Assembly: GCF_000744815.1 (NCBI RefSeq)
Contig: NZ_JQMQ01000005.1
Coordinates: 2,922,055-2,986,054, forward strand
Reading direction: 5' to 3'
Source of the DNA: Phaeacidiphilus oryzae TH49
Lineage (GTDB): Bacteria > Actinomycetota > Actinomycetes > Streptomycetales > Streptomycetaceae
Length of the DNA stretch: 64,000 nt
Of this stretch, positions 1-64,000 are shown in pieces. The position numbers and the translations under genes were made by a program. The first letter of the stretch is position 1, and each line of letters starts with the position of its first letter. The notes under the pieces were generated by a model. That model searched no databases. It was not told the DNA's origin and was given only the letters and a program-made list of their open reading frames with translations.

Positions 1-597
<597 letters not shown>

Positions 598-637
598 GCG
601 CTGCCGGGCGGGTGCGGGTGCGGGTGAGTGGTGGGCT

Positions 638-752
638 GGGCGCGCAGTTCCCCGCGCCCCTGATCTCGCGCCTTCGGCGCTGAAATCCGGGGCGCCCGGG
701 ATTTGCGGCCCGAAGGGCCAGGCACATCAGGGGCGCGGGGAACTGCGCGCCC
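638..752. repeat. Intergenic inverted repeat, copy 1 of the GGGGCGCGGGGAACTGCGCG family
   Basis: Two perfect 27-base inverted arms (638-664 and 726-752) flank a 61-base centre in the gap between the class I fumarase and fumC. The arm core GGGGCGCGGGGAACTGCGCG recurs at about 6420, 16070 and 60840. It could fold as a terminator for the upstream gene, but its recurrence marks it as a dispersed chromosomal repeat. Confidence 0.8.
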
Positions 753-815
753 GGCCGCTACGGCGCGACTCCCGCCGCGGGAACAAAACCCGCTGCCCAC
801 CCCGCTGTGCGAAGC

Positions 816-2201
816 ATGAGCGAGTACCGCGTAGAGCATGACTCGATGGGCGAGATCCGCGTCCCGGCGGAAGCGAAATGGCGTGCGCAGACCCAGCGCG
901 CCGTCGAGAACTTCCCGATCTCCGGGCGACCGCTCGACCCCGCCCACATCCAGGCCCTGGCCCGGATCAAGGCCGCCGCCGCCAAGGTGAACGCCGAGCT
1001 CGGCGTGGTGGACGCGGACACCGCCGAGGCCATCGCGGAGGCCGCCGGCGAGATCGTCGCCGGCCGCTGGCACGACCAGTTCCCGATCGACGTCTTCCAG
1101 ACCGGCTCCGGCACCTCGTCCAACATGAACGCCAACGAGGTGATCGCCACCCTGGCCGCCGAGCGCCTCCACCGCCCGGTGCACCCGAACGACGAGGTCA
1201 ACGCCAGCCAGTCGTCCAACGACGTCTTCCCGTCCTCGATCCACATCGCCGCGGCGACCGCCGTCACCGAGGACCTGATCCCCGCCCTGCGCCACCTCTC
1301 CGCCGCCTTCGACCGCAGGTCGGTGGTCTTCGCGGACGTGGTCAAGTCGGGCCGCACCCATCTGATGGACGCCACCCCGGTCACCCTCGGCCAGGAGTTC
1401 GGCGGGTACGCCGCGCAGGTCGCGCTCGGCATCGAGCGGCTGGAGTCCGCGCTGCCGCGGGTCGCCGAACTCCCGCTCGGCGGAACGGCGGTGGGCACCG
1501 GCATCAACACCCCGCCCGGCTTCGCCGCCAAGGTGATCGCCGAGGTCTCCCGGGCGACCGGGATCGAGTTCACCGAGGCCCGCAACCACTTCGAGGCGCA
1601 GGGCGCCCGGGACGCGCTGGTGGAGCTGAGCGGCCAGCTGCGTACCATCGCGGTCGGCTTCCTGAAGATCGCCAACGACCTCCGCTGGATGGGCTCGGGG
1701 CCGCGCACCGGCCTCGGCGAGATCAACCTGCCCGACCTCCAGCCCGGCTCCTCGATCATGCCGGGGAAGGTCAACCCGGTACTCCCGGAGGCGACCGCGA
1801 TGGTCGCCGCGCAGGTGATCGGGAACGACGCGACCATCGCCACCGGCGGGGCCAGCGGCAGCTTCGAACTGAACGTGATGATGCCGGTGATCGCCCGCAA
1901 CCTGCTGGAGTCGGTCCGGCTGCTGGCCAACGTGGCCAGGCTGCTGGCGGACCGGACGGTGGACGGGATCACCGCGAACGAGGAACGGCTGCGCGAGTAC
2001 GCGGAGTCCTCGCCCTCGATCGTCACGCCGCTCAACCGCTACCTCGGCTACGAGGAGGCCGCGAAGATCGCCAAGCAGGCGCTGGCCGAGCGCAGGACGA
2101 TCCGCGAGGTCGTGGTGGAGCGCGGTCACGTCGAGTCCGGCCGGATCTCCGAGGCGGACCTGGACCGGGTCCTGGACGTCCTGTCGATGACGTCCCCCTG
2201 A
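816..2201 (+). CDS. fumC: Fumarate hydratase, class II
   Basis: Iron-independent fumarase of the aspartase/fumarase superfamily (about 461 residues), interconverting fumarate and malate. Visible signatures are [13 protein letters not shown], the [13 protein letters not shown] substrate-site stretch, [17 protein letters not shown], and the family signature [12 protein letters not shown] near residue 308. The ATG at 816 is preferred to the in-frame GTG at 807 because homologues begin close to it; neither has a clear ribosome site. The gene lies 218 bases after the class I fumarase, separated by an inverted repeat, so it probably has its own promoter. Having both fumarases lets TCA flux continue when oxidants damage the Fe-S enzyme. 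Confidence 0.96.
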
Positions 2202-2211
2202 GCCGGGCCGT

Positions 2212-2230
2212 GGCCCGCCGCCGGCGGGCC
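2212..2230 (+). terminator. GC-rich hairpin after fumC
   Basis: GGCCCGCCG (2212-2220) pairs with CGGCGGGCC (2222-2230), 10 bases after the fumC stop. It has no U-tract, as is usual for Streptomyces terminators. Confidence 0.5.
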
Positions 2231-2368
2231 GCGACCCCCGCTCAAGCGAGCCCACCCGGCGCGCGCGGAGGGTGAACGCGACCCCCGCGCCCTCACGCGC
2301 CCACCCCTGTCCCGCCCGGTGATCGCACGAACCGGGGAAAGCCGTCCCACCTCTCCTCCCTCCCCCCT

Positions 2369-3127
2369 ATGCTCGAAACCGGTCGACATTCCAATCAGTC
2401 CCAGCCCACCACTGGCGAAAGGTGCGGCCAGGTCGTGACCACCGCAGACACCGCCCTCGCGGCCCCCGCTCGCGCCCCCGACGCGCCCTTCGACTCGATC
2501 GGGCCCCGCTACGACCGGGCGTACCCGGACCGCAAGGGCCAACTGGACGCTGGCGCCTGGCTGTTGGAGCGGCTCCCCGCGGGTTCCCGGGTGCTGGACC
2601 TCGGCTGCGGCAGCGGACTGCCGACCGCCCGGCAGCTCTCCGCCGGCGGACTGCGGGTCACCGGCGTCGACATCGCCGGCGGCATGCTCAGCCTGGCCCG
2701 CGAGCGCGTCCCCTCGGCCGGCTTCCACCGCCTGGACCTCCGCCAGGTCGGCACCGCCGAGGCGCTCGCCGCCGGCGCCCCGCCCGAGCTCGGCCCGGAC
2801 GCCCGGCACGGCTTCGACGCGGTCGCCGCCTTCTTCAGCCTGATGCTGCTGCCCAGGGCCGAGATCCCGGCGGTGCTGCGGCGGATCCGCGGCCTGCTGG
2901 CGCCCGGCGGGCTGCTCGTCCTCGGCATGGTGGAGGCCGATGTGGACGACTACTCGCTGCCGTTCCTCGGCCGGGAGATCCGCGTCTCCGGCTATCTCCG
3001 GGAGGAGCTGGCGGCCCTCCTCACCGCCCACGGCTTCCGGGTCGAGCACCAGGCCGTCTACCCGTACGCCCCGGCGAGCACCGAGGTGCCCCCGGAGGAG
3101 CAGCTCTACTACCACTGCCGGACCTGA
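2369..3127 (+). CDS. Class I SAM-dependent methyltransferase
   Basis: A 252-residue Rossmann-fold methyltransferase of the Methyltransf_11/25 type. Motif I, VLDLGCGSGLPTA, lies near residue 75, motif II (VTGVDIAGGML) follows, and a hydrophobic post-motif region (FDAVAAFFSLMLLP) is present. Substrate cannot be inferred. The ATG at 2369 has no ribosome site; a GTG at 2435 preceded by GAAAGG would give a 230-residue protein that keeps the whole fold and may be the true start. The following phosphatase gene starts about 38 bases downstream on the same strand, so the two may be cotranscribed. Confidence 0.8.
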   Translation: MLETGRHSNQSQPTTGERCGQVVTTADTALAAPARAPDAPFDSIGPRYDRAYPDRKGQLDAGAWLLERLPAGSRVLDLGCGSGLPTARQLSAGGLRVTGVDIAGGMLSLARERVPSAGFHRLDLRQVGTAEALAAGAPPELGPDARHGFDAVAAFFSLMLLPRAEIPAVLRRIRGLLAPGGLLVLGMVEADVDDYSLPFLGREIRVSGYLREELAALLTAHGFRVEHQAVYPYAPASTEVPPEEQLYYHCRT

Positions 3128-3164
3128 CGACGCGCGCGGCCGCAGCGCGAGGACGGGCATCGCT

Positions 3165-4985
3165 GTGCACATCCACGAAGGACTGAGCGAGCGGAGCGAC
3201 GGAACCCCCCTGCCCGGACCGCGTGCGGCCGCGGGCGCCCGGCAGTCCCCCGCCCGCACCCTGACGGAGCCTCAACTCCAGGACCGCATACGGTACTTGG
3301 ACCGCGCGACCAGACGGATCCACAACGCCCTGGACCTGGACGACACCCTCCACGGGCTGTGCCGGGCCGCGGTCCCCTCGCTGTCCGACGGCATCCTGGT
3401 GCACCTCCGCGAGCCCACCCCGCTCCACGAGCCCCCCGCCGGCAGCACCGCTCCCCCCGTCCCGCTGCGGCTGCGCCGGGTGGACACCGCCCCCGGCGGT
3501 CCGCCCGGGGCCGGCCCCGCCGAGTGGGCCCCGCGGGAGTGCCGCCCCCGGCGCGGCGGCCCGCTGGACACCGCCCTCCGCCGCTCCCGCACCCTCGGCC
3601 CGGTGGTCATCGGCCGCTCCGGTTCGCCACCGGTGCTCGCCCTCCTCGACGAGCTGTACGGGGCGGAGAGCGCCGAGCGGCTGCCGGCCGGCACCTCGGT
3701 GGTGGCCGTCCCGCTGCGCGGGCGGTCGACCGTCCTCGGGCTGCTGGTCCTGCTGCGCTGGCCGGGCAGCCCGCCGTTCGAGCAGCTGGACCTGCTCACC
3801 GCCGGCCACCTGGCCACCGTGGCCGCGCTCGGCGTGGACACCGCCGTCCGGTACGGCGCCGAGGCGCAGATCGCCGACGAGCTGCAGCGGAACATGCTGC
3901 CGGCCGGCCTGCCCGAGCCGGCGGGCGTCCGGCTGGCGCACCGCTACCTGGCCGCCGGGCAGACCGCCCATGTCGGCGGCGACTGGTACGACGCGATCCC
4001 GCTGCCCGGCAACCGGGTGGCGCTGGTGATCGGCGACGTGATGGGGCACTCCATCACCTCGGCCGCGATCATGGGCCAGCTGCGCACCACCGTGCAGACC
4101 CTGGCCGGCCTCGACCTCCCTCCGCACGAGGTCCTCCACCACCTCGACGAGCAGGCCCAGCGCCTCGGCCACGAGCACATGGCGACCTGCGTCTACGCGG
4201 TCTACGACCCGATCGCCGGCCGGCTGGTGCTGGCCGAGGCGGGCCACGTGCCGCCGCTGCTGATCGCCCCGGACGGCCGGGCCGAGTACCTGGACCTGCC
4301 GCCGGGCGCGCCGATCGGCGTCGGCGGCGTCGCCTTCGAGTCGGTCGAGGTGCCGGCCCCGCCGGGGACCCGGCTCCTCCTCTACACCGACGGGCTGGTC
4401 GAGTCGCACACCCGGGACGTCCGGCTGGGCATGGAGCTGCTGGCGGAGGGGGTGGCCGCGGCCGACCCCGAGGCGGCCCCCGGCGAGGTCTGCGAGCGGG
4501 CCCTGTCCATCCTCGGCCCGGGCGACCGGGACGACGACATCGCGCTGCTGCTGGCCCACTGCGACGGCATACCGGCGGAGAACGTCGCCTACTGGTTCCT
4601 CGCCCCCGGCCCCGAGACGCCCGGCCGGGCCCGCCGGCTGGCCCGGCACGCGCTCCAGCGCTGGGGCCTCGACGAGCTGCGCGACTCCACCGAGCTGATG
4701 GTCTCCCTGGTGGTGACCAACGCCGTCCGGTACGCCACCCGCCCGCTGACGCTCCGCCTGGTGCGCACCGAGACCGGCGGCGCGGACTCCGCGTTCCAGC
4801 GCGGCGGCGGGGTGGTGCGCTGCGAGGTCGGCGACGACTCCCCGCAGCTGCCGCGGATGCGCAGGCCGGGGCCGGAGGACGAGGCCGGGCGCGGGCTCTA
4901 CCTGGTGAGCCGGATGGCGCAGCGCTGGGGGGCGACCCGGCTGAGCACCGGCAAGGTCGTCTGGTTCGAACAGCGGGTGGGCTGA
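3165..4985 (+). CDS. GAF - SpoIIE (PP2C) phosphatase - HATPase multidomain signalling protein
   Basis: A 606-residue cytoplasmic regulator. Residues about 25-230 look like a GAF-type sensor. Residues about 232-460 form a PPM/SpoIIE serine phosphatase with metal-site motifs GGDWYDA (270), GDVMGH (289), AGHVPP (358), YTDGLVES (406) and DDDIALL (455). Residues about 475-606 are an RsbW-like HATPase with MVSLVVTNAVRYA and a terminal GRGLYLVSRM glycine motif. Such proteins can both dephosphorylate an anti-anti-sigma protein and act as anti-sigma kinase. The GTG at 3165 was chosen because GAGGACGG lies about 8 bases upstream; the frame extends further 5' only by overlapping the methyltransferase. 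Partner sigma factor unknown. Confidence 0.88.
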   Translation: MHIHEGLSERSDGTPLPGPRAAAGARQSPARTLTEPQLQDRIRYLDRATRRIHNALDLDDTLHGLCRAAVPSLSDGILVHLREPTPLHEPPAGSTAPPVPLRLRRVDTAPGGPPGAGPAEWAPRECRPRRGGPLDTALRRSRTLGPVVIGRSGSPPVLALLDELYGAESAERLPAGTSVVAVPLRGRSTVLGLLVLLRWPGSPPFEQLDLLTAGHLATVAALGVDTAVRYGAEAQIADELQRNMLPAGLPEPAGVRLAHRYLAAGQTAHVGGDWYDAIPLPGNRVALVIGDVMGHSITSAAIMGQLRTTVQTLAGLDLPPHEVLHHLDEQAQRLGHEHMATCVYAVYDPIAGRLVLAEAGHVPPLLIAPDGRAEYLDLPPGAPIGVGGVAFESVEVPAPPGTRLLLYTDGLVESHTRDVRLGMELLAEGVAAADPEAAPGEVCERALSILGPGDRDDDIALLLAHCDGIPAENVAYWFLAPGPETPGRARRLARHALQRWGLDELRDSTELMVSLVVTNAVRYATRPLTLRLVRTETGGADSAFQRGGGVVRCEVGDDSPQLPRMRRPGPEDEAGRGLYLVSRMAQRWGATRLSTGKVVWFEQRVG

Positions 4986-5151
4986 TCCCGGGGCGCCGGG
5001 CCGCCAGGTCGCCGGGGCATTCGACGGTTCGTAACCTCCTCGTTCGTACCCGGACCTCCGGAGGCCTTACGGTGGGAGTCTCGCGCGGCAGCGTGGCCGT
5101 GGCGCACTCGCAATCCTCCGCCGCTGCACCAGACCTTCGGAGTCACCGCTC

Positions 5152-6363
5152 ATGCCCGTGGCGCTCCTCGCGCTCGCCCTGACCTCCTTCGCCATCGGAA
5201 CCACCGAATTCGCCGCGATGGGCCTGCTGCCGCAGATCGCGGGCGGTCTGCACGTCGGCATCCCGCAGGCCGGCTGGCTGATCTCGGCCTACGCCCTCGG
5301 CGTCGTCATCGGCGCCCCGCTGCTCACCGCGGCCGCCACCCGGCTGCCCCGGAAGACCGTGCTGATCGGGCTCTCCGCCCTCTTCGCCCTCGGCAACCTC
5401 CTCTGCGCGGTGTCGCCCAACTTCTGGTGCCTGGCCGGCGCCCGGCTGATCACCGGCCTGCCGCACGGCGCCTTCTTCGGCGCGGCCGCGGTGGCCGCCG
5501 CCGAACTGGCCGAGCCGCGGCTGCGCGCCCGCGCGGTGTCGGTCGTCTTCTCCGGCCTGACCGTGGCCAACATCGTCGGCGTACCGGCCGCCACGCTGCT
5601 CGGCCAGCACCTCGGCTGGCGGGCCACCATGCTGGTGGTCGTCGCGGTGGCCGTGCTCGGCACCCTTGCCATCGCCCGGCTGGTGCCCCAACTGCCGCAC
5701 CACCACAGCGGATCCGGCGGTGGCCTGCGCCGCGAGCTGGCCGCCTTCCGCAGCGGGCAGCTGTGGCTCGCGCTGGCCACCGTGGTCTTCGGCTGCGGCG
5801 GCTTCTTCGCCTGCTACTCGTACATCACCCCGCTGCTGACCGACGTCTCCGGCTTCTCGGCCGGCTCGGTGACGCTGATCCTCGCGCTGTACGGGGTGGG
5901 GATGACGCTCGGCAACGTCCTCGGCGGCTACCTGGCCGACCGGGCGCTGCGGCCGGGGCTGGTCGCCATGTTCGTGCTGCTGACCGGCTGCCTGGCGCTG
6001 TTCGCGGTGACCGCCCACGCGCAGTGGTCGGCGGCGGTGACCGTGGTCGCCCTGGGCGCGTTCGGCTTCGCCGTGGTGCCGCTCCTCCAGACGGTCGTGA
6101 TGCGCAACGCCGACAAGGCGCCGACGCTCGCCTCGGCGACCGTCCAGGGCGCGTTCAACCTGGCCAACGCGCAGGGCGCGTACCTGGGCGGCGCCGCGAT
6201 CGGCGCCGGCCTCGGCTGGACCTCGCCTCCCCTGGTGGGCTCCGCGCTGGCCGCGATCGGCCTGGCCCTGGCGATCGCCGCCTGGACCACCGACCGCGGG
6301 GCGTCCTCCCCCTCCCGCATCGTCACCACCAACGAGCCGGCCCGCGACCCCGCGAACGTCTGA
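5152..6363 (+). CDS. MFS exporter, AraJ/CmlR-like
   Basis: A 403-residue major facilitator superfamily protein with twelve predicted membrane segments. The N-terminus (IGTTEFAAMGLLPQIA) and the loop 2-3 region are typical of the DHA1 subfamily that includes AraJ and Streptomyces chloramphenicol-resistance exporters; the loop motif ADRALRP is also visible after segment 7. Likely proton-coupled export of a small molecule; substrate unknown. The ATG at 5152 follows GGAGTC. It is monocistronic, facing the oxyR gene end to end with a dispersed repeat in between. Confidence 0.85.
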   Translation: MPVALLALALTSFAIGTTEFAAMGLLPQIAGGLHVGIPQAGWLISAYALGVVIGAPLLTAAATRLPRKTVLIGLSALFALGNLLCAVSPNFWCLAGARLITGLPHGAFFGAAAVAAAELAEPRLRARAVSVVFSGLTVANIVGVPAATLLGQHLGWRATMLVVVAVAVLGTLAIARLVPQLPHHHSGSGGGLRRELAAFRSGQLWLALATVVFGCGGFFACYSYITPLLTDVSGFSAGSVTLILALYGVGMTLGNVLGGYLADRALRPGLVAMFVLLTGCLALFAVTAHAQWSAAVTVVALGAFGFAVVPLLQTVVMRNADKAPTLASATVQGAFNLANAQGAYLGGAAIGAGLGWTSPPLVGSALAAIGLALAIAAWTTDRGASSPSRIVTTNEPARDPANV

Positions 6364-6414
6364 CGCCCGCCTTGAGCCGAGCTGCGCCCCGGGGCGCAGC
6401 TCGGCAGGCGCATG

Positions 6415-6530
6415 TACGGGGCGCGGGGGGCTGCGCGGCCCGCGCGCAACGGCGACTGGGTGGCAAACCGGACTCCGCCGCCGCGTGCGGCGCCGCACGC
6501 GGCGGGCCGCGCAGTTCCCCGCGCCCGTTG
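6415..6530. repeat. Intergenic repeat, copy 2 (diverged)
   Basis: Between the MFS gene and oxyR (convergent). The left end GGGGCGCGGGGGGCTGCGCG and the right end CGCAGTTCCCCGCGCCC are inverted copies of the family core, flanking a GC-rich centre that itself contains inverted CCGCGTGCGGCGCCGCACGC. Probably doubles as the terminator of both genes. Confidence 0.65.
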
Positions 6531-6546
6531 TATTCGCCCTGCGGGC

Positions 6547-7548
6547 TCACGGCGTAGCCAGGTGGACCGGAAGGTCCGCCAGCGCGGCGCGGAGCGCGGT
6601 GGCGAACGCGTCGTACTCCGCCTCGCGCGCCGAGCCGCGGCGGTGCGCCAGGCCGACTCGGCGGCCCGGCGCCGGCGGCGCGAAGCGCGCGGCGGTCAGG
6701 CGGTCGCTGCGTCCCGCCTCCACCTCCAGCGCCGTGGCCGGCAGCAGCGTCACGCCCATCCCGCCGGCGACCAGCTGGACCAGCGTGGACAGCCCCGCGG
6801 CCGTGGTCGTCGAGGCGTCCGCGCCCACCTCGCGGCAGAGGTCGACGGCCTGGTCGCGCAGGCAGTGCCCCTCCTCGAGCAGCAGGACGTCGAGGTCCAG
6901 CAGGGCGTCCCTCGGCACGTCGGACCGCCCGGCGAGCGGATGGTCCGGCGGGGTGAGGAGGATGAAGTCCTCGTCGAAGAGCGGGATCTCCCGCGTCGGC
7001 GCCGATCCGCCGGAGGGCAGCGCGAGCAGCAGCAGGTCAAGCCGCCCCGCCCCGAGCCCGTCCAGAAGCGAGGAGGTCCGCTCCTCATGGACGTGGAGTT
7101 CGAGGTCCGGGTAGGTCCGCCGGACCATCCGCAGCACCGTCGGCAGCAGATACGGCGCCAGCGTCGGGATCACGCCGAGCTCCAGCGGCCCGGTGAACGG
7201 CCGGCGGGCGGCCTCCGCCTCCTCACCGATCGCCTGGAGCTCCCCCAGCACCCGGCGCGCGCGCTCGGCGACGCGTTCCCCCAGCGGCGTTATGACGACC
7301 CGTCGGGTGGTCCGCTCCACCAGTTGCGCCCCCAGCGACTCCTCCAGCGCCGAGACCGCTCCGGACAGCGCCGGCTGGCTGGTGCCGATGGCGGCCGCGG
7401 CGTCCCGGAAGTGCCGGTGCTCGGCGACCGCGGCCAGCGCCCTGAGCTGCGGGACGGTCGGCAGCCTGGGCGTACGGGAGGGGGTCCGGGCAGTCCGGGT
7501 GGTGCGGGCGGAGCGGGTGGTGCGGGCGGTACTGATAGCTGACTCCAA
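6547..7548 (-). CDS. oxyR: Hydrogen-peroxide sensor OxyR, LysR family
   Basis: A LysR regulator of 333 residues: an N-terminal winged helix-turn-helix (about residues 30-90, with FRDAAAAIGTSQPALSGAVSALE) and a C-terminal sensing domain. The redox motif GHCLRDQAVDLC holds two cysteines (about 229 and 238) spaced exactly like C199 and C208 of E. coli OxyR, so this is a true OxyR rather than a generic LysR. It is divergent from ahpC. The only start in frame before the DNA-binding domain is a TTG at 7548; a near-consensus -10 TAGAAT (7566-7561, minus) sits only 12 bases upstream, implying a very short leader. The N-terminus carries an odd threonine/arginine-rich repeat (TTRSARTTRTART). Confidence 0.93.
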   Translation of the reverse strand: MESAISTARTTRSARTTRTARTPSRTPRLPTVPQLRALAAVAEHRHFRDAAAAIGTSQPALSGAVSALEESLGAQLVERTTRRVVITPLGERVAERARRVLGELQAIGEEAEAARRPFTGPLELGVIPTLAPYLLPTVLRMVRRTYPDLELHVHEERTSSLLDGLGAGRLDLLLLALPSGGSAPTREIPLFDEDFILLTPPDHPLAGRSDVPRDALLDLDVLLLEEGHCLRDQAVDLCREVGADASTTTAAGLSTLVQLVAGGMGVTLLPATALEVEAGRSDRLTAARFAPPAPGRRVGLAHRRGSAREAEYDAFATALRAALADLPVHLATP

Positions 7549-7757
7549 TCAACGGACGCGATTCTAGCCAGCCGATCGATCAGGATCGGATGGCGGACTC
7601 CGTTCCCCCCGCCCGCCGGTCCGGATTACACTCCGTCGGCACCCCTCGACCCGGTTGATCCGTTCGCCTTATCAACTGGAGCACAAAGACCTATTTCCCC
7701 TATCACTGCCCGTCAGGCATGCTGCTTGGAGATCCACAAGCACAAGGAGCGTCACGC
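7549..7757. promoter_or_regulatory. oxyR-ahpC divergent promoter region with LysR-type inverted repeat
   Basis: GTTGAT (7654-7659) and ATCAAC (7671-7676) form a perfect inverted repeat spaced by 11 bases. It immediately precedes and overlaps a possible -35 TTATCA (7669-7674), with a possible -10 TATTTC (7692-7697) after a 17-base spacer, directed at ahpC. The placement suits activation by oxidised OxyR. The oxyR -10 is the TAGAAT at 7566-7561. Confidence 0.5.
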
Positions 7758-8315
7758 ATGCTGACTGTTGGCGACCAGTTCCCCACCTGGAAGCTCATGG
7801 GCGTCGAGGGCCCCTCGGCGGACAAGCTGGAGCTCAAGGAGTTCTCCTCGGAGGACTACAAGGACAGCTGGAAGGTCGTCTTCTTCTGGCCGAAGGACTT
7901 CACCTTCGTCTGCCCGACCGAGATCGCTGCCTTCGGCCAGCTGAACGGCGAGTTCGAGGACCGCGACGCCAAGGTCCTGGGCGCCTCCGTCGACTCGGAG
8001 TTCGTCCACCACGCCTGGCGGCGGGACCACAAGGACCTGGCCGACCTGCCCTTCCCGATGCTGGCCGACTCGAAGCACGAGCTGGTCAAGGCCGCGGGCG
8101 TGGAGGGCGAGGACGGCTTCGCCCAGCGCGCGGTCTTCATCGTCGACCCGAACAACGAGATCCAGTTCACCATGGTGACCGCCGGCTCCGTCGGCCGTAA
8201 CCCCAAGGAGGTCCTGCGGGTGCTGGACGCCCTGCAGACCGACGAGCTGTGCCCGTGCAACTGGAGCAAGGGCGAGGAAACCCTCGACCCGGTCAAGCTC
8301 CTCGCGGGCGAGTGA
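7758..8315 (+). CDS. ahpC: Alkyl hydroperoxide reductase / peroxiredoxin
   Basis: A 185-residue 2-Cys peroxiredoxin of the actinobacterial AhpC type, reducing hydroperoxides and peroxynitrite. The peroxidatic cysteine is C52 in FTFVCPTE; resolving cysteines C165 and C167 sit in DELCPCNW, the double-cysteine arrangement seen in Mycobacterium AhpC, which is reduced by AhpD. The ATG at 7758 follows AAGGAG with good spacing; an upstream in-frame ATG at 7719 lacks one. It forms an operon with ahpD, 11 bases downstream, and is divergent from oxyR, its likely activator. Confidence 0.97.
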   Translation: MLTVGDQFPTWKLMGVEGPSADKLELKEFSSEDYKDSWKVVFFWPKDFTFVCPTEIAAFGQLNGEFEDRDAKVLGASVDSEFVHHAWRRDHKDLADLPFPMLADSKHELVKAAGVEGEDGFAQRAVFIVDPNNEIQFTMVTAGSVGRNPKEVLRVLDALQTDELCPCNWSKGEETLDPVKLLAGE

Positions 8316-8326
8316 GCTGATCCGCG

Positions 8327-8857
8327 ATGGCAGTCGATGAACTGAAGGCGGCCCTGCCGGACTTCGCCAAGGACCTCCGGCTCAACCTCAGCTCCGTGGT
8401 CGCCAACTCGGACCTCCCGGAGCAGCAGCTCTGGGGCACCGTGCTGGCCACCGCGATCGCCTCGCGCAGCGAGCGCGTCCTGGCGGAGCTGGAGCCGGAG
8501 GCGCGGAAGCACCTCTCGGACGAGGCGTACAACGCCGCCAAGAGCGCCGCCGCGATCATGGCGATGAACAACGTCTACTACCGCACCCTGCATCTCCTCT
8601 CCGACAAGGAGTACGGGAACCTGCGGGCCGGTCTGCGGATGAACGTCATCGGCAACCCGGGCGTGGAGAAGGTGGACTTCGAGCTGTGGTCGCTCGCCGT
8701 CTCCGCGATCAACGGCTGCGGCCAGTGCCTTGACTCCCACGAGCAGGTGCTCCGCAAGGCGGGCGTGGCCCGCGAGACCGTCCAGGCCGCGGTGAAGATC
8801 GCCGCGGTGATCCAGGCGGTCGGCGTCACCCTCGAGTCCGAGGCGCGCCTGGCGTAA
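8327..8857 (+). CDS. ahpD: Alkyl hydroperoxidase AhpD
   Basis: A 176-residue all-helical carboxymuconolactone-decarboxylase-fold protein. The CGQCLDSHE motif (C131 and C134) is the redox pair that passes electrons to AhpC; the following His and the upstream Glu are the proton-relay positions of the family. Length and motif positions match mycobacterial AhpD. It follows ahpC by 11 bases in the same operon and ends at a very strong hairpin. Confidence 0.97.
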
Positions 8858-8870
8858 CGCCCGGAGCGCG

Positions 8871-8941
8871 ACGGCGCCGCCCCCGGCAGCGGAGAACGGG
8901 TAGCAGCAGCAACCCTTCACCGCCGCCGGGGGCGGCGCCGT
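8871..8941. terminator. Strong bidirectional terminator between ahpD and the AI-2E permease
   Basis: A perfect 17-base inverted repeat (8871-8887 with 8925-8941) lies between the convergent stops at 8857 and 8943. The 37-base loop contains a second small hairpin, GGGT...ACCC. Confidence 0.85.
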
Positions 8942-8942
8942 C

Positions 8943-10823
8943 TCAGTCGCGCCGGGAGCGGCGGACGGCGTCCGCCACCCGTCGGTGCGCGGCCTCGTCC
9001 TCGGCGGTCTCCTCCTCCGCCGCCGCGTCCTCCTGCGCCAGTTGCAGCGCCTCGCGGACCTCCTCGTCGACCCGGTTGCGGCTGCGGAGGTAGCCCACCA
9101 CGGTGTTGGTCACGGCGACGATCGGCACCGCCACCACCGCGCCGCCGATCCCGGCCACCACCGAGCCGGTGGCCACCGAGAGCACCACCGCCAGCGGGTG
9201 CACCCGCACCGCCCGCCCGAGGATCAGCGGCTGCAGCACATGGCCCTCGATCTGCTGCACCGCGATCAGCACCACCAGCACCATCAGCGCGGTGAACACC
9301 CCGTGGGTGACCAGGCCGATCAGCACCGCGATCGTCCCGGTGACCAGCGCCCCGATCAGCGGGACGAAGGCGCCCAGGAAGATGATCACCGCGAGCGGCA
9401 CCGCCAGCGGCACCCCCAGCAGGTAGATCCCTATCCCGATGCAGACCGAGTCGATGAAGGCGACCAGCACCGTCCCGCGGACGTAGCTGGTCAGCGTGTG
9501 CCAGGCGCGCGGGCCCGCGCCGGCCAGCGCCATCCGCGCCCCGGTCGGGAAGAGCCGCAGCACCCAGCCCCAGATCCGGGCCCCGTCGTAGATCAGGAAG
9601 AAGGTACAGAAGGCCGCCAGCACCACGCCGGTGAGCACCTCGACCACGATCGAGACGGTGGAGAAGCCGAACTGGGTGATCTGGTCGCTGTTGGTGCCGA
9701 CCGCCTTGGACAGCTGGGAGGCGAACTGGTTGATCTGGGTGTCGGTCAGATGCAGCGGGCCGTGGATGAGCCAGCCGCGCACCTGGTTGATCCCGGTCTG
9801 GAGATGCCCGGTGACCTGGCCGAGGTTGGTGCTGACCTGCCAGCCGACGAACCAGCCGACCAGGCCGATGCCGCAGAGCCCGCCGAGGAAGACGGTCGCC
9901 GCGGCCACCGCCCGGGGCGCCCCGGCGTCCCTCAGCCGCACCACGGTGGGCTGCAGCAGCGCGCTGATCAGCAACGCCGCCATGAACGCCAGGGTGACCA
10001 CCTTCAGGTCGGTGATCACCTTGAAGACGATGTACAGCCCGGCGGCGACCAGCAGCAGCCGCCAGGTGGTGGAGGCCGCGACCCGCAGCCCCCACGGCAC
10101 CGCCTCGGCCGGGTCGTCCGGCCGGTCCGGGTAGCGGGTCTCGCCGCGGCCGGGCGCCCCGCGCCCCGCGTACGCCGGGCCGGCGTTCCCTGGGCCCGCG
10201 GGGGCGGGCCCTCCGGCGACGGGCGCCAGGACGCTCGCACCGCCCGCCGTTCCCCCGGAGGCGGCGGCGGGGGCATCGGCGGCCGCACCGGCACCCGCAC
10301 CCGCAGCACCGGTGGTAGCGGAGGATTCCGGATGCGCCGGCGCCCGGGCCTCGCCGCGCGCCCGTCCATCGCCCGGGGCGCCCCGCTCCGCGTCCGCCCC
10401 GACGGCCTCGTGCTCCGTTCCCGCCGCCGCCCCCGCCTGATCGTTCCGTCCGACGCCGTGGTCCCCTGACCCGCCGTCAGCCCGCCCAGCGGTCCCGGCG
10501 GTCCCGGCGGGCCCGCCCGGCGCGGCGGCCGTGGCGCCGTTCTCCGTCCCGGCCGCCTCACCGCCCCCGCCCTCCGGATAGGGGTACGGGTACGGGTAGC
10601 CGGGCGGCGGCGTCGAGGGACGCGGCGGGAAGGCCGGTCTCGGCGGCACGGACGGCTTGGGCGGCAGCGGCGCGTGCGCGGCCCGCGCGGCCTCGTCGGC
10701 CCGCCGTTCCGCCTCGCGCAGCAGCTCGTCGGCGCGCCTGCGGCGGTTCTCGATGGCCTGCCGGGTGCGGGACACGGCGGAGGCCCCCCACTCGATCGGT
10801 CCCCAACGCCCCAGCCGCGCCAT
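8943..10823 (-). CDS. AI-2E family transporter (PerM/TqsA-like permease) with long N-terminal extension
   Basis: 626 residues. The C-terminal portion (about 235-585) is the eight-helix UPF0118/AI-2E transporter domain: conserved PLIGALVTG and the VQQIEGHVLQPLILG motif are visible. The first ~230 residues are cytoplasmic and low-complexity, rich in Ala/Gly/Pro with repeated PPRPAFPPRP and YPYPYPYP stretches after an N-terminal arginine-rich helix. Family members export small molecules or act in Na+/H+ exchange; the substrate is unknown here. The ATG at 10823 follows GGAGGGG. It stands alone, convergent with ahpCD. Confidence 0.85.
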   Translation of the reverse strand: MARLGRWGPIEWGASAVSRTRQAIENRRRRADELLREAERRADEAARAAHAPLPPKPSVPPRPAFPPRPSTPPPGYPYPYPYPEGGGGEAAGTENGATAAAPGGPAGTAGTAGRADGGSGDHGVGRNDQAGAAAGTEHEAVGADAERGAPGDGRARGEARAPAHPESSATTGAAGAGAGAAADAPAAASGGTAGGASVLAPVAGGPAPAGPGNAGPAYAGRGAPGRGETRYPDRPDDPAEAVPWGLRVAASTTWRLLLVAAGLYIVFKVITDLKVVTLAFMAALLISALLQPTVVRLRDAGAPRAVAAATVFLGGLCGIGLVGWFVGWQVSTNLGQVTGHLQTGINQVRGWLIHGPLHLTDTQINQFASQLSKAVGTNSDQITQFGFSTVSIVVEVLTGVVLAAFCTFFLIYDGARIWGWVLRLFPTGARMALAGAGPRAWHTLTSYVRGTVLVAFIDSVCIGIGIYLLGVPLAVPLAVIIFLGAFVPLIGALVTGTIAVLIGLVTHGVFTALMVLVVLIAVQQIEGHVLQPLILGRAVRVHPLAVVLSVATGSVVAGIGGAVVAVPIVAVTNTVVGYLRSRNRVDEEVREALQLAQEDAAAEEETAEDEAAHRRVADAVRRSRRD

Positions 10824-11183
10824 CCCCTGCCCTCCCCGTCCCGCCGCCGGCCGCGCCGGCAGTCGGACTGCTCCTGCCCACTAGCTTGCTTTCCCTCTTG
10901 CCTTCCCTGCGGGAACCGTACCCTCCCGGACCTCCGTTTCGGAGGTTTGACCGGGTGACGCCAAGGGAAGGCCCAGTTTTGACGGCGTCCGCACACAACG
11001 CCGTCCGTCCATCGCCGACCGGCTCCCCCGCTCCGGAAGACCCCTTCCAGCCTTCCGCCCCGGCTCGGAACGGCCCGGGCGATGGCTCTCAAAGGTGGTG
11101 GAGAGAACGCGGAAGCCCCCGACCGGACAGGGGTCGGGGGCTTCGGCGTGCCTAGGGCGGTACGCGCGGGTACTACCTCGGGA
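10824..11183. promoter_or_regulatory. Intergenic region holding the permease promoter and the SLT-gene terminator
   Basis: No convincing gene. It contains a perfect hairpin or operator ACCTCC-GTTTC-GGAGGT at 10930-10946, about 110 bases upstream of the AI-2E permease start, and the terminator at 11112-11144. The short frames here lack homologue-like composition. Confidence 0.5.
11112..11144 (-). terminator. Terminator of the SLT-domain gene
   Basis: GAAGCCCCCGACC (11112-11124) pairs with GGTCGGGGGCTTC (11132-11144) around a 7-base loop, 40 bases past the minus-strand stop at 11184. Confidence 0.85.
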
Positions 11184-11885
11184 TCAGTACCAGTTGTGCG
11201 CTTCCCAGAAGGACTGGGCGGAACAGGGGCTCCCGTAGCGGGAGTTCATGTAGGACAGACCCCACTTGATCTGGGTGGCGGGGTTGGTCTGCCAGTCGGA
11301 GCCGGCCGAGGCCATCTTGCTCCCCGGCAGGGCCTGCACCAGGCCGTACGCACCCGTCGAGGCGTTGGTCGCCTTGTAGTTCCAGCCGCTCTCGTGCGAG
11401 ACGATCCACGAGAAGCACTGGTACTGGGTGCTGTCACCGATGATGGACTGCGCCATCGCCTGGATGCCGGAGACGCTGTAGTCCTGGGTGAGCGCCGCAC
11501 GGGCCGCGGCCTTCGCCGCCGCCTCCTGCTTCGCCTTCTCCTCGGCAGCGGCCTTGGCTGCCGCGGCCTTCTCCGCGGCTACCTGCTTGGCCTTCGCAGC
11601 TTCAGCGGCCTTCTGGCGCGCGGCTTCCGCCGCCGCCTTCTGCGCCGCAGCCTCCGCGGCGGACTGCTGTGCATCCGCCTGCTTGGAGATGTTGTCGCTG
11701 ACGGTCTGCGCCTGCGCTCCGGAGGGGATGTCGGCGAGGAGGGTGCTGCCTGCCACATCCGCCGTCGGCTGCTCGTTGACGTGCTGCGTCGTCTCGCTTC
11801 CCGAGGCGACGCCGACTACGGCGCCTACGGCGGTGACGGCGGTGGCCGAGGCCACTGCGACACCCCGGACCGAGATCCGGTTCAC
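11184..11885 (-). CDS. Secreted transglycosylase SLT-domain protein
   Basis: 233 residues from the GTG at 11885, which has GGAAGG six bases upstream; the longer frame to 12134 has no such signal. An N-terminal signal peptide (RISVRGVAVASATAVTAVGAVVGVA) is followed by a long Ala/Lys/Glu-rich coiled coil (about 60-150, repeats of AAEAAAQKAAAEAARQKAAE type). A compact C-terminal lytic transglycosylase-like domain contains SWIVSHESGWNYKATN, with the catalytic-type Glu, then GAYGLVQALPG. It presumably cleaves peptidoglycan outside the membrane. This class is common in streptomycetes and often linked to spore germination. Confidence 0.85.
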   Translation of the reverse strand: MNRISVRGVAVASATAVTAVGAVVGVASGSETTQHVNEQPTADVAGSTLLADIPSGAQAQTVSDNISKQADAQQSAAEAAAQKAAAEAARQKAAEAAKAKQVAAEKAAAAKAAAEEKAKQEAAAKAAARAALTQDYSVSGIQAMAQSIIGDSTQYQCFSWIVSHESGWNYKATNASTGAYGLVQALPGSKMASAGSDWQTNPATQIKWGLSYMNSRYGSPCSAQSFWEAHNWY

Positions 11886-12393
11886 ACGGTTTCCTTCCAG
11901 CATCGCCCGCATGGTGACCGCACGGACGAACCCCGCCCCTGACACGGGCCTCCCTAGATCTTTCGGGTCACAGGAGGCGCTGGCCCGGTGCGACTCGCCG
12001 GTGAGGGCGAAACGCGGTAACTGCTTCGGGCGGCGTACGGCTGGTCCATCTTCAGTTCTCGTTGCACACAAGTCACGCCGTACGCGGGGCCTGACAGAAC
12101 CCACACACTGCCCGACCGAGACGCGTTCACGCAATTCTCAGTTGCGTGGCAAAGCTCACACGGCGTACAGCAGAGGAGTTTGTGCGATTAGCGGGCGGCG
12201 CCCCGGCGGCCGGATTACGATCGGGAAACTTTGCCCTCCACCCCTACCGCACAGGCGTTCTGACGCCTTTTCAGGTCGGCGGCGCGGCCGTGAGCTGCGG
12301 TCATCACGGAACGCCGACGCGCGGTCCCCCGAGGGTATCGGAGGACCGCGCGCCGGCCTGCGCGGGGGTCGCCCTTCCTGGGCTGACCCGGTA
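11886..12393. promoter_or_regulatory. Long leader/promoter region of the SLT gene with a 7-7-7 inverted repeat
   Basis: A 508-base gap without a gene. CACGCAA (12128-12134) and TTGCGTG (12142-12148) form a perfect inverted repeat with a 7-base spacer, about 245 bases upstream of the SLT start and a candidate operator. I looked for the cyclic-di-AMP riboswitch consensus, as at 63.2-63.4 kb, and did not find it. The right end holds the phoH terminator. Confidence 0.5.
12318..12352 (-). terminator. Terminator of the PhoH gene
   Basis: CGCGCGGTCC (12318-12327) and GGACCGCGCG (12343-12352) form a perfect 10-base stem 42 bases past the stop at 12394. Confidence 0.8.
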
Positions 12394-13725
12394 TCAGATG
12401 TGCGGCTCCTCAAGCATCTCGGTGACGAGCGCGGCGATCGGCGAGCGCTCCGACCGGTTGAGGGTGATATGGGCGAAAAGCGGATGCCCCTTCAACTTCT
12501 CGACCACGGCGACGACTCCGTCGTACCGGCCGACCCTCAGGTTGTCCCGCTGGGCCACGTCGTGGGTGAGCACCACCCGCGAGCCGGTACCGATCCGGGA
12601 GAGCACGGTGAGCAGTACGTTGCGCTCCAGCGACTGGGCCTCGTCGACGATGACGAAGGCGTCGTGCAGCGAGCGCCCGCGGATGTGGGTGAGCGGCAGC
12701 ACCTCCAGCATCCCGCGGGCCACGATCTCCTCGATCACCTCGGTGGCGGTGACCGCGCCCAGGGTGTCGAAGACCGCCTGCGCCCAGGGGCCCATCTTCT
12801 CCGCCTCGGTCCCCGGCAGGTAGCCGAGGTCCTGGCCGCCCACCGCGTAGAGCGGGCGGAAGACCATCACCTTCCGGTGCTGGCGCCGCTCCAGGACGGC
12901 CTCCAGGCCGGCGCAGAGCGCCATCGCGGACTTGCCGGTGCCGGCCCTGCCGCCCAGCGAGACGATCCCCACGTCCGGATCGAGGAGCAGATCGAGGGCG
13001 ATCCGCTGCTCCGCGCTGCGCCCGCGCAGCCCGAACGCCTCCCGGTCCCCGCGGACCAGCCGGACCCTCCCGTCCGGGGCGACCCGCCCGAGCGCCTTGC
13101 CGCGCTCGGAGGTGAGGACCAGGCCGGTGTGCACCGGCAGGTCCTCGACGCCCGGGACGTCGAAGAGGTCGACCGACTCCTCGGCGAACAGGGTGTCGAT
13201 CTGCTCGCCGGAGACGGTGAACTCGGACATCCCGGTCCAGCCGGAGGTGACCGCGAGTTCGGCCCGGTACTCCTCGGCCACCAGGCCGACCGAGCTCGCC
13301 TTCACCCGCAGCGGCAGGTCCTTGGAGACCACGGTGACGTCGAACCCCTCGGCCTGCAGGTTGCGGGCCACGGCGAGGATCCGGGTGTCGGAGTCCCCGA
13401 GCCGGTAGCCGCTCGGCAGGATCGAGGGGTCGGAGTGGTTGAGCTCGACACGCAGTGTTCCGCCGACCCCGCCCACCGGGATGGGCGCGTCCAGGCGCCC
13501 GTACTGCACCCGGAGGTCGTCCAGCAGGCGCAGGGCCTGCCGGGCGAAATAACCGAGTTCGGGGTGGTGGCGCTTGGCCTCCAGTTCGGTGACCACGACC
13601 ACCGGGAGCACGACCTCGTGCTCCTCGAAGCGGGTCATGGCGACCGGATCGGCCAGAAGCACACTGGTGTCGAGAACGTACGTGCGCCGGTCGTTCGCCT
13701 TCCGGCGGCTCTTGGTGCTGGCCAC
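12394..13725 (-). CDS. PIN - PhoH fusion ATPase (PhoH2-like)
   Basis: 443 residues. Residues about 15-150 form a PIN-type ribonuclease domain: [12 protein letters not shown] supplies the first acidic residue, with [18 protein letters not shown] and VTVVSKD as later acidic positions. Residues about 230-440 are a PhoH P-loop ATPase with Walker [13 protein letters not shown], the [17 protein letters not shown] segment, Walker [10 protein letters not shown] and a GSRVVLTHD motif. Known mycobacterial PhoH2 proteins of this architecture are ATP-driven RNA helicase/RNases. No antitoxin-like small gene is seen next to it. Monocistronic. Confidence 0.9.
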
Positions 13726-13981
13726 AAAGCCTCCCGGGCGGACGGCCTCGTGCCGTCCGCTTTCTCACCGGCACCTGCGGCCCCGGTGGCCGAGGTCACG
13801 GTCTGCGCTGAGTATTCCCCTCAGGCGCAGAACGCATGCCCGGCAACGGGAACTGACGCCCCCTCGGTTTCTGGAGTTTGCCCAGGTGAACGGGCGGGCA
13901 ATAGCTCTTTTCCGGGCAGTTCGCGGCTCGGCGGGCGGGCGGGGCCCGCCGCGCACCGCCCGGCGGGCGGCCGAGGGGGCG

Positions 13982-14776
13982 TCAACCCCCGTAGCGGCGG
14001 TGCCGGTTGGCGTAGTCGCGCAGCGCGCGCAGGAAGTCCACCTTGCGGAAGGCCGGCCAGTAAGCCTCGCAGAAGTAGAACTCGGAGTGGGCGCTCTGCC
14101 AGAGGAGGAAGCCGGAGACGCGCTGCTCGCCCGAGGTGCGGATGATCAGGTCCGGGTCGGGCTGCCCACTGGTGTAGAGATGGCGGGCGATGTCCTCCAT
14201 CTCCAGGGACTCGGCCAGCTCCTCCAGGGTGCCGCCGTTGGCGGCCTGCTCGTGCACCAGGGCGCGCACGGCGTCCCGGATCTCGTAGCGCCCGCCGTAG
14301 CAGACGGCGACGTTCACGAGTATCCCGGTGGACTCGGCGGTGGCCTGGCCGGCCTCCTTGAGGACGGTCGCGGTGTGCTCCGGCAGCAGGTCGAGCGCGC
14401 CGACCGGGTTGACCCGCCAGCGCGGCGCCGCGGCGGCGAGGTCGCGCACGGCGTCCTCGATGATGCCGAGCAGCGGGCGGAGCTCCTCCTCCGGGCGGTT
14501 CAGGTTGTCGGTGGAGAGCAGCCACAGGGTGACCACCTCGACACCGGTCTCCTCGCACCAGCCCAGCAGGTCGCGGATGCGGTCGGCGCCCTTGCGGTGG
14601 CCGTCCGCGGTGGACATCCCGGCCTGCTTGGCCCAGCGGCGGTTGCCGTCCAGCATCACTCCGACGTGCCGGGGCACCTGGCGCGGATCGAGGTGCGCCT
14701 CGACCCGGCGCCCGTAGGTTCCGTACACGAGGGTCGAGAGACCCGGAGTGCGATAGACGAGATCCCGCAGGCCCAT
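13982..14776 (-). CDS. uppS: Isoprenyl (cis-prenyl) transferase, UppS family
   Basis: 264 residues. It condenses isopentenyl diphosphate onto an allylic diphosphate with Z geometry to make the polyprenyl lipid carrier for wall synthesis. HVGVMLDGNRRWAKQ contains the catalytic Asp, followed by GHRKGADR, the TLWLLSTDNLNR segment, and the C-terminal DLIIRTSGEQRVSGFLLWQ and SEFYF motifs. The ATG at 14776 follows GAGGAGGGG. Whether it is the long-chain undecaprenyl enzyme or a short-chain farnesyl type, as in some actinobacteria with two paralogues, cannot be read from the sequence. Confidence 0.92.
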   Translation of the reverse strand: MGLRDLVYRTPGLSTLVYGTYGRRVEAHLDPRQVPRHVGVMLDGNRRWAKQAGMSTADGHRKGADRIRDLLGWCEETGVEVVTLWLLSTDNLNRPEEELRPLLGIIEDAVRDLAAAAPRWRVNPVGALDLLPEHTATVLKEAGQATAESTGILVNVAVCYGGRYEIRDAVRALVHEQAANGGTLEELAESLEMEDIARHLYTSGQPDPDLIIRTSGEQRVSGFLLWQSAHSEFYFCEAYWPAFRKVDFLRALRDYANRHRRYGG

Positions 14777-15006
14777 GGTTGCCAACCCCTCCTCAGGGCA
14801 GGGGATGCCCTTCGCACAGCGCGTATGTCGGTCAACGCGCACGCAGCATCCGACGAATCCCCGTCGCCCCCGGCGAAACACCATACCGTCCGTGGGGAAA
14901 CGGTCCGAACGCTCCGCCTCCGGGACCGCGGCGGGCGGGAGCGCGCGGGTGCGCATAGTCTTCCGTGGCGGACCGCGATCAACTGGGAAAGGCGAGACCT
15001 CTTCAT

Positions 15007-16032
15007 ATGATCCCCACCCCGTACCGCCCGGCCGAGGACCGATACAGCGGCAGCATGGCCTACCGCAGGACCGGCCGGAGCGGTCTCAAGCTCCCCGAGA
15101 TCTCCCTCGGGCTGTGGCACAACTTCGGCGACGACAAGCCGTTCGAGACGCAGCGGGCGATCCTCCGCCGCGCCTTCGACCTCGGCGTCACCCATTTCGA
15201 CCTGGCCAACAACTACGGCCCGCCGTACGGCTCGGCGGAGACCAACTTCGGCCGGCACCTGCGGGACGACTTCCGCCCGTACCGGGACGAGCTGGTCCTC
15301 TCCACCAAGGCGGGCTACGACATGTGGCCGGGCCCGTACGGCGAGTGGGGCTCGCTGAAGTACCTCACCGCCTCGCTCGACCAGTCGCTGCGGCGGATGG
15401 GCCTGGAGTACGTCGACATCTTCTACTCCCACCGGCCGGACCCGAACACCCCGCTGGAGGAGACGATGGCCGCGCTGGCCCGCGCGGTCCAGCAGGGCAA
15501 GGCGCTGTACGTCGGCATCTCCTCCTACACCGCCTCGCAGACCCGGGAGGCGGCGCGGATCCTCCGCGAGATGGGCGTGCCGCTGCTGATCCACCAGCCC
15601 TCGTACTCGATCGTCAACCGGTGGGTCGAGGACGACGGCCTGCTGGACACGCTGGAGGCGGTCGGCGCCGGAATGATCGGCTTCGCGCCGCTGGCGCAGG
15701 GGCTGCTGACCGGCCGCTATCTGAAGGGGATCCCGGAGGACTCGCGGGCCGCGGCGGGCAAGTCGCTCGACCCCGGGCTGCTGTCGGAGGAGAACGTCAC
15801 CCGGTTGCGCGGGCTGAACGCGATCGCCGAGCGGCGCGGGCAGACGCTCGCGCAGATGGCTCTGACCTGGGTGCTGCGTGACCCGCGGGTCACCTCCGCG
15901 CTGATCGGGGCGTCCTCGGTGGCCCAGCTGGAGCAGAACATCGCGGCGCTGAAGGCCGCGCCGCTGAGCCAGGAGGAACTCGCGGAGATCGACGGCTACG
16001 CCCTCTCCGGCAAGGTCAACATCTGGGGCTGA
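15007..16032 (+). CDS. Aldo/keto reductase, YghZ-like
   Basis: 341 residues, a (beta/alpha)8 NADPH-dependent oxidoreductase of the AKR14/YghZ group, whose E. coli member reduces L-glyceraldehyde-3-phosphate and methylglyoxal. The catalytic tetrad is visible: Asp and Tyr in FDLANNYGPPYG, Lys in STKAGYDM, His in FYSHRPDP. C-terminal ALIGASSVAQLEQN is the NADPH-binding signature. The ATG at 15007 is preferred over an upstream frame because GGAAAGGCGAG precedes it. It is divergent from the prenyltransferase. Confidence 0.9.
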   Translation: MIPTPYRPAEDRYSGSMAYRRTGRSGLKLPEISLGLWHNFGDDKPFETQRAILRRAFDLGVTHFDLANNYGPPYGSAETNFGRHLRDDFRPYRDELVLSTKAGYDMWPGPYGEWGSLKYLTASLDQSLRRMGLEYVDIFYSHRPDPNTPLEETMAALARAVQQGKALYVGISSYTASQTREAARILREMGVPLLIHQPSYSIVNRWVEDDGLLDTLEAVGAGMIGFAPLAQGLLTGRYLKGIPEDSRAAAGKSLDPGLLSEENVTRLRGLNAIAERRGQTLAQMALTWVLRDPRVTSALIGASSVAQLEQNIAALKAAPLSQEELAEIDGYALSGKVNIWG

Positions 16033-16065
16033 CGCCCCGGGGGTCGCGCGTGAGCCCGAAGGGCG

Positions 16066-16200
16066 AAAAAGGGGCGCGGGGAACTGCGCGCCCGGCCACT
16101 TACGGTCCGCAGTCGGCAGCGGAGTCCGGGTTGCAACCCGGTGCCCGTTGCCGGGTGCGGCACCGTTCGCGGCGGGCCGCGCAGTTCCCCGCGCCCCTGG
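16066..16200. repeat. Intergenic repeat, copy 3
   Basis: GGGGCGCGGGGAACTGCGCG near 16070 and its inverted partner CGCGCAGTTCCCCGCGCCCC near 16178-16197 flank a centre (CGGAGTCCGGGTTGCAACCC) almost identical to copy 4 at about 60,900. It lies between convergent genes. Confidence 0.75.
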
Positions 16201-16271
16201 ATCGCCCTTCGGGCTCACCGGGGCCCGGGGCGGGCAGCCCCGGAAGAAACGGCGAAAGGGCGGGGCCGGGG

Positions 16272-16748
16272 CTAATGAGAAGAGGCCAGCGCCACGGCCA
16301 GCGCCGTCCCCGCCACCAGGAACGGGCCGAAGGGGATGGGATCCCCCAGTCTCGCGCGGCCCGCCGCGACCAGTAGCAGGCCCGCCACCCCCGCCAGCAG
16401 GAAGCCCACGAAGACCCCCACCAGCACGGCCCCCCACCCGTACCAGCCCAGCGCGGCGCCCAGCGTCAGCGCCAGCTTCGCGTCGCCGAGGCCCATCGGC
16501 GCCACCAGCGCCACCGCCCAGAAGGCGATCCCCAGCACCCCCGCCGCGATCAGCGCCCGCACCGCGGACCCGCTGCGATCGCCGAGCGCCCCGGCCGCGC
16601 CCAGCAGCACCAGCGTTCCCAGCGCCCCCGGAAGGGTGAGCCGGTCCGGCAGCCGGCGCTCCCGCAGGTCGATCACGGCCGCCGGCAGCGCGAACCCCGC
16701 GCCCCACAGCAACCCCAGGTCATGCCAGGCCCACAGTCCCGACGCCAT
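16272..16748 (-). CDS. Prepilin leader peptidase (A24 family)
   Basis: 158 residues, five to six membrane helices, the short TadV/PilD-core form without an N-terminal methyltransferase domain. The two catalytic aspartates of family A24 are present, in VIDLRERRLPD (after helix 1) and in GLGDAKLALTLG. It would cleave type IV/Flp prepilins at the membrane. No pilin or tad assembly genes lie in the window, so its substrate must be encoded elsewhere. The ATG at 16748 is taken; the frame runs open far upstream only because of GC content. Confidence 0.83.
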   Translation of the reverse strand: MASGLWAWHDLGLLWGAGFALPAAVIDLRERRLPDRLTLPGALGTLVLLGAAGALGDRSGSAVRALIAAGVLGIAFWAVALVAPMGLGDAKLALTLGAALGWYGWGAVLVGVFVGFLLAGVAGLLLVAAGRARLGDPIPFGPFLVAGTALAVALASSH

Positions 16749-16841
16749 CGCCCACCCCCTGGTTCCGCCGCCCTCCCGTGGCGAAGAACACGGGGAGGAT
16801 CCCTCAGCACTCAGTGTGACCAGCCCGTAAAGTACATACGC

Positions 16842-18056
16842 ATGCAGGTGATCCAGTCGTCCAAACTCGCCAACGTCTGTTACGACATCCGCGGTCCGGT
16901 GCTGGACGAGGCGATGCGGCTCGAGGCGGCGGGCCACCAGATCCTCAAGCTGAACACCGGTAACCCGGCGCCGTTCGGCTTCGAGGCACCGCCCGAGGTC
17001 CTTCAGGACATCATGCGCAACCTCGCCTCGGCCCACGGCTACGGGGACTCCAAGGGGCTCCTCTCGGCCCGCCGCGCGGTGGTGATGCACTACGAGGAGC
17101 GCGGACTGCAGGGCCTGGACGTGGACGACGTCTACCTCGGCAACGGCGTCTCCGAGCTGATCCAGATGGCCATGCAGGCGCTGCTGGACGACGGCGACGA
17201 GGTGCTCGTCCCCGCGCCGGACTACCCGCTGTGGACCGCCTCGGTGTCGCTGGCCGGCGGCACCGCCGTGCACTACCGCTGCGACGAGCAGGCCGACTGG
17301 TACCCGGACCTGGCCGACATCGAGGCGAAGGTCACCGACCGCACCCGCGGCATCGTGGTGATCAACCCGAACAACCCGACCGGAGCGGTCTACCCGGAGG
17401 AGGTGCTGCGCGGGATCGTCGAGATCGCCCGCCGGCACGACCTGATCGTCTACTCCGACGAGATCTACGACAAGATCCTCTACGACGACGCGGTGCACGT
17501 CCCGACCGCCTCGCTCGCCCCCGACCTCCTCTGCGTCACCTTCAACGGCCTCTCCAAGGCCTACCGGGTGGCCGGCTTCCGCTCCGGCTGGATGACCCTC
17601 TCCGGCCGGAAGGACCACGCGTCCAGCTATATCGAAGGCCTGACGATCCTGGCCAACATGCGGCTCTGCGCCAACATGCCGGCCCAGCACGCGGTGGCGG
17701 CGGCGCTCGGCGGGCGGCAGTCGATCCGGGACCTGATCCTGCCGGGCGGCCGGCTGCGCGATCAGCGGGACACCACCTGGAAGCTGCTCAACGAGATCCC
17801 CGGGATCTCCTGCGTGAAGCCGAAGGGCGCGCTGTACGCGTTCCCGCGGATCGATCCGGCCGTCTACAAGATCAAGGACGACCAGCAGTTCGTCTTCGAC
17901 CTGCTGCGCGCCGAGCGGATCCTGGTGGTGCAGGGCACCGGCTTCAACTGGCCGGAACCGGACCACTTCCGGATCGTCACCCTGCCGCGCGCGGAGGAGC
18001 TGGCGGACGCGGTCACCCGGATCGGCTCCTTCCTCCAGGGCTACACGCAGCCGTAG
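16842..18056 (+). CDS. PLP-dependent aminotransferase, alanine-transaminase (AlaA) type
   Basis: 404 residues, class I/II fold. Lysine in FNGLSKAYRVAGFRSGWM carries PLP; NPNNPTGAVYP, the SDEIYDKILYDD cofactor contact and the C-terminal FRIVTLPR arginine are clear. The close match to the AlaA group suggests glutamate-pyruvate aminotransferase activity. There is no ribosome site before the ATG at 16842, but a TAAAGT -10-like element ends 8 bases upstream, so the transcript may be leaderless. Confidence 0.9.
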   Translation: MQVIQSSKLANVCYDIRGPVLDEAMRLEAAGHQILKLNTGNPAPFGFEAPPEVLQDIMRNLASAHGYGDSKGLLSARRAVVMHYEERGLQGLDVDDVYLGNGVSELIQMAMQALLDDGDEVLVPAPDYPLWTASVSLAGGTAVHYRCDEQADWYPDLADIEAKVTDRTRGIVVINPNNPTGAVYPEEVLRGIVEIARRHDLIVYSDEIYDKILYDDAVHVPTASLAPDLLCVTFNGLSKAYRVAGFRSGWMTLSGRKDHASSYIEGLTILANMRLCANMPAQHAVAAALGGRQSIRDLILPGGRLRDQRDTTWKLLNEIPGISCVKPKGALYAFPRIDPAVYKIKDDQQFVFDLLRAERILVVQGTGFNWPEPDHFRIVTLPRAEELADAVTRIGSFLQGYTQP

Positions 18057-18131
18057 CGGCGGGCGCGGCCGGATCAACGGGCGCGGCCGGATCAGCGGGC
18101 GCAACGGGAGCAGCAGGCGCGAATCGCTTTA

Positions 18132-18152
18132 ACTTTAGACGTCGTCTAAAGT
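18132..18152. promoter_or_regulatory. Perfect 21-base palindromic operator upstream of the 18190 gene
   Basis: ACTTTAGACG (18132-18141) and CGTCTAAAGT (18143-18152) are exact reverse complements around a single central base. It lies 38 bases before the start of the small gene at 18190 and includes a TAAAGT (18147-18152) usable as a -10. It does not match an operator I can name. Confidence 0.75.
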
Positions 18153-18189
18153 AGGCTGGGCCGCACCGGATGACCCAAGGAGGTCAGCC

Positions 18190-18594
18190 ATGTACGAGCC
18201 CATCCGCCACAAGTCCGTGCACAGCAGCACCCACGTCGTCGGTCCTGCGACCGTCGCCGTCGCCGAGCCGGGCCCGGACTCCCTCGGCCGGCAGCTGGCC
18301 GGCCACCTCAGCGCGCTGCTGTCCGCGACGCGCCGCCTCCAGGAGATCACCGGTGACCCCGAACTGACGGCTGCGATAGGGCGGTTGGAGTCGCGCCTGG
18401 CCGAGCTGGGGCCGGCCGGCCCGCCGGCCAGGGACAGCCGTCCCGCCGGTGGGGGTGCCTCGGCGCTGCACGGCCACGCCCACGACCTGGCCGCACGCGT
18501 CCTGGTCGTGGCCGCGGCCCGCCAGGACACCACCACCGCGAAGCTGGCCTGCGACCGCATGGACGCCCACGCGCGCGGCGCGCAGCGCGCGTGA
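18190..18594 (+). CDS. Small conserved protein of unknown function
   Basis: 134 residues, no recognised domain. The N-terminus is histidine-rich (HKSVHSSTH, His at 7, 11 and 15), the middle is an amphipathic helix (about 33-72), then comes a proline-rich linker and a second helical segment ending near a lone Cys. Soluble, no signal peptide. The ATG follows AAGGAGG, an unusually good ribosome site. It is preceded by the perfect palindrome at 18132-18152 and is convergent with pckG. Expression is therefore likely to be tightly controlled by a dimeric repressor. Confidence 0.7.
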   Translation: MYEPIRHKSVHSSTHVVGPATVAVAEPGPDSLGRQLAGHLSALLSATRRLQEITGDPELTAAIGRLESRLAELGPAGPPARDSRPAGGGASALHGHAHDLAARVLVVAAARQDTTTAKLACDRMDAHARGAQRA

Positions 18595-18668
18595 TCGCGC
18601 CCCACTCGGCAACGGAACCGGGGCGACCCGGTGACCGCTGCCGAGTGCGGCGCAGCGCGTAGTCCGCG

Positions 18669-20513
18669 TCAGCCCAGGCGCTCGACCAGGCGGTTGTACT
18701 CGTCCCACAGCTCGGCCGGGGTGTGCGCGCCGAACCTCTCCAGGTGCTCGGGGATGAGGGACGCCTCTTCCTTCCACACCTCGCGGTCCACGCTCAGCAG
18801 GAGTTCGAGGTCCGCGCGGGACAGCCCAAGCCCCTTGAGGTCCAGCGAGTCCTCCGCCGGGAGGATCCCGATCGGCGTCTTCTCACCCTGGGCGATGCCC
18901 TCGAGCCGCTCGACGATCCACTTCAGCACCCGGCTGTTCTCGCCGAAACCCGGCCAGACGAACTCGCCGTCGGCGTTCTTCCGGAACCAGTTGACGTAGT
19001 AGATCTTCGGCAGCTTGTCCGGGTCCGCCGACGCGCCCAGCCGCAGCCAGTGGGCGAAGTAGTCGCCCATGTTGTAGCCGCAGAACGGCAGCATCGCGAA
19101 CGGGTCCCGGCGCAGCTCGCCGACCTTGCCCTCGGCCGCGGCCGTCTTCTCGCTGGCCACGTTGGCGCCCAGGAAGACCCCGTGCTGCCAGTCGAAGGAC
19201 TCGGTGACCAGCGGCACCGCCGAGGCCCGCCGGCCGCCGAAGAGGATCGCCGAGATCGGCACACCCGCCGGGTCCTCCCACTCGGGGGCGATGGTCGGGC
19301 ACTGGGCGGCCGGCACGGTGAAGCGCGCGTTCGGGTGGGCGGCCGGGGTCTCGGACTCCGGGGTCCACTCGTTGCCGCGCCAGTCGGTGAGCCGGGCCGG
19401 CTTCTCGTCGGTCATGCCCTCCCACCAGACGTCGCCGTCCTCGGTCAGCGCGACGTTGGTGAAGACGGCGTTGCCCCAGAGGGTCTCGATCGCGTTGGCG
19501 TTGGTGTCCCGGCCGGTGCCGGGCGCCACGCCGAAGAAGCCGGCCTCCGGGTTGATGGCGTAGAGCCGGCCGTCCTCGCCGAAGCGCATCCAGGCGATGT
19601 CGTCGCCGATCGTCTCGACCTTCCAGCCGGGGACGGTCGGCTGCAGCATGGCCAGGTTGGTCTTGCCGCAGGCGGACGGGAAGGCGGCGGCCACGTAGCG
19701 GGGCTCGGACCCCCCTGGCGGGGTCAGCTTGAGCACCAGCATGTGCTCGGCCAGCCAGCCCTCGTCGCGGGCCATGGTCGAGGCGATCCGCAGGGCGTAG
19801 CACTTCTTGCCGAGCAGGGCGTTGCCGCCGTAGCCGGAGCCGTAGGACCAGATCTCCCGGGACTCCGGGAAGTGCGAGATCCACTTGGTGGGGTTGCACG
19901 GCCACGGCACGTCGGCCTGGCCGGGCTCCAGCGGGGCGCCGACGCTGTGCACCGCCTTGACGAACTCCCCGTCCTCGCCGAGGTGGTCGAGGACCGCCCG
20001 GCCCATCCGGGTCATGGTGCGCATCGAGACCGCGACGTACGCGGAGTCGGTGATCTCGACGCCGCAGGCGGCCAGCGGGGAGCCGACGGGGCCCATGCTG
20101 AACGGGACGACGTACATCGTCCGGCCGCGCATGGAGCCCTGGAAGATCTCGCGGAAGATGCCGCGCATCTCCTCCGGGTGCTTCCAGTTGTTGGTCGGCC
20201 CGGCGTCCTCCTCGCGCTCCGAGCAGATGAAGGTCCGGTCCTCGACGCGGGCCACATCCGTCGGATCCGAGGCGGCGTAGTAGGAGTTGACGCGTTTCTC
20301 GGGGTTGAGCCTCTTGAAGGTGCCCTGCTGGACCAGCAGTTCGCACAGGCGCTGGTACTCGGCCTCCGAGCCGTCGCACCACTCGATCCGGTCGGGCTGG
20401 GTGAGCTCCGCGATCTCGTTCACCCAGGCCACCAGACGCGGGTGCGTCGTGGGAGGCGTAGCAAGCTCGGCCGTGGCGGGCACGGCGGCATGGGCAGAGT
20501 TCTCGTTCGGCAC
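18669..20513 (-). CDS. pckG: Phosphoenolpyruvate carboxykinase (GTP)
   Basis: 614 residues, the usual length of the GTP-dependent enzyme, which converts oxaloacetate to PEP for gluconeogenesis. The P-loop [15 protein letters not shown], the [13 protein letters not shown] metal and guanine region, the catalytic-loop arginine in [12 protein letters not shown], and the [15 protein letters not shown] signature are all present. The ATG at 20513 is preceded by a 10-6-10 perfect inverted repeat (20531-20556) in the presumed leader. Monocistronic. Confidence 0.97.
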
Positions 20514-20530
20514 GACGATCGCTCCGTTTC

Positions 20531-20556
20531 ACGCCGGATCGACTCTGATCCGGCGT
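20531..20556. promoter_or_regulatory. Perfect 10-6-10 inverted repeat in the pckG leader
   Basis: ACGCCGGATC (20531-20540) and GATCCGGCGT (20547-20556) are exact reverse complements, 18 bases upstream of the pckG start. It could be an operator or an RNA hairpin next to the ribosome site. Confidence 0.65.
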
Positions 20557-20708
20557 CGGTGTTTGAGGGTTGCGCGGATCGTATCTCTCTCACCGCTAAA
20601 GCGACATACCGCCCCTGATGGACAGCGCGGTCGAGTGAACGGTTTGTCCGTCGGCACCCGGATCGCCAGGCCGCCCGGGTGAGCAGCACCACGTTGTACT
20701 TATGGGTA

Positions 20709-20726
20709 ACCTACGATTCCGTAGGT
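20709..20726. promoter_or_regulatory. Palindromic operator in front of the TrhA gene
   Basis: ACCTACG (20709-20715) and CGTAGGT (20720-20726) are exact inverted copies spaced by 4 bases, ending 13 bases before the ATG at 20740. The form resembles TetR-family operators. Tight coupling to the start suggests repression by blocking RNA polymerase. Confidence 0.6.
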
Positions 20727-20739
20727 AGGGTCGTGGGGT

Positions 20740-21414
20740 ATGACCGTCCAGTCCCTTCCCGTGTCCGGCGCCTACCCGCCGGATCCGCCGCTGAAGCCGC
20801 ATCTGCGCGGGTGGCTGCATGCCGGGATGTTCCCGGCCTCGCTCGCCGCCGGCATCGTGCTGATCGCCCTCGCGGACTCCGCGCGGGCCCGGCTCTCCTG
20901 CGCCGTCTACGTCCTGACGGCCTGTCTCCTCTTCGGCGTCAGCGCCGTCTACCACCGAGGCCACTGGGGCGCGCGAGCGGCGGCGGTGCTCCGCCGGCTC
21001 GACCACGCCAACATCTTCCTGATCATCGCCGGCACCTACACACCGTTCACGGTGCTGCTGCTGCACGGGACCTCGCGGGCCGTGCTGCTGTCGGTGGTGT
21101 GGTCCGGCGCGCTGCTCGGGATCGCCTTCCGGACGCTGTGGCTGGGCGCTCCGCGATGGCTCTACACGCCCTGCTATCTGGCGCTCGGCTGGGCCGCGGT
21201 GTTCTTCCTGCCGCAGTTCGCGCGGTACGGCGGGGCGGCGGTGGTGACCCTGATCGTCGTCGGCGGGCTGCTGTACAGCCTGGGCGGCGTGGTCTACGCG
21301 CTGAAGCGGCCGAACCCGTCCCCGAAGTGGTTCGGCTTCCACGAGGTCTTCCACCTCTGCACGCTGGGGGCGTTCGCCGCGCAGTTCGTGGGCGTCTCGC
21401 TGATCGCCATGTAG
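20740..21414 (+). CDS. trhA: PAQR/TrhA (hemolysin III-like) membrane protein
   Basis: 224 residues with seven predicted membrane helices. Family landmarks are present: SAVYHRGHW (His), RLDHANIFLIIAGTYTPF (Asp/His) and the C-terminal GFHEVFHLCTLGA histidines that form the metal site of PAQR proteins. Bacterial TrhA proteins are linked to membrane energetics and fluidity rather than to real haemolysis. No ribosome site is evident. The gene sits directly behind a palindromic operator. Confidence 0.9.
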   Translation: MTVQSLPVSGAYPPDPPLKPHLRGWLHAGMFPASLAAGIVLIALADSARARLSCAVYVLTACLLFGVSAVYHRGHWGARAAAVLRRLDHANIFLIIAGTYTPFTVLLLHGTSRAVLLSVVWSGALLGIAFRTLWLGAPRWLYTPCYLALGWAAVFFLPQFARYGGAAVVTLIVVGGLLYSLGGVVYALKRPNPSPKWFGFHEVFHLCTLGAFAAQFVGVSLIAM

Positions 21415-21441
21415 CGGGCGCCGACCACTGCGGACAGAACG

Positions 21442-22275
21442 TCAGTTCCCGCGCCGGACCAGTCTCCGCTGATCGGCGATCGGCCGGTAGCCGAGCCGCT
21501 GGTAGAGGGCGTTGCTGGTGGGGTTGGCCAGGTCGGTGAAGAGCAGCACCTCCTCCGCGCCGGCGTCCAGGGCGGAGCGGGAGGCCGCGGCGGTCGCCGC
21601 TCCGGCGTAGCCGCGGCCGCGCAGCCCGGCGGGCGTGTACACGGGGGCGATCCGCGCCTGCCCGGCGACGACCTGCGACCGCCCGGCGAAGCAGACCGGC
21701 TCCCCGTCGACCTGCCACACGGTCAGCAGGCCGGAGCCGATCCGCCTGCCGGCCCACCCCTCGGGGTCGGCCAGTGGGTCGCCGCCGTGCGCCTCGGCGG
21801 TGAACTCGGCCGCCCAGCGGGCCAGCAGCGGGGCGTCCGCCTCCGCGGCGAGCCGGGCGGAGCCCTTCGGGGCCGGCCGCTGGGGCGTCAACTCGCCCAG
21901 CCGGTACAGCCGCTGCTCCTGCCGCACCCTCCACTCACCGCCGCGGGCCTCCGCGTACGCCGCCGCGAGCTCCGGGGCTCCGGTCACGGTGTCGCACGGG
22001 CGCAGACCGGCCAGCTCCGCCGCTGCCTCGGCCGGTCCCGGGCCGAGGACCACCCCGTGCGGCGGCGTTCGCAGCGCGCCGCCCAGCACCCGGCCGCCGC
22101 CGTCCCGGTAGACGCCGAACCAGGCGGGCCGCGGGCCCCACGGGTTGGCCCCGCCGTTGCCGCGGACCGCCTCGCTGACCGTCAGGAGCAGGGTGCAGAG
22201 CGCCGGGCGGGCGTGGAGGTAGCCGGCCGCGGCGCCGCGGAAGCGTTCGGCGTCCTCAAGGATCTCCCAGGCCAT
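21442..22275 (-). CDS. GNAT-family N-acetyltransferase
   Basis: 277 residues. The C-terminal half (about 145-277) is a GNAT fold with the acetyl-CoA loop RGRGYAGAATAAAS and the terminal NPTSNALYQRLGYRPI motif common to ribosomal-type acetyltransferases. The N-terminal half (PAWFGVYRDGGGRVLGGALRTPPHG) is a second, degenerate GNAT-like domain, as in several streptomycete tandem-GNAT proteins. The ATG at 22275 is used; the very long frame continuing to 24414 is a GC shadow of the next gene. Acceptor substrate unknown. Confidence 0.82.
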   Translation of the reverse strand: MAWEILEDAERFRGAAAGYLHARPALCTLLLTVSEAVRGNGGANPWGPRPAWFGVYRDGGGRVLGGALRTPPHGVVLGPGPAEAAAELAGLRPCDTVTGAPELAAAYAEARGGEWRVRQEQRLYRLGELTPQRPAPKGSARLAAEADAPLLARWAAEFTAEAHGGDPLADPEGWAGRRIGSGLLTVWQVDGEPVCFAGRSQVVAGQARIAPVYTPAGLRGRGYAGAATAAASRSALDAGAEEVLLFTDLANPTSNALYQRLGYRPIADQRRLVRRGN

Positions 22276-22427
22276 GGTCGATTCTGGCCCGGCCCGGGGC
22301 CGCCGGGCACCTGCTTTTCGCCCCGCCCGGCGACCTGGCTGGCGGGCCGGGCTAGCCGGTCGGGCGGGCCGGGCGGGCGAGCAAGCCGGGCGGGCGGGCG
22401 AGCAAGCCGGGCCGGCCTGGCGTCGCG

Positions 22428-24479
<2,052 letters not shown>

Positions 24480-24623
24480 GCCGTCCAAGCTCTCACACCG
24501 GAGCGCGGCGGCCGGTTCGCCCGCGCGGGTGAATCACCCGTTTCCGCGCATATCGCCCCCGCCGCTGGGGATCGTGACCCTGCACGGTGCGGTCACCGTG
24601 CGTCACCTTCGGAGGGCCCTGCC

Positions 24624-25025
24624 TTGAACAAGCGTCAACTCGCGATCGCTGCTGCCCTGTTCGGGCTGGCCCAGCCGGTCGTCGCCGCGGCCCAGCCGGC
24701 CGCCGCCCACAACACGGACCGGGTACGCAGCGTGCGGATGCCCTCCGTGCCGGCCGGACATGTGTACTTCTGGCCCAGGCCCGGCCAGATGGGCGCCGCC
24801 TGGGACTACTCCCCGCCCGGGTACAAGGAGGCCGACCCGCGGGTGAAGCGCTCCGCGGGGTCCTACGACTCGCACGCCTCCGTGACCGTCTACGCGATCA
24901 GCTACCAGCCGGGCGGACAGTGCCTGTACCGGGCGATCTACCCGGACGACTACTCCGACAACTGGGAGTGGGCGGGGAAGTTCGACGGGGTCAGCGACAC
25001 CACGATGGGGTGCGCGGCGGGCTGA
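24624..25025 (+). CDS. Small secreted protein, possible I36-type inhibitor (first gene of exported-protein operon)
   Basis: 133 residues starting at a TTG with GGAGG eight bases upstream; the longer frame is a shadow of the YyaL gene. A signal peptide (LAIAAALFGLAQPVVAAAQPAAA) is followed by a mature ~105-residue domain rich in Tyr/Trp/Pro (VYFWPRPGQMGAAWDYSPPGY) with two cysteines (GGQCLYR and TTMGCAAG) that could form a disulfide. It resembles peptidase-inhibitor I36/beta-gamma-crystallin-like small secreted proteins only loosely. The gene is 10 bases from the next gene. Confidence 0.7.
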   Translation: MNKRQLAIAAALFGLAQPVVAAAQPAAAHNTDRVRSVRMPSVPAGHVYFWPRPGQMGAAWDYSPPGYKEADPRVKRSAGSYDSHASVTVYAISYQPGGQCLYRAIYPDDYSDNWEWAGKFDGVSDTTMGCAAG

Positions 25026-25035
25026 GTCGCACGCG

Positions 25036-25572
25036 ATGTCTCCGCACAAGACGGCCACCGCCCTGCCGGTGCTGCTCCTGGTGGCGGCGCTGCTGAGCGG
25101 CTGCGCCCGGGCGCCCGTCCAGCGCCTCTCCCCCGACGACCTCATCAAGGCCGCCACCCAGGTCCTCACCGACGACTGCCTCAGCCGCCGGGGTCTTCCC
25201 GCGCCCCGGCCGGACCGCAGTCCGCCGCCCCCCGCCGAGCAACGGCGCGTCTCGGAAGCCCTGTTCGGGACCGGGCCGGCCCAGCTCTCCGTCCGGCTGC
25301 CCACCGGGTTCGTCGTCCGCACCCACAGCGACGGCTGCCTCGCCGAGGCCCAGCGGCGGTTGTACGGGGACCAGCGGCGCTGGTTCCGCACCTCCGTGGT
25401 CGTCGACAACCTCGGGCCCGAAGCCGTCCGGGCCCGACTCCCGATCGCCGCGGTACGCGCCCGGCACCGCGCGGATCTCGCCGACTGGCGCCGGATGCGC
25501 GCCCACGCCGTCACGGCCGCGGTCGACCTGCTCAGCACCTACCGTCCCACGAAAGGAACACCGTCCCGATGA
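25036..25572 (+). CDS. Putative lipoprotein of unknown function
   Basis: 178 residues. The N-terminal signal ends in the lipobox LLSGC at about residues 19-23, so the mature protein should be anchored outside the membrane by the Cys. Two further cysteines (DDCLSRRG and SDGCLAEAQ) could pair. No named domain is recognised. It is the middle gene of the operon; its stop overlaps the start of the next gene (ATGA at 25569), so the two are translationally coupled. Confidence 0.75.
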   Translation: MSPHKTATALPVLLLVAALLSGCARAPVQRLSPDDLIKAATQVLTDDCLSRRGLPAPRPDRSPPPPAEQRRVSEALFGTGPAQLSVRLPTGFVVRTHSDGCLAEAQRRLYGDQRRWFRTSVVVDNLGPEAVRARLPIAAVRARHRADLADWRRMRAHAVTAAVDLLSTYRPTKGTPSR

Positions 25573-25970
25573 ACCTGAAGAAGCCGCCCTCGACCGCCGC
25601 CCGGCGGTTCGTCGCCCTCCTCACCGCCTCGCTCCTCTCGGCCGGCGCCGTCCTCGCCACCTCCACCTCCGCACCGGCGGCGGACTGCGGCAGCGGGAAC
25701 TTCTGCGTCTGGACCGACGCGAACTTCACCGGCCTGAAGATCGAGCACAGCGGCGACGACCACTGGTGGGAGGGCGACATGGCGTGGCACGACTCGTCCT
25801 GGGCCGACCACGGGATCTCCGGCCCGGGGGTGAAGGACCACGTCAAGGTCTACTCCGGCCGGGAACTCCTCGGCCACGTCACCATCTGCCTCTCCCCGGG
25901 CGAGGAGGTCGGCTACAACGCGGCCGCCAACGACCAGGGCGCCTCCCACACCTGGACGATGAGCTGCTGA
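25569..25970 (+). CDS. Secreted peptidase inhibitor family I36 / beta-gamma-crystallin-like protein
   Basis: 133 residues: a clear signal peptide (about 1-38, ending SAPAAD) and a mature domain of about 95 residues opening CGSGNFCVWTDANFTG, the Greek-key motif typical of Streptomyces I36 metalloproteinase-inhibitor-like proteins. Four cysteines (C-x5-C at the N-terminus, ICLS, and the C-terminal Cys) suggest two disulfides. It is coupled by a four-base overlap to the lipoprotein gene. Whether it really inhibits a protease is unproven. Confidence 0.8.
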   Translation: MNLKKPPSTAARRFVALLTASLLSAGAVLATSTSAPAADCGSGNFCVWTDANFTGLKIEHSGDDHWWEGDMAWHDSSWADHGISGPGVKDHVKVYSGRELLGHVTICLSPGEEVGYNAAANDQGASHTWTMSC

Positions 25971-25978
25971 GGCCCACC

Positions 25979-26045
25979 GCCTGAGGCACGCCGCCTCAGG
26001 CCGCGGGAGCCGCGCCCGGCCGGGGAACCCCCTGGCCGGGCGCGG
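25979..26045. terminator. Two successive hairpins between convergent operons
   Basis: GCCTGAGGC/GCCTCAGGC (25979-25987 with 25993-26001) and CCGCGCCCGGCC/GGCCGGGCGCGG (26010-26021 with 26034-26045) are both perfect. They separate the exported-protein operon from the minus-strand tetritol operon. Confidence 0.8.
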
Positions 26046-26053
26046 TTCGGCGC

Positions 26054-26530
26054 TCAGCACTCCCCGCCGGCCCCCGTCTCGTAGCGACTCAGCGCCGCCA
26101 CCTTCGCCGCCGAGGAACTCCCCGGGTCGAAGCGGTGGTCCAGCCACTCGGCGGCGAGCTTGCGGGCCAGCTCCAGGCCGACCACCCGCTGGCCCATGCA
26201 CAGCACCTGGGCGTCGTTGCTCTTCACCGAGCGCTCCACGGAGTACGCGTCGTGCGCGGTGACCGCGCGGATCCCGGGCACCTTGTTGGCGGAGATCGCC
26301 ACCCCGAGGCCGGTGCCGCAGACCAGCAGGGCGCGGTCGGCCCGGCCCTCGGCGATCAGCCGGGCGGCGGCCACCCCGATGTGCGGGTAGGCGGTCGCCT
26401 CCTCCGCGCCGACGCCGACGTCCAGCACCGCGGCCACCCGGTCGTCGGCCTCGAAGTCCGCCTTGAGCCGCTCCTTGTACTCGAATCCGGCGTCGTCGCA
26501 GCCCACGACGATGCGCAGCCGGTCCGTCAT
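26054..26530 (-). CDS. RpiB/LacAB-type sugar-phosphate isomerase, probable tetrulose-4-phosphate isomerase
   Basis: 158 residues of the RpiB/LacAB family. [13 protein letters not shown], the [20 protein letters not shown] phosphate loop with its catalytic-type Cys, and [13 protein letters not shown] are present. It is the last gene of the dehydrogenase-permease-kinase operon; its ATG overlaps the kinase stop (ATGA). In characterised actinobacterial tetritol pathways an RpiB homologue converts D-erythrulose-4-phosphate to D-erythrose-4-phosphate, and context supports that rather than ribose-5-phosphate isomerase. Substrate is inferred. Confidence 0.85.
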
Positions 26531-28314
26531 GCCGTTCCCACCTCCTCCCTGCTCGGTTCGGACGGGCGGCCCGGTTCCAGCCGGCCGCCCGGCACGGCCC
26601 GCCCCGCCGGTGCGGCCAGCAGCTCGCCCACCGCCGTGGCGATCAGGGCCAGCGAGACCGCGCCCGCGTCGGGGGTGCCCAGGCTCCGGTCCGCGAGCGG
26701 CCGGGCCCGGCCGATGCGGGGCCGCAGCCCGCTGGTCGCCTCGGCGGCGAGGGTCGCCTCCTCGGCCGCCGAGCGCCAGGCCGCCCCGAGCCCGGTGCCG
26801 CCGTCGGTGGCCCGGCTCAGCGCGTCGGCGAACGGGAGCAGCGCGTCCAGCATCGTCTTGTCGCCCGGCGAGGCCTGCCCGAGACCGCTCACCGCGTCGG
26901 CGAACGCCCTTACCCCAGCGGCGACTTCGGCCGCCGTGTACGACTCGGCACGGTCGTCGAGGGCGCGCCCGAAGGACTCCAGCGCCGCGCCCCACAGCAC
27001 ACCGGAGGTGCCGCCGGCGTGCTCGGCCCAGGACTGGCCGGCCTGCTGGAGCAGCCAGCCGGCGCCGGCCCCGGCCGCGGCGACCTCCTCGGCCCGGGCG
27101 GCGGCGAACTGGGAGCCGCGGACCATCCCGCGCCCGTGGTCCCCGTCGCCGGCGACCGCGTCGATCCGGCCGAGCCGCTCCTCGTGCTCCAGCATGGTGC
27201 GGTGGACGGCGGCCAGCGCCTCCCGTACCCGCTGCGCCAACTGCCGTGCGGCCGCGGAGGCTTCGGGGACGGTGGCGGCGGCCGCGGCCCCCGCGGGCCC
27301 TTCGGCCGTACGCAGCCCGGCGAGCGGGGCGCGGGACTTGCGGAAGGCCGGGGTGTAGGCGTCGGCGCGCCAACGCGGCTCCAGCTCCTCGTCCAGCCAG
27401 ATCAGGGTGAGCGAGCAGCCGCCCATGTCGAGGCTGGTCACCAGCTCCCCCACCTCCGGGTCCACCAGCTCGATCCCGCGCCGCCGCAGCTCGGCGGAGA
27501 CCCGGCCCCAGAGGAGGAAGAGCTCCTCGTACTTGGTCGCGCCCAGGCCGTTGAGGATCGCGCCGACCCGGCGGCCGGCCCCCGCGGGCGCGGCCGCCAG
27601 GATCCGTTCCACCAGCAGTTCGGCCAGCCCGCCCGCGCTCGGCACCGGCACCTCCTCGATGCCGGGCTCGCCATGGATGCCGAGGCCGAGGCCCAGATGC
27701 CCCTCGGGCACCTCGAACAGCGGCTGTCCGGCGCCGGGCAGGGTGCAGCCCGCGAAGGCCACGCCCAGGCTGCGGGTGGCCGCGTTGGCGGCCCGGCCGA
27801 GGCGCTCCACCTCGTCCAGGCCGAGGCCCTCGGCCGCCGCCGCGCCCATCACCTTGAAGACGGTGAAGTCGCCGGCGATGCCGCGGCGCCGGTCCTCCTC
27901 CTCGGCGGAGGCCAGGTCGTCGGTGACGACCACGATCCGGCAGTCGATCCCCTCCGCGCGCAGCCGTTCCGCGGCGATCCGGAAGTTGAGGACGTCCCCG
28001 GCGTAGTTGCCGAAGCTGAGGACGACGCCCAGGCCCTGGTCGGCGGCCTTCGCCACCGAGTAGACCTGGGCCGCCGAGGGCGAGGTGAAGACGTTGCCCA
28101 CCACCGCGCCGCTCGCCATCCCCGGCCCCACCGTGCCGCAGAAGGCCGGGTAGTGACCGGAGCCGCCGCCGATCACGACCGCCACCTGCGCCCGCTCGCC
28201 GCGGTGGGCGACCACGCCGCCCGGCGCCCCGCGGAGGCGGTCGGCGTACAGGTCGAGGAAGCCGGCGAGCTGGTCGTCGGCGAAGTCCGCCGGGTCGTCG
28301 AAGATTCTGGTCAC
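26527..28314 (-). CDS. Dihydroxyacetone/erythrulose kinase (DhaK-DhaL fusion)
   Basis: 595 residues. The N-terminal DhaK domain (about 1-330) has [10 protein letters not shown] and [11 protein letters not shown], whose His forms the covalent hemiaminal with the ketose. A linker leads to the DhaL ATP-binding domain (about 360-565) with [13 protein letters not shown] metal-binding aspartates and [12 protein letters not shown]-dependent single-chain form. In this operon context, between a tetritol-type dehydrogenase and an RpiB isomerase, erythrulose is a more likely substrate than dihydroxyacetone. Confidence 0.88.
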
Positions 28315-28361
28315 GAGAGTCCCTCCCTACACCACACGACTACAGGACGTCCGCCACCGGG

Positions 28362-29690
28362 TCACCGGGCCGCCATAGCCCGGCCCCGCTCCCGCTCGGC
28401 AGCGCTCTCGCCCTGCCGCACTTCGAGGAAGGACACCATGACGAAGGCGGCGCCGTACAGCACGACGAACGCCCACACGACCCCCGCATTGCCCAGCCCG
28501 AGGCCGAGCACCACGGCGACCACCGCGGAGCCGAGGAACGAGGCGCCGCCGGCGGCGGTGGTGTACATCGCCATCGCCGCGCCCTTGGACTCCGGTGCCA
28601 GCGCCGGCATGATCGCGCCCATCGGCACGAACCCGGCCAGCAGGCAGCCGAAGACGCAGCCCGCCACCACCGACACCCAGAACCCCCAGGTGGACCCGGC
28701 CGGCACCAGTTGCGGCACGTACCACCAGGCCAGCAGTCCGACCGAGGAGCCGAAGACACCGAACCACTGCACCGTCCGCCGCCAGCCCCAGCGGTCGCCG
28801 ACAGCGCCGAAGAGCGCGTTGACCAGGATGTTCGTCGCGTAGACCAGAACCGTCATGGTCAGCCAGCGGCTCTGGCCCCAACCGCGGTCGTCGGAGATCA
28901 CTGCGGGCAGGATGATGAACATCCCGTACTGCGGGGCCGTGTTGATCAGCCGGACCAGGAAGCCCATCAGCACCTTCGGCTCGCGCACGGTGAGCCGGAC
29001 GCCCGCGGAGAGCACCTCCAGCGTGGACCTGTCCGGCGCGGCCACCCGCCGGTCCCCGCGCGGGTCCCGCACCGCGAACTGGGCGATCAGGAAGCCGATC
29101 ACCACCAGGGCGATGGACGCGCCCATCGCACCGGTCTCGCCTCCGGTCCCGCCGCCGAAGGCCGGGATCATGCCGAGGGCGAAGAGCGAGCCGAGGGTCG
29201 GCAGGCCGCCGGTGAACATCACGTAGAACCAGCCGACGGCCGCGCCGTTGCGCTCCTTCGGCGTCACCAGGTTCACCCAGACCAGGAAGGAGAAGGCGAA
29301 GAGCGGGTAGCCGAAGCCGCGCAGGAAGTAGGTGACCCAGACCATCGGCGTGCTGCCGGCGCCCAGCGCCAGCAGGAAGAGCACCTCGAAGACGACCCAC
29401 ACCGCGGCGCCCAGCTGCATCACCCGGCGCGGTCCCCAGAGGTCAGCCAGCGAGCCGGAGAGGTAGCTGCCGACCAGCACGGCCACCCCGTACATCGAGA
29501 TGATGGTGCCGGCGGTGGCGGTGTCGCTGTGCAGGACGCTCTGGATGTGCGGGGCGATGAAGTTGGACTCGGTGCCGTTGCCGGTCATGAAGACCAGCAC
29601 GGCGAGGAAGCCCCAGCGCAGGGAGTGCGGGATGCCCACCCGGTCGAGGGCGCTGCCGGCGGGGGCGGTTCTCTCGGTCGTCGCGCTCAC
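28362..29690 (-). CDS. MFS permease, polyol/sugar-alcohol type
   Basis: 442 residues, twelve membrane helices, related to the RbtT/DalT polyol group (LRGFGYPLFAFSFLVWV and VTPKERNGAAVGWFYVMFTGG). The GTG at 29690 overlaps the dehydrogenase stop (GTGA), indicating translational coupling. There are 47 bases between its stop and the kinase start. It probably imports erythritol, threitol or a related polyol; substrate is inferred from the neighbours. Confidence 0.84.
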   Translation of the reverse strand: MSATTERTAPAGSALDRVGIPHSLRWGFLAVLVFMTGNGTESNFIAPHIQSVLHSDTATAGTIISMYGVAVLVGSYLSGSLADLWGPRRVMQLGAAVWVVFEVLFLLALGAGSTPMVWVTYFLRGFGYPLFAFSFLVWVNLVTPKERNGAAVGWFYVMFTGGLPTLGSLFALGMIPAFGGGTGGETGAMGASIALVVIGFLIAQFAVRDPRGDRRVAAPDRSTLEVLSAGVRLTVREPKVLMGFLVRLINTAPQYGMFIILPAVISDDRGWGQSRWLTMTVLVYATNILVNALFGAVGDRWGWRRTVQWFGVFGSSVGLLAWWYVPQLVPAGSTWGFWVSVVAGCVFGCLLAGFVPMGAIMPALAPESKGAAMAMYTTAAGGASFLGSAVVAVVLGLGLGNAGVVWAFVVLYGAAFVMVSFLEVRQGESAAERERGRAMAAR

Positions 29691-30805
29691 CGGGCCACCG
29701 CCTCCGCCTGGCCGGACAGGCCGTTCGGCAGGATGGAGACCTTCACCGAGGCGCCCGAGGTGTCGCCGACCAGGTCCAGGGCCTTCTGGAAGTCGCTCAG
29801 CGGGAACTGGTGGGTGCAGATGTCCTCCACCGGCACCCGGCCGTTCTCCAGCAGCTGGATGGCCGCCGGCCAGCAGTGCGGGCCGAGGTGGGCGCCGCGG
29901 ACGTCCAGCTCCTTGTCGTCGGAGATGATCGACCAGTCGACCGTCACCTCCGAGCCGAAGACCGAGTACTCGACGTAGCGGCCCAGCTTGCGCAGCAGGT
30001 TGAGGCCCTGGCCGACGGCGGCGGTGGCCCCGGTGCCCTCCAGGTAGACGTCGGCGCCGTAGCCGTCGGTGAGCTCCTTGACCCGGGCGACCACGTCCTC
30101 CTTGGCGGGGTTGAGGGTGAGGTCGGCGCCGGTCCTCCGGCCGAGTTCCAGCTTGTCGTCGTCCAGGTCGAGGGCGATCAGCCTGAGCGGGTTCTTCTGC
30201 CGGGCGCCGGCTATCAGCCCAAGACCGATCGGTCCGCAGCCGGCGACCACCACGACGTCCTCGAAAGTGATCTCGGCGCGCTCCACAGCGTGCAGCGCGC
30301 AGGACAGCGGCTCGGCGTACGCGGCGTGATGCGGCTTCAGGTCGTGCGAGACCCGGTGCGCCCGCGCGTTCGGCGGGACCAGCATGTACTGGGCCATCGC
30401 GCCGTGGTGGTTGCGGAAGCCGAACATGTCGTGCGGCCCGCACATCCAGTACTGGCCGCGCCGGCAGTAGCGGCACTCCTCGCAGGGCACGATCTGCTCG
30501 CAGACGATCCGGTCGCCGACCGCGACCCGGTGCGCGGCCAGCGCGGCCCCGTCGCCGCCGACCACCACCCCGACGAACTCGTGCCCGGGGATGATCCCGC
30601 GCTGCGCCCAGGCCGGGCGGTTCTCGTCGCCCCAGAACTTGGCGGCGCCGTGGTAGCACTTGAGGTCGCTGGCGCAGACGCCCACCGCCTCGGTCCGCAG
30701 CAGCAGTTCGCCGGGGCCGGGCGTCGGGACGTCCACCTCCTCCAGGCGGTAGTCCTCCGGCCCGTGGACGACCACGGCCTGCATTCTCCTCGGCACGTCG
30801 ATCAC
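29687..30805 (-). CDS. Zinc-dependent alcohol (probable tetritol) dehydrogenase
   Basis: 372 residues, MDR family. Catalytic zinc ligands are suggested by GVCASDLKCYHG and PGHEFVG, structural zinc by CEECRYCRRGQYWMC, and the NAD-binding fold by VVAGCGPIGLGLIAGA. The GTG at 30805 follows GGAGG. First gene of a coupled operon with permease, kinase and isomerase, so it is expected to oxidise a polyol such as erythritol or L-threitol to erythrulose. The upstream 85 bases contain a pentamer array (30856-30900). Confidence 0.88.
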   Translation of the reverse strand: MIDVPRRMQAVVVHGPEDYRLEEVDVPTPGPGELLLRTEAVGVCASDLKCYHGAAKFWGDENRPAWAQRGIIPGHEFVGVVVGGDGAALAAHRVAVGDRIVCEQIVPCEECRYCRRGQYWMCGPHDMFGFRNHHGAMAQYMLVPPNARAHRVSHDLKPHHAAYAEPLSCALHAVERAEITFEDVVVVAGCGPIGLGLIAGARQKNPLRLIALDLDDDKLELGRRTGADLTLNPAKEDVVARVKELTDGYGADVYLEGTGATAAVGQGLNLLRKLGRYVEYSVFGSEVTVDWSIISDDKELDVRGAHLGPHCWPAAIQLLENGRVPVEDICTHQFPLSDFQKALDLVGDTSGASVKVSILPNGLSGQAEAVAR

Positions 30806-30855
30806 TACTACCTCCGTTGGCAGTCGGGTCTTGCGCGGTGGGGTTCAGCACTCAC

Positions 30856-30900
30856 TCAGGTCAGATCAGGTCAGCTCAGGTCAGGTCAGCTCAGTTCAGG
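30856..30900. repeat. Nine tandem TCAGN pentamers between DeoR and dehydrogenase genes
   Basis: Nine consecutive five-base units (TCAGG, A, G, C, G, G, C, T, G in the fifth position) run from inside the last codons of the DeoR-family gene, whose stop codon is part of one unit, into the dehydrogenase leader. This is a degenerate microsatellite, possibly a slippage product or a clustered protein-binding site. Confidence 0.85.
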
Positions 30901-31697
30901 GCGGCGAACCGCACGTTGACGCCGCCCTCGCGCAGCGCCTCCAGCTCCTTCTCCGGGATGCGGTCGTCGACGATCACCAGGTCGAACCCGTCCAGCGGCG
31001 CCACCTGGTAGAGCGCCCGCTTGCCGAACTTGGTGTGGTCGACCAGCAGGACGCGGCGCTGGGCGGCGGCCAGCATGGCGCGCTTGACCAGGATCGCCTC
31101 CTGCGACTGGTGGTAGCAGTGGCCGTCGGCGACCGCCGAGGTCGAGACGAAGACCGTGTCGGCACGCAGCGGCCTGATGTGGTCGCAGGTCGCCATCCCC
31201 TGGAAGGCGTCGTAGTGCGGGTCGTAGCTGCCCCCCGCCGAGATCAGCTCGATGCCCGGCTGCCCGGCCAGCGTGTTGACGACGGCGAGGAAGTTGGTGA
31301 TGACGGTCAGCGGCCCGTGCCCCGGAAGCTCCCTGGCCAGGGCGAGCGAGGTGGTGCTGTCGTCCAGCAGGACCGCCTGCCCCCGCTCGATCTCCTCCAG
31401 GGCCGCACGGGCCAACGCCGCCTTGGCCTCCCGCTGCTGGGTGGTCCGGTAGCGGACGTTGCTCTCGAAGAGGACGGACTGCTGCGCGGTGGCCGCCCCG
31501 CGGGTCTTGCGCAGCCAGCCCTCCTCGGCCAGCCGGTCCAGGTCGCGGTGGATCGTCATCACACTGACCCCCAACTCGCGGGCCAGGTCCTCGATCCGGG
31601 CGGATCCCAGTTCGAGCACCCGGTCGCGGATGCGGTCCTTGCGCGCCTGCGGGTTCAGCGACTCGGTGGCACCGGGGGTGGGTTCATCGGGGGACAC
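30891..31697 (-). CDS. DeoR-family transcriptional regulator
   Basis: 268 residues. An N-terminal DeoR winged helix (about 20-75: ARIEDLARELGVSVMTIHRDLDRLAEEGWL) precedes a C-terminal sugar-phosphate sensor (ISA fold) with LLDDSTTSLALA and DHTKFGKRAL. The GTG at 31697 follows GGAAGG. It is cotranscribed with or directly upstream of the tetritol operon and divergent from a TIM-like isomerase gene, so it most likely represses both and is induced by a phosphorylated intermediate. A good promoter, TTGACT (31753-31748) - 16 - TAGTTT (31731-31726), drives it. Confidence 0.88.
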   Translation of the reverse strand: MSPDEPTPGATESLNPQARKDRIRDRVLELGSARIEDLARELGVSVMTIHRDLDRLAEEGWLRKTRGAATAQQSVLFESNVRYRTTQQREAKAALARAALEEIERGQAVLLDDSTTSLALARELPGHGPLTVITNFLAVVNTLAGQPGIELISAGGSYDPHYDAFQGMATCDHIRPLRADTVFVSTSAVADGHCYHQSQEAILVKRAMLAAAQRRVLLVDHTKFGKRALYQVAPLDGFDLVIVDDRIPEKELEALREGGVNVRFAALN

Positions 31698-31725
31698 GGC
31701 GCTTCCTTCCTGACCATTGCCCGAC

Positions 31726-31784
31726 AAACTAACAGCGGTCGCCTCAGAGTCAACACCCCTCGTGTTAGGAATGTGCCCTAGGCT
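31726..31784. promoter_or_regulatory. Divergent promoter and operator between DeoR gene and TIM-like isomerase
   Basis: Contains the DeoR-gene promoter on the minus strand, a -10 TAGGCT (31779-31784) for the plus-strand gene, and inverted repeats: AACAC-CCCTC-GTGTT (31752-31766), plus CTAACA (31729-31734) mirrored by TGTTAG (31763-31768). Likely binding site of the DeoR protein. Confidence 0.55.
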
Positions 31785-31790
31785 GTGAGC

Positions 31791-32573
31791 ATGGCGATCG
31801 ACACCGGGCTCGTCGGCGTGAGCCTCAAACTCCACCTCGGGTACGCGGAGAGCCGCGACTGGCTGCACCGGGTGCGCGCGCTGACCGATGCCGCCGGGGA
31901 GACGGGCGGCGCCGAACTCTTCGTCCTCCCCGCCTTCCCCCTGCTGCCGCTGGCCGCCGAGCTCTTCGCCGGCACCCCCGTCCGCTACGGCGCGCAGAAC
32001 GCCCACAGCGCCCAGCGCGGGGCGTACACCGGCGAGGTCTCCCCGGCCATGCTGGCCGAACTCGGCTGCCACTACCTGGAGATCGGCCACGCCGAGCGCC
32101 GAGCGCTCTTCGGCGAGACCGACGCCGTCATCGCCGCCAAGACCCGGGCCGCCGCCGAGGCCGGCCTGACCCCGGTGCTCTGCGTCGGCGAGGAGCGGCC
32201 CGGCCCCGCGGCCGCCGCGGCCGACCGGGTACGCGACCAACTGGACGCCGCCCTGGCCGAGTTCCCGGCCCACCGGCCGCTCGTGGTGGCCTACGAACCG
32301 GTCTGGGCGATCGGCGCGGCAGCCGCCGCCTCCCCCTCCCACATCACCGCCGTCACCGGCGCCGTCCGCGCCCACCTGACCGACCGCCCGACCCGCATCC
32401 TGTACGGCGGCAGCGCCGCCCCCGGGCTCTACCCCCACCTGGCGAAGACCGCCGACCACGCCGCCCACCTCCCGGACGGCCTCTTCCTGGGCCGCTCGGC
32501 GCACGACACCACCCACCTGGCGACCGTCCTCCAGGAGGTCGGAGCGCGGTGCGGCGCTGACGGAGGGTCCTGA
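31791..32573 (+). CDS. Triosephosphate isomerase-like sugar-phosphate isomerase, probable L-erythrulose-1-phosphate isomerase
   Basis: 260 residues, TIM barrel. Catalytic positions are kept: Lys in GVSLKLHLG, His in LEIGHAERRALF and Glu in VAYEPVWAIG; the phosphate loop LYGGSAAPG is present. The divergence from glycolytic TIM (no NWK motif) and the placement beside the kinase/RpiB operon point to the tetrulose-phosphate isomerase branch. The ATG at 31791 lies six bases after a TAGGCT -10 element with no ribosome site, so the transcript is probably leaderless. Substrate is inferred. Confidence 0.83.
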   Translation: MAIDTGLVGVSLKLHLGYAESRDWLHRVRALTDAAGETGGAELFVLPAFPLLPLAAELFAGTPVRYGAQNAHSAQRGAYTGEVSPAMLAELGCHYLEIGHAERRALFGETDAVIAAKTRAAAEAGLTPVLCVGEERPGPAAAAADRVRDQLDAALAEFPAHRPLVVAYEPVWAIGAAAAASPSHITAVTGAVRAHLTDRPTRILYGGSAAPGLYPHLAKTADHAAHLPDGLFLGRSAHDTTHLATVLQEVGARCGADGGS

Positions 32574-32580
32574 CCGAGAG

Positions 32581-33723
32581 TCAGACCCGCTCCTCCACCG
32601 CCGGGGTCGCGGCCGGGGCGGTGGACGGGCCCGCAGTGGCGGTGGCCGGGGTCCACTTCTCCTCGATGCGGGCGTAGCGCCAGATCAGGAGGGCGACCGC
32701 CCAGGTGGCGACGAAGAGGCCGACGATGACGAAGCCGACGTTGTTGAGGTCCAGGGAACCGATCCAACCGACCGCGCCCGTGGTCCAGTTCATCTTCTCG
32801 GAGAGGAGGGAGACCAGCTCGATACCGCCGATGATCACTGCCACCGCGACGCTGAGCGCGGTGATGGTGATGTTGTAGTAGACCTTCCGCACCGGGCGGG
32901 CGAAGGCCCAGTCGTAGGCGAAGTTCATGAACGAGCCGTCGACGGTGTCGAGGAGGCACATCCCGGCCGCGAAGAGCACCGGCAGGGTCAGGATCGCGTA
33001 CCAGGGCAGGGCGAACGCGGAGGCGCCGCCGGCCAGGACGAGCAGCGAGACCTCGGTGGCGGTGTCGAAGCCGAGCCCGAAGAGGAACCCGATCGGGTAC
33101 ATGTGCCACGGCTTGGTGACGGCCTTGGTGAGCCGGCCGAGCAGCCGGTTCATGAAGCCGCGCTTGTTGAGCTGCTCCTCCAGCTCGGCCTCGTCGTACT
33201 CGCCGGACCGCATCCGCCGGAAGACCTTCACGATGCCGCGCAGCACGCCCAGGTTGATCGCCGCGATCAGCATCAGGAAGACGCCGGAGACCAGCGTGCC
33301 GATCAGACCGGTGGTGGCCTGCAGTGTGGAGTCCCCGTTCTCCACCTGTCCGGCCAGCGCCCGCACGCCGAAGGAGAGGAGCAGGCAGAGCGCGAAGACC
33401 ACCGACGAGTGGCCGAGCGAGAACCAGAAGCCGACCGACAGCGGGCGCTGCCGCTCCCCCATCAGCTTCCTGGTGGTGTTGTCGATCGCCGCGATGTGGT
33501 CCGCGTCGAAGGCGTGCCGCATTCCCAGGGTGTAGGCGGTGACGCCCATCCCGGCGCCGAAGGCGGCCGTGCCGACCTTGTAGTGGGCCGGCTGCACGAT
33601 CGCGAGGAGGGTGATCCAGCCGACCAGGTGGAGCAGCACGATGAACCCCGCCATGCCGCCGAGCCGGCTCCATTCGCGGCGGGTCAGCGCCGCGCGGATC
33701 CGACTCATCCTGGTCATGCCCAT
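32581..33723 (-). CDS. Nickel/cobalt permease, NiCoT family
   Basis: 380 residues with eight predicted membrane helices. The NiCoT signature in helix 2, RHAFDADHIAAIDN, the helix-3 GFWFSLGHSSVVF and the LGFDTATEV motif are all present. It imports Ni2+ or Co2+, presumably for urease, hydrogenase, nickel superoxide dismutase or cobalamin. The ATG at 33723 follows AGGAGGGG; the upstream frame is non-coding. A Nur-like box lies at 33793-33811, so nickel-dependent repression is expected. Confidence 0.92.
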   Translation of the reverse strand: MGMTRMSRIRAALTRREWSRLGGMAGFIVLLHLVGWITLLAIVQPAHYKVGTAAFGAGMGVTAYTLGMRHAFDADHIAAIDNTTRKLMGERQRPLSVGFWFSLGHSSVVFALCLLLSFGVRALAGQVENGDSTLQATTGLIGTLVSGVFLMLIAAINLGVLRGIVKVFRRMRSGEYDEAELEEQLNKRGFMNRLLGRLTKAVTKPWHMYPIGFLFGLGFDTATEVSLLVLAGGASAFALPWYAILTLPVLFAAGMCLLDTVDGSFMNFAYDWAFARPVRKVYYNITITALSVAVAVIIGGIELVSLLSEKMNWTTGAVGWIGSLDLNNVGFVIVGLFVATWAVALLIWRYARIEEKWTPATATAGPSTAPAATPAVEERV

Positions 33724-33792
33724 GGCAGTCCCCTCCTGGCCCGGTGACGGGGGGTCGTCCCCCTGGACCAAGGTAGGAGCCAGCCATATGTA

Positions 33793-33811
33793 ATTGCAAG
33801 TCCTTCGCAAT
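33793..33811. promoter_or_regulatory. Nur-like box (nickel uptake regulator) upstream of the NiCoT gene
   Basis: ATTGCAA-GTCCT-TCGCAAT is an inverted repeat with one mismatch, matching the Streptomyces Nur consensus TGCAA-N5-TTGCA at 9 of 10 positions. It is 70 bases upstream of the permease ATG. Confidence 0.7.
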
Positions 33812-33841
33812 AAGCCGCCACCGCCGCGGCGACCTGCTGGT

Positions 33842-34120
33842 TCAGGCCTTCTTCTGCCGCTTCTCCTCGGCCGCGGGGGCCGAGGAGGCCGCCGGGCCGG
33901 ACGAGGACGCCGGGGGCGACGAGGGCGCGGGGACGGTGGCCTTCGGGTCCGGCGCCTCCTCGAAGTCCACCTTGTGGAACTGGCGGTTCATGTTCTTGAA
34001 GAGCCACCAGCAGGCCAAAGCCAGCACGATGAACACGATGAAGCCGAGGATGCCCGGGGTGACCTTGTTGTCGTCCAGGGCGAGCTGGGTGAGCGCGAGG
34101 GCGTGCATGGAGGAGTTCAC
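33842..34120 (-). CDS. Small membrane protein, actinobacterial, unknown function
   Basis: 92 residues with one central transmembrane helix (GILGFIVFIVLALACWWLF, about 23-41) and a Pro/Ala/Ser-rich tail ending in KRQKK. The topology is probably N-out, C-in. The GTG at 34120 is in frame with an ATG at 34108, either of which may be used. It lies between mca and the nickel permease, on the same strand; similar small proteins are commonly found downstream of mca in streptomycetes. Confidence 0.7.
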   Translation of the reverse strand: MNSSMHALALTQLALDDNKVTPGILGFIVFIVLALACWWLFKNMNRQFHKVDFEEAPDPKATVPAPSSPPASSSGPAASSAPAAEEKRQKKA

Positions 34121-34210
34121 CTGTCCATGGTCCCCCCGCCGGGCGACGGCGAGGGGACCGGGGTCGGTACTTACCGGGGTGTGTCGGACACCCCGCGGGT
34201 CGACAGGCCG

Positions 34211-35095
34211 TCAGCCGACGACGGCGGTCTCGCGGACGCCCGCGAACAGGTCGTCCTCCGGCAGCGAGGTGTCCACCAGGGAGCGGGCGAGCTCGTAGTC
34301 CTCGGTGGGCCAGACCTCCTTCTGGAGCTCCATCGGGATCCGGAACCACGGCCCCTCCGGGTCGATCTGCGTCGCGTGGGCGATCAGCGCCCGGTCCCGC
34401 ACCTCGAAGAAGTCGGCGCACGGGATGTGGGTGCTGATCGGCCGCTCCTCGCGGCCGGCCTTCTCCCAGCGCTCGATCCACTCCATGTACGGCGACTCCA
34501 GGCCGCGCTCCTTCATCGCCGCGTCCAGCGCGCGGATCCGGCCCATCGTGAAGCCGTGGTTGTAGTACAGCTTCTGCGGCTGCCAGGGCTCGCCGGCCTC
34601 CGGGTACGCCTCCGGATCGCCGGCCGCCTCCCAGGCCGCGATGGTGATCTTGTGGGTCATGATGTGGTCCGGGTGCGGGTACCCGCCGTTCTCGTCGTAC
34701 GTGGTGATCACCTGCGGACGGAACGCGCGGATCAGCCGCACCAGCGGCTCCGCGGCCTTCTCCAGCGGCTGGAGGGCGAAGCACCCGTCCGGCAGCGGAG
34801 GCAGCGGGTCCCCCTCCGGCAGCCCGGAGTCGACGAAGCCCAACCAGGACTGCTTGACCCCGAGGATCTCGCGGGCCGCCGCCATCTCCTTGGCCCGCAC
34901 CTCGTGGATGTTCTCCTCGATCCAGGGGTCGCCCTGGAGCTTCGGGTTGAGAATGGAGCCGCGCTCACCACCCGTGCAGGTGGCGACCATCACGTCCACG
35001 CCCTCGGCGACGTACTTCGCCATGGTCGCGGCGCCCTTGCTGGACTCGTCGTCCGGGTGCGCGTGCACCGCCATCAGTCGCAACTGCTCGCTCAA
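34211..35095 (-). CDS. mca: Mycothiol S-conjugate amidase
   Basis: 294 residues from a TTG at 35095 (GAAGGG upstream), giving the usual N-terminus SEQLRLMAVHAHPDDES. Zinc ligands are in AHPDDE (near residue 13) and in PHPDHIMTH; TCTGGERGSILNP and ENIHEVRAKEM are typical of the LmbE/PIG-L deacetylase family. The sequence and the missing MshB-specific features place it with Mca, which cleaves mycothiol conjugates to mercapturic acids for export during detoxification. Divergent from a DUF4307 gene. Confidence 0.93.
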   Translation of the reverse strand: MSEQLRLMAVHAHPDDESSKGAATMAKYVAEGVDVMVATCTGGERGSILNPKLQGDPWIEENIHEVRAKEMAAAREILGVKQSWLGFVDSGLPEGDPLPPLPDGCFALQPLEKAAEPLVRLIRAFRPQVITTYDENGGYPHPDHIMTHKITIAAWEAAGDPEAYPEAGEPWQPQKLYYNHGFTMGRIRALDAAMKERGLESPYMEWIERWEKAGREERPISTHIPCADFFEVRDRALIAHATQIDPEGPWFRIPMELQKEVWPTEDYELARSLVDTSLPEDDLFAGVRETAVVG

Positions 35096-35225
35096 CGGCC
35101 GGTTGCCCTTCGTGTCTTCGATCGGGAGGTTCGGGTCGGGGACGGATCGGTAGTTCCGCCCTCCTATAGTGACCGACTGGGAGTACTGGGAATTCCGCGG
35201 TGCCCCAGGAGGAGGCGAAAGTCCG

Positions 35226-35657
35226 ATGAGCGCTACGGCTCGGGTCCCCGGTCCGTCGAACCCGGCGGGCAGGCCGGCCGGCCGGTACGGCGGCGGTCCG
35301 CGCGGCGACGCGACGGCCGACCGCAAGCTCAAGCGGATCGGGCTGGTCCTCGGCATCCTGGCGGTCTGCGGGCTGGTCGCGCTGGCGGTCAGCTATCTGC
35401 AGGGCGCGAAGGTGAGCGGCGAGGTGGTCGCCTTCCAGGTGACCGGGGACCACGCCGTCCAGGTGCACCTGGGCGTCGACAAGTCCAGCGGCTCCGCCGG
35501 CACCTGCACGCTGAGCGCCCTCGACACCGACCAGGCCGAGGTGGGCCGGATCACGGTGCCGATTCCGGCCAAGGGCGACAGCTACGACAGCATCGTGACC
35601 ATTCGCACCATTCACCGCGCCACCGCCGCTCAGCTCGTCAGCTGCTCGGGCAAGTAG
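35226..35657 (+). CDS. DUF4307 membrane-anchored protein
   Basis: 143 residues: a short cytoplasmic basic N-terminus, one transmembrane helix (about 38-60: IGLVLGILAVCGLVALAV) and an exported beta-rich domain with two cysteines (AGTCTLSAL and VSCSGK). DUF4307 proteins are actinobacterial and usually next to mca. The ATG at 35226 follows GGAGGAGG. Function unknown. Confidence 0.82.
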   Translation: MSATARVPGPSNPAGRPAGRYGGGPRGDATADRKLKRIGLVLGILAVCGLVALAVSYLQGAKVSGEVVAFQVTGDHAVQVHLGVDKSSGSAGTCTLSALDTDQAEVGRITVPIPAKGDSYDSIVTIRTIHRATAAQLVSCSGK

Positions 35658-35842
35658 CGGCCGCCGGGCCCCGCGTTGCAGGCTCCGCCGGCCGGGCCTC
35701 GCCGACCCGACCTCGCCGACGGCAGCCGCTCCCCCTCCAGCGCGGAAATTGTTACGCTCGTGGTTTCGCCCCTTCCGGGACGCGGCACATCCGGAAGCGG
35801 GCGTTGATTTGTAGTACCACCACGTACCTACGAGGAGCACCT

Positions 35843-36340
35843 GTGACCCAGACCAGCGAGAACGTCACCTGGCTCACCCAGGAGGCGTACGACCAGCTCA
35901 AGAGCGAGCTGGAGTATCTGTCGGGTCCCGCACGCACCGAGATCGCCAAGAAGATCGAGGCGGCTCGTGAGGAGGGCGACCTCCGGGAGAACGGCGGGTA
36001 CCACGCCGCGAAGGAAGAGCAGGGCAAGCAGGAACTGCGCATCCGCCAGCTCACCCAGCTGCTGGAGAAGGCGCAGGTCGGGGAGGCCGCCGCGGACAAC
36101 GGCACGGTCGGCCCGGGCATGGTGGTGACCATCGCCTTCGACGGCGACCCGGACGACACCCTGACGTTCCTCCTCGGCTCCCGCGAGGTGGCCAACGACG
36201 ACATCGAGATCTACTCGCCGCAGTCGCCGCTGGGCAAGGGCATCAACGGCCACAAGGTGGGCGACACGACCCACTACGAGCTCCCCAACGGCAAGAAGGC
36301 CAAGGTCAAGATCATCGAGGCCAAGCCGTACAAGGGCTGA
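35843..36340 (+). CDS. greA: Transcription elongation factor GreA
   Basis: 165 residues. An N-terminal coiled coil (about 10-75) carries the acidic tip EEGDLRENGGYHAAKEEQ, whose carboxylates stimulate RNA polymerase to cleave backtracked RNA; a C-terminal FKBP-like domain follows with PLGKGINGHKVGD. The GTG at 35843 has GAGGAG upstream. Ends before a repeat-rich terminator region. Confidence 0.96.
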   Translation: MTQTSENVTWLTQEAYDQLKSELEYLSGPARTEIAKKIEAAREEGDLRENGGYHAAKEEQGKQELRIRQLTQLLEKAQVGEAAADNGTVGPGMVVTIAFDGDPDDTLTFLLGSREVANDDIEIYSPQSPLGKGINGHKVGDTTHYELPNGKKAKVKIIEAKPYKG

Positions 36341-36885
36341 GCGGTCGCAACACCACCCGACCGGGGGCGCCACGCCCCACCCGCCCCCGCCGGCCACGCT
36401 CACCCCGCTCGTCTCGATCACCCGGCCCGCCAGGCCCGGCGCATGCCACCCTGGCGGGCCGCGTCATGCCGCGCCCGGGCCGCTGTCGGCGTGAGCCCCC
36501 GGCCCTGAGCTAGGGGCGCCACCGCCACCCGGCCGCCGGCCCCCTGCCTCGATCACCCGGCCCCGGCCCACGCCACCCTGGCGGTCCGCATCGCGCTGCG
36601 GCCCCACCGCCCGGCCCGCCGCCGGCCCTGAGCCCCCGGCCTGAGTCCCCCGCCCTGAGCTAGGGGCGCCACCGCCACCGGGCCCCGGCCCCGCGCACCT
36701 CGATCACCCCCGGCCCGCCAGGCCCGGCGCATGCCACCCTGGCGGGCCGCGTCATGCCGCGGCCCGGCCGCCCGGTCCTGAGCCCGGTTCCGGCCCCGGT
36801 ACTCCGCGGCCCGCGGGCGGCAACCCGCCCCGTCCCCCGCACGCCTCGGGTTTGGCGGCCGCTCGGGCCCTGCGCCACGCCCGCC
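36341..36885. repeat. Repeat-rich gap between greA and the ABC exporter, with two identical hairpins
   Basis: No gene. A ~50-base block including the perfect stem GGCCCGCCAGG/CCTGGCGGGCC occurs twice (36424-36460 and 36712-36748), and a GAGCTAGGGGCGCCACCGCC block also occurs twice (about 36507 and 36656). A degraded third copy lies between. The layout is a tandem-duplicated terminator region between convergent genes. Confidence 0.75.
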
Positions 36886-37731
36886 TCAGCCGGTCGAGGA
36901 GCGGTACTTGCGGACCGAGAGGGTGGCGAAGACGGCCAGGATCAGCAGGGACCACAGGACCGAGGCGAGGACCGGGTGCTGCATCGGCCAGACGGCCGGA
37001 ATCGGGCCGGTCGGGTTGCCGAAGAGCTGACGGCAGGCCAGCACGGTGGTGCTGAAGGGGTTCCACTCCGCCACCGGTTGCAGCCAGCCCGGCATGGTCG
37101 AGACCGGCACGAACGCGTTCGAGACGAAGGTCAGCGGGAAGAGCCAGACCAGCCCGCCCGAGGTGGCCGCCTCCGGGCTGCGCACGGAGAGGCCGATCAG
37201 CGCGCCGATCCAGGAGAAGGCGTAGCCCAGCAGCAGCAGGATCAGGAAGGCGGCCAGCGCCTGTGCCGCGCCGTTGTGGATCCGCCAGCCGATCGCGAAG
37301 GCGACCAAGCCCAGCACCACCAGGATCAGCGCGGTCTGCACCAGATCCGCGAAGGTCCGGCCGACCAGCACTGCGGAGCGGGCCATCGGCAGCGAGCGGA
37401 AGCGGTCCACCAGCCCCTTCGTCATGTCCTCCGCGATCCCGGCCGAGGAGCCGGCGGTGGCGAAGGTGACCGTCTGGGCGAAGATGCCGGCCATCAGGTA
37501 CTGCTTGAACGACCCCGGCCCGGCACCGGGCACCTGGATCGCCCCGCCCATCACATAGGTGAACAGCAGCACGAACATCACCGGCTGCATCAGCCCGAAG
37601 ACCATGATCTCCGGGATCCGGGTCATCCGGCGCAGGTTCCGCTTGCAGACCACCAGCGCGTCCCGCAGCGCGCCGAGCGGCCCGCGCGCCCCGCCGACCG
37701 GTGGGGCCATCCCCTGGGTGATCACGGACAT
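36886..37731 (-). CDS. ABC-2 type permease (DrrB-like)
   Basis: 281 residues with six membrane helices. LLFTYVMGGAIQVPG, the DMTKGLVDRFRSLPM coupling segment and FVPVSTMPGWLQPVAEWNPFS are hallmarks of the daunorubicin-type ABC-2 permeases. The ATG at 37731 overlaps the stop of the ATPase gene (ATGA), so the two are translated together and form one exporter. Substrate unknown. Confidence 0.88.
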   Translation of the reverse strand: MSVITQGMAPPVGGARGPLGALRDALVVCKRNLRRMTRIPEIMVFGLMQPVMFVLLFTYVMGGAIQVPGAGPGSFKQYLMAGIFAQTVTFATAGSSAGIAEDMTKGLVDRFRSLPMARSAVLVGRTFADLVQTALILVVLGLVAFAIGWRIHNGAAQALAAFLILLLLGYAFSWIGALIGLSVRSPEAATSGGLVWLFPLTFVSNAFVPVSTMPGWLQPVAEWNPFSTTVLACRQLFGNPTGPIPAVWPMQHPVLASVLWSLLILAVFATLSVRKYRSSTG

Positions 37732-38825
37732 CAGCGCGCACCCCTCTCCCGAACGTCCTCCACGTCCCGAAGGTTCTCCACGTCCCGCACCTTCTCGCCG
37801 TCGTCCCCGTCCCGCACGGCGGTCGCCCCGCCCTCCCCGCCGCCCCCGCCGTCGGGGTCGTCCGGATCCGCGGACGCCTCCGCCTCCTCCGCGACGTGGC
37901 CGGTGAGGGAGAGGAAGACGTCGTCCAGCGTCGGCCGGCGCAGCCCGATGTCGTCGATCACGATCTGCCGGGCGTCCAGCTCCCGGATGCAGTCCGCCAG
38001 CACCCGCGCCCCGCCGCTGACCGGCAAAGTGATCCGCCGGGTGTGCGGTTCGACGGCAGGCTCGCCCTTCGCGAACGGCGTCAGCGCCTCGACGGCGGTC
38101 GGGATCAGCGTCCGGTCGTGCACCACCACCTCGACCCGCTCGCCGCCGATCATCGCCTTGAGCTCGTCGGCCGTGCCCCGGGCGATCACCCGGCCGGCGT
38201 CCACCACGGCGATGTCGTGCGCCAGCCGGTCGGCCTCCTCCAGGTACTGGGTGGTGAGGAGGAGGGTGGTGCCCTCCTTGACCAGGTCCTCGATGACGCC
38301 CCAGAGGGCGATCCGGTTCCGCGGGTCGAGGCCGGTGGTCGGCTCGTCCAGGAAGATCACCGGCGGCCGGACGACCAGCGCGGCGGCCAGGTCGAGCCGC
38401 CGGCGCATGCCGCCGGAGTAGGTCTTCGCGGTCCGGCCGGCGGCCGCGGTGAGGTTGAACCACTCCAGCAGCTGGTCCGCCCGGGCCTTCGCCTGACGGG
38501 ACGACATCTGGTAGAGCTCGCCGACCATCTGGAGGTTCTCCCGGCCGGTCAGGTACTCGTCCACGGCGGCGGACTGGCCGGACAGGCCGATCCGTCTGCG
38601 GACCTCGTCGGGTCTCTTCAGCACGTCGAGGCCGGCCACCGTGGCCCGGCCCTCGTCGGGGCGGAGGAGGGTGGTGAGGACACGGACGGTGGTGGTCTTC
38701 CCGGCGCCGTTCGGTCCGAGCAGCCCGAGGACGGTGCCCTCCGGCACGTCCAGATCCACCCCGTCCAGCGCGCGTACGTCGCCGAAGTTCTTGACCAGTC
38801 CTTCGGCGGTGATGGCTCCGGCCAT
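37731..38825 (-). CDS. ABC transporter ATP-binding protein (DrrA-like)
   Basis: 364 residues. Walker A GPNGAGKTTTVRVL, the signature TYSGGMRRRLDLAAALV, Walker B VIFLDEPTTGLD and the switch His in LLTTQYLEEA are present. The C-terminal regulatory extension found in DrrA proteins (about 225-320) is followed by an unusual Asp/Gly-rich and Asp/Val/Arg-rich tail with repeated RDVENLRDVEDVRE. The ATG at 38825 follows GAGGAGAC. Operon with the permease; probably drug, lipid or antibiotic export. Confidence 0.9.
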   Translation of the reverse strand: MAGAITAEGLVKNFGDVRALDGVDLDVPEGTVLGLLGPNGAGKTTTVRVLTTLLRPDEGRATVAGLDVLKRPDEVRRRIGLSGQSAAVDEYLTGRENLQMVGELYQMSSRQAKARADQLLEWFNLTAAAGRTAKTYSGGMRRRLDLAAALVVRPPVIFLDEPTTGLDPRNRIALWGVIEDLVKEGTTLLLTTQYLEEADRLAHDIAVVDAGRVIARGTADELKAMIGGERVEVVVHDRTLIPTAVEALTPFAKGEPAVEPHTRRITLPVSGGARVLADCIRELDARQIVIDDIGLRRPTLDDVFLSLTGHVAEEAEASADPDDPDGGGGGEGGATAVRDGDDGEKVRDVENLRDVEDVRERGAR

Positions 38826-38942
38826 CGGGTCTCCTCGGAGAGTGCGGACGGTTCCTGCTACCGCTGCCTGGTTTCGCTCTCCGCCAGCTTGCCCGAAGGC
38901 ACTGACAATCGCCCTCCGATTACTCCCGCCCCTGACCGGCCG

Positions 38943-40205
38943 TCAGACCACCACGTACCCTGCCTCGCGCAGCGCCGCCAGCACCGCCTCGCAGTGCTCC
39001 GGCCCCTTGGACTCCAGCCGCAGGTCGACCTCCGCCTCGCCCAGGTTCAGCTTGGGGTCGGTCCGCACGTGCGCCACGTCCACCACGTTCGCGTCCGTCG
39101 CGGAGAGCGTCGCCAGCAGCGCGGCCAGCGCGCCCGGGCGGTCGGTGAGCCGCAGCCGCAGCGAGAGGTACCGGCCGGCCGCGGCCATCCCGTGCCGCAG
39201 CACCCGCTGCATCAGCAGCGGGTCGATGTTCCCGCCGGAGAGGACGGCCACCACCGGGCCGTCGAACCCCGGCTCCTCCGAGTCCGGGTCGGCGGCCTCC
39301 AGGAGGGCGGCCACCGGGCTCGCCCCCGCCGGTTCCACCACCATCTTGGCCCGCTCCAGGCAGACCAGCAGCGCCCGGGAGAGGGCGTCCTCGGAGACCG
39401 TCCGCACCCCGTCCGCCAGGTGCTCCACGATCCCGAAGGGGACGTCGCCCGGGCGGCCGACCATGATGCCGTCGGCCATGGTGGCGAAGGAGTCCAGGGT
39501 CACCGGATGCCCGGCGGCCAGCGAGGGCGGGTACGCCGCCGCGCCCGCGGCCTGCACCCCGATCACCCGCACGTCCGGCCGCAGCGGTTTGACCGCCGCG
39601 CTGATGCCGGCGATCAGCCCGCCGCCGCCCACGCCGACCAGGATGGTCCGCACCTCCGGGCACTGCTCCAGGATCTCCAGGCCGAGGGTGCCCTGCCCGG
39701 CCACGATGTCCGGGTGGTCGAACGGGTGGATGAAGACCGCGCCGGTCTCCTCCGCGTACTCCTTGGCGGCGGCCAGCGCCTCGTCCACGGTCTGCCCGTG
39801 CAGCCGCACGTCGGCGCCGTAGTCGCGGGTGGCGGCGACCTTCGGCAGGGGCGCCGGCACCGGCATGAAGACGGTGGACCGGACGCCGAGCAGCGAGGCC
39901 GCCAGCGCCACGCCCTGCGCGTGGTTGCCGGCGCTCGCGGCGACCACGCCGGCGGCCCGCTCGACGGGGTTGAGGCCGGCGATCCTGACGTACGCCCCGC
40001 GCAGCTTGAACGACCCCGTCCGCTGGAGGTTCTCGCACTTCAGGTGGACCGGGGAGCCGACCAGGCCGGAGAGATGGCGGCTGCCCTCCATCGGGCTGCA
40101 CCGGGCCACGCCGGAGAGCATCTTGTGGGCGCCGCGGATGTCGTCCAGGGTCACCGGAGACTCGTACCGCTCGTTGCGCGCGGAGTGCTGCGTGGGGTGC
40201 TGCAT
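38943..40205 (-). CDS. ilvA: Threonine ammonia-lyase with C-terminal ACT domain
   Basis: 420 residues. PLP lysine in TGSFKLRGAYV, SAGNHAQGVA and the glycine loop VGVGGGGLIAGIS mark a fold-type II dehydratase converting threonine to 2-oxobutanoate. A single C-terminal ACT-like domain (about 335-415) and the overall length match the shorter actinobacterial form. The ATG at 40205 stands seven bases after TAGGCT on the minus strand with no ribosome site, so a leaderless transcript is likely. Divergent from a MarR gene. Confidence 0.92.
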   Translation of the reverse strand: MQHPTQHSARNERYESPVTLDDIRGAHKMLSGVARCSPMEGSRHLSGLVGSPVHLKCENLQRTGSFKLRGAYVRIAGLNPVERAAGVVAASAGNHAQGVALAASLLGVRSTVFMPVPAPLPKVAATRDYGADVRLHGQTVDEALAAAKEYAEETGAVFIHPFDHPDIVAGQGTLGLEILEQCPEVRTILVGVGGGGLIAGISAAVKPLRPDVRVIGVQAAGAAAYPPSLAAGHPVTLDSFATMADGIMVGRPGDVPFGIVEHLADGVRTVSEDALSRALLVCLERAKMVVEPAGASPVAALLEAADPDSEEPGFDGPVVAVLSGGNIDPLLMQRVLRHGMAAAGRYLSLRLRLTDRPGALAALLATLSATDANVVDVAHVRTDPKLNLGEAEVDLRLESKGPEHCEAVLAALREAGYVVV

Positions 40206-40325
40206 GGGCGTCAGCCTATTGCTTCGCGACCGGCCCGCACCGAACGGGCACAGGTGGTACTCACCCTGCTCAACCCCCGATACCCTCAGTCGTTGAACCG
40301 GACGGAACGGCAGATCGTGACCAGG

Positions 40326-40901
40326 ATGACGAACGAATCCACCCTCGGTGCCCGCGCCGGCGGCACAGCCGGCGTGTCCGGCGTGTCCGGCGCATCCGAC
40401 GCGGACGCGGTGTACGACCAGCTCCAGTACCAGGTCGCGATCTTCGCGCGGCGGGTGGAGCAGGTGCGCTTCGGCGGCCTCGGCGCGGTGCGGAACTCGA
40501 TGGACCGGGCGGCCTTCCTGGTGCTCACCCGGCTGTCCGGCGAGGGCCCGATGGGCGTCAAGGCGCTCGCCCAGTCGATGGGCGTGGACTCCTCCACGGT
40601 GACCCGGCAGGTGGCGCCGCTGGTGGAGAACGGCCTGGTGGAGCGGGTGCCCAACCCCTCGGACGGGCGGGCGGTGCTGCTCGACCTCTCCCCGCGCGGC
40701 CGCGACCGGCTGAACGAACTCCGGCGCTCCCGCGGCGACTTGATGCGCCAGATGCTCGCCGACTGGCCGGACGAGGAACGGGCGGCCTTCACCGAGCTGC
40801 TGACCAAGTTCAACCTCTCGATGCGGGCGTACCGCTCGGGGCGGGACGAGCCCGGCCAGGAGGCGGAGGCCGCGGACGAGGAGCCCGCGGCACGCGCGTA
40901 G
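40326..40901 (+). CDS. MarR-family transcriptional regulator
   Basis: 191 residues. A central winged helix (about 75-130): MGVKALAQSMGVDSSTVTRQVAPLVENGLVERVPNPSDGRAVLLDLSPRG, with the wing arginine typical of the family. An N-terminal Gly/Ala/Ser linker with SGVSGVSGAS repeats and an acidic C-terminus flank it. A GTG at 40317 is an alternative start. Divergent from ilvA by about 120 bases; a role in controlling ilvA or the ABC exporter is possible but not shown. Confidence 0.86.
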   Translation: MTNESTLGARAGGTAGVSGVSGASDADAVYDQLQYQVAIFARRVEQVRFGGLGAVRNSMDRAAFLVLTRLSGEGPMGVKALAQSMGVDSSTVTRQVAPLVENGLVERVPNPSDGRAVLLDLSPRGRDRLNELRRSRGDLMRQMLADWPDEERAAFTELLTKFNLSMRAYRSGRDEPGQEAEAADEEPAARA

Positions 40902-40938
40902 CGAGGCCGGACCATCCGCTACCAGGCCGGAGCGTCCG

Positions 40939-42096
40939 CTACCCCAGGGCCTGGGTCAGGTCCGCCAGCAGGTCGTCGACGGACTCGATGCCGACCGACA
41001 GCCGCACCAGGTCGGCCGGCACCTCCAGCGGAGAACCCGCCGCCGAGGCATGGGTCATCCGGCCCGGGTGCTCGATCAGCGACTCGACCCCGCCCAGCGA
41101 CTCGCCGAGGGTGAACAGCTTCGCCCGGTCGCAGACCGCGACCGCCGCCTCCTCCCCGCCCGCCACGCGGAAGGAGACCATCCCGCCGAAGGCGCGCATC
41201 TGCTTGACGGCGACCTCGTGCCCGGGGTGCTCCGGGAGACCCGGGTAGTGGACCGCGGTCACCCTCGGGTGCTCGGCCAGATAGTGGGCGATCCGCTCGG
41301 CGTTGGCGCAGTGCCGGTCCATCCGCACGCCCAGCGTCTTGATCCCGCGCAGCACCAGCCAGGAGTCGAAGGGACCGGCCACCGCGCCCATCGCGTTCTG
41401 GTGGAAGGCCAGCCGCTCGCCGAGCTCCGGGTCCGCGGCCACCAGCCCGCCGCCGACCACGTCCGAGTGGCCGCCCATGTACTTGGTGGTGGAGTGGACG
41501 ACCACGTCCGCGCCCAGCACCAGCGGCTGCTGGAGGTACGGGCTGGCGAAGGTGTTGTCGACCACCAGCAGGGCGCCCGACTCCCGTGCCACGGAGGCGA
41601 GGGCGGCGATGTCGGCGATGCCGAGCAGCGGGTTGCTGGGGGTCTCCACCCACAGCACCCGGGTGTTGGGGCGGATCGAGGCGCGCACCGCGTCCAGGTC
41701 CGCCATGTCGACGGCGTCCCACTCCACGCCCCAGCCCGCGACCACCTTGGAGACCAGGCGGAAGGTCCCGCCGTACGCGTCGCCGGGCAGCAGCACGTGG
41801 TCGCCCGGCTTGCAGACGGTGCGCAGCAGGGCGTCCTCGGCCGCGAGCCCGGAGGCGAAGGCCAGCCCGCGCCGGCCGGCCTCCAGCGCGGCGAGGTTCT
41901 CCTCCAGCGCGGTGCGGGTCGGGTTGGCGGACCGGCTGTACTCGTAGCCGCCGCGGAGACCGCCGACGCCGTCCTGCTTGTAGGTGGAGACCTGGTAGAT
42001 CGGCGGTACTACCGCCCCGGTCCGGGGGTCGGCCCCGTTCCCGGCATGAATCGCCAGGGTGTCGAAACCGAGCTGCTGCTGACTCTGCTCACTCAT
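40939..42096 (-). CDS. metB: Cystathionine gamma-synthase / gamma-lyase
   Basis: 385 residues, Cys/Met metabolism PLP family. The PLP lysine lies in HSTTKYMGGHSDVVGG; YEYSRSANPTRTALE and the VWVETPSNPLL-type WVETPSNP motif are present, with the C-terminal RLSVGIES carboxylate-binding arginine. MetB and gamma-lyase cannot be told apart by sequence alone; paired with the beta-synthase at 48.5 kb the organism can run transsulfuration. TACGCT eight bases before the ATG suggests a leaderless transcript. Confidence 0.92.
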   Translation of the reverse strand: MSEQSQQQLGFDTLAIHAGNGADPRTGAVVPPIYQVSTYKQDGVGGLRGGYEYSRSANPTRTALEENLAALEAGRRGLAFASGLAAEDALLRTVCKPGDHVLLPGDAYGGTFRLVSKVVAGWGVEWDAVDMADLDAVRASIRPNTRVLWVETPSNPLLGIADIAALASVARESGALLVVDNTFASPYLQQPLVLGADVVVHSTTKYMGGHSDVVGGGLVAADPELGERLAFHQNAMGAVAGPFDSWLVLRGIKTLGVRMDRHCANAERIAHYLAEHPRVTAVHYPGLPEHPGHEVAVKQMRAFGGMVSFRVAGGEEAAVAVCDRAKLFTLGESLGGVESLIEHPGRMTHASAAGSPLEVPADLVRLSVGIESVDDLLADLTQALG

Positions 42097-42153
42097 ACGC
42101 CCCGAGCGTAGCCGGGACTCCGCCCCAGGGCGGCGACTCGATAGGGTGCGGGC

Positions 42154-43008
42154 GTGGCAGCCTCGGGTGGGTCGGCGGTACCGGCGGCGGAGGGCGGTTC
42201 CCGGGACTGGGGAGCGCTGAGCATCGCCGAACAGACGCTTCTGCGGCGGGCCTTCTCGGAGGCGCCGCTGGTCTCCTCGATTCAGCACTACGGGATAGCC
42301 CTGCGCTGGGAGCGGGTCGAGGGCGCCCCGGCCGCCCGCAGCCTCACCGAGGAGGAGCAGGTGCGGCTGCTGCCGCGGATGGCCGAGGCCGCGCTCGGCC
42401 TGTGCGAGGGCGGGTTCCTGCGAGTCGAGGCGCCCGGGGGCTCCCCCGTGGGAACGGACGCTCTTCGAGAGGTGCTGGCCGATCCCGTCAACTGGCTCTG
42501 GAGGCCGGTCCCCCCGCCCCGGTACGGGCTCGTCGCCGGCCAGGTCGCCAGGGAGCGCTGGTACGAGGACGCGCTGCCGATCGCGGACACGGGTGGGCTG
42601 CCCGGCTGGGCCGAACTGGACGTCCCCCAGCAAGAGGTGCTGGTCTGCGCCGCGGAGGCGAGCGGCATGCTGACGGGTCCGTACGGGATCTGGGACGAGC
42701 TGCCGCAGGGGCTGGACGACGAGCGGCGAACGTCCTGGGTGGAACGCCAACTCGCTCCGCTGGTCCCGTTCGTGCGCGCCGGGCTGATCGAGGTCCAGCA
42801 CTATCCGGACGGCGCGAGCGACGAGTTCTCCGTGATACCGCTGGACGATCTGCACAGCGCCCTCGCCGATCCAGCGGTCCGCTACGAGGGCGCGGACGCG
42901 GGCGAGGACTGGGGGGTCGGCGTCGGCTGCGTCTTCACCCATGCCGGGCTGGCGGTCTGGCGGGGCGGCTGGGGGCGGGACTGGAGCGCACGGCTGACCT
43001 TCGGGTGA
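42154..43008 (+). CDS. Hypothetical protein, unknown function
   Basis: 284 residues, soluble, no signal peptide or membrane segment, no domain that I recognise. Tryptophan-rich near residue 115 (NWLWRPVPPPRYG) and in the C-terminus (VWRGGWGRDW). The GTG at 42154 lies six bases after TAGGGT, so it may be leaderless. It is followed closely by a second unknown gene, and is divergent from metB. Codon usage is as GC-biased as its neighbours, so it is a real gene rather than a shadow. Confidence 0.7.
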   Translation: MAASGGSAVPAAEGGSRDWGALSIAEQTLLRRAFSEAPLVSSIQHYGIALRWERVEGAPAARSLTEEEQVRLLPRMAEAALGLCEGGFLRVEAPGGSPVGTDALREVLADPVNWLWRPVPPPRYGLVAGQVARERWYEDALPIADTGGLPGWAELDVPQQEVLVCAAEASGMLTGPYGIWDELPQGLDDERRTSWVERQLAPLVPFVRAGLIEVQHYPDGASDEFSVIPLDDLHSALADPAVRYEGADAGEDWGVGVGCVFTHAGLAVWRGGWGRDWSARLTFG

Positions 43009-43050
43009 GGGAGACCGTCGCATCACGGTCGGATGGGTGAGGGGACGGGG

Positions 43051-43581
43051 ATGGGGACCGAGGGTGGCTCCGGTTCGGAGGGGGCGGCGGCTGTGGACCT
43101 CGCTGCGCTGGGCGCGCTGGCCGTGGGGTATCACGCCCGAGGCGTTCGGCCGGCGGGGAGCAGGCTGGTCGCCGGGCACCTGGTCAAGGTGTACGTGATC
43201 GAGGCCCCAGGGCGGGACGTCGGGGACGCGTACCTGCGCCGGGCGGTGGGGGTCGCGGCGGATCATCTGGCGGCGGCGCGGCTGCGGGGCTCGCTGGGGC
43301 TCGCCGTGCTGATCGCGCATGCCGGCGGGGACGGCGACTATGTGCTGGTGCACACCTGGATCGAGGGGTACATGTCCGACCTCGCGGTCTTCAGCGGCCC
43401 GGCGGGCGAGGCGGATCAGCTGCGGCCGGGACGGGTCGGCCTCGCGCCGTGCGTGTGGGAGGCCGCGGTGCTGGCGCATGAGCGGACCGCCTTCACCACC
43501 CAGGTGCTGGACGGCCGCGGCCCGGTCGACGAGCGGCTGGCGGCGTGGCGCGGGGACGTGCTGGAGGGCCCGGCCCGCTGA
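43051..43581 (+). CDS. Hypothetical protein, unknown function, likely cotranscribed with the 42154 gene
   Basis: 176 residues from the ATG at 43051, chosen because GAGGGG precedes it; 43033 is an in-frame alternative. Soluble, with a beta-alpha pattern (LVAGHLVKVYVIEAPG, VLVHTWIEGYMSDLAVF) but no recognised family. It begins 42 bases after the 42154 stop. The pair looks like a two-gene unit of unknown purpose next to metB. Confidence 0.68.
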   Translation: MGTEGGSGSEGAAAVDLAALGALAVGYHARGVRPAGSRLVAGHLVKVYVIEAPGRDVGDAYLRRAVGVAADHLAAARLRGSLGLAVLIAHAGGDGDYVLVHTWIEGYMSDLAVFSGPAGEADQLRPGRVGLAPCVWEAAVLAHERTAFTTQVLDGRGPVDERLAAWRGDVLEGPAR

Positions 43582-43619
43582 GGGCCGACCCGACCGGCCG
43601 ATCCGGCCGCGGCTGATCC

Positions 43620-44027
43620 TCAGGAGGCGGCCGACGGCCTGCCGGCCGGCGGAAGGACCTCACGGACGGTCGCGCTCATGGATTCCGCCGTGAGGAGGCA
43701 GAGGGTGACGCCGGTGAGGTCCAGCACCCGGCGGATGAAGCCCGGTGGGCGGACCAGGCGGATCGTGCCGCGGCGCTGCCAGACCCGGCGGCAGGCGTGG
43801 TCGAGGAGGCGCGCGCTGGACGCGTCGAGGAAGTCGACGTGGGTCAGGTCGATGATCAGACGCGGCTCGGGAGCCGCCGTCACCTCGTCCACCTGCGGCA
43901 GCAGGGCGAGCACGGCCACGAGGTCGATCTCGCCGTGCAGCTCCAGGACGGTGAAGTCCCCTACCTGGTAGCGGCGGACACGGTAGAGCGGCGACGAGTC
44001 GGGCGGCATGGGGTCGTTCTGGATCAT
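43620..44027 (-). CDS. STAS-domain anti-sigma factor antagonist
   Basis: 135 residues. A single STAS domain with FTVLELHGEIDLVAV and the phosphorylation motif VDFLDASSARLLDH, in which the Ser of DASS is the likely kinase target. Such proteins bind and sequester an RsbW-like anti-sigma kinase when dephosphorylated; the SpoIIE-HATPase protein at 3165 is the type of partner required. Convergent with the unknown pair. No sigma factor is adjacent. Confidence 0.9.
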   Translation of the reverse strand: MIQNDPMPPDSSPLYRVRRYQVGDFTVLELHGEIDLVAVLALLPQVDEVTAAPEPRLIIDLTHVDFLDASSARLLDHACRRVWQRRGTIRLVRPPGFIRRVLDLTGVTLCLLTAESMSATVREVLPPAGRPSAAS

Positions 44028-44623
44028 GGAGTATCACCGCAGGCGCTGGCGTCGGCCGCCGGTGGGGCGGCGTCGGGAAAGCGGAGCCGACCAGGGTCCA
44101 GGGCGGCGGTGCGCAGAAGCCCACGCTAGGCGGGTGGACGCGGCCGCGGGGCGGGGGCCGGGTCCAGGACCCCGTTGGATCCACCACTTCGGGTGAATCA
44201 ACCGCGAAGCGGCGTCGGCACACGCGTTCGCGGCATATCATCCCGCGCTTCCGAACCTGCCGCCCCGCCACGTCCCCTCGTCTCCCGGCCCGGTCCGCCC
44301 CCGATCCACCCCGTCTCACCATCCCCGATGGGGGGCGCTCGGTTCGCCGTCCACGTCCGTCGAGCGCTCCGGCAGCAGGCGTAGGCGATATGCGCATCGG
44401 TGAGGGGTCGGAGCACTTTCGATGTTCCCGGCCGATGTCTAGCTTGGTGAGCACGGTCCGCAGGCGGCGGGCCGTCCGGCGCGGGAGAGCGCCGGCAGCG
44501 GTGCCCTTGCCCCTGGCCCGCATGGCCCGGCCCGCCTGAACGGCACCGCCCGCACGGCACCGCCCGAACGGCCCGGCCGGCCACCTGCTTCCGTGCTCTG
44601 CACGTGTCCCCGGGGGGCTCGCG
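44028..44623. promoter_or_regulatory. 596-base gap between the STAS gene and the 44624 gene
   Basis: No supported gene. A possible plus-strand promoter is TTTCGA (44417-44422) - 17 - TAGCTT (44440-44445), which would give a ~170-base leader. A 14-base unit (ACGGCACCGCCCGC/A) is tandemly duplicated at 44540-44567. Confidence 0.4.
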
Positions 44624-45166
44624 ATGGCCCGCACCGTAAGCATCAACTCCGTTCCGCGTGTGGCCGGTTGGCATCCCCACACCGGATTCCGGCCCCCTCG
44701 GCTGGAGGTGCGGCTCGTCCTCGACCGGGCGACCACCTCGGGTGACCCGCTGGGCCCGGTGACCGTGGGCCTGCTCACCGGTCTGGGCGTCTCGTTCGAG
44801 GTGGCCCGCCGACTGGGCGACTCCCTGCGGGTGGCGCTGCACTACGTCACCGGACACAGCACGGCCGCCCGGGTGGTGGTCCACCTCCGCTCCGCGGACG
44901 AGGGGCTGACCTGCGCCGCGACCGACTACCCCGGCCCGCGGGACGGCGAGCGGGAACCCGTCTGGATGCGGATCCACCGCGACCACCCCCGCCCCGGTTC
45001 GGGCCCGGAGGGCGACTGCGAGCCGGCCTCGGAACGCCGGGCGAACCCGGGCTCGCTGCTGCTCTACCGCAGCCTCGACGGCCACATCGACATCGGTCTG
45101 CACATCCCGTGGCCGAGCGCGGAGGAGCACTCCGCGCCGGCCCCGCGCACCGGCGGCGCCGGGTGA
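44624..45166 (+). CDS. Hypothetical protein, unknown function
   Basis: 180 residues, cytoplasmic. The segment VTVGLLTGLGVSFEVARRLGDSLRVALHYVTGHS faintly recalls the helical N-box region of RsbW-like HATPases, but the Asn and the G-boxes that bind ATP are missing, so this is a weak guess. The C-terminus is rich in Pro/Ala/Gly. The ATG at 44624 follows GGGGGG. Adjacent to, but divergent from, the STAS gene. Confidence 0.55.
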   Translation: MARTVSINSVPRVAGWHPHTGFRPPRLEVRLVLDRATTSGDPLGPVTVGLLTGLGVSFEVARRLGDSLRVALHYVTGHSTAARVVVHLRSADEGLTCAATDYPGPRDGEREPVWMRIHRDHPRPGSGPEGDCEPASERRANPGSLLLYRSLDGHIDIGLHIPWPSAEEHSAPAPRTGGAG

Positions 45167-45419
45167 TGGGGGAGGGAGAGACGGCCGACCGGTGTCCAGG
45201 GGCATCCCGGCCGGCCGTCCGGTCCCCGCGCCGCCCGGGCCCGGGTCGGCGGCGGCGCTGAACCGCCGACCCGGGTGGCGGCCCGGCCCCGATCCGGGCG
45301 GGGCCGGGCCGGACCCCAGCTGATTCGTTCTCTATTTCTTCACTATTGATACACATCTCTTCCCCCGCTATGGCACAGTCTTCTCATCCATGGCTCGTGC
45401 TTGTCAGGGGAGGGACGCC

Positions 45420-45920
45420 ATGCGTCGGGGAGTCATATCGGCCGTCGTCTCCATCGCCGCGATCGTGGCCTTCGGGGTCGGCTGCGATCCGGCGGCGCAC
45501 CCCGCCGCGCAGTCGACCGGGGCGGCGTCCACGGCGGCCCCGGCGAGTACGGCCGCACCCACGCCCGCGGCCACCACCGCCGGGGCCGCGGCTTCGAACA
45601 GCCCCGCCCCCGCCCCGCACCGGACGGCCGTGCCGACGGCCCCCGCCACCCACGCCGGCCACACCGCCCGTTCCGCGCCGGTCGCCCCGGCGTCCCACCG
45701 GGCGGCCACCGCGCCGACCCACCGGTCCGCGCCGCCCGCGCCCGCCGCGCCGGCGCACAGCTGCGCCGCCCACACCACGGGCAGCTGCGGCTGGACCGCC
45801 GGGGTCACGCCGGACAGCCCTTCGGAGACCGCGCAGTGCGCGGACGGCACCGACAGCTTCTCGGCCCACTTCCGCGGCACCTGCTCGCACCACGGAGGAG
45901 TCCGATACTGGTTCAGGTGA
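45420..45920 (+). CDS. Secreted lipoprotein with C-terminal DUF3761 domain
   Basis: 166 residues. The signal peptide ends in a lipobox-like FGVGC at about residues 18-22; a 90-residue Ala/Pro/Thr/His-rich low-complexity spacer follows. The last ~45 residues form the DUF3761 domain (AQCADGTDSFSAHFRGTCSHHGGVRYWF) with conserved cysteines. DUF3761 proteins are cell-surface or exported; function unknown. The ATG at 45420 lies after GGGAGGGACG. Confidence 0.78.
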   Translation: MRRGVISAVVSIAAIVAFGVGCDPAAHPAAQSTGAASTAAPASTAAPTPAATTAGAAASNSPAPAPHRTAVPTAPATHAGHTARSAPVAPASHRAATAPTHRSAPPAPAAPAHSCAAHTTGSCGWTAGVTPDSPSETAQCADGTDSFSAHFRGTCSHHGGVRYWFR

Positions 45921-46011
45921 CCGGCCGTCGCACTCGGCCGGTCGGGTGGGGCGCGCGGCGGAATCGATCTTCTTGACCGCGGGCCTACCGCGGACCGGGT
46001 AGGCAGGTGGC

Positions 46012-46296
46012 ATGAACGACGAGAGCCCCGAGGACCGTACCGACGCCGTCGGCTCCGGCGGAGACGGGGACGGGGACGGGGACGGAGGCGCGGGCGGAGG
46101 CGCGGACGGGGACTGGGACGACGTCGAGCTGGACGAGGTCTTCGTGCTGAGCGCGGAGCGGCACGAGCCGTCCGGCCGGGCCCGGATGCTCAGCGCCCGC
46201 TGGAAGCGGAACCCTCCGGAGCAGGAGCCCTGGCGGACCGACGAGCCCCCGGCGGGATGGATCTGGAGCCGGGGGCGCAAGCGCCGCCGGCGCTGA
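46012..46296 (+). CDS. Small acidic protein with basic tail, unknown function
   Basis: 94 residues. An Asp/Gly repeat (GDGDGDGDGG, residues about 17-26) and acidic middle are followed by a conserved-looking WKRNPPEQEPW...GWIWSRGRKRRRR tail. No named domain. Its stop is only 7 bases from the L,D-transpeptidase stop (convergent), so there is no room for a separate terminator. Confidence 0.6.
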   Translation: MNDESPEDRTDAVGSGGDGDGDGDGGAGGGADGDWDDVELDEVFVLSAERHEPSGRARMLSARWKRNPPEQEPWRTDEPPAGWIWSRGRKRRRR

Positions 46297-46303
46297 CCGC
46301 CGG

Positions 46304-47593
46304 TCAGGTCGCGGCGCCGGCCTTCCAGTCCGCCCAGGACATGTTCCAGCCGTTCAGGCCGTTGTCCGGCTGGACGGTCCGGTCGCCGCTGTTGATGATC
46401 TCGACGATGTCGCCGACCATCGACGAGTTGTAGAACTTCGCCGCCGGGGTGGACGGGTCGCCCGCCCCCTGGACGTCATGCATGCCGACGCAGCCGTGGC
46501 TGGTGTTCTGGCTGCCGAAGACCGACTCGCCGCTCCAGTAGTTGCCGTGGATGAACGTCCCCGAGGTGGTCAGCCGCTGGGCGTGCGGCACGTCCGGGAT
46601 GTCGTACTCCCCGCCGAGGTTCACGGTCTGCGAGTTCATCCGGGTCTTGAGGAACTTCTCGGCGATCACCATCTTCCCGGCCCAGGTGGTGTGGCCCGGT
46701 CCGCCGCCGCTGACCGGCCAGGTCTGGGTGGTTCTGCCGTCCCGGGTGACGGTGATCCTCTTGGCGGCGAGGTCGACCACGCTGGTCTGGCTGCGGCCGA
46801 TGCCGAAGACGACGTCCTTCTGCTGGTACCCGTAGGTGTGCCGGGCCCCCTCGACGCCCTTGAGGCGGAGGCTGAGGGTCACCTTGGTGCCGGGCTTCCA
46901 GTACTCCTGGGGGCGGAAGTCGAGCCGCTGGTCGCCGAACCAGTGGCCGACCACCTCGACGGCGGGCTCGGCCCGGACGGTTATCCCGCGCTGCACGGCG
47001 GCCCGGTCGGTGACCGGGGTGTTGAAGGTGATCGAGACCGGCATGCCGACGCCGACGGTGGCCCCGTGGTCCGGGGTGAACTCGCCGAAGAACACGGCCC
47101 CGGTGGTGAAGGCGGAGCTCTTGCCGACGGTCCGCCCGGCGCTGTCGGCGGCGGTCGCGGCGACCTTGAAGCCGGTGCCGGCGGCCAGCCGGCCGGTCGA
47201 GGTCCAGCTGGTGCGGTCCTGGCTGAACCGGCCGGCCACGCTGCCGCCGGCCGCGGTGGCGACCTTGACGCTCTTCAGCGTGCCGTTGGTCGCGGTGACG
47301 GTGACGGGCCGGCTGGGATCGCCCTTGGCGGTCCCGTCGGCCGGGGATATGGAGATCTCGGCGGGGCGCGGCTTGGAGTGGCCGCAGGCGGCGGTGAGGA
47401 GCGCGGGCGCGAGCGCCAGGCCCCCGACCACCGCCCGCCGCGACCAGCGGGGCCCGGTGCCCGAGCCGGGACCGCCGCCGCTGCCGCTGCTGCCGCCACC
47501 GCTGCCGCCACCGCTGCCGCCGCTGCTGCCGACGGCGCCGCCGGCCGGTCCGCCGCTCATCTGATTCTGATTCTGATTCTCCGTCACCGTCAC
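46304..47593 (-). CDS. L,D-transpeptidase lipoprotein (YkuD domain)
   Basis: 429 residues from the GTG at 47593 (AAAGGCGG upstream); an in-frame GTG at 47617 is an alternative. A Gly/Ser-rich cytoplasmic tail precedes SRRAVVGG, a possible Tat motif, and the lipobox TAAC. Two Ig-like domains (about 80-285) and the YkuD catalytic domain follow, with HGNYW and the nucleophile in SHGCVGMHD. Makes 3-3 peptidoglycan crosslinks outside the membrane, as LdtMt2-type enzymes do. The Ig-Ig-YkuD layout is the standard actinobacterial form; the long pre-signal Gly/Ser tail (about 50 residues) is odd. Confidence 0.9.
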   Translation of the reverse strand: MTVTENQNQNQMSGGPAGGAVGSSGGSGGGSGGGSSGSGGGPGSGTGPRWSRRAVVGGLALAPALLTAACGHSKPRPAEISISPADGTAKGDPSRPVTVTATNGTLKSVKVATAAGGSVAGRFSQDRTSWTSTGRLAAGTGFKVAATAADSAGRTVGKSSAFTTGAVFFGEFTPDHGATVGVGMPVSITFNTPVTDRAAVQRGITVRAEPAVEVVGHWFGDQRLDFRPQEYWKPGTKVTLSLRLKGVEGARHTYGYQQKDVVFGIGRSQTSVVDLAAKRITVTRDGRTTQTWPVSGGGPGHTTWAGKMVIAEKFLKTRMNSQTVNLGGEYDIPDVPHAQRLTTSGTFIHGNYWSGESVFGSQNTSHGCVGMHDVQGAGDPSTPAAKFYNSSMVGDIVEIINSGDRTVQPDNGLNGWNMSWADWKAGAAT

Positions 47594-47709
47594 GACCGCC
47601 TTTCTCGTCGTCGTCACGTCTATCCGGAGCTATCAACATAAGACCAGACAATCCGAGGTGCCCGAGCGGAGCTGCTCAAACGGGTGGAGAGAGGCGCACC
47701 CGGTGGCGG

Positions 47710-48105
47710 TCAGCGCCCCTCGCCCCGGCCCTCTTCGGCGTCGTCCTCGGAGCCGTCGTCGTCCTCGTAGTCGTCGTCGGCTTCCGCGAAGTCGAGGAGG
47801 TCCCACTCCTCGTCGTCCGGGTCGTACTCGACCCGCTCGGTCTCCCACGCGGCCTGGGCGAGTTGGACCCCGGGAACGTCCCCGAGGAGCTCGACCGGGT
47901 CGACGAAGTGGGCGACGGCCCCGGTCGGGTCGAGCTCGACGGCCTGCAGCGCCTCGGCCCGCTCCTCCGGATCCATCGTCTCGTCGTCCCGCACCCGTTC
48001 GACCGCCGCCCGGGCCAGCGCCTCCTGGTCGGTGATCTCGGCGATGAGCTCGATCTGCAGCCGCACGTAGTGGCGGCCGGCCCCGTATTCCGCGTTCTCT
48101 GACAT
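47710..48105 (-). CDS. Conserved actinobacterial protein with acidic C-terminus
   Basis: 131 residues: an N-terminal helical region (YVRLQIELIAEITDQEALARAAVERV) and a highly acidic tail (EADDDYEDDDGSEDDAEE). No known domain. The ATG at 48105 and the GTG at 48117 are both possible starts. It lies downstream of cystathionine beta-synthase on the same strand but behind a perfect 14-base hairpin. Confidence 0.65.
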   Translation of the reverse strand: MSENAEYGAGRHYVRLQIELIAEITDQEALARAAVERVRDDETMDPEERAEALQAVELDPTGAVAHFVDPVELLGDVPGVQLAQAAWETERVEYDPDDEEWDLLDFAEADDDYEDDDGSEDDAEEGRGEGR

Positions 48106-48137
48106 GTCGTCGGTCACGGTCCGAGCGTACAAAGCCT

Positions 48138-48169
48138 GATGGGGCCGGTCCCGTAGGACCGGCCCCATC
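48138..48169. terminator. Perfect 14-base hairpin upstream of the 47710 gene
   Basis: GATGGGGCCGGTCC (48138-48151) pairs with GGACCGGCCCCATC (48156-48169) around a CGTA loop. It would stop minus-strand transcripts from cystathionine beta-synthase before the next gene. Confidence 0.8.
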
Positions 48170-48516
48170 ATCTCCGCCGTGTTCCCCCACCCGGGAACGC
48201 GGAGCGCGGAGCGCTGAGCGCTGCGCGGCCGTGCCGCGAGGACCGCCGCACCCTGACGGCCCATCAGGGCCGCAGGGGCGGGACGACGGCGGTCCTCGCA
48301 GCCAACGGGACGCGGACACCCGGTCAGGCCCGGGCCTCGCGTCCGGACGGTGGTTCGCTCCGGGAGCCGCTCCGGATCTTCGCCACCGCCTCGCCGGCGT
48401 CTTGCCGATGACCAGAACTATGCCGGGGCCGTGTTAACCACGTGCTGCCGATACGTGTCGTGGGCGTACCAGCTGATGCCGTTTCGGATAACCGCTGCTC
48501 AGCCCGGGGATCCGGG
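48170..48516. other. Structured intergenic region downstream of cystathionine beta-synthase
   Basis: No gene. Besides the hairpin at 48138-48169, GTTCCC...GGGAAC (48181-48198) and a long hairpin, CGAGGACCGCCG (48237-48248) with CGGCGGTCCTCG (48287-48298), enclosing CCTGA...TCAGG, are present. Candidate 3' UTR structure or non-coding RNA. Confidence 0.5.
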
Positions 48517-49917
48517 TCAGCCGCTGCCCTCGGCCAGGAAGGCGAGGAGGTCCTGGCGGGTGATGATGCCGGCCGGCTTGCCGTCGAAGAGGACGACCGC
48601 CGCGTCCCGGCCGCCCAGCACCGTCATCAGCCGGGCCACCGGCTCGCCGGAGCCGATCACCGGGAGTGGGGGCGACATGTGCTTGTCCAGCGAGTCGCCC
48701 AGCTCGGCCCGGTGCTCGAAGAGGGCGTCCAGCAGGTCGCGCTCCACGATCGAGCCGATCACCTCGCCGGCCATCACGTCCGGGTGCCCGGCGCCGGGGG
48801 CGACCACCGGCATCTGCGAGACGCCGTACTCGCGCAGCACCTCGACCGCCTCGCCCACCGACTCGTTGGGGTGGACGTGGACGAACTGCGGGATCCCGGC
48901 GTGCTCCCGGGCGTCCTTGCGGGCCAGCACGTCCCGGACGCTGGCCTCGGCGCCGTGCGAGGGCTCCAGAAAGCCGTAGTCGGCCATCCACTCGTCGTTG
49001 AAGATCTTGGAGAGGTAGCCGCGTCCCGAGTCCGGCAGGAGGACGACGACCACGGCCTCCGGCGGCAGCTCGCGCGCCACCTTCAGCGCGGCGGCGACCG
49101 CCATCCCGCAGGACCCGCCGACCAGCAGCCCCTCCTCGCGGGCCAGCCGCCGGGTCATCTGGAAGGACTCCTTGTCCGAGACGGCCACGATCCGGTCCGC
49201 CACCCCGCGGTCGTAGGCGGTCGGCCAGAAGTCCTCGCCGACCCCCTCGACCAGGTACGGCCGCCCGCTGCCGCCGGAGTAGACGGAGCCCTCCGGGTCG
49301 GCGCCGATCACCTGGACCCGGCCCTCCGAGACGTCCTTGAGGTAGCGGCCGGTGCCGGAGATGGTGCCGCCGGTGCCGACGCCGGTCACGAAGTGGGTGA
49401 TCCGGCCGTCCGTCTGCTGCCAGATCTCCGGGCCGGTGGAGTGGTAGTGGGAGGCCGGGTTCTCCGGGTTGGAGTACTGGTCCGGCTTCCAGGCCAGCGG
49501 GGTCTCCCGGACCAGCCGGTCGGAGACGTTGTAGTAGGAGTCCGGGTGCTCCGGCGCGACCGCGGTCGGGCAGACCACCACCTCGGCGCCGTACGCCCGC
49601 AGCACGTTGATCTTGTCCGTGGAGACCTTGTCCGGGCAGACGAAGATGCAGCGGTAGCCCTTCTGCTGGGCCACGATGGCGAGGCCGACGCCGGTGTTGC
49701 CCGAGGTCGGCTCGACGATCACGCCGCCGGGCTTCAGCTCGCCGGACTTCTCGGCGGCCTCGATCATCCGGACCGCGATCCGGTCCTTCACCGAGCCGCC
49801 CGGGTTGAAGTACTCCACCTTGGCCAGGACGGTCGCGGAGATGCCCTCCGTGACGCGGCCCAGCCGTACCAGGGGCGTGTCGCCGACCAGCTCGATGATC
49901 GAATCGTGGTACCGCAC
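48517..49917 (-). CDS. cbs: Cystathionine beta-synthase with CBS-domain pair
   Basis: 466 residues. Fold-type II PLP enzyme: PGGSVKDRIAVRM holds the lysine, then EPTSGNTGVG and GVGTGGTISGTGRYL. Two CBS domains fill the C-terminus (about 335-460: VLREYGVSQMPVV and AAVVLFDGKPAGIITRQDLL). Condenses serine and homocysteine to cystathionine in reverse transsulfuration. The GTG at 49917 follows GGAGG; the longer frame has no site. No heme-binding N-terminal domain is present. Confidence 0.93.
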   Translation of the reverse strand: MRYHDSIIELVGDTPLVRLGRVTEGISATVLAKVEYFNPGGSVKDRIAVRMIEAAEKSGELKPGGVIVEPTSGNTGVGLAIVAQQKGYRCIFVCPDKVSTDKINVLRAYGAEVVVCPTAVAPEHPDSYYNVSDRLVRETPLAWKPDQYSNPENPASHYHSTGPEIWQQTDGRITHFVTGVGTGGTISGTGRYLKDVSEGRVQVIGADPEGSVYSGGSGRPYLVEGVGEDFWPTAYDRGVADRIVAVSDKESFQMTRRLAREEGLLVGGSCGMAVAAALKVARELPPEAVVVVLLPDSGRGYLSKIFNDEWMADYGFLEPSHGAEASVRDVLARKDAREHAGIPQFVHVHPNESVGEAVEVLREYGVSQMPVVAPGAGHPDVMAGEVIGSIVERDLLDALFEHRAELGDSLDKHMSPPLPVIGSGEPVARLMTVLGGRDAAVVLFDGKPAGIITRQDLLAFLAEGSG

Positions 49918-50153
49918 GGGATCCTCCGCGGTGAGTTCCAGGGCTGCCGCGGGGACTGCTCGGGTACGCCGCCCCCGCCGGCCCCAGTATGTACGGCCGC
50001 TATCCGCACTCAGCCGAACGGCCGTCCGCGGTTCCCGTGATAGTGGCATCTCGCGGAAGGGTAAGGACATATCGGTACTCGGCCGAACACGAACGGTCAT
50101 CGAAGGACACCGAGGACGCCATCGGACCAGCTGGCGGGCTAGGGGGCATGCGA

Positions 50154-51575
50154 ATGTCGAGGGCGAGAACGGCCCGGCGGATCGCCGCGGCGGCGGCGTA
50201 CGGCGGCGGCGGGATCGGACTGGTCGGGGCGGGCGTCGCCGGCCTTCTGCTCACCGAGGCGAGAGTCGCCGCGAAGCGGCTGGCCCTGCTGACCGGCGAG
50301 GCGCCGCGCGCGGACGGCCTCTACGGCGCCGTCTTCGGCCACGCCCCGGAGCCGGCCGCCCCGCAGCCGGCGACCGCCCAGCCGGCGGCCGCCCAGCCGA
50401 CCGCTCCGGTGTCGGCAGCCTCCGAGGCGGCTGCCCCTGAGGCGGCTGCCCCCGAGCCGGTCGCCGCGCCGCCCGCGGCGCCGGCCGCGACGCCGCCCGC
50501 TCCCCTGAAGCTCTGCGTGGTCGGCGACTCCACCGCGGCCGGCTTCGGCGTCGAGTACGCCAAGGACACCCCCGGCGCAGTCCTCTCCTCCGCGCTCGCC
50601 TTCCTCGCCGAGCGCCCGGTGCGGCTGGTCAACGTCGCCGTCAACGGCGCGCGCTCGGCCGACCTGGAGGCGCAGGTCACCGAGCTGCTGGAACGCGTCC
50701 CTGAGCCGGACGCCACACTGCTCTTCATCGGCGCCAACGACATCACCCACGCCGTCCGCCCGTCCGACTCGGTACGCCGGCTCTCCGACGCGGTGCGCCG
50801 GCTGCGCGCCACCGGCTCCCAGGTGATCGTCGGCACCTGTCCCGACCTGGGCACCATCGAGCCGGTGTGGCAGCCGCTGCGCTGGCTCGCGCAGCGCGCC
50901 AGCCGCCAACTCGCGGCCGCGCAGACGATCGTGACGATCGAACAGGGCGGCCGCACGGTCTCGCTGGGCGACCTGCTGGGCTCCGAGTTCCGGGGACGGC
51001 CGGAGATGTTCGCCCGCGACCGCTACCACCCCTCGGTGGAGGGGTACGCCACCGCGGCGATGGCGGTGCTGCCGGCGCTCGCCGCCTCGCTGGCGCTGTG
51101 GCCGGAGGACGAGCCGGACGTGTGGCGCGGGCCGACCGTCCTGCCGGTCGCCCAGGCGGCGGCGGAGGCCGCGGCGCACGGCGGTACGGAGGTCTCCGGC
51201 ACGGCGGTGAGCGGGGCCGAGACGGGTCCGCGGGGGCGCTGGGCGGCCCTCCGCCAGCACCGGCTGCGTCTGCGCGAGTTCCCGCCCCTCCCGAAGCCGG
51301 CCATGCCGCACCTTCCGCCGTTCCCCAACCTGGCCCACCTGGGCCGCCGCCACGCCTCCCACGGCAGCACCCTCGCGCCCGAGGCGCCGGCACCGACCCC
51401 GGCCCCCGGCGAGGCCCCGGCGGGCGCCACCGCGGTCGGACAGGCGCCGCGGGGGCGGGCCCGCCCCGCGCCGGAACCGGTGGCGGAGAGCGACGCCCCC
51501 GGGTCCTCGCCCCTCGCGCCCCGAAGCGGCTGCGAAACCGGGAGGGGCTGCGAAACCGGGAGGGGCTGCGACTAG
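50154..51575 (+). CDS. SGNH/GDSL hydrolase, membrane-anchored
   Basis: 473 residues. The N-terminal segment (about 15-35) may be a signal anchor; an Ala/Pro-rich spacer with AAPEAAAPE repeats leads to the SGNH domain (about 115-320): GDSTAAG (Ser nucleophile), the VNGARSADL block, GANDITH (Asn) and DRYHPS (Asp/His). The C-terminal ~150 residues are Pro/Arg-rich and end in a tandem GCETGRGCETGRGCD. The ATG at 50154 is preferred to 50148 because AGGGGG is then 7 bases upstream. Esterase or lipase; substrate unknown. Confidence 0.83.
   Translation: MSRARTARRIAAAAAYGGGGIGLVGAGVAGLLLTEARVAAKRLALLTGEAPRADGLYGAVFGHAPEPAAPQPATAQPAAAQPTAPVSAASEAAAPEAAAPEPVAAPPAAPAATPPAPLKLCVVGDSTAAGFGVEYAKDTPGAVLSSALAFLAERPVRLVNVAVNGARSADLEAQVTELLERVPEPDATLLFIGANDITHAVRPSDSVRRLSDAVRRLRATGSQVIVGTCPDLGTIEPVWQPLRWLAQRASRQLAAAQTIVTIEQGGRTVSLGDLLGSEFRGRPEMFARDRYHPSVEGYATAAMAVLPALAASLALWPEDEPDVWRGPTVLPVAQAAAEAAAHGGTEVSGTAVSGAETGPRGRWAALRQHRLRLREFPPLPKPAMPHLPPFPNLAHLGRRHASHGSTLAPEAPAPTPAPGEAPAGATAVGQAPRGRARPAPEPVAESDAPGSSPLAPRSGCETGRGCETGRGCD
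51530..51575 (+). repeat. Tandem repeat at the 3' end of the SGNH gene
   Basis: GGCTGCGAAACCGGGAGG is repeated twice with a third partial copy just before the stop, encoding GCETGRGCETGRGCD. It adds three cysteines to an otherwise cysteine-poor tail. Confidence 0.75.
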
Positions 51576-51722
51576 GGGCGGGGGGACCTGCGCGCCCACG
51601 CGCCGGAGCCGACTGTCCAGGTCTTGCAGCTCACACGACGAGACGGGTGACTCCCGCACTACCTGAAGGTAACTTCACTGGCAGTCTTGGCCGTAGTCCC
51701 GATTCAGAGAGCAGGGGTATCC

Positions 51723-52943
51723 ATGCCCGAAGCCGTCATCGTCAGTGCTGCCCGCTCGCCGATCGGCCGGGCGTTCAAGGGCTCGCTGAAGGACGTCCGC
51801 CCGGACGACCTCTCCGCGCAGATCATCAAGGCCGCCCTGGACAAGGTCCCCGAGCTGGACCCGACGCAGATCGACGACCTGATGCTCGGCTGCGGCCTCC
51901 CCGGCGGCGAGCAGGGCCACAACCTGGCCCGGGTGATCGCCGTCCAGATGGGCATGGACCACCTGCCCGGCGCGACCATCACCCGCTACTGCTCCTCCTC
52001 GCTGCAGACCTCCCGGATGGCCCTCCACGCGATCAAGGCCGGCGAGGGCGACGTCTTCATCTCGGCCGGCGTCGAGTGCGTCTCGCGCCAGGTCAACGGC
52101 TCCTCGGACGGCATGCCCGGCACCCACAACCCGGTCTTCGCCGACGCCGAGGCCCGCACCCAGGCCCGCTCGGCCGAGGGCGCCGACGCCTGGCACGACC
52201 CGCGCCAGGACGGCCAGGTCCCCGACGTCTACATCGCGATGGGCCAGACCGCCGAGAACCTGGCCCAGCTCAAGGGCATCACCCGCCAGGAGATGGACGA
52301 GTTCGGCGTCCGCTCGCAGAACCTCGCCGAGAAGGCCATCGCGGACGGCTTCTGGGCCCGCGAGATCACCCCGGTGACGCTGCCGGACGGCACGGTGGTC
52401 GGCAAGGACGACGGCCCGCGCGCGGGCGTCACCCTGGAGGGCGTCTCCGGTCTGAAGCCGGTCTTCCGCCCGGACGGCACGGTCACCGCCGGCAACTGCT
52501 GCCCGCTGAACGACGGCGCCGCCGCCCTGGTGATCATGTCCGACACCAAGGCGCGCGAGCTGGGCCTGACCCCGCTGGCCCGGATCGTCTCCACCGGCGT
52601 CACCGGCCTCTCCCCCGAGATCATGGGCTACGGCCCGGTCGAGGCCAGCAAGCAGGCGCTGAAGCGGGCCGGCCTCTCGATCGGCGACATCGACCTGGTC
52701 GAGATCAACGAGGCCTTCGCGGCCCAGGTCATCCCGTCCTACCGGGACCTCGGCATCGACCTGGACCGGCTGAACGTCAACGGCGGCGCGATCGCCGTCG
52801 GCCACCCGTTCGGCATGACCGGCGCCCGGATCACCACCACCCTGATCAACTCCCTGCAGTGGCACGACAAGCAGTTCGGCCTGGAGACCATGTGCGTCGG
52901 CGGCGGGCAGGGCATGGCGATGGTCATCGAGCGCCTGAGCTGA
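51723..52943 (+). CDS. Acetyl-CoA C-acetyltransferase (thiolase)
   Basis: 406 residues. Catalytic Cys in [14 protein letters not shown], His in [10 protein letters not shown], Cys in [10 protein letters not shown], with the [11 protein letters not shown] motif; all thiolase positions are kept. It degrades or condenses acetyl-CoA in fatty-acid and acetoacetyl-CoA metabolism. The ATG at 51723 is preceded by GCAGGGG. Convergent with the FAD oxidase; stops are 4 bases apart. Confidence 0.92.
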
Positions 52944-52947
52944 GCCC

Positions 52948-54531
52948 TCAACCGAGGCCCAGCACCCCCGGGTTGAGGACGCCCTCCGGGTCGAGCGCCT
53001 GCTTGGCGGCCCGGAGGGCGAGCGCGTAGGGGGCCGGGATCTGCCGCCGGTAGCCCGGCAGATGGTCGCGGCCCACCGCGTGGTGGTGGGTGACGGTGGC
53101 CCCGCGCGCCGCGAGGATCTCCATCGCGGCGGCCTTGATCTCGTCCCAGACGGCGAGCTCGTCGCCGGGCCGGCCGGCCGCGATCACCGTGAAGTACGGC
53201 GCCGGACCGTCCGGATAGACGTGGGTGAAGCGGCAGTTGATCATCCCCGGGGAGCCGGTGGCCTTGCGGACCGCCGCGGCCAGCTCCGTGCGGACGGCGT
53301 CCAGCAGGCCCGGGAGCCGGTCCCAGGTGCAGGCGGTCTCGAAGGTCTCGCTGATCGCGCTCATCCGGGCCAGCCCGTCCCGGACGTAGGGCATCCGGAG
53401 GAAGGCCGAGCGCCAGGCCTCCGCGGCCGAGGCGCCGGAGCCGCCGCCGTCCGCCCCCGCGGGTGCGCGAAGTCGCCCCCCGTGGTCGGCCGCCAGCGCG
53501 GTCAGCTCGGCGAGCCGCCCGTCCACCGGGCCGTGCGCCGACTCCACGCCCAGCACCAGGACGCTGCGGCCGTCCCGCGCGGCCCCGGAGAGCGCCGCCT
53601 CCCCGGCGTCCAGCAGCCGGCAGTTCGCCGGGTTCAGCCCGGACTGGGCGATGGCCCGGACCGCCTCCGCCCCCGCCGCGAACCCGTCGAAGAGCACCGA
53701 GGCCGAGGCCTTGTAGCGGGGCCGGTCCTGCAGTCGCAGCCAGGCCTCGGTGATCACACCGAGGGCGCCCTCGGAGCCCAGGAAGAACCGGTCCGGCGAG
53801 GGGCCCGCGCCCGAGCCCGGTACCCGCAGCGACTCCGCCACGCCGGCCGGGGTGACCACCCGCAGCGACTCCACCAGGTCGTCGATGTGGGTCAGGACCG
53901 TGGCGTAGTGCCCCCCGGAGCGGGTGGCCAGCCAACCGCCGACGGTCGAGTACTCGAAGCTCTGCGGGAAGTGCCGGAGGGTGAGCCCGTGCGGGCGCAG
54001 CCGCTCCTCCAGGGCCGGGCCGAGGACGCCGGCCTGGATCCGGGCGGCCCGGCTGGTGCGGTCCACCTCCAGCACCCGGTCGAGCACGGAGAGGTCGAGC
54101 GAGACCACGCCCCGGTGGGCGTCCCCCCGGTACTCCACTCCCCCGACCACCGAGCTGCCGGCGCCGTAGGGGACGACGGCGATGTCGCTTCGCTCCGCCC
54201 AGTCCAGGACGTCCCGCACGTCGGCCTCGCCCCGGGGCCGGGCGACCAGGTCGGGGGCCGCCGCGAGATCTCCCCGCAGCGCCCGTACGACGTCCCGGTA
54301 GGCCTTTCCGTAGGTGTGGCCGGCGCGCTCCCGCGGGGAGTCGGTCATCGTCCCGGCGAGCGCCGCCGGCGGGCGGATCCGCACCGGGGGCAGCGCCAGG
54401 TCCGCGAGCCGCGGGACCGGCAGCGGCCGATCGGGCAGGCCCGGCAGCAGCGCGCCGAGCTCGGCACACTCCGTGTCCGAGAGCGCACGCTCCGGCGCGC
54501 CCCAGCCCCACCAGGAGCGCTCCCCCGCCAT
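52948..54531 (-). CDS. FAD-binding oxidase, alkyl-DHAP-synthase-like
   Basis: 527 residues, VAO/PCMH-type FAD domain ([37 protein letters not shown]) and a C-terminal cap with the HHHAVGRDH histidine tract that in alkyldihydroxyacetonephosphate synthases is catalytic. An ether-lipid role is therefore possible, but bacterial homologues are often of unknown substrate. The ATG at 54531 follows AAGGGAG. Confidence 0.85.
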
Positions 54532-54842
54532 ATGACCCCAACTCCCTTGCCGTAGTCGGGCGCAAGGTATCGCCCCGTTCTAACCCGATCGGGGCAGTCC
54601 GCCCCGAATGAGGCGGGGGTCACAGCCGGCGGCCCGGAAAACCCCTTTTTCTTACCCCGCCATTACGGATGATCGACGGTCCGCATCGGCTCGTGTGCGG
54701 TGCGTCGAACTTCCGTACCCCGGACCGGAACCGCAGGTTGAGCGTCACATGGGAAAAAGCCGGGCCGTACTGCGCAGACCGGGGCGGGTGGGGCACTGTT
54801 GTGGTTGTTCCCCCGTTCAACTCCGCGCAAGGAGTACGTCCC
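54532..54842. promoter_or_regulatory. Divergent intergenic region between the FAD oxidase and the 54843 gene
   Basis: 311 bases without a supported gene. It holds the AAGGGAG site of the oxidase and GCCCCG/CGGGGC inverted arms near 54571-54595. No clear promoter was resolved for the plus-strand gene. Confidence 0.4.
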
Positions 54843-55577
54843 GTGAACGCCGTGCTGATGTGTCTGTCGGTTCTGCTGATCGCGCTGTGCTGCGCCGTGC
54901 TGGTCGGCCTGCGCCGCCTGTCCCGCCGCATCGACGCGCGTGCGGCATCCGTCGACGCCGCGGTCGCCGAGGCCCGCGGCCGCAACGCCGCCGTGCCGCA
55001 GCAGGCGATACGGGACGCCGTACGTGAGGCGCTGGCCGAGGACCGGGCCGCCGAGCTCGCCGAGGCCCGGGCCTTCTGGGCCGAGCAGGAGGCCCGCGAG
55101 GCCCAGCAGCTCGAGGACGGCTTCGCCCTGGAGAGCGCCTTCGACATGGAGCTGGACCCGCAGTTCGCGGAGACCCTGCGCACCGCGCTGGTCGAGGCGG
55201 AGCGGGTCGAGTCGGACCCGATGGACCCGCGCCGGCACCCCTCGCACCCGGAGTTCGTGCCGGTCCAGTCCCCCTCACAGGACTGGACGGAGCTGCGGCT
55301 GACCGAACTCGCCGAGCTCGCGGTGCCGTTGGCCGACGTCCGGCCGGGCCCGCTGGGCACCCTGGACGTGTACGCCTTCGCCGACGACACCACCCTGTGC
55401 GTGGTGCCGGGCGCGCCGGAGGCGGCGGCCCGGATCAAGTCCACCCTGGAGGCCGGCACCCCGGTCTGGCTGCTCGGCCAGGAGCGGTTCAGCGGCGGCC
55501 ACACCCTGACCTTCGCGCTGGGCGAGGAGTCCGAGGCGGTCTTCATCCTCGCCGACAAGGTCGTCGCCAGCATCTGA
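54843..55577 (+). CDS. Membrane-anchored protein of unknown function
   Basis: 244 residues from the GTG at 54843 (AAGGAG upstream). One N-terminal transmembrane helix (about 5-25) followed by a basic segment, then an Ala/Glu-rich coiled coil (about 35-100) and a C-terminal globular part. No domain name recognised. The topology is a membrane anchor with a cytoplasmic coiled coil. Conserved-looking codon bias supports it. Confidence 0.72.
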   Translation: MNAVLMCLSVLLIALCCAVLVGLRRLSRRIDARAASVDAAVAEARGRNAAVPQQAIRDAVREALAEDRAAELAEARAFWAEQEAREAQQLEDGFALESAFDMELDPQFAETLRTALVEAERVESDPMDPRRHPSHPEFVPVQSPSQDWTELRLTELAELAVPLADVRPGPLGTLDVYAFADDTTLCVVPGAPEAAARIKSTLEAGTPVWLLGQERFSGGHTLTFALGEESEAVFILADKVVASI

Positions 55578-55630
55578 CGCGGTCTCGGACGCCCTTCGCT
55601 GCGGCTGATCCACCGGCTATGCCGGAGGGG

Positions 55631-56008
55631 TCAGCCGCAGATCCGTGTGGTGGCCCGGATCAGCTCGATCCCGCGGGCGATCGCCGCCGGGTGGTCGGCG
55701 CCGAGATCCTCGCAGGCGAGGTCGTGGCCGGCGACGGCGATCTGGTCGCCGACCGCGAACGGACCGGCGTCGGGGAGCTCGACAGGGGCGTGCGCGAGGC
55801 GTGCGAGCTCCCGGGCGAGGGCGAGTCCGGCCGCCGCCCGGCTGGGGTGGCCGGGGACCGCGCCGAGCAGCCTGCTCTGCGGCATCGAGCGGAAACGGTC
55901 TGCCAGCAGCTTTGCGGCGGCGCGGAGTTCGTCAGCGCCCCGGGCCTCGGCGGCCGGACCCGCCGGACCTGCCGGGCCCTCCGCCGCGCGTTCTGCGGAG
56001 TCGTTCAT
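55631..56008 (-). CDS. Hypothetical small protein, unknown function
   Basis: 125 residues, soluble. RSMPQSRLLGAVPGHPSRAAAGLALARELARLAHA and AVGDQIAVAGHDLACED suggest a small alpha-helical protein. The ATG at 56008 stands six bases after TACGCT on the minus strand, with no ribosome site; leaderless expression is likely. The longer frame to 56185 is not preferred. It is divergent from the DUF4287 gene. Confidence 0.6.
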   Translation of the reverse strand: MNDSAERAAEGPAGPAGPAAEARGADELRAAAKLLADRFRSMPQSRLLGAVPGHPSRAAAGLALARELARLAHAPVELPDAGPFAVGDQIAVAGHDLACEDLGADHPAAIARGIELIRATTRICG

Positions 56009-56208
56009 GACTTGAGCGTATACGCGGCGCCACGGCGGGGAAGAGGGCGGGCAAGACGGCCGACCGCGCCGCCGCTTGCAGGGCAGTTCGACGCGCCCCG
56101 GGGCTCCACCCCCGCTCCGGATCCTCGCGCCGCACCGGGCGAGGACTGTTGCCAAGCTCTGCAAGCTCAGGCACAGTCGGGTCACGGACCGCTCTACCGG
56201 AGGCGCCG

Positions 56209-56439
56209 ATGTCCCTCATGTACTCCGCAGAGACCCACCAGAACCTGCTCGCCCGGATCCCCGCGGTCACCGGCCGCCCGATGGACGACTGGCTGCGAGC
56301 GGTGGACGACGGGCCAGGCCTCGTCCGCTGCGAGGAGATGGCCGACTGGCTGAGGCGGGAGTACGGAATCTCCGCCGGCTATGCCAAGGCGATCGTCCAC
56401 GAACACGAACTCCGCCGCGCGGCAAGGAAGTTGCGCTGA
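56209..56439 (+). CDS. DUF4287 protein
   Basis: 76 residues matching DUF4287: HQNLLARIPAVTGRPMDDWLRAV, then EMADWLRREYGISAGYAKAIVHEHE. Small soluble helical protein, function unknown. The ATG at 56209 has CCGGAGG upstream. It lies directly downstream (in plus sense) of the unknown 55631 gene promoter and before the bldA gene, which is on the opposite strand. Confidence 0.8.
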   Translation: MSLMYSAETHQNLLARIPAVTGRPMDDWLRAVDDGPGLVRCEEMADWLRREYGISAGYAKAIVHEHELRRAARKLR

Positions 56440-56540
56440 CCCGGCCGCCCAGCGGGCGGTCGGCCGGACACCGACGGGGACGCCCACCGGGCACGTCACC
56501 GGCTCGCACCTTTGTGAACATGCCAAAGGTTCAACGACTC

Positions 56541-56625
56541 TGGTGCCCGGAACCGGATTCGAACCGGTACGGCCTTGCGGCCAACGAGGTTTAAGCTCGC
56601 CGTGTCTGCATTCCACCATCCGGGC
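56541..56625 (-). tRNA. bldA: tRNA-Leu with anticodon UAA (bldA)
   Basis: A full class II tRNA cloverleaf of 85 bases on the minus strand, including an encoded CCA (56543-56541). Acceptor GCCCGGA pairs with TCCGGGC; the anticodon loop is CTTAAAC, so the anticodon is TAA, reading UUA codons; a long variable arm (GTTGGCCGCAAGGCCGTA) and GGTTCGAATCC T arm follow. In streptomycetes the only tRNA decoding UUA is bldA, the developmental and antibiotic switch. The gene stands alone between DUF4287 and ndh. Confidence 0.98.
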
Positions 56626-56648
56626 GCAGCCTCGGTGGAGGCATCCTG

Positions 56649-56654
56649 AGCCTA
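56649..56654 (-). promoter_or_regulatory. Probable -10 element of bldA
   Basis: TAGGCT on the minus strand (56654-56649), 23 bases upstream of the tRNA 5' end (56625), so the primary transcript would carry about 17 extra bases. A clear -35 was not found; CAACTG, 18 bases further up, is a weak candidate. Confidence 0.4.
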
Positions 56655-56792
56655 TCTGCCCATCCCGGCCCTCAGTTGCACCAGTCGGCAGAAGTTGTCT
56701 TATTTCATTGGGAACTGACGGTCCGTCGGCTGAAGTTGACAGAAACTGATCGGTCGCCGAGGGCGGTCGATCGAACCGTCCGCACACGGGTG

Positions 56793-56824
56793 CGCCCCGG
56801 CCCCCTTTCGGGGACCGGGGCGCT
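56793..56824 (-). terminator. Terminator of ndh
   Basis: GCGCCCCGG (56793-56801) pairs with CCGGGGCGC (56816-56824), with a nested CCCC/GGGG and a TTTC loop, 126 bases past the ndh stop. Confidence 0.75.
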
Positions 56825-56949
56825 GGAACCCTCCGTCGCGTCAGCGTGCTGCCGGTCTGAGCACCACGGGTCGTGGTCCGGCGACGCTGCCGGCTCCGGA
56901 CGGCCCTGACTCACTCCACCCGTGATCAGCGGGCGGGGTCAGTCCGTTC

Positions 56950-58341
56950 TCAGGCGGAGACCTTCTTCGACTCCTCGGCGGGCTTGGCGTCGGCCGGCGC
57001 CTTGGCGGCGACCGGCTTCGGCGCCGGAGCCGAGGCCTCGATGAACGGCTCGCGCGGGTTCTCCATCTCCACCAGGGCGATGGTCTCCCGCTTGAGGAAC
57101 ATGGCCAGCGTCCAGTCGGCGAAGACCCGGACCTTGCGGTTGAAGGACGGGACCCGCGCGCCGTGGTACAGGCGGTGGAACCACCACGCCGGGCGGCCCT
57201 TCAGCTGGTACTTCCCGAACAGCAGGGCGACGCCCTTGTGGAGGCCCAGACCGGCCACCGCGCCCTGGTTCTTGTGCTTGTACTCGCGCAGCGGGAAGCC
57301 CCGCATCTGGGCGAGAACGTTGTCGGCGAGCACCGGCGCCTGGCGGACGGCGTGCTGGGCGTTCGGCGGGCACCAGGCGCCCTCCTTGCCCGCGGCCAGG
57401 TCCGGCACCTGGGCGGTGTCGCCCGCGGACCAGACGTAGTCGAAGCCCTGCACCTGCAGCGTCGGCGCGGTGTCCACGTGGCCGCGGGGGCCGAGCGGCA
57501 GGCCGAAGTTCGACAGGATCGGGTTGGGGCGCACGCCGGCGGTCCACACGATGGTGGAGGCGTCCACCTCGATGCCGTTCTTCAGCACCACGTGCTTGTC
57601 GACGCAGGAGTCCATGGAGGTCTCCAGGTAGACCTCTATGCCGCGCTCCTCGAGGCGCTGCTGGGTCCACTTGCCGAGCTCCGGGCCCACCTCGGGGAGG
57701 ATCCGGTTGGCCGCCTCGACCAGGATGAAGCGCATGTCCTCGCGCTTCACGCTCGGGTAGTACTGGGCCGCGTCCCGCAGCATGTCCTCGGCCTCGGCCA
57801 GGGTCTCCGCGCCGGCGAAGCCGCCGCCGATGAAGACGAAGGTGAGGGCCTGCTTGCGGACCTTCTCGTCGGTGGTCGACTCGGCGCGGTCCAGCTGCGC
57901 CATCAGGTGGTTGCGAAGGCTGATCGCCTCCTCCACCGACTTGACGCCGATGCCGTGCTCGGCCAGACCCGGGATCGGGAAGGTCCGGGAGATCGAGCCG
58001 GTCGACACCACCAGGTGCTCGAAGGGCAGTTCGTAGGCCTCGCCCGCCGCGGGCTGGATGGTGGCCGTCTTGCGGTCGTGGTCGACCGAGGTCACCGAGC
58101 CCGTCAGCACCTCGGCCTGGTTCTTCAGGACCCGGCGCAGCGGCGCAACGAGGTTGCGAGGCGCGACGTTGCCGCCGACCGCCTCGGGCAGGAAGGGCAG
58201 GTACGTCATGTACGGCCGCGGGTCGACGACGGTGACGGTCGCCTCCCCGTAGCGCATCTTCTTGAGAAGACGCAGCGCGGTGTACAAGCCGACGTAGCCA
58301 CCGCCGACGATGAGAATGCGAGGTCGCTCCGTGGTGCTCAT
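56950..58341 (-). CDS. ndh: Type II NADH dehydrogenase (NAD(P)/FAD-dependent oxidoreductase)
   Basis: 463 residues. FAD motif ILIVGGGYVGLYTAL, NAD motif FVFIGGGFAGAETLAEAE, and the late FAD contact YVWSAGDTAQVPD mark the NDH-2 family, a single-subunit non-proton-pumping enzyme passing electrons from NADH to quinone at the membrane. The C-terminus has an amphipathic stretch and an Ala/Lys/Pro tail (PKPVAAKAPADAKPAEE). Rex-like sites lie upstream at 58377-58392 and 58704-58719, so control by the NADH/NAD ratio is likely. Confidence 0.94.
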   Translation of the reverse strand: MSTTERPRILIVGGGYVGLYTALRLLKKMRYGEATVTVVDPRPYMTYLPFLPEAVGGNVAPRNLVAPLRRVLKNQAEVLTGSVTSVDHDRKTATIQPAAGEAYELPFEHLVVSTGSISRTFPIPGLAEHGIGVKSVEEAISLRNHLMAQLDRAESTTDEKVRKQALTFVFIGGGFAGAETLAEAEDMLRDAAQYYPSVKREDMRFILVEAANRILPEVGPELGKWTQQRLEERGIEVYLETSMDSCVDKHVVLKNGIEVDASTIVWTAGVRPNPILSNFGLPLGPRGHVDTAPTLQVQGFDYVWSAGDTAQVPDLAAGKEGAWCPPNAQHAVRQAPVLADNVLAQMRGFPLREYKHKNQGAVAGLGLHKGVALLFGKYQLKGRPAWWFHRLYHGARVPSFNRKVRVFADWTLAMFLKRETIALVEMENPREPFIEASAPAPKPVAAKAPADAKPAEESKKVSA

Positions 58342-58376
58342 ATCCGAAAGTATCCAGCACGCCCGCGGGGCACCCG

Positions 58377-58392
58377 TGTGGGCCCGGTCACA
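58377..58392. promoter_or_regulatory. Rex-like operator proximal to ndh
   Basis: TGTGGGCCCGGTCACA matches the Rex consensus TGTGAACNNNTTCACA at 10 of 13 defined positions and is 36 bases upstream of the ndh ATG. Plausible redox-sensing repressor site. Confidence 0.5.
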
Positions 58393-58703
58393 AGATCCGG
58401 GGACCCTGGTGCTACACTATGCGGCCCGCAAAACCGCCCGCCGGGAAGCGATCAATCGATCAGCGGGGCGGGCGGATCGGGGAGCCTCCGCCCCTCCCCT
58501 GCGGTCACTCCGGCACCGCCTTCGTGAGCTGCAACGATCCCGCCACTCGCGGGGTTCCGGGCCCCGGAGGGAACTCCCGCCGAGGAACCTGACGGCGTCC
58601 ACGGGGCTCCGCCTGCGATCGGTACGGCGGATCCGCCCGGCGGCCTTCGTCCCGCATTCCGGGACGAACCGGCCCCGGACGCGTCCGTACGCGCGGAACT
58701 TCA

Positions 58704-58719
58704 TGTGAAGAAATTCACG
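58704..58719. promoter_or_regulatory. Rex-like operator distal to ndh
   Basis: TGTGAAGAAATTCACG matches the Rex consensus at 11 of 13 defined positions, better than the proximal site. It lies 363 bases upstream of the ndh start and just past the ppx terminator, so a long ndh leader would be needed. Confidence 0.5.
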
Positions 58720-58736
58720 AACTTTCTGACGCGCCG

Positions 58737-58767
58737 TTCCGGCCGGGGCCCCGCGGCCCGGCCGGAA
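58737..58767 (-). terminator. Terminator of the ppx operon
   Basis: TTCCGGCCGGG (58737-58747) and CCCGGCCGGAA (58757-58767) form a perfect 11-base stem 4 bases past the ppx stop. Confidence 0.85.
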
Positions 58768-58771
58768 GCGG

Positions 58772-59722
58772 TCAGCGAGCCGCCCGGGCGGCGCTGAAGG
58801 CGATGCCGTCGAGGATGTCGTGCTCGCTCGCCACCAGCTCCGCGGCGCCGGTCCGCTCCATGATCGAGAGCAGCACCAGGGAGCCGGCCGTGATCACGTC
58901 TACCCGGCCGGGGTGGATCACCGGGATGGCGGCGCGCTCCTCGTGGGTGGAGCGCAGCAGCCGCTCGGTGACCTCGCGGACCTGCTGGAGCGGGATTCTG
59001 GCGTGGTGGATCCGCTCCGAGTCGTACGCGGGCAGTCCGAGGGCGATCCCGGCGACCGTGGTGACGGTGCCGGCCAGGCCGACCAGGGTGGTCGCGGCGT
59101 CCAGCGGGACCGTCTCGGCGGCCTCGTCCAGGGCCTTGGCGATGTCCTCGCGGATGGCCGCGAAGTCCGTCCCGTGCCGCTCGGTCAACCGGACGCAGCC
59201 GATGTCCACCGAGCGGGCCGCCTGGACCTCGTCGGTGCCGAGGACGAACTCGGTGGAGCCGCCGCCGAGGTCGAACACCAGGTACGGGCCCGGGAGTTCG
59301 GGGACGCCGGCCCCGCCGGGGCCGTGCAGCTCGGCGGTGGCGCCGGTGAAGGAGAGCTGGGCCTCCTCCTCACCGGTGATCACCTGGGGCTCCACGGAGA
59401 GGATCTCGCGGACCCCGCGGACGAAGTCCTCGCGGTTCTCGGCGTCCCGGGAGGCACTGGTGGCCACGAAGCGGATCCGCTCCGGGCTGAGCGGGACGCC
59501 GTACGAGGCGATCGCCTCGGCGTACTCGCGGCAGGCCGCGAAGGTGCGCTCCAGCGCCTCGGGGGCGAGCCGGCCGGTGCGGTCCACGCCCTGGCCGAGC
59601 CGGACGATCCGCATCCGCCGGTCCAGGTCGGCCAGGGCCCCGGACTCCGGGTCGACGTCGGCGACGAGCAGGCGGATCGAGTTGGTGCCGCAGTCGATCG
59701 CGGCGACGCGCTTTGAGGTCAC
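58772..59722 (-). CDS. ppx: Exopolyphosphatase / pppGpp phosphohydrolase (Ppx/GppA)
   Basis: 316 residues, ASKHA fold. VAAIDCGTNSIRLLVADVD (phosphate 1), VFDLGGGSTEF (phosphate 2), GEEEAQLSFTGA and the GLAGTVTTVAGI adenosine-type motif are present. The GTG at 59722 overlaps the DUF501 stop (GTGA). The short form without the C-terminal HD domain resembles mycobacterial Ppx2/Rv1026. Removes phosphate from polyphosphate or pppGpp. Confidence 0.93.
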   Translation of the reverse strand: MTSKRVAAIDCGTNSIRLLVADVDPESGALADLDRRMRIVRLGQGVDRTGRLAPEALERTFAACREYAEAIASYGVPLSPERIRFVATSASRDAENREDFVRGVREILSVEPQVITGEEEAQLSFTGATAELHGPGGAGVPELPGPYLVFDLGGGSTEFVLGTDEVQAARSVDIGCVRLTERHGTDFAAIREDIAKALDEAAETVPLDAATTLVGLAGTVTTVAGIALGLPAYDSERIHHARIPLQQVREVTERLLRSTHEERAAIPVIHPGRVDVITAGSLVLLSIMERTGAAELVASEHDILDGIAFSAARAAR

Positions 59723-60252
59723 TCGGCTTCCTCGGGTTCGGGGGACTCGTCGGCACAGACGCAGGGGCCCTTGCGCCACCACTCCGGAAGCGCGGCCAGC
59801 GCCTCGTCGCCGAGCGGGTTGGCCCCCTCGCCGGCCGCCAGCGAGTGGGCGACCAGCACGTGGAGGCACTTCACCCGGTCCGGCATCCCGCCGGCGCTGG
59901 GGAACCCCTCCAGCACCTCGATCGCGTCCCGGCGCCGGAGGTAGTCCTCGTGGGCGGCGCGGTAGCCGGCGGCCAGCTCCTGGTCCTCGCCGAGCCGGGC
60001 CGTCATCTCCTTCATCATCCCGTCGGCCTCCAGGGTGCCGATGAGGGACGCGGCGCGCGGGCAGGTCAGGTAGTAGAGGGTCGGGAAGGGGGTGCCGTCC
60101 TCGAGTCGGGGGGCGGTCTCGACCACGTCGGGGAGGCCGCAGGGACAGCGGTGGGCGACGGCGCGGAGGCCGCGCGGGACGCGGCCCAGCTGGGCCTCGA
60201 TCGCGCGGACGTCCTGCTCGGTGGGTCGCTCGGTGGGGGTTTCGCTGGTCAT
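59719..60252 (-). CDS. DUF501 protein
   Basis: 177 residues, matching DUF501 (Rv1025-like): LGRVPRGLRAVAHRCPCGLPDVVETAPRLEDGTPFPTLYYLTCP. Cysteine pairs HRCPCG and the C-terminal GPCVCAD suggest a metal or redox site. Always found between ftsB and ppx in actinobacteria; function unknown. The stop overlaps the ppx GTG. Confidence 0.88.
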   Translation of the reverse strand: MTSETPTERPTEQDVRAIEAQLGRVPRGLRAVAHRCPCGLPDVVETAPRLEDGTPFPTLYYLTCPRAASLIGTLEADGMMKEMTARLGEDQELAAGYRAAHEDYLRRRDAIEVLEGFPSAGGMPDRVKCLHVLVAHSLAAGEGANPLGDEALAALPEWWRKGPCVCADESPEPEEAE

Positions 60253-60273
60253 CGTTCCGGGGGGTGTGGGGGT

Positions 60274-60738
60274 TCAGCGGGCGGTGGTGCCGGGGGCGGT
60301 CGGGCTCGCGGTCGGCGCGGCGTCGGCGGCGTCCAGCGAGTCCCACAGGTTGGCGTACCAGGGCTGGCCGGGGGCGGCCGCCTGGTACGAGGTCCCGGAG
60401 GAGCCCGCGCCGGCGGAGGAACCGGACGAGCCGGGGACCACCGCGACGAAGGGGGTCTCGCCGGGGAAGGCGTAGTGCAGCCGCTCGCGCGCCTGGGCGG
60501 CCACGAAGGCCGGGTCCTGCCAGCGGGCCAGCTGGCGGCGCTCGGCCTCCAGTTGACGCTTCGCCAGGTCGGCGGCGGCGCGCTGCTGGGAGATCTGCTG
60601 GCGCTGGGCGACGAACTGGCGGGTCGGGTAGGCGAGGGCGGCGACGACCGCGCAGAGCACCAGCCCGAGGACGGCGGCGCGGCCGGTCATCCTGGGCCGG
60701 CGGGGGCGCCCGGAGCGGGCGACGTTGAAACGCAGCAA
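60274..60738 (-). CDS. FtsB/DivIC-type septum formation initiator
   Basis: 154 residues from a TTG at 60738 (GGAGGGG immediately upstream); an ATG at 60690 would shorten the basic N-terminus. Single membrane helix (VLGLVLCAVVAALAYP) followed by a coiled coil (RQQISQQRAAADLAKRQLEAERRQLARWQD) and ARERLHYAFPGETPF, the family landmark, then a Ser/Gly/Ala tail. Part of the FtsB/FtsL/FtsQ divisome. Upstream of DUF501 by 21 bases. Confidence 0.9.
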   Translation of the reverse strand: MLRFNVARSGRPRRPRMTGRAAVLGLVLCAVVAALAYPTRQFVAQRQQISQQRAAADLAKRQLEAERRQLARWQDPAFVAAQARERLHYAFPGETPFVAVVPGSSGSSAGAGSSGTSYQAAAPGQPWYANLWDSLDAADAAPTASPTAPGTTAR

Positions 60739-60837
60739 GTTCCCCTCCGGGTCGGTTGTCCGTTGGCCGCCAGCGTAGATGCTCGCGGACGACTTTTCCC
60801 CGACCCGCTGAGCGGCCCCGCCAAGTCGCGCAGCGAC

Positions 60838-60975
60838 TTCAGGGGCGCGGGGAACTGCGCGGCCGGCCACTTACGGTCCACAGGTCGGCAACGGAGTCCG
60901 GGTTGCAACCGAGTGGCCGTTGCCGGGTGCGGCGCCGTAGTCAGCCGGGCGCGCAGTTCCCCGCGCCCCTTACTT
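60838..60975. repeat. Intergenic repeat, copy 4
   Basis: Downstream of eno. GGGGCGCGGGGAACTGCGCG near 60842 and its inverse CGCGCAGTTCCCCGCGCCCC near 60950-60969 flank a centre (CGGAGTCCGGGTTGCAACC) nearly identical to copy 3 at 16.1 kb. Confidence 0.78.
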
Positions 60976-61007
60976 GCCCCTTCGGGGCTGCGCTCGGGGC
61001 GAGGGCG

Positions 61008-62456
<1,449 letters not shown>

Positions 62457-63233
62457 TCAGCCGACCTGGAGGCGCTGGCCCGGGTAGATCAGGTCCGGGT
62501 TCGAGCCGACCGTGGACCGGTTCTCCTGGTACAGGTGCCGCCAGCCGCCGGAGACGTGCGCCGCCGCGGCGATGCGGGACAGGGTGTCCCCGCTGCGCAC
62601 GACGTAGTCACCGTGGCCGACGGTGTGCACGGCACTGCCGCCGCTCGCGCTGCTCGTGGTGGGTGTCGAGCCGCTCCTGGTGGCTGTGGAGCTGCTCGCC
62701 GGCTGCTCGACAGTCCGCGGGGCGGTGTGGCCCGCGACGCTGTCGGACGAGGCCGTGTGGGTGTGCGAGGCGCTGCTGTGACGGGTCGTGGTGCCGCCTG
62801 AACCGGTGCCGACCTGGGCCGGCGAGCCGCCGGCGGCGAGCCCGGCCTTCTGGCTGCAGACCGGCCAGGCGCCCGGCCCCTGCGCGGACAGCACCTTCTC
62901 GGCCACGGATATCTGCTGGCCCTTGCTGGCCCGGTCGGCAGTGGGGGCGTACTTGGTGCCCCCGTAGGCCGCCCAGGTGGACCGGGTGAACTGCAGTCCG
63001 CCGTAGAACCCGTTGCCGGTGTTGATGGACCAGTCGCCGCCGCTCTCGCACTGGGCGACACGGTCCCAGGTGGAGACGGTGGCGGCGTCGGCGGTGCTGG
63101 TGGCGGCGGTTCCGATCAGCGGGATGGCGATTCCGGCGCCGGCCACTCCGGCGGTGGCGACCAGCCGCCTGGTGTGGGAGCTGCGGGGTTTGCGATGACG
63201 GCCGGTGCCGCCGAAGACAGCGGTGGGATGCAT
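62457..63233 (-). CDS. rpfA: Resuscitation-promoting factor with C-terminal LysM
   Basis: 258 residues. Signal peptide (LVATAGVAGAGIAIPLIGTAATSTADA), then the Rpf domain (about 50-130: TWDRVAQCESGGDWSINTGNGFYGGLQFTRSTW, with catalytic Glu) that cuts peptidoglycan; a Ser/Thr/His-rich linker with repeated ASHTHTASS-like pieces; and a LysM at about 205-256 (VVRSGDTLSRIAAAAHVSGGWRHLY...NPDLIYPGQRLQV). The ATG at 63233 follows GGAGAGG. Promotes spore germination or growth resumption in streptomycetes. Next to eno, as in S. coelicolor. Confidence 0.93.
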   Translation of the reverse strand: MHPTAVFGGTGRHRKPRSSHTRRLVATAGVAGAGIAIPLIGTAATSTADAATVSTWDRVAQCESGGDWSINTGNGFYGGLQFTRSTWAAYGGTKYAPTADRASKGQQISVAEKVLSAQGPGAWPVCSQKAGLAAGGSPAQVGTGSGGTTTRHSSASHTHTASSDSVAGHTAPRTVEQPASSSTATRSGSTPTTSSASGGSAVHTVGHGDYVVRSGDTLSRIAAAAHVSGGWRHLYQENRSTVGSNPDLIYPGQRLQVG

Positions 63234-63611
63234 CGGCTGCTTCCTCTCCGACGCCTGCGAGGTGAGCTGTCGGGTTCGGGCCGTGAGGTAGCCCGGCCGT
63301 CTCAGGTCCGCTGAGGCGGCTTCACCCCTAGCCGTGCGCCGGGCAGTTGCCGCGACTCCCTCGCGGCGGCGTGGTCGCTGCTGCCGGTGCTTCGGCGGTG
63401 TACGTGGGTCCCCCACTCCTGTCCGTTCGATCTGTCGACGACCCTCGCTCCGGTGGACAGGACTCGGCGTCCCGGGGCTCGGGGTTCGCAGACACGCGAA
63501 CGTCGTGCAGGCTATGCAGATCGTACGAATGTCCTCAAGTCGCACAATCTCACACCCGAGGCGTACAACCTTTGGGCGGTTCTGAGCGTCGGTCAGTTCG
63601 CAAGTGGTGCT
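63234..63611. other. Gap between rpfA and the P450 gene
   Basis: 378 bases without a protein gene. The rpfA side (63250-63440) is occupied by the riboswitch candidate; the rest should hold the rpfA promoter, which I could not place confidently. Confidence 0.5.
63250..63440 (-). promoter_or_regulatory. Cyclic-di-AMP (ydaO-yuaA) riboswitch candidate in the rpfA leader
   Basis: Minus-strand leader of rpfA. Conserved ydaO elements occur in order: GGAGTGGGGGACCCACG, then TAGGGGTGAAGCC, then CCGAACCCGACAGCTCACC with TCGCAGGC at the 3' end; these match the RF00379 consensus as I recall it. Boundaries are approximate. Cell-wall hydrolase genes are standard targets of this riboswitch in actinobacteria. 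Confidence 0.75.
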
Positions 63612-64000
63612 TCAGGAGTGGACGGGTGTGAACTCGACCGGGAGTTCGCGCAGGCCACGCATGATCAGCCCGCCGCGCCTGCGAAGCCCCGACGTCTCGG
63701 TAGCCAACGCCAGATCGGGTAGACGCGCCAGCAGGGTGGCCAGCGCCGTCCGGCCCTCCAGACGGGCGAGCGGGGCACCGATGCAGTAGTGGATGCCGTG
63801 CCCGAAGCCGAGATGCGGATTGTCCCGGCGGGCCAGATCGAGCGCGTCCGGTTCGGCGAAGCGGGCCGGGTCGCGGTCGGCGGCGGCGAGGACGACGAGC
63901 ACCGGGTCGCCGAGGCCGATCCGCTCTCCACCGATCTCCACCGGCTCGGTGGCGAACCGCCAGGTGGCGAGCTCGACCGGGCCGTCGTAGCGGATGAACT
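63612..64000 (-). CDS. Cytochrome P450, C-terminal part (5' end outside window)
   Basis: The last 129 residues of a P450. The heme-ligand signature is FGHGIHYCIGAPLARLEGR, with the thiolate Cys. LLARLPDLALA and LIMRGLRELPVEF are the usual C-terminal elements of actinobacterial class I P450s (CYP105/107-like). The frame is open to the window edge. Substrate unknown; no ferredoxin gene is seen on the C-terminal side. Confidence 0.9.
   Translation of the reverse strand, partial: FIRYDGPVELATWRFATEPVEIGGERIGLGDPVLVVLAAADRDPARFAEPDALDLARRDNPHLGFGHGIHYCIGAPLARLEGRTALATLLARLPDLALATETSGLRRRGGLIMRGLRELPVEFTPVHS

Follow-up and report, generated by a model that had tools for sequence, protein, structure and literature searches.

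Upstream of a small gene in Phaeacidiphilus oryzae TH49 lies a perfect palindrome, and the question raised by this locus is which regulator binds there, and what the 134-residue product of the gene does. The features concerned are listed in Table 1, with positions in the window, i.e. the whole stretch of 64,000 nucleotides that was analysed. The reading I arrive at is that the palindrome is an operator of CatR (or of its paralog FurA), that the gene behind it is induced by H2O2, and that its product, a member of the SCO4983 family, is a ferritin-like and probably metal-binding protein; taken as a whole, I consider this probable, the metal-binding part less so than the rest.

Table 1. Features of the SCO4983 locus, by position in the window
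Feature	Position	Strand	Basis
134-aa member of the SCO4983 family; four-helix bundle of ferritin-like type (predicted)	18190..18594	+	NF052236, model, conservation
Perfect palindrome ACTTTAGACGTCGTCTAAAGT, predicted CatR/FurA (PerR-like) operator	18132..18152	.	Window sequence, ortholog conservation, pattern scan
-35-like hexamer TTAACT	18129..18134	+	17 bases before TAGGCT; inferred promoter
-10 hexamer TAGGCT	18152..18157	+	First base is the last base of the palindrome
Ribosome binding site AAGGAGGT	18177..18184	+	Sequence; strong; before ATG 18190

The palindrome consists of two exact arms of 10 bases around a 1-base centre, as had been reported in an earlier reading from the sequence alone (the sequence-only reading), and it is the sole perfect palindrome of this build in the window. 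The further palindromes of the window, whose arms are separated by 0 or by 2-9 bases (20 entries, many of them nested), are all GC-rich; the window itself has a GC content of 73%. By first-order Markov simulation, 0.29 one-base-centre palindromes are expected per window by chance, and not one with at least 13 A/T bases occurred in 100 simulations. No second copy with 3 mismatches or fewer was found, either in the window or in the 7.8 Mb of the organism's own genome (six contigs), and a definition of the regulon by the near-exact palindrome, which at up to 3 mismatches returns this one place in the genome, was rejected. The sequence-only reading had proposed a genome scan for further copies and had regarded their absence as a refutation; degenerate sites were found at the CatR, FurA-katG and rubrerythrin-VIT1 genes, and because the motif is degenerate, the absence of other copies is a poor criterion. 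Taken alone, the palindrome in its own genome is modest evidence; its conservation across relatives is convincing.

Within the palindrome, a Fur-type 7-1-7 inverted repeat is present, TTAGACG-T-CGTCTAA, which takes the form TTAGAAT-G-ATTCCAA in one of the orthologs (L012). Such 7-1-7 symmetry is typical of Fur-family boxes, the PerR box included. The palindrome extends across the spacer between the two hexamers of an inferred promoter, TTAACT-N17-TAGGCT, and the earlier observations that it overlaps the -10, and that a strong ribosome site and an open reading frame of 134 residues follow, both hold. TTAACT is a weak -35, because at the same place TCAACT is found in 48 of 80 orthologs. An Rfam search of positions 17900-18800 gave no match. 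By eye, the upstream neighbour is an aminotransferase-like gene and the downstream one a PEP carboxykinase-like gene that points towards the SCO4983 gene, and because of this arrangement the latter looks monocistronic.

The protein belongs to NCBIfam family NF052236, the SCO4983 family (1.8e-28; its score of 99.5 bits exceeds the cut-off, 55), and the alignment is near full length, with residues 1-129 on positions 1-131 of the 133 in the profile. The model name carries no function, no Pfam match was found for the 134-aa protein, and a search of open-licence papers found none on SCO4983; the earlier description as an unknown protein is still apt with respect to function, but the protein belongs to a named family. 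When 150 genomes from the taxonomic family of the window were sampled with a single-sequence query, 77 had a match at E <= 0.001, the weakest of these matches being doubtful, and in a class-wide sample 27 of 296 genomes match at E <= 1e-6, all 27 from that same family. Named genera with orthologs include Streptomyces, Streptacidiphilus and Wenjunlia.

In all 30 of the ortholog loci examined first, TTRGA-N5-TCYAA is found upstream of the SCO4983 gene. A scoring matrix built from 27 of these 30 sites (three identical copies were left out) detects a site at most 250 bases upstream in 80/80 named orthologs, the best 80 of 392, and none at the same threshold elsewhere in the 401,765 bases of these named loci; the 80 loci were selected by gene, and at least 9 of them apparently coincide with training loci of the matrix, so that the count of 80/80 is not independent. 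At the place of the -10, the 80 orthologs have TAGGAT (66), TAGGCT (5), TAAGAT (5), TATGCT (2) or another hexamer (2). In two SCO4983 promoters (L311, L315) the operator is present twice, the copies overlapping at a spacing of 16 bases. In five other orthologs (L005, L007, L008, L011 and L013), only 11 bases separate the operator from the ATG, which is therefore close behind the -10 hexamer; this suggests leaderless mRNAs.

For the reverse test, the pattern CTTTAGANNNNNTCYAA, chosen after the sites of the 30 first loci and of the 80 named loci were known, was searched for in the whole genomes of 81 members of a sister genus (g9, Streptomyces by inference). It occurs at 72 places in 69 of the 81 genomes, as opposed to 9 places for the reversed control pattern. 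Seventy of the 72 places were examined (G176 and G182 were left out), and 67 of these lie 31-46 bases before the SCO4983 gene, the remaining ones being located before a VIT1 gene (L240) or elsewhere (L243, L300). Among the 12 genomes without CTTTAGANNNNNTCYAA, seven carry the SCO4983 gene at E <= 1e-6, and in all seven a variant site of at least 25.2 bits lies just upstream of it; five are also without the gene at this threshold, one of these genomes being only 82% complete. The scan and the variant sites therefore indicate that the SCO4983 gene and the operator travel together. A stricter pattern, requiring a C directly before TTRGAC, yielded sites in 5 of the 81 genomes and was replaced by CTTTAGANNNNNTCYAA.

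The AlphaFold2 models of the window protein (mean pLDDT 85.9) and of its ortholog from Streptomyces justiciae (87.0) both have an N-terminus of low prediction quality, followed by four helices. In Foldseek, all 50 rows listed for each of the two models are ferritin-superfamily proteins, with best E-values that are weak (0.036 and 0.017, respectively). In a second structure comparison, Rv2844 (2ib0) was matched with Z 13.6 (108 residues at 2.9 A) and, by the ortholog model, 2qqy with Z 13.8 (103 residues at 1.9 A), values to be read with the tool's own warning that helical bundles reach Z of about 13 easily; non-ferritin bundles, e.g. cobalamin adenosyltransferase (Z 11.8), are also among the matches listed. 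A profile search of solved structures with the SCO4983 protein returned chance-level rows only. Judging from the models, the protein is likely a ferritin-like four-helix bundle.

Two of the family alignments covered 28 of the 30 first loci (A1) and 47 of the 80 named orthologs together with the window and 8 earlier loci (A2). Three histidines of the helical domain, H39, H94 and H127, are identical in 81/81 aligned family members, and D113, at a helix start, is also among the invariant helix residues; H98 is kept in 74 and lost in 7. No invariant Glu was found in the helices of the 81 aligned members, and the carboxylate/His ligand set of a ferroxidase is, by conservation only, lacking. The sequence-only reading had pointed to three spaced histidines near the N-terminus, which are indeed present (H7, H11 and H15), but as a cluster they are not conserved, with H11 kept in 74 of the 81, H7 in 2 and H15 in 1. 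Judging from where they stand in the helices, the invariant histidines could all point into one core, and my guess is that the protein may bind iron or another metal via H39, H94 and H127. An attempt to place the histidines on a ferroxidase site was dropped, as the start of the bacterioferritin alignment shifts several residues between the two models.

It is quite conceivable that the protein does not bind metal at all, and that its bundle serves a structural role or binds other proteins, the protein being simply peroxide-induced, as middling fold matches come easily to helical bundles and neither a canonical diiron ligand set nor a fully conserved H98 is present; however, every listed Foldseek row is ferritin-like, and three histidines are invariant throughout the aligned family. 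A metal-binding, ferritin-like protein is the reading I prefer. It has a parallel in Bacillus subtilis, where PerR controls the Dps-type mini-ferritin MrgA; the likeness lies in PerR-type control of a ferritin-fold protein, which is predicted here for SCO4983, and MrgA (2chp) is among the SCO4983 fold matches listed. The two proteins differ in that no sequence match between them was reported, and in that the ferroxidase Glu is not conserved in SCO4983, which has invariant histidines instead.

The operator, which had not been recognised from the sequence alone, can now be assigned as a probable CatR/FurA (PerR-like) box on the basis of the catR, katA and katG loci. A degenerate scan of the own genome revealed related sites upstream of a Fur-family (CatR) gene and of a rubrerythrin-VIT1 gene, and with the matrix derived from SCO4983 sites only, the own-genome sites score 18.6 bits at CatR, 16.0 at FurA-katG and 24.6 at rubrerythrin-VIT1. 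Compared with its reversed control, the one-mismatch motif is not enriched in the own genome (11 vs. 43 matches) or over 16 relatives (92 vs. 310), and the regulon is therefore invisible to a raw genome scan. The own-genome scan with one mismatch gave six distinct places: three are meaningful (SCO4983, CatR and rubrerythrin-VIT1), two look like chance (L033 and L037, with 7.2 and 8.7 bits, respectively), and the sixth, L036, scores 18.7 bits.

A second site is present at about 159-314 kb from the SCO4983 site in 13 of the 16 relatives, and none was found near the expected distance by the one-mismatch scan in G029, G036 and G138. I examined 20 one-mismatch regions of the relatives, chosen by their distance from the SCO4983 site or by their recurrence. 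In 12 of 13 loci the second site is adjoined by a CatR gene, which shares about 75-81% identity with CatR of the own genome, and in 8 of these 12 katA is located beside it as well. Six other sites each lie between a CatR/FurA-like gene and katG; the surroundings of a seventh (L089) are unrelated genes, with neither a CatR/FurA-like gene nor katG. The motif is thus one that the SCO4983 promoter shares with the catR-katA and furA-katG loci. In contrast to the katA genes of the 8 relatives, which adjoin an operator, the own-genome katA (G000:C5:5821905-5823050, L090) has none in the examined locus. In the remaining locus, L070 (G102:C1:3382800-3384800), the operator (17.4 bits) is as far from SCO4983 as in the others but adjoins neither catR nor katA, and it may be left over from a loss of genes. 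Three genomes share the same one-mismatch site, TAGGACACGGTCTAAG, towards a chromosome end (G102:C1:9566204, G138:C1:23600 and G112:C1:33798).

Four Fur-family matches are present in the own genome, two of which, CatR and a katG-linked FurA, match CatR at E <= 1e-20, and at this threshold a CatR/FurA homolog was found in 150/150 genomes sampled from the family. Residues H37, D85, H92, H94 and D105 of the own-genome CatR align with the PerR sensing positions, and FurA has kept the same five (H32, D80, H87, H89 and D100); in PerR, peroxide sensing depends on these positions. Among solved structures, CatR matches 2fe3 best ('Peroxide operon regulator', 3.3e-15). CatR/PerR is described in PMC5288332 as an iron-based peroxide sensor, with all five sensing residues conserved in S. 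coelicolor CatR. Two further papers describe SCO5206 as the S. coelicolor Fur homolog regulating a monofunctional catalase (PMC2464607), and katA1 and catR as divergent genes (PMC3219662). As far as the available text of a 2015 study goes (PMC4530454), katA1 is the only known CatR target in Streptomyces, a wider response is suspected, and ferritin-gene transcription is without major change in an S. natalensis catR mutant; no mention of an SCO4983-family gene was found in that text. The present case thus resembles the catR-katA control of catalase in Streptomyces in having the motif near catR/katA and a sensor with the PerR positions, and differs from it in that the SCO4983 gene is an unlinked locus, katA1 being the only target described there.

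Which of the two paralogs is in charge can be weighed as well. That the operator belongs in the own genome to the katG-linked FurA instead of CatR, i.e. to a different sensor with the same peroxide-sensing mechanism, I regard as rather unlikely. Both paralogs exist in this genome, each with a related site upstream, and in G036, in which the SCO4983 site is kept (L004), the only CatR/FurA homolog at E <= 1e-20 adjoins katG, so that in G036 the task would fall to a FurA-type protein. However, the SCO4983-derived scores are higher at the CatR loci (16.1-31.1, n = 12) than at the katG loci (14.1-17.2, n = 6), and the site is also kept in G011, G024 and G112, where the sole homolog at this threshold is katA-linked. 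It is very improbable that a non-Fur repressor (of the TetR, MarR, MerR or ArsR type) binds and that the likeness to the sites at catR, katA and katG arose by chance, from AT-rich palindromes lying over promoters, as, even though MerR-type operators likewise sit between -35 and -10, no regulator gene directly adjoins the SCO4983 gene in the window (by eye), and the same degenerate motif recurs at the CatR, katA, katG and rubrerythrin-VIT1 loci.

Because the palindrome is most likely a CatR/FurA operator, H2O2 should induce the SCO4983 gene. By analogy with PerR, a repressor dimer of this type (CatR or FurA), loaded with Fe2+, would cover the -35/-10 spacer of the promoter; H2O2 would oxidise the iron-ligand histidines of the repressor, which would then leave the DNA, and the SCO4983 gene would be expressed together with the catalases. 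Its product would then probably bind or buffer metal and so limit Fenton chemistry in peroxide stress, which is the more speculative step. The earlier suggestion of a repressed and redox-responsive gene gains support by inference from the match of the operator with the catR, katA and katG sites, CatR/PerR being a peroxide sensor.

The motif also extends to genes for putative iron transport. In the own genome, the site of 24.6 bits overlaps the start of the rubrerythrin-VIT1 (MbfA-like) gene (G000:C4:432267-433466; L039, L205), and each of the 8 rubrerythrin-VIT1 loci examined, all of them full-length, has a site of 16.3-34.2 bits; the match in G074, likewise full-length but more distant (42%), is not one of these 8. 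Relative to the matched stretch, the sites overlap or touch it in 2 loci, precede it by 36-219 bases in 3, and by 452-593 bases in the other 3. Sites were found at 2 of 22 VIT1-only loci (L231 and L234, genus g9); they score 27.0 and 33.5 bits and precede the matched stretch by 117 and 88 bases, respectively. On the evidence of these sites, the rubrerythrin-VIT1 and VIT1 genes are candidates for further regulon members. The own-genome gene has the same two Pfam domains as MbfA, the rubrerythrin-VIT1 iron exporter. MbfA exporters are under the control of Irr in alpha-proteobacteria, according to the review PMC7762939, whereas this actinobacterial gene is found near a CatR/FurA-type site and its role in export is putative.

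Judged by its operator, the SCO4983 gene is probably a widely conserved further member of the peroxide response. More tentatively, SCO4983 may represent an undescribed class of peroxide-induced, metal-binding proteins with a ferritin fold, specific to the Streptomyces family, in which a histidine site replaces the diiron-carboxylate one, and CatR/FurA may govern an iron-safety regulon that reaches beyond catalase to rubrerythrin-VIT1 and VIT1; this is possible, though I would not yet count on it. With a conserved further target and candidate iron transporters at hand, a wider CatR regulon becomes directly testable, and for the uncharacterised SCO4983 family there is now a well-defined condition to study, exposure to H2O2, together with the hypothesis that it handles metal.
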